From NCBI RefSeq assembly GCF_032118995.1, contig NC_092648.1:635001-699000 (forward strand): DNA of 64,000 nt, in the 5' to 3' direction. This document shows positions 1 to 64,000 of the stretch, piece by piece. Every line of letters starts with the position of its first letter. The stretch's first letter is position 1. Below the pieces are notes generated by a model. It made no database searches, was not told the DNA's origin, and worked only from the letters and a program-made list of their open reading frames with translations. The stretch comes from Asterias amurensis. Its lineage: Eukaryota > Echinodermata > Asteroidea > Forcipulatida > Asteriidae. Position numbers and translations under genes: made by a program.

Positions 1-2586
1 AAATACCTCAGCTAGGAAGAGGGATTACAGAAATTTTTATAAATTTCTTTAGCACTGTTGTTGTTTATTTATTGGACAGTGTTGGTTTAAGACATAAACT
101 ATACTTAAAGTGTTGTGTTCCTTTGGCATTGTTTTTGTAAGGTTCTGTTGTCGCATTTACATTACAATGTGTGTTACGTTGTATCTGAAATACATTATAG
201 TTTTCTCATAGGGCTGTACAATACCCAAAAAAAACTTATGAACCAACTTTAAATTTGCCGAGTTGCTCCAAGACCAAAAAGTATTAACGGAAATACCATT
301 GAAAGCCACAAATGCATTATACCAGTTATGATTTATCCCACGCAAATATGGTTCATATAAAAGGTTTTTTTTTCGGAGGGGAGGGGGGGGGTATGATGTT
401 AATGCTGTTTGTGGAAGTTATGTACCACATGCACCTTTTACAGTATTGTAAAGGAACAATAATGAATGCATCATTGGCTTTGAATGTACTAGCTTCCTCC
501 CTCTCCCACAGTCCTAGAAGAATACATGGTTAGGCTTTGGTTGGAGGGGATTAATAGAAGAATAATAACTCCATTGTATTGCCCTGGAAGCGGTCGCCAG
601 ACTCCATTGCACGTGGAATATTGCTCTTGCTTTCAGGCGCCCATTGAATAGAACCAATCGGTATTGAACTTGGCGATAAAAACGAGCCTGTTTTGGGGGT
701 TTTGATTGTGTTGCTTTGCATGGCTCTCTCTCTCTGGGGCTTGGGCTTATTATGGCGTGATGAGTGAGCAATGTGCAAAGACCATGCACCTTTTACTCAA
801 ACACGTACACATATCAACCGGGACAATTTATCTTTAACCTCGCAAAATGATGCATCAATTTAATGATCTTAAAGATATTCCATCGTGTAAACATAATTGT
901 AAGGAATTGGACTTGTTAGTCATTTAACTACTTTTTACACATCTGTTAGTTTCAAAGCTTAGTGACCATTCTGGGTTTGCTGTGTTAAATCTAAAAAAAT
1001 TATTTTACCTAAAAGATTGCACTTTGTTCATACACGTGTACATGTACATTTGAAAGCGAAAATTGAATCATTAACGAACGTGAGTTGTTGTGTTTTTCAA
1101 TCTGTACTTTATATGACTACATTGGTTACAAAAGAACAACTTTAGTAAACACAAGTTAAACTACTTGCTCAGGATAAACAAACTGTACATGAATTTGCAG
1201 TCATGTACAGTTGTGCACGCTTTGTATACAGCACACTTTGTACAGTTTAGTACATTGGGTTTAAAGTTCACGTGGATTTACATGAACTTGTTACAGATAC
1301 TAATGGTGATTCATGGTCTATTTCCCGCCAAAATTTTTCGATTCCTGTTGTTACAGTTGTTTAGTTCCTGCAAATCCATCATGTTTTTCTATGTGTGATT
1401 TACATGGACTTTAAAGCCAAGAAGTGAAATAAGAGCTACACTTTGTGTTGTGTATACAAAAAGATTGGAAGGAAGTCCCATTATCATGTTATAAGAGAAA
1501 CAAAGTATGTTTGAGAGTTATTTTGATGTGTCGTTACGTTCCTGGCCTCATGTTTAAACAAAGTTGACCTTCTGTATATTGAATATGGATTAGCTAAGAT
1601 TTCCTGTAATGCTAACCTATGTGAATAAGGCTTGTTTGCTTTAAGTGTTTGCCCTTCGCTGCTACAAGTTGATGAACCCTTTGGATACAATTGATTGATT
1701 CTGACAAAAGGAAGAATCCATCTTTTTGGATGTCTGGCATCATTGCAATAAATGCAAAGTCATCTTGCGCAATGTACCTTTAAGACAAATATTCTAAAGA
1801 TGAAAGAAAATGCCACAATTTTAATTGGAAACGTTTTGGCACTTGCAAGATCGTGGAGGAAAATCTATCCCTGGTTATACCTGTGGCTTTGTGGCATTGC
1901 AGTTTTAGGATGTTATTTTATTAATCATTCATGGGACATAGCACAAATGTCAGATGGGGAGATATGTTGGATATTTCACAACAAATATCCTTTCAAAGTT
2001 TGTATAGACTGCAAGTTTTGTGCGCCTTTACATTGTTACTGCGTGAAAGAAACAAACTTATGCACTTTAACAGGTCCCAATGTTCAGATCCGCGTGAGAC
2101 TTGCACCAATCTATTATTACAAACAAATTGTTATAGTTATTAAATTTAGTGATGTAAAACTTACATGTAGGTTCACATTATACAGAACTACATGTACTTT
2201 ACTGTACAACTACTCATAACTGAAATGGTAAATGTATCTCAATTGTGTATGTGTACCTCTGCTATGTACTTGTATGTTTATGAAAATATATACATTATAA
2301 TTAAAGATGATTGACATACTGTACATCATGGATCTAACAGCATCTCTGTAGATGCCCAATTTCAAAGTAGCCAGAAGTAAGTCTAAAATTGTTCGTTATG
2401 ACCAGTTTCATATTTAATTGTTAAGATGGGAACGTGTTGGTTGAATTAATAAATAAGTGCATTGCTGTTAATAGGGAAACTGTTTTGGAATTTGTAGTAA
2501 AACTTGAGCAGAAATTAATTGTGTAAATCTCATTTACTGACTTGATTTGAACTGAAATATAATTTAACTTCATTTCATTTGCACAG
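1..2586 (+). other. non-coding DNA upstream of the first visible SPRED exon (probable intron)
   Basis: No exon with a recognisable protein family is seen here. The first EVH1-coding exon in the window begins at 2587 in mid-domain, so earlier SPRED exons must lie upstream and this stretch is most likely intron. It is AT-rich, with a G-rich run near 365-392 and several GTACATGTAC-like words. The longest open frame (1752-2219, + strand) matches nothing I know and is judged to be chance. Confidence 0.6.
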
Positions 2587-5500
2587 AGGCTAATGGACTG
2601 TCTGCTCCGACGGGACGTAGAATACAACAAACCGACACCGACTTTCAGACATTGGAGAACAGTGGACTCCAAGTTTGGACTCACTTTTTCTAATCCCTCC
2701 GATGCACGAGCTTTTGACAGAGGATTTGCGCGAGTCGTTCAAGAACTTGACGATGGTTTGTATTCTTAATCAAATCTTGCTCTTCCTTCACTATCTTTTT
2801 GTATACAAATTACCAGATGCATGAGAAGACATCACATTTGTACAATTTAAAGACAAGACCGAAGATAAAACAACCACAGATCTGGAATTTCATTGTTGAT
2901 AGGGCAAGGCCATTATCACTTTGAAAAGCAACAATGGATTAGAAAATCTATGGGAAACTTTTGAAAGGGCACTAAGTTTTCCAGGCCTGTGTAACCAGAA
3001 AGCAAACCCAATCACTGTCCATGCCTGATACTTAATTCTTGGAAGAGCAAAGTAGTTTTTCCTAAGTATGGGCACCTCGGGGTAGTTAAATTTGTACTGG
3101 AACAAAGGCACCAAGGCAACGGCAAGGGTCATGGTGCCTCTGCACACTTGATACTTCATGGTGGCAATTGCCTTAATTGCTACATTCATAGCCTTGGTGC
3201 ACCTTGGTATATGTTCAAACAGAAAGTCACACTTTCCTCCTGACATAGAGGTGCCCTTTACAAATGAGAAAACGCCTTGTTGTCCTTATTTCAAAGTCAA
3301 ATAAGTGTCAGGTCTGACTACATATTACTCAAATGGTGTTTCAGATTTAACAAAGAATACACTAACGCAATGATGTAGAAAAGCAGTAGACAAATAATAA
3401 AACCTAGTGTAAATCCTCAAACAAAAAATATTTTCCAAAAATAACAGTTCAAACAATTCAGGTTTCTGAGTTGATTTCACATTGAGCTGTTTCTTTTCTT
3501 GAATGTTTGGCTGACATGTGGACTCTGTTTCTATTAAGGCAGACATAACAAGGCATGGAATTGTTTGACTTGTCATCTTGTCATGTGCCCTGTTGAGGTT
3601 TACCACGCAGGCCAACCAGCCCCACAAAATTATGTCTACAAAGTTTTGTTTGAAGAAAACTTGCAGGTGGGGGAGAACCACAGGGTTTTAATTTCCAGAA
3701 CCTGTTAGTTTAGGCTTGGAGGTATCTTATATCAGCGTTGGAATTAGGGGTTGGTGACATATTTTGTTTTCATACCAGAAACCACCGTGGTGGGTGCAAA
3801 TGGGTGGCTTAAAATTTGGTTGTTCTTGATGTTGAAATCTGAAGAATTATTAAGCAATAGAAGAACTTCTTTATCATGTCATTTTTTTTGTTTTCTTTGA
3901 AATTTTCAGTATTTTACATCATGTTTATTTATAAAGAGATAATACAGCATTTGTATAAACTTCCCTATCATGGTTCGTGATTGGGGCGTTGTTCAAGTCC
4001 TGAAACATTTATTTGTGATGGTGGGGGGGGGGGGGCAGAAGTTGATACAAACCTTGTGATACCTCTGGGTTTTTTTTTCAGGGTTTAGGATTTAACTCAA
4101 CCATCACACTGCATGTTTACTTTACCTTAGTAAAATGCTCTAGTCTTATAGCTGTTGAATAACTACAAAGCAATACACACTCAAATTGCATCGCAATATG
4201 TATATATTGTACGTGACACGCGATGTGTATGTCAAAGCATGAATAGGTGTAATGTACATTACATTTACGCAACATACGTACATGTATCTGTACAATACTG
4301 CATGCTGTATTACACTTGTGTACATGTACAATGTACATCCCCTGTACTTTGTGCATGGATGAAAATTTCATGTACATGTGTGTACATGTCAGGACATGTA
4401 CTTGTTTATCTTATGTTTATAGACATTGGTGTAAGCATAGATATAGGAGTGTAAGGGATAAAACAAATAATATTCATTATTCTCGATGCAAAATTAACAA
4501 CAGAGGTTTTCTTTGGCTTGCACTTGCAAGAATGAAGTACATGTACAATCACCAGGCATACACACCCATATACAAATTTGGCCCTGGTATTTATGTATCC
4601 TTGATTGTAGTAATAATACACAACAAAATAATTGAAATCTATAGATGTCTGCACTGTGATGTTTTGTTTGTTCAGTTTGTGCTTGAAAATACATGTGATG
4701 TAAATGTTAGATATGTTTGATGTACATGAATTCATTTAAAATGCACTTGCTCGGGAGTCCAAACATATTTGAACTGTCATTGAATTTAAATACTGAAGTA
4801 GCAGACCAGGTATAAAGTAGGCAACCAGTCATCAGCTTGCAGTATTTACACGTGCAAAATGATTTAACTGTGATTATGTCTACTTCACCATGTGTTTGTC
4901 ATCTATACCGATCAGGGCAATGTACTGAGACCCATCCCAGCTTGATTAGGAACAAAAGTACCTCTGTTGACAAAATCATCAGGCTTGTGTTTGAATCAAC
5001 ATACCTCACATTGTGGGAAAGTGACTATTATTATTCCACAAGTTAACTAGGCTACACACGTACCCATATTTGTACATGTTAGTTACCCAAGGCTATGTTT
5101 GCAAAATCCATTTCATAGATTCAGTGGTTCCCCATGTGATATCAATTGTGTAGAGCTTCATTAGAGCAATCCATCCTGAATCAATTATATGTACACTGGC
5201 TGTTCATACGCCTTGGTATTATCAAGTATTGCTGAGAAGCGTGTTTTAAAACCTCTTTCACACTACACATAGTTGATGAGAAACTCCCAGGAAATTTGTT
5301 GATCTTTTGACACTTGAATTGCAAACCCTTGCAAACACCCGGGGATAAAGCCAGATTCAAAGGAAATAGCTACCCCTGCTGTGGTTTTCTGTGAACCTGT
5401 GATTTTGTCTACTCTAAATTTGTATAATAATAACAAGTATTAATGTGTGTGTTGTTGCTTGCCTGTCATTTTCTATGAGTACTAAAGATAGATTGACACA

Positions 5501-8500
5501 GTACCCCATTCATCTCGTTTGGAGTTCCCCATCTTCTTATTAGAATTCTCTGAAAAACACAGGAAGTCACTGATGTCTTCATACCGTATTACTTCAGCCC
5601 TATCTCTCTTATGTACTCTGATTTGTCCAACTTGCTTCTTGAAGCGCTTTGGGGGATACACAGTAAATCATACCCAGTAATACATTGATTTAAGGCCGAA
5701 TTAAATTGCGTTAAAGGGTAGACGTTGCGCGATGGTGTCAGGAATTTCATGTGGATAAACATGTTTGTTTTATTGGCCCTCACTCAAAATAACAAAATGT
5801 GTCAATTATGAGAGATAATGAAACCCTGTGGGAAAATAACAAGGATGAAAATGTTTTTTTCAATAGTGTTCTATGAGAAATATAATTGTCTTAGAAATAG
5901 CTAAGTTTAGACACTGAAGTACCTTGATACAAAAATAATGCGTCATACTCAAAATTTGCGGTGATAAAATAAGTGATGAATTGTGCTTTTTCTATTTAAA
6001 TTTAGGATAGTTAGTAGATGGATGTCAGACTAAAGAATCAATAATCATTCCTAGAAAAGAGGCGAGAAATTTGATTAGTCTCTTTAAAGTTGCGACCATG
6101 AAAGGTGTGAATAGATTGAGGAATGAATAGACATTAAATGTAAAAGGAAGACGTTTCTAAATACTTGTTTGAAGACTAAGATTCACAGGATGCGAGTTAA
6201 ATTCACAGTGTTTATGTGTGTCATGAACAAAAAGCCAACCTCATGCAAAAGTGAAAGTTGGACGTCGGTAGAACGACTCTATACAAGTCAAGACTATTGT
6301 TCATTCCATGGCTACTAGATTGTATTGAGAGTCAGTCTGTAGTTCTCATAATGTTGCAAATGAAAGCGGATCGAGTGTGTTGTGTTGTAATTTATAGAGT
6401 GACTGGTTAGGCAGGATGTTCACGGTCAACACCACACTCTGACAACGTCATCTAGCTTCCTGTGTCTTGCATTGCATTACAAGAGGGCAGTAGAGCTAGT
6501 GTTAGGGGAAACAACCCTAAAAGGTCAAGGAAACCATAGGAAATGCACCAACAGTCGGATTTCCTCTACTTCCACTCTGTCTCCCCATCCTTTACTGGAT
6601 CCTATTGAAAGAGGAATTTACACATAAAAATATCTTTTTACATGATCGTTATCTTGTCATGTTATGTTAAATGGTTTATTCGTCTGTGTTAGATTGTAAA
6701 AACTGGGCTGAGGCAACAGCTGTTGAAACAACATTCAATTGATGTGATGTGACGTTTTAAATAGAACTCAAGAAAATGGGTTGAAGAGATAACAGTGTCG
6801 GTATAATTTCATCAAAAGGACAATTATTTAAAGCAGTATTTAAGTAGTCAATAGTGGGAACCAGTGTCAAACATTGTATAATGTTTGATTCAGTGCTGAT
6901 GAACCTTCAGGACATACTGTACATGTACGTAGGCGTACATAATTGTTTAGAAGTTCTACTTGTGGCTTTCTTTGCTTTGACATTATGAACATTATGGATG
7001 AAGTATCAACTGTAATTTATTGGAGCTCCTTAAGCAGAAAATATTGCTTAACAAGTTTCTTGTAAGCAAAACTGGGCGAGTAATACCAGTCACAGATTGT
7101 ATATTTGAACTTGTATTTTGGCAGGTAACCTTATTTTGATTAAAGCACAATTCTGTTGCAATTAGGTGAAATTTGGCCAGGCATAACATCTGTCATTTAG
7201 CATTGCCTCAGTTAAATGTAGTAAACTTTAAATAATAAAACCCCAAACCACCTTTAAGGAACCCTGATTTTGAAATGCCCTACTTGGTTGAACCATAGAG
7301 AAAGGACAACTGGTTTCGGAAGTGAGCGTTTATGGCGCTGGTAATCTACTCTCTCTATCTATGTTTATATTTCCCTGCTCAGGATGAGGATGGAGTCTAA
7401 TGTGGATGTGACTTTTCCTTTCTATGTTTATAGGGAACTTGGTCTGAATGATCAAACAGGCTCCGATTGTAGATTGCCCTTTTATATTCTCAACAGCCGC
7501 CATGGAATTTCAGAGAGGGCAAGGCTGTTTTCATTTTTACAAAAGCGGGGGCAGCAAAGGCCATGGCCTGCGTGCCTTCATGTTATTCTAGGTCTGCTAA
7601 ACTTGAATAGGTGCACTTACTGTGACTTAATTTCACAATAACCATAAGGGAATGTATGGTATAGACCTTAATCATTTATTGTACTCAGAACAGCAGCATA
7701 AAAAACAGATACTCTGTGCTGTAACTTGCGGAGCTAATTGCTGAAGAATTACATAAATAAGTTGTCAACTACATGCAAGACTGGAATTACCTTTTAAGTG
7801 GCATTTGCAAAATGAAAACGACCTTGCCCTCTCCAAGATGAAATTGGAGACCAGTACTTGTCATACTCATAGCCAAAGTTATACTTGGGTAGTTTTGTAA
7901 TGTATTATACATGTAGGTCGTATAAATAAGCCTGTCAGTGACTTGATAATCTCAACCAACCTCTTGCTTCAGACAGACCAGTCCGTCCGTTTTTCTTCAA
8001 CGTAATGAGCTAAGTAATATGTCCATATTTGATAAGCCTTGGGGTTTCAGGCAAGCTCTCTATGGACACTTGTGCTTGACCTCGAGTCTTGTAGTAAGAA
8101 GATAGGTGTACAAACCATTCACTGTGAACAAAATCTTTGCTTTACTGCTTTGAAACTTCAAGAAGAGCAAAATATCAGGCTTCGAATTCCACGGAGGCCA
8201 CTGGATTCCTTGGCTTCTGTTGCCCTGGTCTTTCCTTCAAAAAAATTCCCGTAGACTTTAAGATTTTCCAATGGAAGTGCCCTTTCGAAATGAAAATGGC
8301 CTTGCTCCCTTCAAAGATGAAATTCCAGGCTTGAAATCTTCATTCCTATTTCTACCTCCATGATGTAACTCTCATGGAAGCCAACTTCATTAACCATAAA
8401 AAAGTTGCCATAAACCAAAAGTACAGAGGTAGATGTCTCATGGGTATTATGTCTTAAGATCTTGACATGCTTCTTGAAAGAAGTGACACTGGCAGTGTTA

Positions 8501-11500
8501 GTGTACTGTTTGGTCTATCTGCTAATGGGATAGTCTTAAAGGTGATTAGTGTACCATTCTAATAATTCAAGTATCCTATTGTATTCCACACACTTTATAA
8601 CTTCCTGTGATTATTTATCCAGTCCCAACCACAGCTTAAAATCCACACAAAAAGCCTAGGAGCATTGAAGTTCCAGCATGATGTGAATTATTCACCGTCA
8701 GTGGACATTAAGTAGTGAAGGAGATGTCCCTGTTGTCTGGCCACTGACTCCTTGCCAGCACCCAGGAGACCATCTCCCTATATAAGGAAGATACTTTACT
8801 TCCATTGTAAGCCAATTTGATGCTACGCTGTCCTGGGAAACAAAAAAAGACAGCGACCACTCTGAAACTTCAGAAATGTAGCTCAGATCGCCTCGAGCAA
8901 ACTCCTTATTTCTCTTGTAAAAGTAAAAAAGAAGAAAACTTTGAACATGTAGTTTGAATCGCCTGGAGTGGGCATCATAGCCATTTTTAGATTGCCTCTT
9001 TTTTCTCTCTCTCTCGATATCTTGAGGATTCTTTGAGTTAATGCATTAGGCCACACTGTCACAGAGTAAGTAGTAAGGGATGACCGTCTTACTGCACTAG
9101 AGTGTGATGTCAGTGTTTGTACTATTTCTATCAGGTCAAAGGTCACAAGAGTAGTATGAATAACAGCCCAGAGCACACCAAGAACTGTTGCGTGAATCTT
9201 TTGAAAATGCCACTATTTTGTTATGTATTGTACATATAATTATGTATAATATCTTTTGGTTTCGTTGTAGAACCCAATGGATCAGTATTATTTAGTGTAA
9301 TGATGATGATGATCATTTATGGGAAACAAATCTATTGTTTATTGGTGAAAGAGAAAGTAAAATGATTAAAAACACAAAAATGTGTTTTCTGCCGAAACTG
9401 AAATTCTGACTTCTTGAGTTTAGTCACAGAGTTCACGGAGGTAAATTACACATCATTAAATTTCGCACTATTAGTAGTAACATCCATTCTTGTTAAATTG
9501 CGTGTTGCCATGTTTGTCCGTGTTTGCCATGTTTCCATGTGTTTCCAAGATAAACGATATCGGTAACTGAAAGTAAATAGAGGCTTTTTCAACACCCACA
9601 CTGCAGACTCATTCTATTTCTAAGAAAAGTAAATAATTATGTAAAGTCACAACTTAGTCATTTTGCAGTACAGTTGAAATATTTGTTTACACTTTTCATT
9701 GATACATTGTACAAACCACTATATAAACATAAACATTGAATACTAAGAAACGTGTTTCAACATAGTATAAAAACTAAATGAACAATTTTCTCTTGTTTTA
9801 CTTTTTATTAGCATCACTTCAAATCATTGTGTTGATTTTCCATACCTTGTTAATATTACAATGCAAAAAGATAAATAGGAAGATTTTACATGAGCCACCT
9901 TCAGTAAATATTCAGTTATTTTCAGAGCTAGAGAGAGTAATAATGGTGACTGAGGTATTAGTTACTGTGTTATTTTACTGTTTTATTCATCCCTATACCC
10001 ATAGTGAAATGAATGGAAAACTTGATACTTCTTATCGTCAAGTTCCCAGGGAGGTAACATGTCTTGAGGAAAATCACAAAGATTCTATTCCCACTTGAAA
10101 ACCCTCTTTAAGTGGGTTAAAGTCTGCATGTATGCAAAAATACACAACAAATACTGCAGGTATAATGCAGGACTTCAAGTTTATATCAACTTAAATCAAG
10201 CTAATGGAAAAGGGTTTTTGTTTTGCGATCTAAAAATTGTAAACCACAGGTCTCAAAATAACCCACGGCGCCCACACACAGCAAACGCTATCATGCATTG
10301 TGCTTTTTCTGTGGTGCTCTTTGCAAAGTTCCAATACAAATTTACAATTTCCTCTTAGAGAGCCCCTTACTAGATGGAGGAAGATTGCTGTGCCCCTTTA
10401 AGAGCGAAGTTCAAGGCCTGAAATCAAATAGTATGGTTTTCAATAGCATTTTTAAAATTTTTTTTTAAATTCTCGTTACTGTAGGTGCATCGACGGAGTC
10501 CTCACTCAACCAATCAACGGACAATGAAGTAGATGACGACCCTGACTCATTTCCATCTAGTGTAAGTCAAACTCTTCCAATAGTTTTGGGAATGAAGTTC
10601 ACTTTCAAGGCTGTTTCAGGGTTGTGTACATACAGGCTTTTACAGGGCTCCGCCAACCTGTTTAAAAACCTTTTAAGGACAGTACACGTTTTCTAGATAA
10701 CTAATGAAGCCCAAGTCCTACCTGGGGTTTCAAAAACTACCTTGGATATTGGACACAAGGACATCTAAACCTTGTTATGAATCCCGGTATCTGAGCACAC
10801 AACCAGGCAACCAGCAAATGATCATTTTTTCAAGGTGTTGTTACTGTAATGTTCAGACATTTAAGAATTGAACAGAGGAAGACACAGGTGTCTACAGTTG
10901 TTAAATCTGAAAGGACTCGATGTGTTTTTCTGTTAAGGGGGAGTGAACTTTGACTGACCTTGTTGTTAAATGGCTTAATGTGTTGTGTACAGCTCATTGT
11001 TTCTAAATGATTTGTATTTCAAGTAATAATAATTTGTCTTGTTATTTGATTTGCAGCATGTCGGGGAGCCCCTTCTTTCGGATCCCAGTGTTCATGAATA
11101 TCAAAACACTCCAGGCCCCGGGAATCGAGAGAGTCTTCGAGACATCCTTATGCAGCCCACCCAAGCAAGAGACTTCACTCCTCAATTGAACCATCACATC
11201 AGTCAACAAAGATTACACCGTGTACATTATGTGTCTCGACCCAATCCAGTCAAAGATGACAAGGAACGCCGTCTCTCAAACTCAAAAAAGTATTCCTCCA
11301 TCGGACATGAAACAATCTGGACAAAGAAGGCCACAGAGTTCCAGTCCCAGCGAAACAATGGTCTTAGCGGAGAGAACGGTAATAGTGATCCTTATGTGAA
11401 AATTCTCAAGAAGCCGCCACAAATTCATGAGTATATGTATCCGATAGTGCTTGGATCGGAAGGAGAGGACGATATCAAGAAGCAAAAGAATCAGTTTAAG

Positions 11501-11911
11501 GTGATTACGAGTCAGCCAAGGCCGCCTTCACCACCTGTCAAGCCATTCAAAGCGATTCCGGCCTCGGATCAAGTCAAGTGTGTGCACTGCCAACAGTTTT
11601 TCAATCCTGAGGTGAACAGACGGGGTACATGCCCAGACGCCCCCGACGAGACAGAACGATGTATAGGGAGGGTCACTTGTATCCAAGCGGCTACTACCAT
11701 GATGTACCACTGCATGTCTGACGCCGAGGGCGATTTCTCTGAGCCATGCTCGTGTGATATCACCGGTGATGACCACTTTTGTCAGCGATGGCTCAGCTTA
11801 GGGTTCCTGTCGCTGTTTGTCCCCTGTCTATGGTGCTATTTTCCACTCAAATGTTGCCACATGTGTGGCACAAAATGCGGGTGCTGTGGGGGAAAACATA
11901 AAGCTATATGA
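2587..11911 (+). CDS. SPRED: SPRED: Sprouty-related EVH1-domain protein (5' end outside window)
   Basis: SPRED proteins bind Ras/Raf and neurofibromin at the plasma membrane and inhibit Ras-ERK signalling. Three exons are visible: 2587-2755, 10485-10561 and 11057-11911 (stop TGA). The splice phases agree and give 366 residues. Exon 1 encodes the second half of the EVH1 domain, with the SPRED signature KFGLTF followed by DARAFDRG. The short middle exon is a Ser/Asp-rich linker. The last exon carries a KBD-like stretch (YVKILKKPP, HEYMYP) and a complete Cys-rich Sprouty domain from about 11577 to the end, including CVHCQQFFNPE, MYHCMSDAEGDF and PCSCD, ending in the family tail CCGGKHKA. Human SPRED1 has 444 residues, so about 70-80 N-terminal residues are missing to the left. 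The C-terminal Cys clusters are the expected palmitoylation region. The intron 2756-10484 is 7.7 kb. Only one SPRED is seen, so no vertebrate paralogue number is implied. Confidence 0.95.
2895..3310. repeat. interspersed repeat family R1, longest copy in window
   Basis: A degenerate repeat in the SPRED intron. Words such as GGGCACCAAGGC, TCAGGCCTG and 'GAGGTGCC...GAGAAAAC.CCTTG' recur at 8165-8335, 10275-10430, 27555-27635, 29900-30056, 43490-43660, 54300-54415 and 61130-61275, in both orientations. No coding capacity, tRNA boxes or clear terminal repeats were seen, so the class is unknown. Confidence 0.6.
4195..4395. repeat. low-complexity GTACATGTAC / TGTACA-rich stretch
   Basis: Within about 200 bases the palindromic words TGTACA, GTACATGTAC and ACATGTAC recur many times in near-tandem fashion, giving accidental open frames on both strands. 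No gene is supported here. Confidence 0.5.
7015..7155 (-). repeat. MITE family A, copy 1 (reverse orientation, partial)
   Basis: Shares with copies at 20597-20772, 21845-21992, 43780-43985 and 48228-48475 the words AAGCAGAAA, GGTAACCTTATT (or its complement AATAAGGT), GGTATCCTGCTCAT-type sequence and AAGCAGCTCTA. This copy lies in the long SPRED intron and lacks at least one terminal repeat. Confidence 0.55.
8165..8335. repeat. interspersed repeat R1 copy
   Basis: Contains the R1 words AAGTGCCCTTTC, AAAATGGCCTTGC, CAAAGATGAAATT and ends at CAGGCTTGAAATC. It is closely matched by 29900-30056. It lies in the SPRED intron. The open frames crossing it are spurious. Confidence 0.6.
10275..10430. 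repeat. interspersed repeat R1 copy
   Basis: An R1-like segment about 55 bases before the second visible SPRED exon. It carries a 'CAATACAAATTTACAATTT...CCCCTTTAAGAG' core and the family end AAGGCCTGAAATC. Confidence 0.5.
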
Positions 11912-13689
11912 CATCCCACTATTGTATATAATCATGCCTCATGGTGCAGTGTGTATTTAGTCTGTAGAAATACAAACTTTTCATGTGAAGATGTCATAAT
12001 GTCGAGAGGAATGCATAATGTTATGCATTCATTCTTTCTCCATATTGACGTGTATGATTCTGGCTGTCCTTGTACAAACATTGACCAAACCCTTACTATC
12101 ATAATGAACTCTGCAGTTCCACTGTAGTGTTCATTGCCTCAAAATAAACCCCAAATTTGCATCTGCAAGGAAATAGCAAGGAGTTTCAACATTAGTGTGA
12201 GCCAATAAGCTTGGCAGTTTCTTACATTGGTATCAAAATTCATTGACTTGAAAAGCAGTGGGCTTAACGTGAAAAACACGGAAAATAAAAGTAAACAAAT
12301 CAACGACTTTTGAATAATACTTGTTCAAGTATGAATACGAAAGAGCAAGTGTCTTTGACACTTTAAATAGGAAATGCAGACAATTTCAGGAACTGCAATG
12401 CTATAAAAACACCTTATCTTGAAGTAGGTTAACGAATGAGCTAAATTACCCTGGCTCTTTTGATGTGTATGCACTTTCATTTTAATGGAGTTCGAAGCAG
12501 GAACCATTTAGCATCAACTTGTCCGTTTCCTGACTTTGCTCGGAAGAAACACTCCACGCTCGGTCGTTAACTTTTCTGAAAGTATCTTTAATCGAATTAA
12601 AGGATTTGGGTGTGTTCTATAATTCATTTCTGTTGCGGTTTTGATCGCTTAAATTCCCTACGTCCTTTGCCTTTTCCTAAAGGGTCATTGGCTTTCAAAG
12701 AGTGCACAAGAAAAGCCAGATCTACACAAGACAAGAAATGACGTGTAGGGTTTTGAGGTGTAAGTCATGTAGGTTTGTAGATACCTCAAGATGACACATC
12801 GACAAAACTCTCTTGTAAGAATTTTATGTGTAAATTTGTATACACTTTTAAGCAACTGACAACATTGAAATTAACGACACGACTTGTAAGAACAAACCGT
12901 AACAAAAACTAAAGTTTGCGACATATCTTTTGCCTATTTTGTTTTCATTTTTTAAAAGTTTTTTTTTTAAATGTCACAGAGGCTATACAAATTATGTAAT
13001 AATGTAAAATACAAAACTTGTACATAAATAGGTAAATTAGAAGCATTTATCATTGTAAAGTTAAAAGATAATAAGTAAAAACCTCTGTTTATAATTAGTT
13101 GCTTGTTGCGGACGCATCAAATTGCTCCACGTTTGTTTTTGTACATTTAGTTTGCTTTGCTTTGCTACTGAACTTGAAAAGTTAGAAGGGCAAACCCAGA
13201 GACAGACTAATTGCTCTGATAGTATTCGTTACGGTGCGGTATTAAACACTTTTTTGTAATTTGTAAGTTTAATGGCAGGCTAATATACTTAAGTCTTGTA
13301 TCTAGAAGCAGACGTATTGTTTTCAAAAATAATCAACTACATTGTATTTTTTTTGTCACGATGAGAATTCTACCGAATCTATGAGACAGACACGACTATA
13401 ACAGAAAGCATGTGTGAATGTTGGAATAACATTAGAACAAAAAGAGTTTATTTTCTATACAAAAGTCAAATGCAAATAGCATTTTACTAAAGTCTTTTTT
13501 CTCCAGTTACATATTTTGGATCCCCATTTTTTCGTTTGGTGCTTCCACTTGAATGTGAACTGTATTTAGTCATGGTTGTAGCGGTTGGTGTTTTATTGTG
13601 TTGCTGTGCTCAATGCAATCTCAGGAGGAATCATTGTGTTTATCAAGCTGGTACCCTGTCTCCCTCAAATCACCCTTATCCCATAGCCT
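11912..13689 (+). other. SPRED 3' UTR and downstream non-coding DNA
   Basis: Directly follows the SPRED stop. A canonical AATAAA lies at 12284-12289, and several weaker AT-rich candidates follow, so the cleavage site cannot be fixed by eye. No other gene is supported to 13689. Confidence 0.5.
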
Positions 13690-14040
13690 AGGTGGATTTC
13701 TACCGGGTGCTGGGTGCTTCTCCCGTCACCCGTATGGAGTGAGTGGGCTCATGTGGGATTTTCCATGGGTGCTTCTCCTATCGCCCATATGAATTGGGTT
13801 CCTGTGGGATCTCTACTGGGTGTTTTACCCATCACCCATATGGATTGGGCTCCTGTGGGACTTCTATCGAGTGCTTTACCCATCACCCATATGGATTAGG
13901 CTCCTGTGGGATGTCTACTGGGTGTTTATCCCATCACCCATATGGATGGGGCTCCTGTGGGATTTCATATGTGTACTTGTCCAATCACCCATGGAGTGTG
14001 TGTTTTTCCCATCACCTATGTCGAATGGGCTCCACAATGG
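13690..14040. repeat. minisatellite, 51-bp unit, about 6 copies
   Basis: The anchor CACCCATATGG or close variants recurs at about 13727, 13782, 13833, 13884, 13935 and 13986, an exact spacing of 51 bases in the middle. Units carry GGGCTCCTGTGGGA and CTACTGGGTG. Because 51 is a multiple of three, open frames run through the array in several frames. They are by-products of the repeat and not a gene. The edge units are degenerate. Confidence 0.85.
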
Positions 14041-14794
14041 GTTCAAAGGGTGCTTGTTCATAGTTGAAAGGTTGAAGTAGCAGAGAAGTCAAAGTGTCCT
14101 TAAGTCATCACTAAAGTTTACATTATTGTTTGGGTCTCGGCTTTTTGATTCAGTTTCAATTTCTATCTTAGACAGTTACTTGTCCATGCTAGGAATGTCT
14201 TTGATGGATACATATTACTTCGGATATTCATTTAATTAACTTTTCAAAGGGAACTTTTCAACGATGTAAAGAGAAATTTGTAACAACAATCCTCCGACAA
14301 AAGGGAAACTTCACACCAAGACAACTATGTTTACATTTTTGTTACAAGAATTCCATCTTCTTTTTTGTTGAAAAACTTGAATTATTGATTTTACCAAGAG
14401 TATAAGCAACTCAACTAGCAATTAAGGAAAAGTTATTATGTACAATGTACATATTTGAAATAACACATTGTGTAGAAGATGACACCAAATCAAGCCACAC
14501 AAAAAACAATATCTCAGAAAAGCTTTGTCAATTTCCAATTTTGTGGGCATTGATAACAAACCTGTGTTGATCTAAACAGCGAAAATACACATGTGATGTG
14601 TTATTCCGGATGTTTCAAATAATAAAGTGTCATTTAGTTCCTCATAGTCAAGTTACATCTCTGGTAAAATGGAGCTTGATTCTGACTGGTGTCAGTCTGG
14701 GTACTTATTCACATTCATTAGACTTGGGTGCTGCTGCTTGTGTTTTAAGAGTGTCTGTTGGTCGAGCACCAGTCTAAACTCCATTAATGTGTTG

Positions 14795-14881
14795 GGCCAT
14801 GTCGGCAACGACGGCTTCAGCTACAGCTAGTTCAGAGCGTCATCCATAGCTGTAGCCGACGTCGCTGTTTTGGATACGGCC
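14795..14881. repeat. small foldback (MITE-like) element
   Basis: The arms starting GGCCATGTCGGC and ending GTTTTGGATACGGCC are inverted complements, with GCTACAGCTA facing TAGCTGTAGC near the centre. The arms are about 35 bases with a short loop. It has no coding capacity. Confidence 0.65.
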
Positions 14882-14894
14882 TTAATACTGTAGA

Positions 14895-15115
14895 AATATA
14901 ACTTGAAGAATGCTGTGTGTGTCTGCTTTGAGGCAAATCATGCACGCTGCCATTTTGGCGTATTGGCTAACTTCAGCTTTCCCATTGGTTGATCTGGTTA
15001 ATTGTGCCATGCAGACATGTGACATGGTATAGATACTCTATGTCCACTCTATGACATAGAGGGCGCTCACAGTAGACACGGACGACAACTGAGCTCAGCA
15101 TTCTCTTTGTTCTAT
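14895..15115 (+). repeat. interspersed element Y, copy 1 (uninterrupted)
   Basis: Shares a long diverged match with 17518-17765: TGTGTGTGTC, GCTTTGAG, ATGCACG, GATACTCTATGTCCAC, GACATAGAG, GAGCTCA and CATTCTC in the same order. The central GATACTCTATGTCCACTCTATGACATAGAG is continuous here. Confidence 0.6.
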
Positions 15116-17087
15116 TTCAATGGTCTGTGCACTTCACATCTAATCTGACATTTACATGTGATCCTGCTTGACAGTAAAGGCCATTGTCTATCGCTGTTTA
15201 AATCTGTCAAACAACATAGTGCCAATGCATGTAACATTTAATTATTATATTTCATTATTAATTTGAAGCACTTCAAAATGTTTATAAATACCGTTGTATA
15301 TTATGCTTACTGCTTCCATTTACTTACCATCAGATTTGGTGCGATAATTTGTTTTCTTTCTTTATTTATTTTTTTCGGTCTTGTTTTTTGTTTTTGCCTC
15401 CAGCTTGCAGACAATTTGGAATTCAATGTTGTTTTTTATAAAGCGATAAAAAAACTTTTATGTGTCACAACTTAGATGCATTTATACTTTATCCATAAAC
15501 AAAACTATTATGAAGTGACCAGTGCAAGAAATGCAAACATTACATATGGTTTACAAGTCCTCCTGTTGTTAATTAAAGTTGAAATGTTACTTCTTTATTG
15601 GCAACCCAATCCAGTTTAAGTCAATGCATTTATGGCCGTTGTACATTTGATATATATTTTTTTCCTGGCGATTATGTACAAAGAGTAACTGTCCATTTCC
15701 CCTTTGAATGCCTCTGTCATCGAAGGGTTGGCTGTAATACCCAGAGTATATTTTATCAAATTGAGTCACAGCGATTACATGTATTAGTAACGATGTACAA
15801 AAGACTTGGTTCCTGTCACACCATGAGATCATCAGAAAATGGGAAACTAGAACGTCCTGCAACGCTGTGTAATTCATAATAACGCTCCCTCGTGTCTTAC
15901 TGAAGATTATCAATCAAGACGTGAGGCGTTTTTCTAGAAGTCCTTTTCCTCCGAAGTCTGAATCAAAATGTCTGCTTCTTTATGTTTCTTCATGTGACAT
16001 GGGTTCTGCAATGTTTTCTAATCACTTGTTTGATCGTGCTCACAGAACAATGAAACAAGCTCTTGAAGTAAGATGTTTCTGATCAGGATGTTTGGTGAAT
16101 AGTTTCCTGCGCTGGGAGGAAGTAAGGAGCAATGTCTGGCTAGAAAAATTGAGTTGATCTTGTTCATCTGCCTAGCTGTGAAGACACAATGAAGTCAACA
16201 CAGATGGAGCCAGACTAGTGTTTGCTTGATTGCGCAACATCCTTTATTGACAGACACAGCTCCACTTTTTCTCGCGTACAACGGAACAGCTCTTGCGAGT
16301 TAAGACAAACAAAATGTAAAACCTCTATCCTTAGTTTGTTTCAACATCAGAAAATACATTTGACAGCAAATGTAAATTTAAGTCAAGTTAAAAAGAGAAA
16401 AAGAAAAAGATCTTAGATGTCACAAAATTATTTTTGCTTTATCAACAGAGATATATATAAATATATATATATAAATGTACAGAGATATTTTTTATGCTAT
16501 AACATTAATCAAAAAAATACAAAAAATATGCAAAATTACAGACCTGTTCTGTAATTACTGGCTCATTAATCCAGTTGTATCACCTTACAATTATGTAATC
16601 AGCTTTTTTGCAAAGTCTATTGAAATTAATCATCATTGTTAATTATACATCTGTTCATGTCTTGGCCTGAATTCTCAATTCTTGTAGGTAACTTTAAGAC
16701 AACGTCAAAAAAACAAACTTGGAGTATTTATAACTGTCTATCCCCTTATGGAGCAAACACTTCCACGATATAATGGCGTCATGTAGTGTTAGTGGTGGGT
16801 GGGTGGGTTAATGGGTGAGGGAGGGGGAAGGCGGGGATTGTAACATCCCACGCCTTAAACACATCCCCTGTTGGTCGTTGCGAAACAAACAAGAAGATTG
16901 TTATGATGTGTTTCTGTCCCCATTGACACACACATTATGTGTCCTACATGAATAACGTCAGCCCGAACTAGACCTTCCTACCTAACAGCGTGTATATACT
17001 TTTGGTTTGGAACATTTTAAATATAAACAACAATTAAGAGATCTCTTTTATTGTTCAGTCTGAAACAAAACATAAAACAATCAGATC
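15116..17087. other. non-coding spacer
   Basis: No gene is supported. The stretch is AT-rich and includes an imperfect (AT)n/(TATATAA)n run at about 16447-16475 and a G-rich run at about 16792-16840. The open frames at 15263-15475 and 15587-15913 have no recognisable content. Confidence 0.5.
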
Positions 17088-17212
17088 TCCCTTAGTAGGC
17101 CACCTTGTTTGGCTGTTATGGCTCTCTTTGATTCATTAGTCTTATATTATAGTCGTTATACCGATGTTAAAAGAGAGTCATATAGCTCAACAAGGTGGGC
17201 TACTCCCTTAGA
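17088..17212. repeat. foldback MITE with about 40-bp arms
   Basis: The left arm (TAGTAGGCCACCTTGTTTGG ... GGCTCTCTTT) is the inverted complement of the right arm (AAAGAGAGTCATATAGCTCA ... CAAGGTGGGCTAC). The loop is about 40 bases. It is non-coding and non-autonomous. Confidence 0.75.
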
Positions 17213-17517
17213 AGCTACTTTTTGAAAATGACTTTATTTTGATAACAAACATTGGAATCATGTAAACAGTAAATATTTTTCCATTCAAAAGTATATACAT
17301 GCTTTTAAATGGGTTTCAAACAGTAATTTATTTTGTCCAAAAGAGAAAGCTCCAAATGGTTACATTGACTTCCAATGCAGAAAGTAATATTATTTTTTAT
17401 TAAGATAAATATAATAACTTAACCAAGATCAAACGGTTCAAGCATAGACAGTATTTTGTATAGTTCAAATCGATCCTTTGATCCAAAGGTATGACTTAAC
17501 CCTAGAAACAGAACTCA

Positions 17518-17765
17518 GAGATTGTTGTGTGTGTCAGTATCTTAATGTTAATTTGCTTTGAGACAATTAATGCACGATGCTATTTTAAGCATTTCACAAA
17601 GTTGTTGATACTCTATGTCCACCTGGGTCAATTTCACAAAGAAAGTGCCAACTTAAAGCTAGTAACTCGTCCTAACTCAAGATAAGACTAGTCTTAACTC
17701 TCTGTGAAATCCACCCTAGCTGACATAGAGAGCCTGCATAGAGCTCATCATTCTCCATGTTCAAT
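17518..17765 (+). repeat. interspersed element Y, copy 2, interrupted by a MITE
   Basis: Diverged copy of the element at 14895-15115. The shared core GATACTCTATGTCCAC and GACATAGAG is separated here by the MITE at 17625-17716, whereas the other copy is continuous. Confidence 0.65.
17625..17716. repeat. MITE family B (GGGTGGATTTCACAAAGAG termini), nested in element Y
   Basis: Terminal inverted repeats: GGGTCAATTTCACAAAG on the left and CTCTGTGAAATCCACCC on the right. The interior is ACTAGT/AGTTAGGACGAG-like. A second copy begins at 18203. The element is about 92 bases, with no coding capacity. Confidence 0.75.
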
Positions 17766-18202
17766 TTCTGAGGGTTAAACTAGATAACATTTTGTTTTTT
17801 GGGGCAGGTTCTTAGCAATCATTCTAAGGTTATTAGGAAGCTTTCAAACGGCCTCAAATGAGGGCCTTTAGTCATCATGGATTACAGCTTAAATTTAGCC
17901 AGGGGATAATATTTTGTTGAGAAACAGGTGTTTACTTAACAAAGTTGTCTTTCCAAAATTGATTTCTATGTTTCCTGACTCACTCTCCCCTTTCCTGGCT
18001 TTAATTGATCTGTTCCTCCAGTGATCTGTTGACCAGCCAACAAACGGGTCATAAACTCGCTTAGCAGAATCACAAATGCTAAGTGGAATGCTTACTACTT
18101 TAACGACACTACCAGGGAAAATGATCCTTGAGTTAACTAGTGCTAGTTGAGTGGGGAGCAGTGATTTGTGGTGATGATCTGCTAAGCGTGTTTGTAACCC
18201 TG

Positions 18203-18305
18203 GGGTGGATTTCACAAAGAGTTCGGACTAGTCTTAAATTAGGACTAGTCCTGGGAGATGTTAAAAACTTAGGGCTAGTGCTAAGTTAGGACGAGTTACT
18301 CGTCT
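18203..18305. repeat. MITE family B, second copy (one end weak)
   Basis: Starts GGGTGGATTTCACAAAGAG, then GGACTAGTCTTAA, AGGACTAGTCC and TTAGGACGAGTTACTCGTC, matching the interior of 17625-17716. The right terminal repeat is not clear. Confidence 0.65.
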
Positions 18306-20596
18306 TTTTAGCATATATTCATTGATTTTGTTTTGTTAACATTACCACCAATTGTTATGGCAACCATATCTGGCCCAATTCATGGTACTGCACTACATGG
18401 TTCTGTAAGTGCATAGTTCCACAGTAACCAGCGCTCTGAAATTCAGTCCAGGTTGTTTTAAATATAGTCTAATGTTTTAATTTGAGTAGCTTATGTTTTT
18501 TATTTCATTTTTATAAGAAGTAATCATATCTCTGTTGTATTGTTAATGAATATTAAAAAGACATTCTTATAAATGGAGAGGTTCCTATAAAATGGTACCA
18601 ATTAGGTAAACATAATGTGAAGGGGTTATTCTTTCTTATCTTGCTTGCCAGCAAGACTTTATTGCCAGTGTGACATGGCAAACTTTAAGTTTGCTAAGAC
18701 TTTCTTGGGTCTTAAAGATGTCTTTTTTGTTTGATTTTTGACAATGTTGTCATTGACTGAGGTTTGTGGGTTGTTTCTGTTGGTATTTTTTGTTAAGTGA
18801 TGATTGTGTGACACAAGAATCGGAGATTTGAGAAGGCACATTTCAATGGAAGTTTTTTTTTTTCTGGTTTGGAGCGTCGGTTATCTGCAGTTGTAACGAC
18901 AGCAGGTTTTTTATTTGAGCTGACAATAAGCTGCCTGTATATAAATTTGTGTTTTTTGTTGTTGATGTTTTGAAGATGTCCTGCTTTGCTTTCTGCTATG
19001 AATGTGATTAAATTGCTGCTTGTTTCCTTCATGTTACATATTCTGAGTCAAAAACTCAGGAATTTGTAACAAAATTTATGTGTGATCACACAGCTGCATT
19101 GAAGTTTTGTTTAAAATAACATTATGCAAAGGACAGAGTGGCTCCAAGGTATGTAGCCATTTGTGTTCGCTGTACATTACCGTCAAATTATTTTTGTTAT
19201 GTACATTTTATTTAGTTTAATCTACGCATGTACATTGTCAGTTTAATTTTTTTTTCTTTTTAATTTTTTTTTTTTAAAAGAAGCTCTGCACACAAATGTG
19301 TGATTTAATTCACAATGCATTGTGTGCATAACGTATATATATATTTATATATATACTGTAATATAGTCCTCATATATAGAACTATATATGTTCATTTCAT
19401 ATAAGTAACAAATCAAAACAAATCTATCCGTTTACTTGGCAGGCTTGTTTTTCCTTTTGAAATAAGCAAACAAAATTCATTATGTCCCATGACAAATGTG
19501 CACTGTTAAATTGTATTGTAATCTCAAGGAAAAATAAACATGAACATTTGAAGTTTACAGAAAGTGTTTGTACAACTTTTATTTAATAATAAAAAGTAAC
19601 ATGCATGGAACAGCCATATACATGTAAAAAGGTCTTGTGTCGAGTTCTTTGTGTTATCTTTGAATAACTGTCTTTAAATAGACTTCATTAGAAGTAGTCA
19701 ATACAATCAGTTGCTACCCTGGCCAAGTTCATGCAAGAATCATCCTTGACCATTGTTGGACTACGTTAGCCTGATATCTGTCTAGTCAACGACAGTTTGA
19801 ATACGCTAGTCGACTATTTCGTACCAGCCTACTGGGCATGGTCGCATCGCTGGTTATCAATAGCTGTTTTCATAGCACAGTGCAGAGTGAACCAGTTATC
19901 TGAAAATGATAGAGTACGTTATGCCGCCATTCGTTTTGACATAACGTGCCTAGAGTCCTTCACACTTCAACTGATGTCACCGTACAATCACTAGATAACC
20001 ATTGGTCCTTGTGTGAACTTGAACCTAGCTGCCTTCCAAAACTTTAATACAAAGGATGGCTTACTGGTTTAGTTGTCGGACTGACTAGCCGTTTCTCTGC
20101 CCTGTCTATCTACTGCCATTCAAGGCTTCTGATTTCTTGTCATGGGTAAACTAATTTCGATATGGAAGTTCATTGAAACCCACTCATTGGTACTTCTGAA
20201 ACTTCTACAAAAAAAGCTTGAAACAAAATGATGTTGAGGCCGACTTGAAAACAGCAAAGGGGTTGGGAAAGTGAGGAAGTTTGGTAATGGATATCGGTCA
20301 AATACTACCCTGGCCGCTTGTCACACCACAATGACTTTGTGAAGCAGTTTTTAACATCTGTTATTCTACATATAGAAAGTCAACTATGACACAATAATAC
20401 AAGTGAATACTTGTCCTTAATGCTAGATCGATGACTTCTACTTGGTGTTAAAATCTGTTAACATTTCTTGCAGGATGTAATGGGCGGAAATACACACATT
20501 CTCGAGTTCCGTCACAATACATTAGGGAGTAAACAATGGATATTGCTGATGTAACCAGGTCATGACCCATCACTCATGAGAACAATATTCATGTTG
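18306..20596. other. non-coding spacer
   Basis: No supported gene. The stretch is AT-rich, with homopolymer T runs near 18850 and 19245-19275 and a TATATA run near 19335-19360. Open frames at 18659-18841, 18793-19032 and 19797-19994 are short and unrecognised. Confidence 0.45.
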
Positions 20597-20772
20597 AGCT
20601 CTCGGTCCAATATCATAGAGCTGCTTAAGCACTAAAAGTAGCTGAGCATAACAAGAATATGCTTACCAGAATAAGGTGACTAGCGTAGCTACAATGTCAC
20701 AGTACAGTTCGTAACTTGTATCCTGCTCATCAGAAAATTGGTAAGCAATATTTTCTCTATGAAACCGAGCCC
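20597..20772 (+). repeat. MITE family A, complete-looking copy
   Basis: The ends are inverted complements: CTCGGTCCAATATCATAGAG on the left and CTCTATGAAACCGAGCC on the right. The interior carries GCTTACCAGAATAAGGTGAC and TATCCTGCTCAT, shared with the other family A copies. It is about 175 bases and non-coding. Confidence 0.7.
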
Positions 20773-21844
20773 TGTTGAAGTCAGCTTTGAAAGGGGCACT
20801 CAGTGAATAAACCATATTACGAGGAGGGTTTTATTTCTAAGTGATTTTTATCTCTCAGAGTATTTAATTATCATTGAGAACCATAATAGCTGGAATTTTT
20901 CTGTCAAATCAGACCTAACATCTACTTATGAGATTTACAGATCATACTTTCACAGTGCCCGAGTGAAAGCTATCAAATACAAAGTAGTTAATCTTTCTGT
21001 GAGAACGAGTTAAGTTCAAGCTTTAAAGCCTGGTTTATCATTGTCGGCATAGCATGTTGGTTTCCTGTATGTAATGGGGCTGTGTAGTGTTGCTGGGATC
21101 CTAATGAATTCAAGCTAATATCAAATGAGCAACTCTTTTACGCATCATTTCAGTTCTCAAAATGCATTTCTGCATTTTAAATGTTTAATAAGAAATCAGT
21201 CATTTGTTATATCCTAACCGAATATAATAACGAATATTAAAAAATTACATTATAATACCTGAGAAAATTGTTTGTCAATAGTACACCTTGTAGAACTTTT
21301 AACTTAGATGAACCTTCTATAAACAACAAATGGCAAGAAATTAATAAATTGGCATATAATTAGCAAATCAAGATCTAGAAAAGATCTGTGAAGACATTAT
21401 GTTTTAAACAAATTTAGGTCAGCAACAATAACCTGAGAAATGGCCTCAAACATTGAGTTGTCTTCATTATCATTATTATTCACATATTTCAGAAACACAG
21501 CTTTGCAGCTTTGAGCTAAAAATCTCAGCTTATCAGTCAAAATGCCAATCTTTTAAGTTTTCAAAAAAACATCAGTGCAGCAATTCTGAAACGGGTTTGC
21601 CCGGTCACTATAAAGCCAATATTTTATAACGTATAAATAACTCAAATATCCTATTTGACAAAACAAAACGATAAGTCTTTCAGAATGTCCTATCAGCTTA
21701 CACAACAAGGATGTGAAAGTGAGAACAACTTCTTCCTTTCATTTCAATTCATGAGGTTCAAAGACAAACTCTAACAACAACTTGTCAAGAACAGGGTTAT
21801 CATTTTCAGTTTAAAGTCAGATTCTGTGGCAAGCACCCAGCAGC

Positions 21845-21992
21845 ATTATGAAAGTGAGCCCGAATCTTTATGCTTACCACAGTAAGGTTACCTGCCAAAA
21901 TACCATGAACCATGTACAGTTTGTGATTGGTATCCTGCTCATTTCTGCTTAGAAAAATCGTCTGCTCAAGCAGCTCTACAGAATTTGGGCCC
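21845..21992 (+). repeat. MITE family A copy
   Basis: Carries TGAGCCCGAATCTT at the left, ATGCTTACCACAGTAAGGTT and TGGTATCCTGCTCATTTCTG inside, and AGCAGCTCTA followed by TTTGGGCCC at the right end. It lies 240 bases past the stop codon of the unnamed minus-strand gene. Confidence 0.65.
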
Positions 21993-22152
21993 AGAGACTA
22001 AACATTTACATTTGAGAGAACTCAGAAATGAAAAACATTCAAGGCAAACCACTGGCTAACTTTTTGTGTGAGAAGCAGATTTTATCAAAGTGAACTCAAT
22101 TACTGGCGTAGGAAGCTTGGATATCACGGTGGTCGGTAGCTACTGCTATATG

Positions 22153-22232
22153 GAGGTAGTGATGTCATACCTATAAATAGATGACCACTGTTGCTGCTCA
22201 CAGGGCAATCTATTTTTGGGTATGACATCATC
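22153..22232. repeat. foldback element abutting a stop codon
   Basis: The left arm (GATGTCATACCTATAAATAG) is inverted relative to the right arm (CTATTTTTGGGTATGACATC). The right arm ends at the TGA (22235-22233) of the minus-strand gene, so the hairpin would begin the 3' UTR of that mRNA. Confidence 0.6.
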
Positions 22233-25052
22233 TCAGCTTTCATTGAAGAACAGATCGGTGTCTAAGACTTCATCAAACCAGTCCCCTTTGATGATTGGTG
22301 AACTAGGAACCTGAGTACAAGATCAAAACATATCACAGTGGACACTAACTGCTCAGTTAAACTTTATACTTAAACAAAATCTATTCAGTATTGGAGATTA
22401 TTTAATGTAAACAAGGAAAAGATATGTAACTTGGGACCTTCAAATGAAACACCATAAACAAAGTTCAAAACAAATTTCATTGGGGTTTTTTTTTTTTTGA
22501 TTAAAATTCAATGTCTCGATATTTTTCAAGCAGAAGCCTTGAAATGCTTTTGTTTCAAAAATGCCAAGATTTAACACTCTTCAACTTTAAACTGCTTAAT
22601 ATTTGATAATCCTCATATTGAATGTATTTGTAAAGATCTTATTTTAAACATGTTTAATTGATGAGATTAGCTATTTTCACAAGATCATTTCCACAGGTAA
22701 AATACCACAAGCTATTTATTGAGTTACCTCAGGAGAATTGGAAGTTTTGATGCTGGATGATGTTGCTACATTACTGTCCAATTGTGGTGGGATTTGCGTT
22801 TTAGTTTCTGATACCACAGTTGACTTGATCTCATCGAAGAAGTCATCATCATTAAAATCCAACTATGGAAATAAAATAAAACCCAGTAATCTGCTTAACT
22901 TCATCTTTCATCAACCAATCTGAGACTAGGCTCTAAACAGTCTTTCTGTCATATGGGAATTCATGTTTTCATATGATCCTGTCATTGAAACACGTTTCCA
23001 CGCCACTCAATTATCCTTTTTGACAAAACAAAATGACTTTTGGAATCTCCTGAATGTATCAGCTTACAAAACAAGGATGTGAAAGTGACAACCACTTCTA
23101 ACTTCCAGGTGCTTTCATGATGCTCAAAGATAAACTCTAACAACGGTTCTTGTCAAGAAATATGATAATCATTTTCAGTGTAAAGCTCAGATAACAAGTA
23201 TAGAATTCTTCCTTTTGAATATCTTTTCTCCACTGTGATGTAATTTTTATGAACTAGAATTAATCAATGATCTTGTAAACTGAAAAGGCTGTTGTTTCCT
23301 AAACTCCATGGTGGATAACAACAAAACAAATTTATCTGGAGATCATTTTAATCCGTATTATAATTGAGTCTTTGGACTGCGACAAACAGATGTTTTTTAC
23401 AATAAACCAGTAAAAATAATAATAATAATAATAACTATTATGCTGGCTCAGTAGTTTACTTCCGTCTTTTTTCTTGTTTCTTTCTACTTACATCAAAGGC
23501 TTCATTAAAGTTATCTGTAGGTTGGAGTTCTGATATTTCTTGATCTTTCTGCAGACTTGACTCCATTGATGACTGCTGTGAATTCATCTGACCCCATTGC
23601 ACCACAGGAGGCTTCTGCTTATCAGTTCAGAAAAAGAAACACAAATTATTAGGAAGTCACAATTCTATCTATCATTTTGATGCTCATGCCTAAAAGGTAA
23701 AAACACATATTAAATATCTGTCAATAAATGAAATGAATCAACTATCTTTTTTCATCTGTATATTTACATAGAATACTTTGTACATTAATTATTGCCCCTC
23801 ATTATTGCCTAGGCGTCTCATTCTTACTGTACTGAAAAATAGTTTCAATTTCCAACATCTTGACAACCTTACTTTACTAAAACAATATAAACCCATTTAA
23901 ATCATTGCATAGCCCAATCAAATCAACGGAAATAATGTTATGTTTCATACCATTAAAATACCAACTGCTTTAGATATAAAACAGATTCAATGCAATCTCG
24001 AAACTACAAGGGTCTGTGTGGATTGGAAATAACTTTTTTTTCCCATACCAAGCAACTTAACAGTGAACCTAAAGAGCGCCCTCTATTGACTGATCCTGTT
24101 TTTTACCTGTTGTGTTGTTGGTGTTTCAGATGGCAAAGAAACTTCATAACGATAAGATGATATAGATGTGAGTTTGGAAGAAACTGCTGCCGCTAGACTA
24201 GATGAGTTAGGTACCTAAGGATCAAACAAAACAATAAATTAAACAACACAGTTTGTATCTCTTCTATCCAGCTCGAACAGTCTTTCAAACTTTCCTTTAC
24301 TCACAATCGATTGTCAAAATTGTTAGACTTTTGTTTTTTACATATGCCACAGTTGCTGAACTTATAAAATCAAATCAAAATAATTATGGTTTTAAATATA
24401 AGTGCTTATATGTATGGACCTTTCAACTTCAAAGCTTGTTGTATTGATATTTTCCTGTGGTTGTTGATTGTGTTAAGTTATTAATAAGAAGAATATACAT
24501 ACCTCTAGGAGTGAGAAACAAGTCTTCCTGAATTCATCATTGGTGCTGTGGCTTACCACTGTAGAGATTGCATCAGAAATGTTACAGATGGACTGTCTTG
24601 TAATTTCTTCTCTTGTCTTTAAAATCTTTAGAAAGAACAAAACAATTACAAACCACATCAAGATGCAATAGCCATGTGCTTAATGCATTGGATATAGAAA
24701 GAACATATTATTTATTATAATTTATATCAAAATATTATTATTAATGTTATTACAAAACTTTATTAGTTACGAACTGGTCACTGCGACACTGAAGGTTAAT
24801 ACAATTATTAACAACCCAACAATAAAGTCTTTGAAAACAACAATTTTATCCAGGTGTTTGTGAGTTTGAACTTGAAGCCATGAACTTGAAGCAAATCCGA
24901 CAATACCATTCAACTTTCATTTCAAGCAACAACAATCAATTAATAAAATAATAAAGTTATTGTCTATAAATGATATAACAAAAATTGATATTGATTCAAT
25001 TTACCTTATCAGTTGAAGCTGAATGTTCTGTCATACTGCAGGTTTCATTCAT
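22233..25052 (-). CDS. uncharacterised 204-residue acidic protein, six coding exons
   Basis: I do not recognise the family. Coding exons on the minus strand are 25052-25005, 24625-24503, 24214-24107, 23614-23492, 22862-22728 and 22310-22233 (TGA). Every intron is phase 0 with GT-AG ends, and the joined frame is open from ATG to stop, which strongly supports a real gene. Residues 17-57 look like an amphipathic helix (ILKTREEITRQ ... FRKTCFSLLE). The middle is Ser/Thr/Gln-rich and low complexity. The C-terminal third has two acidic-aromatic motifs, FNDDDFFDEI (about 136-145) and DWFDEVLDTDLFF (about 189-201), of the kind that bind folded partner domains. No membrane segment or signal peptide is seen. 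A non-coding first exon appears to end at 25350 (GAAG|GTTAG), joining an acceptor at 25063. It is transcribed divergently from ARID4, with about 700 bases between them. A nuclear adaptor is a guess only. Confidence 0.75.
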
Positions 25053-25350
25053 CTTACTCCAAACTATTAAAGCAACATTCAAGAGACAAATATTCATGAT
25101 TATTAATGTGATGTAAATAAAATATGAATGGAAATTTATATAATAATAATATTCTTGAATAAATTATTAATAATCAAATTATATAAAATTACATTGTAAT
25201 TTACAACAATGAATTGAATAACTAGAAAAGACGAGCATTATCCACTTAATTACAAATTACAAATTGTGGACAATCCCTACACAATTACTGCGCACAAATA
25301 TGTGCAAAAGAACCCAATATTTAGCAGACGATAAAGACAGCTTTCTAACC

Positions 25351-26051
25351 TTCAGAAGTCGGTCAAGCGCGGAGTCTAGCTGCCATTTGTTTATGATTGC
25401 CCAAAATTAGCTCAGTTCGTCTGCACCGCGACTTAATTACACACATTCACCTTTGATTTATACTCAAAAATTACCAACGTGGTGATAAGCACCAGACTAT
25501 ATTTTAACTGGTTTTTCGGGGAACCAGCTACCGGGGATTTACCTTTTGCAATGTCTTGTAACCTATCCCTTTTATATGTTTATACACAGCATTAAAGAAT
25601 GAAGCCAGACTAACTGTGACCTGAAACGTTTCGTCACACGTGATAAGTGACCAATCAGAGCGAGGGACCCCCCATGATATGTTGTTGTGACATGATTCAC
25701 CATGTACTGTACGTTAATGCAATACACATCACGTACGCACAACACAAACTGATGCTAAACTTATGTCTCCTTCAAACAGACGGACTACAGAATGAAGAAA
25801 TTGACAAAATGAGTAAATCTTTTGCGACGTAATTCCACCCAAATTGACTGATACAACTTATAGGTTGTAGAGATAAATTAATTCTTCACATGCTGAAGTG
25901 GAACTGAATGAATTAAACAATGGTAACGTATATTTTGTGGAGATTTATTAATTTTTTTATTTGCTGCAAATTCAAGCAGTCAAACGCTTTTCAGAGGCGC
26001 AGACGACACCGGCGAAACGCCGACAACTTTACGTTTTTACAGTCAGGCAGA
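25351..26051. promoter_or_regulatory. probable bidirectional promoter between the unnamed gene and ARID4
   Basis: Two divergent genes have their first exons at the ends of this stretch. A CACGTG E-box lies at about 25636-25642 and a GACCAATCAG CCAAT-type box at about 25650. More GC-rich, CpG-containing sequence occurs near 25995-26030. Start sites were not determined. Confidence 0.5.
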
Positions 26052-29000
26052 ATGAAAAAATTTCCCGTATCTAGCGAATATTTTGGAATATTTTGATTAG
26101 GGTTGCATTTTTCACCCCCTCGCCCAATTTTTGATATCGTCATATTCAGAAAATGTAAGTTCAGAACAAATGTTTTAAGTCAAGAGACAATGCAAAATCT
26201 GACATCTATTTTCAACTGACTGCCATTCGATTTCAGTTGTCTGGAAAATACACAAGATGTACAGAACAGATTACACCCAACGTCAGTCTGAAATTAACTT
26301 GTTTCACTAAGTTTAATTAGGTGCTATTTTCATGACTCTAGATTGATCAACTCTTATTGCATTTACATTTCTTGGCACTGCCTGCCAACTGTCTGGCCTG
26401 ATTGAAATTTTACAAAAATAACATTTGAAAACCCACACAGAATCAGGGCGAATTAGTAATTATGCACACAATCCCACTAAACCTTTATGGTTTTCATTTA
26501 CTGTTTAAAAACTCTATTCTTTGTTTTTTAACAATATTCTCTGCTTACTTTGTTTTTATTCTTTCATGTCTAACATTTTTTATTCTTGGTATATGATGTG
26601 ATTTTGAAATAAATGACCTGTAAAATGGAATGTGGTTCATAACTTTGATTCAAAATAGCTGTGTTGATTGTTATTTACAGTTTGTTCTTTTTATTCATTT
26701 TGTTATTTCAGGCCAGTGGGGAAGAGCCAGCATACCTCACAGTAGGAACCGATGTTAGTGCAAAGTATCGAGGTGCTTTCTGTGAAGCTAAAGTGAAAAT
26801 TGTGAAGAAGTTTGTAAAATGCAAGGTGAGTTGCGATTCATCGTCAGTGCTTCAATTTGCAGGGTTTGCAGTTACAACCATATAGTGATTGAGCAAATAT
26901 AATACCTACACAGTTTAACATTTGAACTGTTAAATTGATAGCAAGCACTGAATTATCTTATTTGTTTATGAGTAAGAGTTTTTCGATAATCAACACAATT
27001 AAGAGATATTTATCAGAGTGAAAGTCAACATTTCAACAAAAAGGTAAATTTTACTCTTTGTGAAATCGGCCCAGAACTGTTATATTAATATGAATCTTAG
27101 TGCTTCAAATGTGAAATCGGGCTAAGTTAATGTTAGGGATAAGGAAGCCATGACAATTATTTATAAATGTCTTGGATTATTTCCTTGTTTTATACATCCT
27201 TATAAATGTGAATGTGGTGGTCACAGTAAGTAAACATATATGTTTTTTTTTTAAGGGTGGTTCAAGTTGATAAAATAGTTCCTTTATTTCTTTATAATAG
27301 GTGCACTTCAGTGATGGGACGAATGGAGTGATTCCAGATGAGCTAGTCAAAGGAAACCTGAAAGTAAGTCATGATCAAATGCTTAACTACAATTGTCTGG
27401 AAAAATTTCAATTTTTTTTTTCTTCTTCATTTTTTGAGCAAGTTCTTCAGCTGTTGTGCAGTTTATTGAATTTATTTGTTGCTTATTTTAATTGAATTTT
27501 ACTGTTGAAGTCAGGGGTCTGATACTTCATGAAATGTTCAGATAGAAAGTTATTTTCCTCACAGAGGTGCCTTTAACAAAGGAGAAAACACCTTGGTGTC
27601 CTTGCCCTTTCAAGAAAGGAGCATCAGGTCTGATGTCAATATTTAAGAGCAGTACGGTTACTTATATGTTTTATCTGATTCATTTATCACTCTTTAGGTT
27701 GGACAGCCGGTTGAAGCCAAACATTTAGAGACAGAGAATTGGACAAAAGGGACTATTATGAAATTAACTGATGCCAGTACATACACTGTTGGTAAGTAAC
27801 TCTGGTCATCTGTTCATATATGTTTTCAATGTCATGGTAAGTTGATTTTTGTACAGCAGAAAAATAATCTAACTTTGCAACACGACCAAAACTGATGGCA
27901 GTATAGATTTGAAACCTGCATACTTGAATTATTCTTTCAGTTTTTGATGATGGAGATGAAAAAACGTTAAGAAGAACTTCCCTGTGTCTTCAAGGTGAAA
28001 GACACTTCAACGAGAGTGAGGTAAGAAAATCTAAATATCATATCAAAAAATTGTAAACGAGTGTAGAAAGTGTTTTGTATATTGTTCAGTGATTTACTTG
28101 TATTGCTTCTGTGTAATTTTGATATTTTTTGTTCTCTACAATTATTTATTCATTCATATTGTTATAAATGTTGATTCAATGTATTTTCTTCCCAACAAAG
28201 TCGTTTTAATTCTTTATGTTTGTTGTGTAAAGCTTTTGATGTTCATGCCTGTGATTTTGAATGCTTTTTAAGATGTAGATTCTTTCTTTAATTTTAATTC
28301 AATGTATCTTCTGCTTTATTATAGCATTCATTGTCGTTTTGTCAAAAAATGTATGAATACTGATTCAGTCGTGTGATGTATTTTCTGTGAAATATTTTTG
28401 CATTTTTATTGTTTGTGTTATGATTGCATATTGACATTGTCATTAGTGTAAATGTCTCAGTTGATGTTTGCTTCTTGTCTGTCTACAGGCTGAACCAAGA
28501 GAGCAATCCCAGATTACATGTCCTCTTCTCTTATCTCATATTTTATCCCACTTTTTAATCAAAAGAAACTTATACAAAATTATTTGATTGAAGGAGAAGA
28601 TTTTGAACTCATTTTGTACAATATTAATTTCCCTACCAGACCTTGGACCATTTACCACTGACTGATCCTGAGAACTTTGGTACTCCGGTCATGCGTGAGA
28701 ATAAGAACAAGAGAAAACGCCGACTTAGCACACGATCACGGTAAGAGGTGTACAACACACACAAAATTGACAACATTTGTTATTTGTGCAATTGAGACTT
28801 TACCTATCAAATAATAAACCATAAGAGAAGCTGACTGGGTCGATTTTTAAATCGTTCCTGTTGGACAGAGAAACATTGACTGGAGCGGTATTTGAACCAA
28901 AGGCCTCCGGATTAACGTGCAGGCACTCTACCAACTTAGCCTAACTGAAGATGAAAAATAGGAATTATTTGTTACAAAATGTTCTGCCTTATGTTTCGAC

Positions 29001-32000
29001 CCTAGCAGCGTCTTTCTCAAAGGATTAGGGAAACACTTTGCTCGAGTCAAATCATCAGGCTAGTAACAGTAAAGAACTATTGTACTTTTCAAATCACAAC
29101 AATTAATTCATTTGTTGGGGTGCTTTAGGTCTGTTGTATAAATTTTGCTTTTGAAATCACAAAAATAATTTTTCTTTCTATGACTTTTTTTAGTGGTGAT
29201 GGGGATGATGATGAAGATGATGATGATGATGATGATAGCGATGATGACTCATCAACCGGCAGGAAATCTAAGAAAGATGACCGAGATGATAGCATCGGAA
29301 AGGTCATCGTCGTGGAAACCAACGACAAACGCAAGAACCAATGGTTCCCTGCTTTGGTATGTACAAAGATTAAATATTTCAATTGGTGACAATGAACCTT
29401 TTACTTTGCACTATTTACTTGAATTGAGTATATTTACATATGTATGTTTGAATGGTTTTATATATTTACTTGAATGTGTTGCCTCTTTGGTTTTACTGTA
29501 GTTGATAAGATGAATTCCTCTAGTGGTGCACATTTATTTTTATGTTTATTTTGTGTCTCCCAATAATGCATTTGACTTTTTAAGCTTGACGCTTATTACC
29601 ATGTCTTACATTGCTTAAATTTACTACTGATTATCACACAACCTTTACCATGGTACATTATTTATGCATTCAACTTTCTGGCTTTGTTTTATTGCTTGTT
29701 TTTTATTGCTGTGTATTTGACTATTTTACTGCTGTGTACAGGTTCCTATAGCAGTTGTAACACCAAGGCTATTCTACCCTGTCCAAATAAAACTGCATTT
29801 AAATAAATAATAAATTGTTTTTACTGTTTCAATTGTGTAAATTCAACCCAAAGAAAGTTAATATCAGTACTTCTTCCCAGCTTTACTCATGCCTTTTGAA
29901 AAATGAGCGGGACTGGATTTGCACAGAGGCAATTATTTATGTTGCCCCAGTCTTGGCCATGTTGCCAACTCAAAAGGTCTCCATAGACTTAAAGATATTC
30001 CAATTGAAGTGCCTCGTTCAAAAATTGCCTTGCCCCCTCAAAGATGAAATTTGTTGATTTCATTTCATTCTATTGAACTTTCAGGTTGTAGATCCAACGA
30101 CAGCTAAAGATATTCAGCCCAAGTCCAAGGATCATGTTGTGGCGAGGTCATTTAAGGACAATCGATAGTAAGAATCTTTCTCAGATATTTCTTAATCTCT
30201 TTTGGAAAGTTGTATTGAATTGATTTTGCATGACAACATTACACTTTTATCTGTCTGAATTTTGTTTAAAAGTATAAACTGCCAAATAAATAATAATTAT
30301 AACAATAACAACAAAGAAAAAGAAGAAATTTGTTTTACTTGTTTCGCATACTGTAATTTGTGTGCACATACCTTCTTTTGTAGTCAAAATATTGCAAAAC
30401 TATTACATTCAAACTTGTGAATGTGATTTAATTATTATAATTAATACTAAATTGATTCTGAAAATGTGTTCTATTATGTAATTGATTGTGGCTATATTTT
30501 TTAAATAATCATATTCGGTCTTGGTTTTAAACTGTATTTTTGTGAACTGCCTTGGTGGTCATTTAACTCGATATAAATTGTTTTGATATCTTTGAATTTT
30601 CTATTCTGCATAATCGTGTTAACTCTTCTTAATATTTGCCATTGGCTTGACAAACTTTTTCTTATTATTGATAATGAAAGGGTTGTGTATAGTGATTGTA
30701 CACAAAACCAGCTTATGTGTAGATGCATTCGCAGGATGATTACATACTGTAGGCTGGTACAGTTAATATATCATTCAAAACCACACTGGTATTGGGTACA
30801 GTGCTGTTAATGGTCAGATAATAGGAGGGTTTAGTGTGTACGGTTGATGTGCATTCACTAGATGTTTTCATATTGTAGGCTGGTATAGTTTATCATTCAA
30901 AAGGACAGTGGATGATATTGAATGTTAACACAGTAGGAGGGTTGACTGTGTGCTGTGTAGATGTATTCACTAAATTAAATTACATAGTATGCTGACACAG
31001 TTTGTTTATGATTCAAAACCACAGTAGGTGATATTAATTGGTCACATATTAGGAGGGTTTTGACACAATAGCATTTGTGATATTAGTTGGCTTTTATTTT
31101 ACCGTCTAACACATACCATTTATATGTGAAAATTTGGAACACATTAACTTTTCTCATTGATTGCCATTTAATACTTATTTTTTTAGTTAGCCTCATAAAT
31201 ACTAATAGTTAGGATTAGTTATAATACAATAATATAAACAAATTGACATCAACTTATCATTCACTTGCTGTATCATTGTATGACTGATAAGAAATATTTA
31301 CCACTAGATGTTATTAATAGAAGTTAACATGTGATTTATTCAAACAGCTATAGCATTGACAAGCAGAGTCGTCGAGCTTTTGCATCTAAAGATCATAACT
31401 ACAAAGGAGATCTCTCCAGCTTAAAACTAGGTCAGTCTCGCCTCACCTTTGACCTTACCTATGTATATATTGTTCATTATCAGTTATTATTTATTTGTAT
31501 TTATTGAAATTTGTGTATTTTCCTGAGTTAAAAGAATTGATGTCTGTGATTTCACAGTCGAATAAAACTAAATTTGATTTGTCTTTCCAGCGGTTGAAAA
31601 AGCTGTTAATTTTGTTGAGACGGGACAACTCCCTAGCAACTGGGATCCTGATATGCTCAAAAAGAATCGCGGGAATAGTGGAAACAAGAAGAATAAGAAT
31701 GATACGGATAAAGCAGACGCTGAAGAAGAGGAAGAAGAAAGTGAAGATGATACTGATGATGAATATGATGAAGAGAAAGATGCTTGGCTCGCTTCACTTC
31801 ATAAATTCATGGAAGAAAGAGGTAGGAAGATGAGATGTTGTTGTTCTTGCATTTGGGATAAAAACACATTGTGATTAGTTTTCCTTGGCGAACTTGCTGG
31901 AGCTGGGATCTCAGTGACTATGTTGTAAACCCACTATAGCTTTTCCATATCGGAAGTGGTTAGAAAAGCAGGACAAGGTTGTGGGTTCAAATCCTACCAA

Positions 32001-35000
32001 GCTAACCACTGATTCGCAATGACTATGTTGTCTAGTTACTGCATCACAATTTCTTGATTTATGCAATTCATAATCATAGATGTTAAACTCATTGTTTGTA
32101 TGAGAGAGATTGGCTGTTGCCATATCCCCGTGTGGGATTTTCCCTTGACTGGAAGATCAGCTTAACATACAAACAAACAAACAAAACGGTGCACAGCAAC
32201 ATGATCACAAATAGTTTTGAATAGTGAAACAATAGTCTCCACAATCTACCAGAGAGAAGAAGGTTTTAATAAATATTTTCTTGGCAGGTACTCCAATCAA
32301 CAAGCCACCAGTGCTTGGTTTCCGAGACTTGAATCTCTACAAACTCTACAAGTTGGTTCAAGATATTGGAGGATGTCGTAAAGTAACCGATAAACAGAAA
32401 TGGCGCCACGTCTCCACCAAGATGGGTATTCCTTCTGTTACCACAGCGCAGCCTTATAACATCAAAGCTGCATATAACAAGTAAGTCAGATTTAAGACTG
32501 CATTGAGGAGTTACAACCTAGTTAAGTTTGCTGTAAAACAGCAAATTGGTGAGATGCACACAATATCTTTACATGCAATGTTTCCTTCCACAATGACCGA
32601 GCATTGACAGGCTGTAGCAATGTGTGTCGACAGTGCAGGAGCAAATACCATGAAACTTTTTAAAATAAAATTTAACACTTTATAATGGAAGCCTGTATTA
32701 TCTCAAAAGAAGATCAAATGTTAAATAATAATTTTTAAACCATTAGTACATTTTTTATTTGAATTAATAGGTATCTGTACGCATTTGAAGAGTATAATCG
32801 CAAGCTTGGCCCTGGCATCACACGTTCCTTACCTAGGACACGTCGTAGGTCTTCATACAGTGAGCGTTGGCCAATGACCATTTCCCCTAAAGTAGAGAAG
32901 TCTCCATCTCCCAAGGAGCTACGTAAGATGGAAGAGTCTGAAAGTGAGGAAGAAGTCTCACCAAGGAATAAGAAGAAGGTAACATAACAAATGTTAAATA
33001 GGGAGACTGACAACATAATACTAAGCATTACATAACACCTGGAACAGGGATCGCTAGTTCAAAGCTCAATCAACTTTTTGTTTTTCTACCCCAAATTTAT
33101 TAGTAACTTCTTTACTAGAATTTAAATCAATTAGTTTGATAAAAGGTTGGTAAAAATCTTAATAATTATGAACTTGACAAAGTTTGCGCGTGTTCGACCC
33201 AGAAGAGTGCTAGGACTTTCACAATTTGTGAGCCCAATTGAATTTGAATATTTAAATTAGAATTTGAATCCATAGCATCAACTCCTCAATCTCATTGGTT
33301 TGCAGGGCAATAAGAAAACAGAAACCAAAGCTGAGAAGGAAACTCCAGATAAGAAAGACTCCAAGGCTAAAGAGAAGGAACGAAGGGAAGAAGAGAAGAA
33401 ACAACGAGAGAAAAGAGAAAAAGAACGCCTAGAGAAAGAGAAAAAGGAGAAAGCTGAAGAGGAGAAGAAGGAGAAAGCCAAGCAGGAAAAGGAACGCATA
33501 GAAAGAGAAAAGAAAGAAAAAGCTGAGAAAGAAAAAGAAGCGTTAAGGGACAAGAAGGAACGAGAGAGGAAAGAGAGAGAAGAAAAAGAAAAGGAGTTGG
33601 AAAATCTGAGACAGAAACGTCAGAAGGAGAAAGAGAAAGAGGCAAGAAGAAGGAGAGATCCTCGTACCTTGGAAGGTCCTGGGAGTAAAGCTGATAAAGA
33701 AGAAGAGGAAGATTCAGGAACTGAGCAACCAGAACAAAAGTACGTCTGAAATTATTTTATTCAGCTTTCTTGCTTTCTTATATGCCTGATTAATTACATA
33801 ATTTTTTCATATGCTTGATTTAAATTTTAAATTCTCTTAATAACTCTTGGCCATGACATTCAACGATGTTTTGCTGACTCATGTAGATTAAAATATTAAA
33901 TTTGTTATTTTTGTTTCCCTACTTCAGACAAGAGCATGACCCGTCCATCCAAGCTGACTTTGACATCGGTGAGAAGATCAAAGTTCAATACGGTCGAGGC
34001 AGAACACAGAAGATTTACGAAGCCAAGGTAAAGATTTCATTTGTTTTATTTATGAAAATTGGTCTTAAAACCAAGGACTCTCAGAAAAGCGAACTTAATT
34101 ACTGTACTAGCCAAGAACCCAGGGAGATTTCGAACCGGGGTCCTAGAAGTGGATGGCAAGTGAAGATACTACTTAGCCAACCTGACCAGCCAAAATTATT
34201 GAACATTTGTTATCATTGTATGATTTATTGAAAATCAGAATGGGTAAAAGTTATGAATCATTTCAAACTATCTGCCCAAATTGAACAACATTCATGTTAG
34301 TGTTTCCTTTTGAATCGGGTTATTTACTTGATTGAGAAATGATGACATGGTTTGATTTTTTGTTTACAGATTGTTGATTATGAAGTAGAGGATGGTCAAG
34401 TGGTGTATACCATTCATTACATGGGATGGAATGTTCGCTTTGATGAGGTCATCACGGCTGACCGCATCCTGGGATGGGCTGAGAAGAAACGAGAGAGACA
34501 ACAGAAAGACCGGGAAAAGGAAAGGAAGGAGAAAGAGATGGAAGCAGAAAGGGAACGTAAGGAGAAGGAAAAGGAAGAAAAAGAACGGGAGAAGAGAGAA
34601 AAAGCCAAACAGGAATTGGAGAAGGCTAGAGAGAGGGAGCAGAAGGAAAAAGAGAGGAAAGAAAAGGAAAAGAAGGAAAAAGAGAAACGCGACCGAGAGC
34701 TCAAGGAGGAAAAAGAAAGGAAAGAGAAAGAAGAGCGGGAGAAGGCTGAACTAGAATCCAAACGGAAAAAGGCGGAAAAGGAAGCAGAAAAGGAACGGGA
34801 GCTGAAAAAACTCGCCGAAGAGAAATCGGAGAAAGAGAAGACACCTGGGAAGATCTCAGGAAAGCGAGGACGACCTTCCATAACTAAGACACCTACACCA
34901 TCTCCAGTGGCCAGTGTATCTACTGTTGTTGTAACTCCATCTACGCCAGGGAGGTCTACGTCTCCACAGGAACAGAGTAGCTCCAGTAAATCACCGACTC

Positions 35001-38000
35001 CAAGTCGATCTTATGCAACACGCGTCATGAGATCGGACAGGAAGAGTTTATCCGATTCACCATTTGCTTCTGGTCTTCCAGGTGAGTGGAAAATACAAAT
35101 ACTTAGTGCTGGGTTTAGGGTATTTGGGCAAATTGTTTGTTGAATAGACCCCTTGAATATGATGTCACATTGAGTGAAACATTGCTTAAGTGTTGACTTT
35201 GTCATATGTTTTTTGTTTATTGAAATACTGTTGTAATTTGAACTGGTTTTTTTGCCATTTAATTTCTCAAATTGTACATGAAGCTAAATAGTCCGATATG
35301 AATGATTTTGCTCAACAGCCAAACCAAGACCAAGAAGGAGTTCCGGACACTCTGAGAGTGTTACAAGAGGTGAGTGTCACTGAGACCTCATTCCTACATT
35401 TAACAAATGGACAAATGTTTTTGTTGGGGCGGGGGTAGTCATAGGTTTTTCACCTATTAGGAGACCATTCAATTCTGTATAGCCATCAACATGGAAATAT
35501 TGTTAATATTTTACACCCAATTTCCAGGAAAACGATTTTCAGAAAGTTTGATCTGTTTTAGAAGTGTTGATGGTTTTAAGATTGGTCTTGACTGTTTATC
35601 AACCTTTGCTAAGCAGAGTGTGCAAATCCTTTTAGCAATACTGACAACTCATCTGAAGATGAATGTTAGTGCTTTGTGAAATTGAGCCTTGTGAACTTTT
35701 TAAATTTCAGGATATGACCTTTACCTTGACCTAATTGTATTGGTGGTCTCTAAATAAATTATGAGTAAAGGAGTTATGCAAATCCTTTATTGATTACTGT
35801 TCTTTTCATCATGTTTGTTAATACAGGGTCTGACAGTGAAAGTGAAGATGTTGAAGACAATAGTTCCCAAGACAGCATTTCCAATCTTCCAGAAACAAAA
35901 GACGACAAAGAAAGTCCCGCAGTAGAGGAAAAGATTGTGGAGGACACCAGGAGTGCAGAGGCTCAACCTGAACTCATCTTAGAGAAGCTGACAGAAGAGA
36001 ATCTGGCTTTAAAAGTCGTCAAGGAAGCCGAGGCTGTAGTCGAAAAAGAAGATGTTGTAGAACCTCCAAAAGATGTTGAAGATTTGAAAGATATTCCTGC
36101 GGAGAAGGAGGAAGAAGTAAAAGAAGAGGAAACCAAAAAGAAAGATAAGGTCGTGGAGGTGGAGGAAATCAAGCCACCATCGGAGAAGAAACAAGATGGT
36201 TTGATTCCGCAGGAGGAACCGATAGCACAACCCGTAGAAACCCCAAAGAAGAAGGACAAGAAGGAAAAGAAGAAGGAGACGAAGAGTAAATCCAAGAAAG
36301 AGAGCAAAGCCAAGAAAGATCAGTCTCGACAGAGCTCTGGAGACGCCAAGAAAGAAACAAAAGGGAAGAAAGAGACTAATAAGAAGTCATCACAAGCAAA
36401 AACGGAAGCGGCAAAGGAGAAAGTCAAGGAACAAGAGAAGGAAAAGAAGGAGAAGGAAGTTAAGGAAGAAACGGTGATTCTGAAACCAGAACAAGGGGAG
36501 GACACTAAGAAGAGAAAGGGAAGAAAACGTGCGAGTCGTAAGAGTTTAGACGGCAAGGCAAAGAATAAAGAAGAGGGTGCTAAGGACGATACAACCAGTG
36601 AACCTGAGGAGAAGAAAAGGAAAGAGGCTGATCCTAAGCATGATAAGAAAGCTGCGATGGACTTGGAAACTAAACAGGATAAAAGTGCTAAAGATGGGAA
36701 AATGGAGACCGAGTCTTTTGAAAGCTCTAGACCGTTACCAGCAGAACCAAGTAGCAGTTCAGTTCTTGGGAAACCATTTGCCTTCAACAAGAACCGACCA
36801 TTGTTATCAACCCCACCAACATCACCAGAGAACTCTCCAGCGCAGCCTTCCTCTCCAGCGAGTAACGACGCAGCCAAAGGCTCCCACCATGAAGCCGATG
36901 ATGAACATGTCAGTGGGAAATCAGACAGCGATGCTATGATTGAGGTAGCAAGTCTCGGTGAATCAAGTCACGCTCAGAGGCGGCAATCACCTCATCACGA
37001 TACAAGCTCCTCAAACAGCAGTGCAGATATTCACATGCCCACCCCAACCACAAGCACTGATATCAGAACTGTTAAACATGATGTCGCTGCTGAAACCCCA
37101 TCTCCAAAGAAACGGAGGAGAAACACATCCGAGTCGGAATCATCTCACAAACGATCTCGTAAGAGAAACCGACGTCAGACGTCTGTTGCGTCGGCCGTAG
37201 CTGAGAGGAGGCGGTCAGCAGCAAGGGAAGCACCCCGTCATAGTAGCAGCGATACCGATGAAACTCAGTCTGATCTTAAACACCATCGTTCTAGCCATAA
37301 ATCAGAGAAACGAGAAAGTGAAAAGAAGACGTCAGAAGTCAGTAATAGTAGCCATCACAGGGTAGAAGGACCTCCAATCCCACGCAAGTGGAACTTCCTA
37401 ATAGGTGAGTCAAGTTCAAACCCTCAGTCTAGAAGAAAAAAACACTTTTTCTTGCTTGATGAAAAAGCTTTATCTCTGAAACATTGTCTAAAGGCAGAGT
37501 GTACTTTTACTCTACAAAGTGACCCTTAAAAGTTACTTTGTAAAGAGCACTTGAGTTCTATATATATTTTTAATGAAGATATATTTGTTTTGAATTCCTC
37601 TTACTCTTTACATAGTTCCTTCTTTAATTTGAAGCCAATACTACTTTGAGTGTTTTGTTTCTCACTCAGTTTCTTCTAAAATTCTTGTTTAATTGATTGA
37701 TTGATTTATTGATTCTTGTCTCTTTGTAGATGTAAGTCACATCAATGATCCTGAAGAGAGAATATCTCTAATCCAGAGGCAGTTGAATGACCTTCGTAAG
37801 ATCTACATGCAACTCAAGACGGAGGTAGCAACCATCGATAGACGACGAAAAAAGTTCCGCAGGAAAGAACGAGAAGGTGAGTGTAACCTCGGATTATTAC
37901 CTTTTTCACTCAGAATTCTCAAAAAAATAATGGCCATAAAAACTTACTTGGTGAGAAGCACTGCAGGTGTTGATAGTATAAACCATTTTTCTCAGAATGA

Positions 38001-38422
38001 TGTCATCAAATGTTTTGGATGTTGACAAAATTTGCACTGGAATAGTATCGAATACAATGGCATTTTGTACCACTTTAATGGGTGGATAAAGACTTGTAAT
38101 TTTTTCCCCACTCACACGAGGACTCTTTCTATTTGAAAAAGAGTACATCACAAAATTTAATTGTACACTTCGCTTCCTCTTTAATAATCAAGTGCTTGTC
38201 TTTAATTAAAAACAATCTTATAACCTGGCTACGGCATTTGCTTAAGGTGTGGCTGATGGCACCCTTTGCTTCATTGTATGTTTTCAGCTACGGCTGATTT
38301 TGACATAGCCATAGTTTCTTTGCAATAAACCATTCTGATTGTATATACTTTTCTTTTTTGCAGCTGCACAAGCCTTAGCCAGTCAAAAACAACCTGAAAA
38401 GAAGTCGGTTGATAGCACCTAG
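26052..38422 (+). CDS. ARID4: ARID4: AT-rich interaction domain chromatin protein (RBBP1 family)
   Basis: ARID4 proteins read chromatin for the Sin3-HDAC co-repressor. Exons: 26712-26825, 27301-27363, 27698-27791, 27941-28020, 28640-28740, 29194-29356, 30085-30167, 31348-31430, 31591-31821, 32288-32480, 32771-32978, 33306-33739, 33928-34027, 34370-35081, 35319-35369, 35827-37404, 37730-37876, 38364-38422. All phases agree and give 1,497 residues. The first coding exon is probably 26052-26066 (MKKFP, phase 0), but this is uncertain. Domains: N-terminal Tudor ([18 protein letters not shown], nearly identical to human), an Asp run and RBB1NT (about 157-290), ARID (about 330-420), chromo barrel (about 632-700; [23 protein letters not shown]), AT-hook KRGRPS near 850, the motif [11 protein letters not shown] and a conserved C-terminal helix ([20 protein letters not shown]). 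Two long Lys/Glu/Arg helices flank the chromo barrel. No LxCxE retinoblastoma motif was found. Human ARID4A and ARID4B are about 1,250-1,310 residues. Confidence 0.96.
27555..27635. repeat. interspersed repeat R1 fragment in ARID4 intron
   Basis: Matches 3246-3310 closely: GAGGTGCC, GGAGAAAACACCTTG, TGTCCTTG, TCAGGTCTGA in order. Confidence 0.55.
28845..28960 (-). repeat. tRNA-derived SINE (reverse orientation) in ARID4 intron
   Basis: Read on the minus strand it has an A-box-like TTGGTAGAGTGCC, then about 35 bases later a B-box-like GGTTCAAATAC, as in a RNA polymerase III promoter. The cloverleaf is not intact. Immediately to the right (29000-29035), GTTTCGACCCTAGCAG ... CTTTCTCAAAGG is a further repeat-like segment of unknown class. 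Confidence 0.6.
29900..30056. repeat. interspersed repeat R1 copy in ARID4 intron
   Basis: Contains CCATAGACTTAAAGATATTCC, AATTGAAGTGCC, TTGCCTTGCCCCCTC and AAAGATGAAATT, matching 8165-8335. It ends about 25 bases before the exon at 30085. Confidence 0.6.
30700..31070 (+). repeat. tandem repeat, 115-120 bp unit, about 3 copies, in ARID4 intron
   Basis: Anchors ATTCAAAA (30773, 30895, 31011), TAGATGCATTCAC-like (30719, 30847, 30958) and AGGAGGGTT recur in register. The same unit forms a second array at 40610-41040, in the same orientation, past the ARID4 stop codon. Confidence 0.75.
31890..32130 (+). repeat. tRNA-derived SINE in ARID4 intron
   Basis: A B-box GGTTCAAATCC at about 31985-31995 is preceded by an A-box-like AAGTGGTTAGAAAAG at about 31955. 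The downstream segment includes a near repeat of GTGACTATGTTGT / AATGACTATGTTGT. Confidence 0.5.
34080..34180 (-). repeat. tRNA-derived SINE fragment (reverse orientation) in ARID4 intron
   Basis: On the minus strand TTGGCTAAGTAG (A-box-like) is followed by GGTTCGAAATC (B-box-like). It lies in the intron between the two exons that together encode the chromo barrel. Confidence 0.55.
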
Positions 38423-40609
38423 ATGGAGACGTCTGTATTTTAATGAATGCTAGAGATGTGCAACTAATGAACTCCAGTGCTCAACAAACCACTTAAGATT
38501 ATTTCCTGGTCATTGCAAAGACAACGTTTTAACCGCTTAGGTTCAGTATTCTGAAATTTATTAAAAAGTTTTTTGGAGCTTCTTGAGTAATCGTTTTCCT
38601 TTGAAAATATCGATGCCACAATAAACCGTCCGCTCTAAGCCAGTCTAGATGAATTTGGCAGATATGCACATCATCTGACATTTAGTGACTCATATTCCAT
38701 TATACATGTATTTATTGATCCACTATAAAGATGGAATAGGATATCTTTGGATTTGCTTTTCATAGGAGTGAGATGAATTAGCACACCGATGTTGTGTAAA
38801 CAAATAACAATAATATTGTCTACCAAATGGTGTCTCACACATTTGTGTAATAGCATCTTTGTGCTGACTCATCGATGTTATGGTAGAATGGGGCGAGCAA
38901 AACTGCAATAACTTCAATGTAACAATGAAATCTTAGGAATGCTATTTGTTCATGATGATTGTCAGAGGATCAGAACTTCTGTGGCGGATCAGTTGGTATG
39001 GGGGGAGTGGGTTCTGGAAAGATAGTTTCTGATAAACTACGGAAAGAGATGGAAGTGGTTGCTGTTCAGCAACCTCATTTCCAGGGGTCACTGCATTGTA
39101 TTGATTAATGTTGCACATTGGGCCTCTCCATGCATGACCCGAGTATAATAGGCTGCAAGGCAAAGAGCAACTGGTTCCCACTCATTCTTTGATCTTTGAC
39201 ATGGTTAACTGTAGGCCTTGGGTTACCAAGTAACACCATAATGAATTTGAAATGAAATTGTGTAAACATTACTTTGAGTTTTAACACGTGTGTATAAATG
39301 ACCTAAAAGCACCGGCTTGGGAGTTTTTAAAAAGTGGGTGCATAGAGTGGTCACTTTTGGGAATCAATCAATGTTGTTTTTCAGCACATTTGATTGGTTC
39401 ATTGATGAGAGGTATTGGTACAGCGCGCTGCCCATGATAGCGATGCGAAGTATTTAGCCCTAACACCCTTTGAGAATGGCATAAGCTCACAAACATGGCC
39501 GACTACTTGGCTAAAATTTTTGTTGTGATTTACAAAAGCAGTGCCACTTTACTAGTCATTTTTCAATATCTCCCTCATTTTGTTTTGCATGATGGTAAAG
39601 TCAACAAACCCAATGCGACTTTCAAAGTACATGTAGTCTGTCCACTCAACGATCATTTTGCTGCATATTTATACAGTAGCTCATGTCTTGTTCCCAAACT
39701 TCCATTAATCTAGCACCATATCAGTAGTAAACAGTGTTGTGTTGTTTACACTGATTTAGTATATTTAGTCCGGTTTAATGTTTAGTTCTATGTATAGTTA
39801 GTGAATGAATTGTGGCAAACAGGCATGATTTGGAAGCTTTATGGTCAGAGTCGTTTAAATAATGTCAATGTTTTCTGATAGATACCTTAGCAATAACTTT
39901 TACTGATGCTTTGTGGGCTGTTTTTAGAGATTGAATTGTGCACGATTGGTGCATTAATTGTTGTTATTTAAAGTCATTCCAGTGTCCGAGACAATTCTCC
40001 CATTTCTTCTACTCTAAAAATCGTATGGTTTCCTGAAATCTTGTCTTTTTTTTTTTTTTAAGAAACCTTTTTCGGCAAAACCAGGTCGAAGTAAAAACTT
40101 AAACTTAAAGAAGAGATAGTGCAGAGTTTTTATCAAAGTATTTACAGGTAGTAAAAATAAACATATGAAATACTTCACCAAATTGTACATATCATTTTTA
40201 TTTAAGAATATGACAAGGTAGTTTGACTTGAATTATTACATGCATTAATACCGTTGATACATGTACAAAGATTTTAAACAACTGCCAAATAAATTCTGGT
40301 TGTTTTATTTGAACAGATCTGCATGTAATGTACATTAGTGTAGTTGACGTGAAGTAATGGTTGCAGCTCTTATATCATATAGTCAAACATTTTTAATAAG
40401 TTTTGTTTGATATGACAATATGTTTGAAGGCTCCGCAAGGAAATGAGTTTAAAAAGAAGACATATTTATACCAAAAATGATGAATTTATCGTTTGAATAT
40501 TCAGCTCGTCTGCATTTTTATTCAGCTGTGATGTACAATGTGACTTGCTTGTATTTGCTGGACTGTAAATAATATAAGTGAAGCTTAAAATAATAGTTGG
40601 CTTTTATTT
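38423..40609 (+). other. ARID4 3' UTR and downstream non-coding DNA
   Basis: Follows the ARID4 stop. AATAAA candidates occur at about 38620, 40155 and 40287, so the UTR could be short or long. Open frames in this stretch (for example 38942-39181 on the minus strand, 39495-39713 on the plus strand) are unrecognised. Confidence 0.5.
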
Positions 40610-41040
40610 AAAAATGGTCCTACAAAGATTTACTGAAAATATGTCCATCAACCCTCCTACCATTGTTACCATTTCCAGTGATTTGACTGACCATTTGCTA
40701 TCATTCAACTGCATGTGCTGTATATGGTGGCACAACATTCAGTTTATGTCATTCAAACCAAAGTGGATGATATTGAATGGTCACATAGTAGGAGGGTTGA
40801 CTGTGTATCATGTACATGTAGATGCATTCACCACTTGATAACATACATTGCAGACTTACATAGTTTATCATTCAAAACCAGAGTGAATTATACTGAAAGG
40901 TCACATAGTAGGAGGGTTGACTGTGTACTGTGTAAATAGTCTCCACGTGATATGATATTGCAGGCCGGCATAGTTTATCTTATGCTCAAAAATCATAGTA
41001 CACGTAGTTGATATTGAATGGTCACACAGTAGGAGGGATA
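40610..41040 (+). repeat. tandem repeat, same 115-120 bp unit as 30700-31070
   Basis: ATTCAAA anchors at 40751, 40870 and about 40984, with GATATTGAATGGTCACA and GTAGGAGGGTTGACTGTGTA between them. The left edge begins with an inverted fragment (ATCAACCCTCCTACCATTG at about 40648), so the array has an inverted end piece. Confidence 0.75.
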
Positions 41041-42100
41041 AATATTAAAATAACTGACCGTTATCAATCCATTCATAAAGGAAGTGTTATAAGAAAGTTG
41101 TTAAGAGCTTGGTGCACTATTTTGTCTGGAAGGTTTAGCAAATGCCATGGAACAAATTTCAAAAAAGGAATAATTGTATCATTGTTTCTCAATTAAATTT
41201 GCTTCAAATAATTGATTTTTTTTTACAAATGGATTAACCAATTTGGACAATTGTTGATCATTGGATATATATATTTGTGGGAACAATTTGAAACCTGTGA
41301 AAAAAGTAGAAATAGTTTTTTAGAAATTAGTAATGATTACAATTTCAGAGATACAAATGAAATCAAAACTGTGTGCATTTTAATTTAGCTTACTTAATAA
41401 GAATAAGAGATTTGTGTAATTGTTTTGACTCGCTGATAAGGAGCTGTACAGACATGAGGTAGGGGGCGTTTATTATTCAGAATCAAGTATTTGTTATACA
41501 TGTACACATTGTCTGCGAATAAACCATCTTGCCTTGACTCAGGAAATCTTTGCAACCTCAACTTTTTATCCTGAGTACAAATGATGAAAAACATATGTGT
41601 AGGGAACAGGTGGTCTTTATTTAGTAAACTAAGACAGGATGTGAACCAGAAACCAATGAATGATTGAAACTTTCAAAGTGTATGTTTTGTTTATAGGTTT
41701 TTATTCTCATAACATTGGTAAGAGTGAAAATATAATTATTCACAGATTTACACATTAGGTTTAAAGTGTTCACTGTGTTCATGGTGGAAATATTTCCCTT
41801 GAAGTATTTCGGCTTGAAATTCTATAGTTGTTAAGAATCGTAAAACAGTGACACATGTTTGAAAACTTTGAAAACATCTTAGGCTTTTTTTCTTCATTTG
41901 TCCATATGCTGAGTTTCTGACTGGACAACATATCAACCTTTAAATAACAGTTTCAATATTTGGACTTGATCATTTAAAACATATTGAAAACAGAACACAA
42001 ATCTTTAATGTTAAAGTGTATCCAACTAACTTGGGGGGGGGGGGGGGAATAGGAAATATTAAAAAATAAATGTTTAATGTCATTGTACTGTTCATAACAT
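41041..42100. other. spacer between the convergent ARID4 and RBM34 genes
   Basis: No gene is supported. A minus-strand poly(A) signal candidate (TTTATT on the + strand, 41699-41704) would suit RBM34. A run of 14 G lies at about 42032-42047. Confidence 0.45.
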
Positions 42101-42397
42101 AATTACATGTGAAACAGACTGGGATCATTCTGTTGATTAATGCTAACACCATCTTTCACTCATTATAAATATCTAGAGGGGTCAAGGGTTATACCAAGTC
42201 AAAGTTATTTTCTTCTCATTTTCTTTTGCATTTTGCAAACTTGTGAGTGGAGAGTTAATAATTACGTATGAAACAGACGCAGGGGATCATTCTGTGGATT
42301 GAACGCCATCTTCACTAATGGTATTCAGAGGGATCAAAGGTTATATCATGCGAGAGTTAGTTCCCCTCTCATTTTCTCTTGCTTTTTGCAAACTTCT
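42101..42397 (-). repeat. tandem duplication of the RBM34 3' end
   Basis: 42101-42246 and 42259-42397 are homologous in the same orientation, about 155-160 bases apart. Both carry ATTAC.T.TGAAACAGAC, GGGATCATTCTGT, a TATACCA/TATATCA segment and TCATTTTCT.TTGC.TTTTGCAAACTT. The right copy contains the real last codons and stop of RBM34. The left copy lies past the stop and still reads KFAKCKRK followed by TGA. Confidence 0.85.
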
Positions 42398-42842
42398 TGA
42401 TACCACCGGATGCCTTTCCTTTCTTCATGGATCCTCTGCCACCTTTACCGGATCTTGGTTGTCCTGATTTAGGCCTAGTCAACTTCCCTTGTGCTGGCTT
42501 GGCCCGACCTGGCTTGCCCTGACCTGGCTGGCCCCGTCCTGGCTGGCCCCGTCCTGGCTGACCCCGTCCTGGCTGGCCCCGACCTGGCTTGACCTGACCT
42601 GGTTTGACCCCAACTGGTTTACCATGGCTCCTCCTTCCAACCTCTGGCTTGCCTTTCACATCAGATTTCTTCTGTAATCTTTTCACTGCATTCACAGCTC
42701 TGTGCGCTGAAGTTAAGGACTACAATTTGTTTTATTCACAGACTTGTGTCTTTTTGAATCACAGTGAAATGAAAAACCCCCTCCTCCCCATCCTGCCTCC
42801 TCCCAAAGTTTTGTTGACAATTTGTTGCATTTTGTAACCAGT

Positions 42843-42919
<77 letters not shown>

Positions 42920-45900
42920 CCAATCAATCAATCAGAGGGAATTTATGTAGAGCCAAATCAACTAAAGTTGATGTATTCAGATTTTTTGAACAAGTAGAAT
43001 TACCCACATAACGGTACAAATTTACTTGAAATAGAAAATTGTTGGCAGTCTCAATAGAACACAAACGTTTAAACATTAGTGAAGTGAAAGATACATTTCC
43101 CAAAAGTTCCAGATGAAATAATTGAAACTGATCAAATCTTTGATGAAATATGTTGGGAGTATATTTCTAAAGGATATCTGTTTCTGTTTGGTTGCTCTCT
43201 GTACTCGTATGTCACGTCCTGCCATTCTACTGCCATCTAGCTTGATTGCAAACTCAACAGACACATCATCCTGCTCAGGCACATGGAAGATTAAAAGAAC
43301 TTAATAATAATCACTCAAAATATCAAGGAAAGACACTACATAAAAGGAGATGCAATGATGGTTGAGAGTTTAGCTTTAAGGACACAAGAGTCAAGACAGG
43401 GACTCGAATCCAATCTCTGCCACAACTATTTTATCTTGATGGATTCCCACTGTGCTGTGGGGTCAATTTAAAATGAAGCCAGTGATGAGAACCAGGCCTT
43501 TGGATGCAAGGGAGGCAATTACATCTGTTTCCCCTGGTCATTGCCTTGGTGCCCCTTGCAGTTTTTTCATAGAAATGTCCTAGTGGAAGTGCCTTTTACT
43601 TTCTAATAGTGCCTTAGTAACCTTGTCCTTTCAAAAGGAAGCACATGGCCTGCAGAACCAGTGAAGCAATGGTCCTAAATGATTACTTGTAGTTAGCAAC
43701 AATTAACAATCATCTTAAACTTTGCTTAGCACAGTCATTGTTCTCATAATACATGTACTTTGTGATTTTCTTCTGATGCTATGTGAGCAGCTAGGCCAAG
43801 TTTCACACAGCTGCTTTTAAAGCAGAATTTTCTTTAGCTAAGCAAAAATTGATAGGTTACCAGTAAAGGATGGTACATGTGACATGGTATTCTGTCAGGT
43901 AACCTTATTCCGGTAAGCACAATTTAGCGCTTAGCTACTTTTTGTGCTTAAGCAACTCTCTGACATAAGCAAGGTCAATCTAAATACTTACAGTAAAGAG
44001 GACATATCCAAATCCTTTCCCCAACCCAGTCTTAGCGTCTCGTATGATGCGAACATTCTCAACGGTGCCGCATTCTTCAAAATGTTCTCTTACTATGTCA
44101 TCTTTGACATCGAACGGCAGATTGCCAAGGAATATTGAGTGTTTGGTATCATGCTGTGTGGGGCAAAGGAAGATAAATTATAATTGAGACTTGATAGCAA
44201 AGTGATAATAATGATCAAGGACAGAGACTACTTGTTCGTACATGTACTTTGGCAAGATAAAACCAGAAAATTTGTTCAATTAGAAAGAGATGCAAATACT
44301 ATGTTATGAGAAATATTGAACAATGTCACTGGTATCAAAGATTCCAATGTAAAGTTCTCACCTCTCTGCTGTTACCGGCAAGATCTACTCGAATAGTGTG
44401 ATTCTCAACCAGCTTCCCATTCCTAAAAACACAAGAAAAAAACAAGTAATGAATGGAACATGTGTACCTGTACATCTATCCCCTTATAACAGTGATTCAC
44501 TGACCAAATGCCAGTTAAAACACACAAAAGGACCAGTCAGAATTCCATCCAGCTAGTCCGGCTGGCAAGTTGATTGCTTGCCAATGCTGCACGTAAACCA
44601 CAAATTGTTCATATTGCTTCAAATGACATAGTCCCAAGCTAGCATATGTTGAAGATACAGGGTATACAAAGAGGATGTAATAATTTAGGATGGTAAGCGC
44701 TAACTAATGAAACTAAATCAAAATGCAAAGCTACAATTGTAACCATTTGGGATATTTAATTTGATTTCAAAGAAACAAACCTTTTGAGTGCTTTCTGTGC
44801 AGCTTCTTCAGTAGTGAATAAGATATAACTATTCACAGATTTACGATCTGGATGAAACTTCTTCCTGTTTGAATGAATGTGAGATTTATATTTAACATTA
44901 ATACACTACTTTAAAGTTCATAAAATAACAAGTGGTTGAGCAGTCAAATGCATCAGACTCAAGCTCTGGTGTTTCTAATCAGCAGATTGTGGGTTGGAGT
45001 CCCAGTCTTGACACTTTGTTTGGTGGTCCCCCACCCCCAATATTTTCAGGTGTTGTTGGCTGCAGATTGTGAAAAGGCATCGTGTAAACCATTAGATAAA
45101 GCCTGTAGATAAAGTGCTATATAAAACAGATTGCAACAGCCAATTCTTTTGCAATGAATCAAACTAACATGAATTTATTCAATATTCTATTGAAAGTTAG
45201 AGAGTAAAATAACAGAAGTAAACACAACTTACGTATGAGCAATAACTCTCTTAGGAAGATCTGGGTCAGATGGAGCCTGAAGAAGAAACAAACATCCAAA
45301 AGAAGTTAACTAATGGGGAAAAAATACACAATAACCCTTGTCCCTGGCAACTACATCTGTTTAGCTGAGCTTTGATGCTTATACTTACCAGTGCCCTGGT
45401 AGTCTCAGATGAGGTTGTTGTATTTTAGTGGATAGTTTGTTTCATTTCCATACAGTTCTATATGTACAACCTACAGTACATTGTAGCGTTTTCATATTAG
45501 TTTTATGTAGCAACCAGTTCCCTTGTGACTCTCCATATTTCTAAGCCATGAATTATATAAGATCCTACGTCAAGAGTTGTGGGTTCGAATCCCACCCGAG
45601 TAATATGCCTGTGATATTTTTCACAGAACTCGGGGGGAAAACTGAGTATACAGGTGTATGGGTAAAAACCAAAATTAATATTCTTTATCCTCGATGCAAA
45701 TTTAACATCATTAGATCCTACATCTATCCCCTACACACTGACTAGAGAGAGTTATCATATTTCACTTACCACTGAACGAAACCGCATAGTCTTAATCTCT
45801 CCAAACTTCCTGAATAGCTTCTGTAGTTTCTAGAATTCATGATTACAAATGAAAAGTAAAAAAACAAATTAAATCATGTATACGGTACATATATATATAG

Positions 45901-47844
45901 AATGACAATTGAGCTAAAGAACGGTTTGAGCACGGTGTGTCGCTGTAAAACGTTTCATATTTTGCAGCTCAAGAAATTACAGCAATTGGTTATCTTTGCT
46001 CGGAATGTGTACATGTAGGTCAAAAGTAACAACATAGATGAAGATTACTTCAAATGATCTTTTACTACAATGTTAATAACAATCATCTAAACTCCTTTAA
46101 TAACAATGTCTTTTTGGTAGAGAGCCGAGACGTTTATCCAGAGATCGTTGGTTCAGACCCTGCTATAGTCAATTTTTCTTTGTTCAACCCCAATTGATTA
46201 ACAATTTACCCAGTCAGTTTCCTTTGCGGTTTATTACCTAGTACAATCAAAGACTGAGACATTTAAGTACCTTTTTGTCAAATGAAATGGGAAGGTTCCC
46301 AACAAAGACAGTCTTCTTTAGTTCTTCTGGATTGGGTTTATGTCGTTTCGGTGTGGACTCTTCTTTACCGGTGTCTTTAGACTTCTCTGCAGGCTTCTCT
46401 TGTGGGGATGGTTTTTTGACTGCCTTTGGAGGTGGCTGCTGTTCTTCCTGCTTTGGCTGCTGCTTTTGATTTGTACTGCAAGAAATTAGATTTTCAAATT
46501 GAGAGTAAACAATAACAAATGTTTCAAAAGGCAAATCCAATTCATCTCATCAAATGTTTATGTACAAGTGATTAATTTCTGACACCGGTCCTGAAATTAC
46601 ACAGGCTAACCTTTGCCCCCACTCAAAAAGAGATGTACAAATGAATGGTCTGATACGTCAATTAGCCTCTCAATTGATATATCTGGCTCCGCCTGCCCCC
46701 CCCCCCCCACCCCACCCAGTTTATTTCTTTGGCCCCACTTGCTCCCTAAATGAAAATGTTGAATTTAACACACCTGACTGTTTGCTTTGGAGGAACTTTA
46801 TCTTTTGCTTGTCCTTGTGTTTTCTGTGTCTTTGGCAACCCAGCAGCAGTAAGAGGAACAAAGGCTGGTCTGGTCCTGCAGGTTGGACCACTAGTTGAGC
46901 CAACTGAACCAAACATTGAAAACAATGCATCCTTCTCTTTAAGATGCTTTGTGTCCGATTGACCCTTTTGACTGGTCAGCAAACCAGCAATCTGACCGAT
47001 GGCGTACGGGTCATTCCCACTGCTATCTGGAGCAGTTGTTTGCAGAGAGCTGCCCTTTTCTTCTGCAGATGTCTTGGCAGTTTGATTCCTGTAATAAATT
47101 TGGAGAAAGCAAACATTATTATTGATAATTTCAATTTCTCACTTTGGCTAAGTAACGAAGGATTATGTAAAATAATGTAATGAGTTTTGTTGTCGGACCT
47201 GTGGACATAAACAACTGAAATGCTTGAAATGAGAAGAGGTCTGGAGAATTATAAGACATTTTCAGTTACAGTTTGTAGTTTGGCTTGTAGAGTCACACAA
47301 TGTAGCTCAGGTCAATAGCCAGAAAATGTTGGGTAGCAAAACATAGAATCATTCACACCACAGCTCCAGAATTTGAGCAAATCAACTACAGCTGTTCATT
47401 CATAGTACTGTCAGACTGTCCTGTATCGTCATGATTGGGATTCCGTCGGGAGGAGGGTTACGTTAGTCGTTGTATCGCAACTAGTTTTCTCTTTTCCCAA
47501 CAATCAATGGAATGATCTCATTCTAATTACATGAATTATATGTCAGTTAGTTAGAATGCCATTCAGCTCTTATTAGTAGGCCTACTACTTTACTTGTATA
47601 TTAGTAATAGTAGTACCATGTGTTCAGGGTCCATGTCGCTACCTAGGCATAGCTAGTAGAAGATACACTGTACAGTATGCAATATTACACACATGACACA
47701 CACAGTACACATTTTTTTTCTCGTAACATTTATATGTTTTAGGTCTTACCTGGCCCTTGGTTTCTTCTTTTTCTTCTTCGTCTTGTTAATCATTTCAACT
47801 GCTAGTTGAGGTTGATCTATGGTGATAGTTTTCATCTTTCCCAT
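42369..47844 (-). CDS. RBM34: RBM34: two-RRM nucleolar RNA-binding protein
   Basis: RBM34 resembles yeast Nop12, a pre-60S ribosome-assembly factor. Minus-strand exons: 47844-47750, 47088-46774, 46475-46271, 45829-45770, 45276-45233, 44864-44781, 44422-44362, 44153-43992, 43270-about 43200, and about 42699-42369 (TGA). The start at 47844 (MGKMKTITID) is upstream of, and in frame with, a second ATG at 47793. After a Lys-rich N-terminus comes a conserved region (GQIAGLL ... FVPLTAAGLPKTQK) like human residues 36-80. RRM1 runs TVFVGNLPISFDKK to HTIRVDLA, split by the linker found in human RBM34 (RSVAPSDPDLPKR ... KKFHPDRKSVNSYILF). RRM2 runs SIFLGNLPFDV to FGYVLFTDD to RDIRVQRA. The tail has a Pro-Gly-Arg/Lys-Gly-Gln repeat encoded by 15-bp units (about 42500-42600) and ends KKFAKSKRK. 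The donor of the ninth exon is unclear: a GTACAG right after 43205 gives the wrong phase, while weaker donors near 43095 or 43133 would add residues unlike the family. Confidence 0.93.
42842..42936. repeat. microsatellite (ATCA)n in the last RBM34 intron
   Basis: About 19 uninterrupted ATCA units, one CAACC interruption near 42919, then 3-4 more units. It lies about 140 bases before the last RBM34 exon (on the minus strand). Confidence 0.95.
43490..43660. repeat. interspersed repeat R1 copy in RBM34 intron
   Basis: Shares TCATTGCCTTGGTGCCCCTTG, GTGGAAGTGCC and CCTTGTCCTTTCAAAAGG with other R1 copies. Just left, at about 43400-43412, GGGACTCGAATCC is the complement of a B-box-like site, so a SINE remnant probably adjoins it. 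Confidence 0.55.
43780..43985 (-). repeat. MITE family A copy (reverse orientation) in RBM34 intron
   Basis: Begins GCTAGGCCAAGTTTCACACAGCTGCTT and carries GTCAGGTAACCTTATTCCGG and GTAAGCACAA inside, matching the complement of 20597-20772 and 48228-48475. Confidence 0.6.
44930..45130 (+). repeat. tRNA-derived SINE in RBM34 intron
   Basis: An A-box-like GTGGTTGAGCAGTC at about 44933 and a B-box-like GGTTGGAGTCC at about 44993 have Pol III promoter spacing. The element continues through a unique body to TAAAGTGCTATATAAAACA. Confidence 0.65.
45540..45740 (+). repeat. tRNA-derived SINE in RBM34 intron
   Basis: A perfect B-box GGTTCGAATCC at about 45583 lies in a tRNA-like TGTGGGTTCGAATCCCACC context, but the 5' half does not form a cloverleaf. 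The 3' part (TTATCCTCGATGCAAATTTAAC) recurs at about 4476-4500 (ATTCTCGATGCAAAATTAAC), so the family has at least two copies here. Confidence 0.65.
46105..46190 (+). repeat. tRNA-derived SINE fragment in RBM34 intron
   Basis: TTGGTAGAGAGCCG (A-box-like, about 46116) is followed about 35 bases later by GGTTCAGACCC (B-box-like). It is too divergent to be a tRNA gene. Confidence 0.55.
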
Positions 47845-47971
47845 CTTTCTTGGCTTTATTTCTCCTCGATATAGTATTACAAAAAGTAATACTGTAACTG
47901 GTCAAGGCTCTAAACCGTGTGTTCTGATATTGGTTGTTACCACACACACGTGTTTTGTCAAGTTGGCATTT

Positions 47972-48092
47972 AAGAAGTGCGCCCTCTGTTGGTGTGCAAA
48001 TCTCTTTAAATATTCGGCTATTATTTTTTATTTCCTTGGGTGTTTTTTTGAAGTGCGCCCCCTCGTGGTTTGCAAATCTCTTAAAGAATTCT
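47972..48092. repeat. short direct repeat, 80-bp spacing, upstream of RBM34
   Basis: AAGTGCGCCCTCTGTTGGTG TGCAAATCTCTT at 47972 and AAGTGCGCCCCCTCGTGGTT TGCAAATCTCTT at 48052 are two diverged copies. They lie about 130-210 bases 5' of the RBM34 start codon, in its likely promoter region. Confidence 0.6.
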
Positions 48093-48227
48093 GTTACATA
48101 TCAATTTGAACTTCCTTTTGTTTCTGATCAATAACTCAATGACAAACTCAATTACTGCTAAACCTCATGTGTATATATTCCACTTATACTGTACTTGACA
48201 GAGTTTTTGAGTGTTTTTTTCTTTATC

Positions 48228-48475
48228 AGGGCTCAATCTCATCATAGAGTCAGTAAAGCACAGTAAGCTAAGTAAGCAGAAAAAATTAATGCTTACCAGA
48301 AAACTTTAATGCTTACCAGAATATGGTTACCAGTCAAATAGCATGTGACATGTACAATTTTATAACTGGTGTCCTGCTCATTTCTGCTAAGCGGGAAGTT
48401 TTAAAGTAATGTTATGAAGCTAGCTGCTAAGCGGGAAGTTATAAAGTAATGTTATGAAGCTAGGCCCTCATGAGT
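48228..48475 (+). repeat. MITE family A copy with internal duplications
   Basis: The ends AGGGCTCAATCTCATCATAGAG and TTATGAAGCTAGGCCCT are inverted complements. The interior repeats AATGCTTACCAGAA twice and GCTAAGCGGGAAGTT.TAAAGTAATGTTATGAAGCTAG twice, so this copy has grown by local duplication. Confidence 0.7.
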
Positions 48476-49183
48476 GCAATTAAAGATATAATTTTGGAGG
48501 AACCATTCTCACAATATAAAACCCATCTCTTCATAATAACCTTTCTGTATGACCTAGCCTTAGAAGAGCAATGAGACTTCAGGCTTTTAACCAAAGTTAC
48601 CTATTATTTGGATCTGGGTGGTTGTATCCACAAAAGGCAAATTATTTAGAAGTTTTCTTGTTAACATGTCATTGTCTGGGTTTAACCTTGGGGAAGGTAA
48701 CCCATGATTGAACACGTTTGTCAAACTTCAAAACGGAAGGTAAATGATTTCAAGTCACCACAGGGTGAACCTAAACATAATTGCATGGAACTATTGTGTT
48801 GAAATACTTGGTATTTATCCATAGCAAGTGCTCCAGAAAAAAATTGAACTATTCCACTTGACAAAGGGAACAATGGTAGGCTTTCCGCAGTATTTTCTGT
48901 CAAAACCTCTTTGTGTTGATCCTGTAGTTGCAGGCAAATCAGGCTTGACATTTTGTTCAACCCCTTTACTTAAAGTAACTTTAAATCCTTGCCGTGAAAA
49001 TAGGACTGGAATTTCGTAGTTGGATTGACAAATGGATGAGAATAAGCTTTCAAAGGACTAATGAAAACAAGAAGTGAAAATTTAACAGTGAAAATAAAAA
49101 AACTGTTGGAATTTTTTACACAATTCAATAATGACATAAAGAAGACAGAAATGTTTCAGTTGACCTTTCAATAACATGCATTT

Positions 49184-52100
49184 TTTATTTACATGAATTT
49201 TATAAGATTAACATGACAAAAACTTTCAGTTAAGTGTTATGATTTTAAATGTGTTTTTACAAGATCAAGTCATTTCTATTCTGTGCCACATTTTACACGG
49301 GACACATTGGCAATAAATATAAAATCCCAAAATGTCACAATGGAAAAAAAAGAATTTTTTTTTAAAAGAATTTCATTTAAAAACTATTAAAAATAAACTT
49401 TGAAATAAAGATAAAATGGTGATCAAATAATATGTAGTTTCATACACTCTTTGTTAAGTGAGGAAATTATCTACTTCAGAATAGTAAAAAGAAAATAGAT
49501 CTCTTGTGATATTACTCCCTGTAAATCTACAAAGCACACTCCATGGAATGATACAAGACTGATACTAAAATAAAAAATATGTAATAATAAGACTATAATA
49601 TAAAGAAGTAGACAAACACCGACGTCACAAAACTGTCACAACTTCTGAAACTCTCTCCTAGATTATCAAAAACGTTTAAAAACACACACACAGCCATAAT
49701 TCACAAGCATCAAGATATACAAATAACAGTCAAAGCTTTCAGCTTAATTCCACACATTTTCCAGAAAATAAAACAACTTCTTCAACTCTGTATAAATACC
49801 ACTGGGGTTTTCAATAGTGACAACATTTCAGTCTAGATGAAATTCCAGTCTGTTCCGAAAACATTACATTATTTTACTTTATACAGTAAGCTCTGAAGGT
49901 AAAGTTCCACACAAAGAAAGGCTGCAACTTCAACCCAATCTCTATTAGAGAGCCAACTCATTTCCAAAACACGTTTTCACATGCTTTATAAAACTGCCTG
50001 TAAAAACTATACCACCTGCTAAAATAGCCTCCCTTAAACTCACAACAAAGTTACTTTAGATATTGTAGAATGAATTCTTTGGAAAAAGCGGCAGATTAAA
50101 GCTGGAATAACATTCCTGAATATAAATTATTTCTTTGATTGTGCAATACCTCATAAAACCTTTAATTTTGCCGATTTGTTTGGCCATTAACAGACACTTC
50201 ATTCTACAAAAAGGTTTCTGTGATTGTATTTGGGCATCAAAACTCCGTAAACTACATGTAGTAAAATAGTAAAACCATTTCACAACAGAATTTAGTGGGA
50301 CATTAAACTCTCAAAGGCCATAAAGAAGACTTTAAAGCGTAGACACTGTTTGGGTGCAGACTGCAATGCTTTGACAATGTACTTGAAACACACGCGACTG
50401 GTTTGGTTGGAAATAAAGGATTGGATACAGTTATATTAAAAGTAATGAATATTAGGGTTTCTAAACTAAGACAGTTAGAAAAACTAGCATCTTGTGTGCA
50501 TTGGTTACCTCCAAGTTGCCTACGTGTAGGAATTTCCTGTATGACAAAACCATCCCATGTTGTGTAATGATGAATCGATGTGGTGTGTGTGACATGAACA
50601 AATTCCTGATATTGAATGTACACTGTGCCTATAGATCAAGCTTTGAAAGATTTCTTTCAGCTACCTGACAATAATGACAACCATGCATGCAAAAACATTC
50701 CCAAAAAGAATACAGTTGAAATGAATAACTCCCTCAAACTTTATGTGACCTGATTTCTAATTTGTCTTTTTCTGAATACATCAACCTTAACCATCATAGA
50801 TACACCAAGGCAAGCCACTTTGTCCTTGCTTACAAAATCACCTGTTTGCAAGCTCAGTACAACGCCATTCAATAAATTTACAACAAATCACATTAACAGA
50901 CGGAAGTTTCATTTCCCATGCGCATAAAGCGCCATTTCTTTCTTTGATACAATGAAATAAAAACACATGAAGCATGAATACTGGCACACTGTAGCGGTAA
51001 ACATCCAATTGCAGTACGGAACGTAATAGCACACCAGACCAAAAGGCAAAACAGTTGGACATGATAGTACGAACAATTATCAAATATTTGAGAAGGATAT
51101 TAAACCTGAATAAAGTGCTGGCATTCTAGCCCTCCAGTTTGTGTAAATTAAACACACCAATACGCCCATAATAAATAGATCAGAGCAATATGACGTGGCT
51201 TCATGTAGATGTTAATTAAGTTCACTTCACTGTAGTGAAGACCCTGAACTCGCTGCATACACAACCAACAAAACTGACGTCAAGTGTGCGTTAAATCTAC
51301 ACTTCACGCCACTTAGTAAACAGTGGGTGGAGTTATTAAATGCAATGTCATTCTTTTGTTCCAACAGACAGTTTATCAGGTTATGGAATATTATTTATAA
51401 TGAGGTAAACAGGTTTAGTTGAGTACGTCAGTAGATTATAATGTGGATCTTATAGCAGAGGTAGAGTCTAGCATACAGGGTTTAATTATAAAAGAATACA
51501 AAAGACCGATACGGTTGAGTCTGAATCAAAGATTATAGAGTGCTACTAGAGGCACAAAAGGCACACTCTGTTATTGGAACATGAAATAACATGTACGTAG
51601 ATAGGCACCATTTCAGCAAGCAAATGTTTTTTATATCATTGATAGCAATGGTCATTGTTAATTGTCTATGCTGATCAATTGTGTAAAAAGAGATGCTTAC
51701 TGAAATGGCGTCCAGTGAACATTTCACATCTTGTGCCATTGGCACGCAATTATCTTTGGTCTGAATTGGCAAATGTTGTAATAAGATGTAGTACGATATA
51801 AAACAGAAAAGTGCCAAGTTCCTTTTGATACTTGTTCCCAAATACATGTAAGTGAATGTTTCTACATAGGTAATAAAATCCCATTGAATAAGTCTAAAAT
51901 GATCAATTAAATATTGGATTGGTTTAGTGAAGCCTAAGAGTACACAATAAATAAGCTAAGCTGGAATTGACCTGATCCTGTTGATCATAATGTTACTGCG
52001 TACATGTGCAATAATGGAATTGACTCCCATTCCAAGGTTTATCAAATGTTACTCCACTACAATTACTAGGTTTCAAGTTTTTCTGATAACAAAGATACAA

Positions 52101-52980
52101 AACTTCAGCCTTTTTTACACCTCAGACATTTTTTTTATTTGTGCAGGTTTTTATAGAAAAGATGATGTACTGTAACCAACACAAACACTTGGACACTATT
52201 TCCCCAACACATTTTTACTGTTTTCTACTTTAAATTTGTGGAAGAACTTACAGTAGCACACCTGAAACCCTTTAATACCATCTACATGTAGTCACAAAGT
52301 ATAAAAACAGTAAAAAAAAACTTGCTTTTTAAGAACAAAAGGTAAATTATAAATTATTATTAATGTTAATCCACAATCCCAAAGACCAAATAAAAATGGA
52401 GTTTTGTGTAAAAAGAAGGTTAAAAACTTGACCTGTGTTGTGAATGAAAATTGGAAATATAAAACAGTGAATGAAGTTCATGATAGGACAAAAAATGAGG
52501 GCTAAATCCTAATTTCTTAAATTTAGGAAAAGGACTGTATTTTGTTTCTTATAAGTTTTCAAATTGCCATTGAATATAATGCTGTAAGCCACTTAAGTGT
52601 AAAATGATAGCATAACAAACAGAAATAAAAACGATGAGAAATAATCAGAGTGTAGGGATTTCAGTGTTGTCAAAATGAAACCAATGTTGAATTTTTTTTT
52701 CAGATTTAGCTTGGATGGGACAGTGACTTTCCCCCCTCAGTAACCATTTGTGACACATGTATTTTTTTTTTTTATACTAACAGTCCATTTAAAGTGCTTC
52801 ACGACTGTCAGTTTTAAACGACTTGCGCAGGAATATAACAAAATACTTCAATTTAAAAACCTATTTTCCTTATTTACTATAATACCGAATAAAATATTGT
52901 GATAAAATATCTGAATACCCACTAAACTTACACTTAGCTTAAAAATGAATTATGAATAATTATAAATGGAATGTTACAAT
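49184..52980 (-). other. 3' UTR of the PROSER2-like gene and flanking DNA
   Basis: No coding signal is seen between the stop codon at 52981 and about 48.5 kb. A minus-strand AATAAA (TTTATT on + at 49184-49189) could end a 3' UTR of up to 3.8 kb, but several nearer AT-rich candidates exist. The region has many short T-rich and A-rich tracts. Confidence 0.4.
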
Positions 52981-55900
52981 TCAATTTATTCTAAGCTTTT
53001 CAAGCTCAGAATGTATGATTCCCAGAACCGCATCGTCCACAACTTCCCTACCATCTCCTAATGCTGAATCCTCAGATGATATTGTTCCATACGTCGTAGA
53101 TGTGTCTGTCTTATTATCCTTCTCACTGAAGAACCTTGCTGAGTTACTGTTGTTATTATTTCCAAACGAGTAGTCTCGTTCTGGGTAATGTAAACCCACC
53201 ATGCTATCATTAGGTGAGAAGTCATAACCTGAGAGGCGGTCCGTTGGGGAATCCCCTTCCTCAGAATACATACTGACTAAAGCACGGACCCCCTTCACAC
53301 GCGATTTGGTGTCGTATATGTTCCCCATCTCGCCGCTTCTACTGCCTTCATCACTTGTGACATCATCAAGGACAATTCCCATGTCTTCAGTACTGGCATT
53401 ACTGCTGTTTTTACTGTCCATTGTGTCTATGGCACCGAGGATGTCTACAGATTGAATTGGTCTAATGGGTGGTGGAGATGTCACATATCGTACATCAATG
53501 TTATTTCTGAATACAATCTCATCTGGAATATGGCGTGAATGTCGTTTGGTTGGTTTGGGTTTAGTTGGTGGTGGTGGAGGTTTAGGTTTACTCCGACCTA
53601 AGGAATGGATGGTATCGGAGTCTGGAAGGTACATACTATTGCTGAAGAATCCACTAGAAGGTCTTGAAGGTGGCTGTGATGGGCTCATTGGTAAATCGGG
53701 TACAGTGCTGTGCATAAGTCCAGGTAAAGGTGTCTTGCTTTTATCTCTCATAATCCAATTAGCTTCAGAGTGCGACTCAACCTCGGGGCTATCCCCACCA
53801 ATGTCTAAATCCATACTCTCATTGATTATTGAGTCTAAAAAGTCTAAGGTGCTCTTCTCATCTGTTGGCAATTCAAGTTCGGGTGATTCCTCAGGGGGTC
53901 CTGAGGGCACAGTCTCTACTTGAACGTCCCTCTTTTTAGCCAGAGCTTCTTTAACCTGTTCCTTAAGGGTAGCCATTGTTTCCCGAACCTCAATATCTCG
54001 ATAATCTTCCGCTGTATCCGCAGATGGTAATAAACTTGACGGTACATCTTCCTCCACTTGGCTTCGATTCACAAATCTCTCCGAGGCTTGAAAATCCGAT
54101 CCGACTCGATCAAGGAATGGATGGACATCTTGTGAGAGACTTAGGTGAGAGGGAGGACCTGTATAAGACATCTCTGTCCTCCTCTCAGATGGGAAGTCCT
54201 CCCCAAGGAAATCTGTAACATCTTGAGTTCTTGAAAAGTAACCCGGGACCTTGCATCAAAAGAAACAGTATAAATGACAAGTTAATTCAGTGTTGACAAT
54301 TTTCCAGGCCATGAATTATGTCCTTGAAAGGGGCACTTCTATAAGGAGAATGTAAATTTGTATTGGAATTTTGCAGAGGGCACCACAGCAAAACCACAGG
54401 GCACCCTAGCAATTGCTGTGAATTCTTCTATTAAGTTGTTAGTAGCCACTTATTTCATTTTTTACTTTGGTTTACCCAAAACAGACGTGTTATTTAACCC
54501 AAGTGTAAAAAAACAGACAAAGATCCACATGACATACTACTTGAGTGGGATTTAAAATTCCTGCAAGTCATTTACATCTATTAGACAGATTCATTAAAAT
54601 AATTTCTCGTTCTCTAATATAATCAGAATCAATTAAATATTCATTCAATTATCGTTTTTATTGCATTATATGGTTCGTTGAATATGATTGTATAGAAGTT
54701 GAGCAATGACGTCAGAGGCTTCAATAGTAAATGCTATTTAGCGTACCATATGGAGACAAATCGAATTCAGAAAATACGTTCAAGAGAGTGGGCACAATTC
54801 ACTCTCTTGGTTCACTCAATTTCCATACAAAAATCCAGTTAGATCGTATCTCCTAAATTGATTGTATTTCATACTTGGTTAAGTTTGTGAGTGAGCCTTG
54901 GAGTGTGGCCTTAAAGCTACTTTGCTATTCTGTTCCTAGTCTTCTCAAGGGAACTGAGTGCTTTTGAAAACTATTGTCCACTGTTTGTCTGTCTAAAGAA
55001 ATGATCACCGCTCATTCTCTCTGTCACAAACCACTGAGGGTATTTATGGAACTATGTGACCTGTACCAGTTACAGATCAGGACTTTTTTGTCATAAACAA
55101 GTACCCTTTAAGTATTTCGGCTTGTCAAATATCACTTACATGTAGAGTATAGATCCTTCCCTCCACTTTGTGTGTGTACCTTTTTCAACACGCCATAAAA
55201 TCGTCATTTTAAAAAAATACAGCAAAGTATTGTTGAATCACTGAGCCATATTTTAAAAACCAATCATCAATAAAGTACATAATTGCTGTTTAAATGTAAC
55301 CATTTATGTTTAAGAAAAAGAGTAGAGTGCATACTTATGCAGAAGTAAATCTTTAGGACAATGCAATGGGTGTGTTTTGTTGGTCGTGTAACCAATAACT
55401 GTTTTAGTCATTAGCCAGTGATAAACCAATAGCAAATTCAACAGAAACAGTTACTGGTTACGACCACCAAACCGCACCCCAAACAACAGATAGAGTTAAA
55501 GTTGTATCTACACTGGTGCAGGCAGAATCAAGTTACACAATTCCTACAAGAAAATAAAGTTCAAGGCTGACCACCCTCAAATTGATCGGTCTGCCATCTG
55601 TCAACTTTTCACAGGAAATCATGTATGATATTTGTACTTTGTACCTCAGCATATGTGAAGACGCGTCAAGATTAGAATTCAACAGGCTGCTGAATCATAA
55701 AGTTTTGACCGTTGCTAACTTATACTGTGGATGATTTAAAGAAAATGTACACTGTGATACACAGATCACTCAAAAGTTTAGAGGAAAAAAGCAATAGGAC
55801 ATCCAGGGTTGCCCCCTTTTTCAGTGACTAGACAGCAGGACCACATAGCTGTTTATTTCACATCTGAAAAATGTACTACCGTACTCTTACAAACCATTTT

Positions 55901-56108
55901 ACTTGTCCATATTTCATTTCAAAAATAAACTAGCAACCCAGACGATTTGGAGATAATTTTGACTGGTCCCAAGTTTGTTTTTACAAGCTGTAACTTAGAT
56001 TATATATAATCAATGGATTCATACCTCATGAAGAGAATCAATATAGTGGGTAGAGTTCATGAATGTCTTCTTTCTTAGGTCCTCAGACCTAGAATGGGTG
56101 CCACCCAT
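52981..56108 (-). CDS. proline/serine-rich protein, predicted N-myristoylated; tentative PROSER2/SARG relative
   Basis: Two coding exons on the minus strand, 56108-56025 and 54249-52981, join in phase 0 to a 450-residue protein. The start is in a favourable place: MGGTHSRSEDLRKK matches the N-myristoylation consensus (Gly2, Ser6) followed by basic residues, so membrane association is likely. The protein is mostly disordered. A short hydrophobic helix motif, STLDFLDSIINESMDLD (about 161-177), resembles the 'FLEETIGSLD' motif I recall from SARG/PROSER2 proteins. A basic-proline stretch, KPKPPPPPTKPKPTKR, followed by HIPDEIVFR (about 259-286), resembles their 'KPRKLPPNIVLK' site and is a good SH3 ligand. 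The last residues form another helix (GIIHSELEKLRIN). Homology is by motif only and the assignment is weak. The gene itself is well supported by length, splice phase and composition. Confidence 0.8.
54300..54415. repeat. interspersed repeat R1 copy in intron
   Basis: TTTCCAGGCCATGAA, CCTTGAAAGGGGCACTTCTA, AATTTGTATTGGAATTTTG and AGGGCACC.. match the R1 order. It starts about 50 bases upstream of the exon acceptor at 54250. Confidence 0.55.
55368..55480. repeat. foldback MITE in intron of the PROSER2-like gene
   Basis: The left arm GGGTGTGTTTTGTTGGTCGT ... AACTGTTTT is the inverted complement of the right arm AGAAACAGTTACTGGTTACG ... ACCAAACCGCACCC. The arms are about 38 bases and the loop about 38. 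Non-coding. Confidence 0.75.
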
Positions 56109-57850
56109 ACTGCATGTACTGCTGGCAAGTTCACAGATCTAATATTCCGTCAAGCAAATCATCGTCTGAACCTGTGGAAATTGAAGAAATAAATCTGGTT
56201 AAATTTTAACGGTTCCCACTCCCTGAATCTGCAACACTTGACAAAAACATTTAAAACAAAATCCTTCTGGAGGGAACTAATTAATGCTTGATTAGTATGT
56301 TACAGTTTGAGCTTCTTGTGTTATTATTAAGAGCTTTAAACCTTCCTACAAATAGACATACAATGTCTATTATATGGGTACATTTAGGCTTTAGTACGTG
56401 GACATTTTTATCTTGTTGAAGTAAAACAAAATGTGGCAAAGTTATAAACTAACGCACAGAGTTGTTTGAATAACCAAAACGGTTTGTATTTGAAGAAAAA
56501 TTGACATTGCCACTACTATCATAATTAATCAATCAGAGAAAACCTACAACAAAATGACGTCACACTACTAACAATCTAAAACAAAATGTTGCAGTCTACA
56601 CTTAAATCAATAACTAGTTTCGTAAGTATTACCAGGTACAATGTACCACACCTTTCCTAAATAAAGTCTCTTGGAACATAATCAGATTTATAAGTTGTTA
56701 GTTAGTCAGAGGGGTGTCACTGCAGCTTGCCTGCTTACTAGTAGTACGTCTTCTGTACAAGTAAGTACCCCTGTTTTTGACCTTTGTAATGTATAGGAAA
56801 AGTCGGGAACGAATAAAGTGGACCCAGTTTTTAAACTTCAAGTAAATTTTGACATCCCATTTCTTGGTTACAAGATCTGCTAAACACACCATAGTTGTGT
56901 ATTCTTTTACAGGGGTATGTCTTGGGCATCCTCTCACCATCAATCATAAACACTTAGGTAAATGAGATAACAAGTTGTAAATATAAAAATCTACGTAGTT
57001 TGTTTAATTAACTCAAACAACCTATACACTGACAGTCAATTATGACTAAAGTCCAGTCACTGATCAGATCAGATTACATACATGACAACAAACTGTAGAT
57101 AAAACCGTAAAACTCACAACACAATTAACAAAACAAAACAGATACACCCCGTCAATCATTATAAAATATATACTATCACAAAATCAACATGATCAATCGG
57201 TTTCCCATAAAAATCTTGTTTTAAAATTATTGACAACACATTATTTGTGAACCAATATCAAAATCAATACCACTGATTTTAATTAATAAGTTATGGCAAA
57301 CCAATTAATCAATTAATGTATGACATTAATTATGACAAAACAAGAAACAATTTTACCCTGATTCCCTGAGAACGACTTGTCATAATTTTTTTTTATTTTT
57401 ATAAAGCCTTTAAAACAGAATAAAAATTGATTTCAGCATGTTCAAGATCAACATAATTATTCAATCAATGTTTATTATAAAATGTAACTAAAAACAAAAC
57501 AAAAACGTGTTAATATAATGTCCGTGTCTTGTTAAATATTATTTATTTCTTGTTCGGTCAGATTTTGTACTGTGTAAGAGCTGCAAGTTGAATTTACAAA
57601 CAATTTCACACCGATATAATTTTATATAATATTGTGTCGGAAATACACGGACTTACCTTAACAAACAACCAGCTGACCACAGAAATATCGAGGCGTTCAC
57701 CTTTCGATCGAAACCTACATGTTTGGTTAGCAGAAAGAGCCGCTAATAATCACTTCCACAGAATGACACCATTCACTAGTTTTGAGGTTATTTATTTTCC
57801 CAGTTGTCCTTCTTTCACAGTAGAAATCAGTGAAGGGTAAATGGTTTGAA
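56109..57850 (-). other. 5' UTR exons and first intron of the PROSER2-like gene
   Basis: The coding start lies in an exon whose acceptor is at 56172-56173 (exon begins 56171). A donor TTAAG|GTAAGT at 57657 on the minus strand marks a likely non-coding first exon running to roughly 57.85 kb. The leader has a short upstream ATG frame (MICLTEY, then stop) before the main start. No other gene is seen in this intron. Confidence 0.5.
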
Positions 57851-59351
57851 GGAATGTTCATTCATTCATTGTATTGCCAGACCCTGTGTGTCGCCGATAT
57901 ATGACGATTTGCTCTGATGCACTTGTTTCCACATTGAATTCTTAGAGCTGGTACTCATGCATCATCAGTCGATTTTGTGCGCATGTAGCAGGATACCAGG
58001 CTGGATTGTCTCATTGGTGACGTATGATAATGCCCAAGGTGGATGATGATGAATTCAAAGGCGAGGCCGACAACAAACAAAACTAAAAAACACAAAACAT
58101 TCAAATAAAACAAAAAGAGAGATGGGTGTGTGTGTTAAATCTCGATTAGTTAGGTCATGGTTAGACAAAACTGACTACTTTGAAAGCTCTTACCGTGTGT
58201 AGTTTTGACAAGACAGTCTTTATGACAGTCTCAAATGGGTGACGCCCATCTTTTGATGGCTGCCCAGGGGCTCTACTAGGGTTGGTCAATCCCAGGCTCG
58301 GGAGCTGGGGGGGGGGGGGGGGTCCCAGTGAGAACAGAGTTTTGATGATCCAAGGTTCATCACTTCCGTCTGTCAACAGCCATCTGATTTATATAAAAAA
58401 CTTTGTAGGACAAGCTCACAAAATATGGGACAGGCCAACCATGGAGGGGGGGGGGGGGGGGTGGGGACGGGCGGGACATCGGATCGACTGGCCTTCCTCC
58501 TTCACAGCTTCGAATGAAGTAAAGAGAAAACTAGTTAAGTATTTGAGAATTACAAAGATTCCAAAATACTATTATTCAACATAAAAAGATGGCTTGGTAA
58601 TTAAGAAATTCTAAAAAGTTCAAGGCAGACAGTGGTTGGACGGTCAGAGCTTGTTCAAGTTCACAGGACTGCCTCGATGATCCTTGCTTCGGACAAACTG
58701 GCCTGGCCCCGTCATTGAAGCGGAACCCATCCCAATGATTATACGGGTCATATGGGTCATGCATTTTATTTGTGCATTTGTATATGGTCTTTTTATGCAA
58801 AACATTATATTAAATTCGGCAAATTGTGTAAATTAAATTCAATCTTTTATAATAATAATAATAATAATATAGGAATTTATATAGTGCTATACAGAAGATC
58901 AAAGCGCTGAACAGTGAATAAAACAAGAACAAAGCGAGAAAGGAGAGAAAAACAAAACAACAAAAGGATTAATTACGTCAAAGTTCGGTTTATAGTAAAT
59001 ATCCTTAAAATAGAACTTTTATTTTCCTTTCGATATATCTTCGTATTGGCCGCAACGACCCCCTCCCCCTTCTACCCCCCCCCCCGCCCCGTATAATTAG
59101 ACACGCCCCTCCCCGCCCACCCTTTTACTACTGTCTGGTACCTAGGCTCCAAAACGTGTAATATTTGAGTGTGGGCGAAATTGACCAGGCATTGAAGCAG
59201 GAAGTGGCGCCTGACTACCCGGATATACACATGCCGGCTGTACGAAACTAACAACAAACACTAAAAACGAGTTAAAAAACGTATCATTTATGCGTAGTTT
59301 CCCAACGTACAAGGAAGTGGAAAACGCAAGTCCAAGCTTGAGGAAACAACG
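57851..59351. promoter_or_regulatory. divergent intergenic region and APMAP non-coding first exon
   Basis: Lies between the minus-strand PROSER2-like gene and plus-strand APMAP. It holds three homopolymer blocks: G runs at about 58309-58322 and 58446-58461, and C runs at about 59065-59092. An (AAT/ATA)n stretch is at about 58850-58870. An exon ending CAACG|GTAAGT at 59351 pairs with the acceptor at 60022 and is the likely APMAP leader. Start sites cannot be fixed by eye. Confidence 0.45.
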
Positions 59352-60075
59352 GTAAGTTTGGTTAAACTAAAGTAGCTTTGTTTCATTGGATGCATGGCGT
59401 TTAAAAGAGTTAAATGTAACCCCAAAAGTTACTTTTTAAACTGAATTTTAAGCTTTGGGATGAGTTTGTTTGCTGTGGTGACAGTGTACATGTATGTAGG
59501 CCTACTTTCATCATTTATAAATTAATTTTATAACTTACTTAAATTTAGGGTATCTTGCATAATTTTAGTATTTCCTTCCTGCTCCATAGTCTCCAAATAA
59601 AATGCAACACTCCAATTGTGTGCATTTGAACCATGCATGAGTCCACATCACAAGCAAGAGTCCAAGACAACAAAAGTTGTCAAACTCTAACAAGTCAACT
59701 CAAACCTATTTCTTAAATAGTATTATATTAGTCTTTTAGAACCAATAACTATGGTGCTGTCTTTTATGAAAAAAAAGTAATTATCTCTGATACCTTTTAA
59801 GATGATGTGGTTGTTAATTTGCTGTGTTTTTCCGGGACCTAAAATGACAAAAAGTTCAAACAAAATAGCTTGAAAATCACCAGGAAGGATGGAGGGTTTT
59901 TTTAAGGATCACTAACTTGTTTTACTTTCAATATACACTGGTAGACCTTACACATTTGCTTTTTTGTAGGCGCGAGACTGTCTGATTCAAATCTTAATTC
60001 CGTTTCTATTATCACATTGCAGGATCCAACCCTTTTCTTTAGCTCATTTTGAGCATACAAGCTAAAGTGGTAAAG

Positions 60076-63000
60076 ATGTCAGATCTTTCAACAAGTACGA
60101 CAGTCAAAAAGAGGAATGTTAAAGCACCAACAGAATCCCAAAGGGTTGAAGATATTGATACCAAAAAGGATAAGGTGCCAACCAGGCGTACGCCTAAACT
60201 TAAGCCACCTACATTATGGTAATTATTTTCCAGCTCTGTATCTGTGCCCTCAATCTTTGGCACTGGACACGTTTGGTAATTGTCAAAGACCAGTATTTTT
60301 ACTTGTTGTGCATGTATCCCAATGGATGCATAAAATAACAAATCTGTGGAAATTTGGACTCAATTTGTCATTGAAGTTGCAAAAGAATAATGAAAGGAAA
60401 AACACCCTTGTTGCACAAATGCCTAAAAGAAGTCTTTTAATATTTGCGTGAGCAATTACCTCGTTCCTAAAACTATGTTACTTCAGAGGGAGCCGTGTCT
60501 CCAAATGTTTTGTACTATCAACACCTCTCAATTGCTCGCTACCAAAGTAAGTTATTATACTTACATTTATTTTGAGTAATTACCAATAGTGTCGAGTCTG
60601 AGTATGAGTCCGAGTCCTTAGTGTTGATTCTAAATCAAATTGCAAGGCAAGACTAAGTCAAAAGTCATACAACTCTGTTCTAGATTGAGTCTTAAATGAT
60701 AGCCTCTCATAACATAGCATTTAAAAACACTCTTATTTGTTTCTTTCAACAGGCAATGGATAAAATTTGTCATCAAGATACTGATTGTGTTGGGCATAAT
60801 TACTGGAGTAATTATTTATAACATGGAATCGCCAATAACCCCTCATGTAGTCAGGTAAATATGAGATAATTGCATAATGATTTGTAAGAGTAACTATAAA
60901 TATAAATATGAATAGTAAACTTGCAGGTACAACCATGAGTAGAATCTCTTTTGAAGGAGTTGTGGCTCTGAAAAGAACGGGTTTGGTCTTGACGTTTCGA
61001 ACAGTATACTCTGCTCGTCTTCAGGAGAAATGAGTTGTGATAACATGGCTGCTCCTGCTGCCACTCACTGTTTGCTTGATATAAATAAATAAACCAGTCG
61101 ACTGTCAGGCCTGTATGCTTCATTTTTAAAACGGCATAGGCACCAAGGCATTTTCTCATTGGTAAAGGAAATTGTAAATTTCTACTGGAGCATATGAAGG
61201 GCACCAAGGCAATGACCAGGAGTCATGGGGGAAATAGCCTTTGTTGCCTGTGTGGAGTATCAGGCCTGAACTGTAACCAAACCATGGGTTACTCCAATCT
61301 TCTAAACCCGAAGTCCAAACTGCAGAAATTTATTTTAATATTAAAATAAATATTACAATTTGTTTTATTGTTGCAGTCTTCCAAGTCCTAGACCACTAGA
61401 GGGCGCTCTTGAACCAAACACAAGGCTTCTAGATGGTGTTAAGATTCTGGAAGGAAAGATCCGAGGTCCTGAATGTCTAGCTGAGTATAAAGGTGAGTTT
61501 CAACAATACGAGGGTCAATGAAGTCTATCAGACAACAGGTCAAAGGTCAGACATTGCGGATGAAATATCAAATATCAAATGTAATAAGGTTCTTGCTATA
61601 CTGGAGCAAGACATTTTTGTTGATGTTATTTTTGTAACTTGTGTTTGAGTGTTAACTTTGGTTTGCCTTGCATCATTTGAATTTGAAGCTTGAGACCACA
61701 GTTCAAGACTTTGGCAAAATTTCATGGCTCAGTTAATAATGATAATATTTATTTATATTTAATAATATTTATTATAGCTCATTTCAGATTGTAATAACTC
61801 TTTGTTTGTTTTTATTACAGGGAAACTTTACACAGGGACATATGATGGTGCAATAGTTAGAATAACAAATGAAACCAAAATGACGAGTGTGGCTAGACTT
61901 GGATCCAGACCATGTGGTAAGAATATAAACCCACCCCCCCCCCCCCTTGTAGCTGTTTATTGTCAACTCAAAATAACACTTACTACCAATGTATTGATTT
62001 TTGTTTCTTGTGGTAGTTGGTATTTGAAGTCCAGTGCATTTGTACAACTGTTTTGCGGCCCTTAGACACTGAGCAGGCACGATCAGCAAGTGTCCACAGA
62101 CCATTGTAGGGAGTTGTGGCTGAGCGTTCTAGGGCACCAGACCATGGCGTTCTGGTGTTGTCAGCAGCAGAGTGTGGGTTCGATTCCTGGTCATGACACT
62201 TGTGTTCTTGAGCAAGGCACTTAACCATAAATGCTTCATAAAGAGTTGTGAAGGTAGTGCATTCTGCTCTACTACAGTGGACTCACAGACTATGAAGGAG
62301 GTAACCCTGTTTCAGCCCCAGGAGTAGGTGGCTCCTAGTGGATGATACCCACACTTACATCCTTACAGACTATGAAGGGGGTAACCCTGTTTCAGTCCCA
62401 GGAGTAGGTGGCTCCTAGTGGATGATACCCATGCTTACATCATTACAGACTGTGAAGGGGGTAACCCTGTTTCAGTCCCAGGAGTAGGTGGCTCCTAGTG
62501 GATGATACCCATGCTTACATCCTTACAGACTGTGAAGGGGGTAACCCTGTTTCAGCCCTAGGAGTAGGTGGCTCCTAGTGGATGATACCCATGCTTACAT
62601 CATTACAGACTGTGAAGGGGGTAACCCTGTTTCAGTCCCAGGAGTAGGTGGCTCCTAGTGGATGATACCCATGCTTACATCCTTACAGACTGTGAAGGGG
62701 GTAGCCCTGTTTCAGCCCCAGGAGTAGGTGGCAACGTGCCCCTGGTGACAGTTGATTTGGTTGACAGCCAAAATCAGTTAAATGTACCCCTCACTTTGAA
62801 GTGAAAATAAAGTATATTTTGTTTCTGTGTTTATTTACAAGGTTCTCCAGTGAATGAGCCAAGCTGTGGGCGCCCTCTAGGGCTCCGTGTTATTGGTAAT
62901 GAAATCTACGTCATGGATGGGTACAAGGGACTATTCCAGATATCAACTAGAGGTGAGTTCAAGGGTTCGATGACCTCAGGGACAAACATAGATGACAAGA

Positions 63001-63465
63001 TTTAAAAACTAGCATTTTAGGTTTTAGTGAGGTTTGCGGTAACACCATGTGAAAATCTCTTTTGATGGAGAAGTGTTGGTTCTGAAAAGAACCGTTGGTT
63101 GATAACTAAATGCTTTGGCCATTATGCTCCAGTTGCTACCACAAACCTCATCTAATTATACTTCCACCATGCAAAGTTTCAAATTCTACATTCAAATTGT
63201 GTTACATTGACTTTTTAAATGGAATGTGATGACATTAGTTATGATCTTTTGACTGACTTTGAACTTGACTTTCATCATCAGGAAAAGTTGACAACCTTGT
63301 TCCCAGTGATCGTACATATGAACAATTCCCAATCAAGTATGGGAGTGACATGGAGAAATTAAAAAACCCTGGAGGAAGTAAAGATTTATTTTTCATTGAT
63401 TCCTGTAAGAATCGAGATTATCGTCAGCAAGATTACATCTTATGGGAAGCAGAAGGCTGTGGAAG
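60076..63465 (+). CDS. APMAP: APMAP: adipocyte plasma membrane-associated protein-like (3' end outside window)
   Basis: APMAP proteins are type II membrane proteins with a strictosidine-synthase-like six-bladed propeller and reported arylesterase activity. Exons: 60076-60218, 60753-60854, 61377-61492, 61821-61916, 62842-62952 and 63282-63465. Phases agree throughout, and the leader exon begins at 60023. The ATG opens a basic cytoplasmic tail of about 48 residues. A single membrane span follows (FVIKILIVLGIITGVIIY), then the juxtamembrane ESPI motif also present in human APMAP. Propeller landmarks are GVKILEGKIRGPECLAEYKG, LYTGTYDG, an N-glycosylation site NET, LGSRPCG, CGRPLGLRV and DGYKGLFQI. 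The sixth exon is divergent: the human FVNDLTV segment is replaced by KYGSDMEKLKN, although FFIDSC and RRDY-like RQQDY are kept. Later blades lie to the right of the window. Confidence 0.92.
60935..61040. repeat. interspersed repeat fragment, also at 63030-63115
   Basis: AATCTCTTTTGAAGGAGTTG TGGCTCTGAAAAGAACGG recurs at 63052-63095 as AATCTCTTTTGATGGAGAAG ... GGTTCTGAAAAGAACCG. The downstream part here has GACGTTTCGAACAGTATACT and TCGTCTTCAGGAG. Both copies are in APMAP introns. Class unknown. Confidence 0.55.
61130..61275. repeat. interspersed repeat R1 copy in APMAP intron
   Basis: Two GGCACCAAGGCA words, AAATTGTAAATTTCTACTGGAG and TATCAGGCCTGAA place it in family R1. Confidence 0.6.
62108..62825 (+). 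repeat. tRNA-derived SINE with internally expanded 80-bp unit, in APMAP intron
   Basis: A-box-like TGTGGCTGAGCG at about 62115 and a perfect B-box GGTTCGATTCC at 62177-62187 form a Pol III promoter. The body includes TCATGACACTTGTG and AAGGCACTTAACCAT, and the tail CTGGTGACAGTTGATTTGG. A second copy at 63500-63835 shares all these parts but has the 80-bp block only once. Confidence 0.8.
62285..62735 (+). repeat. minisatellite, exact 80-bp unit, about 5.6 copies, inside the SINE
   Basis: GACTATGAAG/GACTGTGAAG starts at 62288, 62368, 62448, 62528, 62608 and 62688. Units are nearly identical. The word before each junction alternates CCTTACAG / CATTACAG, which implies a 160-bp dimer as the amplified unit. 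Confidence 0.92.
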
Positions 63466-63499
63466 GTAAGATAGACGTAGTTCTTGCTCTGGGGATATA

Positions 63500-63835
63500 T
63501 CTCGTGGCCAAGCGGTATAGTTCACCGGACCCAAGCTCTGATGTGGTCAGCAGCAGAGTGGGTTCTAATCCTGGTCATGATATTTGTGCCCTTTAAAGCA
63601 AAGCACTTAACCATATTGCTTCGTTAAAAGTTTGTAAGATAGAGCATTGTGCTCTTCCAGCCAGGCTCCTAGTGGATGACACCTAAGCCTACATCCTTAT
63701 GGACTGTGAATGGGGTAGCCCTGTTTCAGCCCCAGGAGTAGGTGGCAGCGTGTCCCTGGTGACAGTTGATTTGGGTCAAAAGCCCAAATCAGTTGAAGTG
63801 GCTGTCCGGCCTTTGTGAGTCCGCAAATAAAACAT
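63500..63835 (+). repeat. tRNA-derived SINE, second copy with a single 80-bp block
   Basis: A-box-like GTGGCCAAGCGG at about 63504 and B-box-like GGTTCTAATCC at about 63561. AAAGCACTTAACCAT and one GACTGTGAATGGGGTAGCCC block follow, then CTGGTGACAGTTGATTTGGG and a tail with AAATAAAAC. It starts 35 bases after the last visible APMAP exon. Confidence 0.8.
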
Positions 63836-64000
63836 TCGAACAATGTGCCACCATTGCTGAGCTTAAATTACCTCAATGAGGGCAGTGTTTGAGTTTGTGA
63901 GTTTGTCAGATTGTGTCAATAGATTCTGTTTTATAGATAAGCAAGTATAATCATCTCAAGGTGTTATGTAATCACAATTTTGCTTATCATATTTGTTGAA
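63836..64000 (+). other. APMAP intron, runs to window end
   Basis: AT-rich intron sequence; no further exon of the propeller is seen before the window ends. Confidence 0.5.

Follow-up and report, generated by a model that had tools for sequence, protein, structure and literature searches.

A probable six-exon orphan gene head to head with ARID4 in Asterias amurensis and its two acidic-aromatic tail motifs

The window analysed in this study (64,000 nucleotides of A. amurensis contig NC_092648.1) carries on its minus strand a gene model of six exons, extending from position 25052 down to 22233, whose joining in phase 0 yields 204 codons followed by TGA (Table 1). It is very probable that this is a real gene (hereafter the orphan gene), and it is placed head to head with ARID4. 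The reading that we prefer, with somewhat less than even confidence, is that of a single-copy coding gene for a small adaptor with two docking motifs, for which TFIIH p62 would be the most specific guess. The identity of the target is the least certain step of this reading, and the function of the orphan protein is one that we infer.

An earlier note on this DNA had proposed six coding exons joining in phase 0 into a clean 204-residue frame. This was confirmed by joining the exons, each of which has a length divisible by 3 and contains neither a frameshift nor a stop, and by the introns (288 to 629 bases), all of which are of the GT-AG type. The same note had described all-phase-0 introns as unusual; all five introns are indeed in phase 0, but the claim was overstated, since phase 0 is the most frequent intron phase in animals and chaining of frames by eye favours it, which makes the pattern only mildly unusual. 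The four internal exons are symmetric, and therefore each could be skipped without a shift of frame, which is a property of the sequence and not evidence of alternative splicing. The acceptor of exon 4 is a tandem NAGNAG (23617 or 23614), the upstream choice adding one Gln, so the protein would be of 204 or 205 residues. The span given in the earlier note ends at 25350, i.e. at the 3' boundary of a likely 5' untranslated exon, whose donor would pair with an acceptor at 25063 (3.7 bits); if this acceptor is unused, a further upstream in-frame ATG is possible for exon 1. The 204-residue protein gave a single match in the 491.5 Mb genome, at its own locus, even with E values up to 10.

Table 1. 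Features of the orphan gene and its surroundings (window coordinates; splice site scores in bits; a slash marks the exon/intron boundary).
Feature	Position	Strand	Remarks
Near-perfect hairpin, pre-miRNA-like	22160..22230	+	starts two bases beyond the TGA of the orphan gene
Coding exon 6	22233..22310	-	25 aa + TGA; acidic-aromatic motif 2 DWFDEV, residues 189-194
Coding exon 5	22728..22862	-	45 aa; acidic-aromatic motif 1 DFFDEI, residues 141-146
Coding exon 4	23492..23614	-	41 aa, 42 with acceptor 23617; Gln/Ser-rich; C-terminal NFNEAFD
Coding exon 3	24107..24214	-	36 aa; Ser/Thr-rich; weakest codon statistics
Coding exon 2	24503..24625	-	41 aa; predicted helix-turn-helix hairpin
Coding exon 1	25005..25052	-	16 aa, MNETCSMTEHSASTDK; donor 8.1 bits
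Putative shared promoter block	25200..26299		CpG o/e 0.61-1.76
Inferred 5' untranslated exon	25350..25420	-	3' boundary 25350, 5' end guessed; ends CTGAAG/GTTAGA; donor 6.8 bits
Inferred ARID4 start codon	25920..25922	+	end of exon 1, ATG/GTAACG; donor 5.4 bits

The exon architecture was compared with chance by a strict search of positions 21900-25500 for open phase-0 frames of 90-150 bases with a donor of at least 7.5 bits and an acceptor of at least 2.8 bits. Under these limits, which were chosen with the exons already seen and which use splice matrices built from consensus splice sites, the gene strand of the 3.6-kb region contained four internal phase-0 exons, six first exons, 12 terminal exons and three six-exon chains. 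The internal exons were exactly those proposed (exon 4 with the acceptor three bases upstream), and no internal exon was found on the opposite strand of the region in the same search. A six-exon chain appeared in none of 300 dinucleotide shuffles and in none of 30 non-genic pieces of the window (overlapping, both strands), and the four internal phase-0 exons compare with means of 0.03 in the shuffles and 0.07 in these overlapping pieces. When the limits were loosened in two steps and 16 non-genic pieces served as the reference, the region had four disjoint phase-0 exons versus a mean of 0.75 (maximum 2) and then 2.0 (maximum 4), and five exons of any phase versus 0.88 (maximum 4) and then 2.44 (maximum 5). 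The exon architecture exceeds chance under the strict limits, and the contrast shrinks under the looser ones. The GC content of every exon (0.38-0.42) is above that of every intron (0.26-0.32), and a similar contrast was observed in ARID4 (exons 0.40-0.49, as taken from a gene model, and introns 0.27-0.38). The remaining two sense frames are closed by stops in all six exons, and certain reverse-strand frames are open.

Codon statistics were less favourable. Scores were compared with a null of open non-coding segments, and are given as the share of the null at or above the candidate. For the whole-codon score this fraction was 0.0004 with a small training set from the window and 0.018 with 30 kinase loci of the same genome combined with generic amino-acid frequencies, whereas in synonymous codon usage the candidate was indistinguishable from non-coding segments (fractions of 0.29 and 0.31). 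Its per-codon score was -0.057, versus 0.085 to 0.286 in seven of the eight control stretches (those open as given), and its synonymous per-codon score was -0.083, versus -0.071 to 0.099 in the seven open controls.

A crude gene model assigned 0.6 bits to the full six-exon chain, and favoured exons 5-6 plus a shortened exon 4 (7.0 and 4.2 bits). A score of 4.2 was attained by one of 100 shuffles and by 16 of 42 supposedly non-genic pieces, some of which overlap likely exons, such as the top-scoring one, which adjoins a minus-strand frame at 46-47 kb that to us looks like RBM34 (the pieces of this frame that were tried gave no RRM match in Pfam). With lower intron penalties, the best score of the region, which then comes from chains other than the proposed one, was attained by 5 and 0 of 100 shuffles and by 12 and 9 of 42 pieces. 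Exons 5 and 6 are the best supported part of the gene. The weak codon statistics, the low score of the full chain and the frequency with which supposedly non-genic pieces reach the best score of the region would suit a chain formed by chance or a gene that has decayed, i.e. no functional gene at all. So would the lack of a nearby polyadenylation signal: AATAAA is absent from the minus strand within 1.2 kb past the stop (21000-22240), and the variants scanned there gave just ATTAAA at 21189 and TATAAA at 21628. The strict exon test, the contrast in GC content between exons and introns, the canonical splice sites and the exons free of stops and frameshifts argue against this explanation, which we regard as highly improbable.

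The earlier note had also placed the gene head to head with ARID4, and this was borne out by matches to PDB sequences and by an ARID domain; the stretch separating the two starts retains CpG. ARID4 occupies the plus strand to the right. Among PDB sequences, human ARID4A (E 1.3e-15) and ARID4B match its first full coding exon, and an MSL3 chromo-like match and the ARID domain follow further on. The exon beginning at 26712 has an acceptor of 10.9 bits and reads ASGEEPAYL, and ARID4 probably starts with the ATG at 25920, which a donor follows immediately. The inferred start codons of the orphan gene and ARID4 are approximately 0.87 kb apart. On the basis of the inferred first ARID4 exon, the two genes are oriented head to head within 1 kb, with one CpG-retaining region between them. 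Flanking this region, the CpG o/e ratio is 0 in 24900-25199 and 0-0.34 in 26200-26799; inside it there are an NF-Y-like CCAAT match at 25649 and CACGTG at 25637.

The intergenic block is consistent with one bidirectional promoter, from which the orphan gene and ARID4 would likely be co-expressed. In this respect the pair resembles divergently transcribed gene pairs, with inferred start codons lying head to head about 0.87 kb apart and a CpG block with a CCAAT box between them, and the arrangement, an uncharacterised small gene with a promoter region common to a chromatin gene, is a familiar one. The partner itself differs from that in the human ARID4B pair: the head-to-head neighbour of human ARID4B is GGPS1, and the pairing is therefore not common by name. 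On its left, the orphan gene is flanked by a Sprouty-domain gene, presumably a SPRED.

The earlier note had recognised no family for the protein, and the database searches bear this out. With the whole protein, Pfam returned no family at E values up to 10, in a search in which the HMMER filters discard most weak matches; with exon 2 alone, the best Pfam match was a phage capsid model (E 0.18, 11.3 bits versus a cut-off of 27). PDB sequences gave no significant match to the protein.

SERTA membership (PF06031), suggested by eye, was rejected. Neither the protein nor exon 2 matched PF06031, and a profile search of the genome reported six places, two of them over the cut-off, with the orphan locus not among them. 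In a free gapless alignment to two true SERTA genes, 0.84 and 0.10 of shuffles were as good, and for the single register picked by eye the fraction was 0.03. Like the orphan protein, SERTA-domain proteins (SERTAD1-4, CDCA4) are small and combine a short helical element at the N-terminus with an acidic motif at the C-terminus; the orphan protein differs from them in having no PF06031 match. The two SERTA genes elsewhere in the genome (L008 1087-1860 and L009 829-1791) each consist of one open frame, of 257 and 320 codons respectively. A Pseudomonas CorC/HlyC-type protein (L045 4377-5216) has DNFNEAFD and the acidic run after it in common with the exon 4/5 junction, which we dismissed as coincidence.

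Structure prediction suggests a modular protein, in which the modules coincide with exons. Exon 2 alone is predicted to form a helical hairpin: an AlphaFold2 model without alignment had helices at 5-25 and 30-40 and a mean pLDDT of 90.9, a value that short helices readily receive from a single sequence. Structure searches with this model returned generic hairpins only. For exon 5 alone, the model was poor (mean pLDDT 65.4), with a short helix (6-18, block pLDDT 71-72) over the motif. The protein is very likely mostly floppy, its head being small and helical and its tail carrying two sticky motifs. Residues 196-200 in exon 6 (DTDLF) fit an acidic-DLF pattern of the SNX27 type, for which shuffles give an expectation of 0.01.

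The two tail motifs form the best repeated hexamer of the protein, D[F/W]FDE[I/V]. This repeat was equalled in 5 of 300 whole-protein shuffles and, when only the last 80 residues were shuffled, in 15 of 1000. Among 300 random spliced non-coding frames, 50 equalled or exceeded it; since these do as well, the repeat alone is no proof of selection. The pattern [FWY][DE][DE][VI], which was devised from the motif already seen, occurs twice versus 0.04 expected in shuffles. An acid-flanked aromatic with an aliphatic residue at +3, as a pattern match only, is provided by F143/I146 and F191/V194.

Several partners could be read into such motifs. If the gene is real and encodes a coactivator, they would be two acidic activation modules that, much as in SERTAD or CITED proteins, make contact with CBP/p300 or Mediator. 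The acidic-aromatic composition suits this, as does FDEVL, which fits the pattern PhixxPhiPhi; however, the two matches to this pattern compare with 2.39 expected and are therefore uninformative, and no SERTA domain was found in the protein. We think such a role unlikely.

The earlier note had proposed docking onto RPA70N, which for a real gene would imply a role in DNA damage or replication. DWFDE shares WF.E with p53 TAD2, with one match versus 0.00 expected in 500 shuffles; this match is single and confined to the second motif. RPA70N binds acidic-hydrophobic amphipathic peptides, among them that of p53, and in WRN one such motif is present as two copies in tandem (PMC10479964). The tail motifs resemble the ligands p53, WRN, ATRIP and BLM as acidic, amphipathic, aromatic-containing peptides, with tandem copies as in WRN. 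The direction of the bound peptide varies among RPA70N ligands, for which the main text of this source gives no common consensus (PMC10479964). The spacing of p62 PH-domain ligands fits the motifs at least as well as RPA70N docking does, and autophagy patterns fit too; we see little likelihood in this proposal.

The autophagy patterns would make the motifs LIR/FIR elements for Atg8 or FIP200, and a real gene would then encode an autophagy adaptor. FDEI and FDEV match [W/F/Y]xx[I/L/V], with acidic residues ahead of the core, as well as the FIR consensus (PMC7615515). The loose LIR pattern nevertheless has four matches in the protein (two overlapping) versus 3.2 expected in shuffles, and we judge this role quite unlikely.

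The preferred TFIIH reading draws on the spacing of the motifs. Several ligands of the p62 PH domain use two pockets, the first for an aromatic residue and the second for a Val three residues on, such pairs being F408/V411 of UVSSA, F95/V98 of Rad4 and F387/V390 of TFIIE-alpha (PMC11266705); in RPB6 the p62-binding pair is F13/V16 (PMC8754651). p53, DP1 and Elf1 bind p62 more weakly and without the valine (PMC11266705), and the F..V spacing therefore does not define the class of p62 ligands. F143/I146 and F191/V194 resemble the stronger, valine-bearing form. The likeness to the TFIIE-alpha, Rad4, UVSSA and RPB6 regions comprises the acid-flanked aromatic, the Val/Ile three residues on and a probably disordered tail; the orphan protein differs in having two copies of the motif, and no sequence kinship was detected elsewhere in the protein. 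The TFIIH PH-domain family (PH_TFIIH) has a partial match in the genome, just above its cut-off (28.5 versus 27.1 bits).

As an adaptor, the orphan protein might work as follows: (i) the exon 2 hairpin, a likely binding or dimerising head, would engage one partner; (ii) exons 3-4 would serve as a Ser/Gln-rich linker; and (iii) the two tail motifs, disordered when free, would insert their aromatic and Val/Ile residues into the basic groove of a nuclear partner, most specifically the p62 PH domain of TFIIH, as with TFIIE-alpha, Rad4, UVSSA and RPB6. With p62 as the partner, the protein would bring in TFIIH during transcription or repair. It is a long shot that the ARID4 promoter drives a hitherto undescribed adaptor with two sites for recruiting TFIIH and with its head on the chromatin or repair machinery; the exon 5 motif being skippable in frame, splicing could then set the number of TFIIH sites.

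If transcribed and conserved in sea stars, this would be one more uncharacterised adaptor-like gene, linked to ARID4 through a common promoter. It would also be a compact system in which to ask whether TFIIH or RPA is recruited by an acidic-aromatic motif that occurs in repeat. If the frame is not conserved, it would be one further lineage-specific small protein. The finding is a modest one until relatives, transcripts or binding appear.

Downstream of the stop codon, the hairpin listed in Table 1 is a 71-base inverted repeat with arms 91% complementary, the highest value in a list of eight such repeats in the window. Its plus strand is the most stable of 8522 90-base windows (every 15 bases, both strands, 64 kb), with -40.8 kcal/mol at 40% GC, and the minus-strand fold has a z of -6.1. 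A genome search with the hairpin found one place, reported twice through the reverse self-match, which makes it unlike a dispersed element. No Rfam gathering score was reached. The hairpin could serve as the precursor of an antisense microRNA or as part of the 3' UTR.

Two local duplications were observed in this part of the window: 21640-21822 / 23005-23192 (78% identity, spacing 1365), for which the genome search shows just these two copies, located in intron 5 and downstream of the gene, and 20658-20730 / 21869-21942 (76% identity, spacing 1211). Elsewhere in the window, the minus strand at 52984-54255 contains a proline- and acid-rich open frame of 424 codons with no Pfam match at E values up to 0.1, and open frames at 13559-14060 carry a minisatellite-like repeated unit (HHPYGLGSCG.. 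and YPSPIWIGLLWDFY..).
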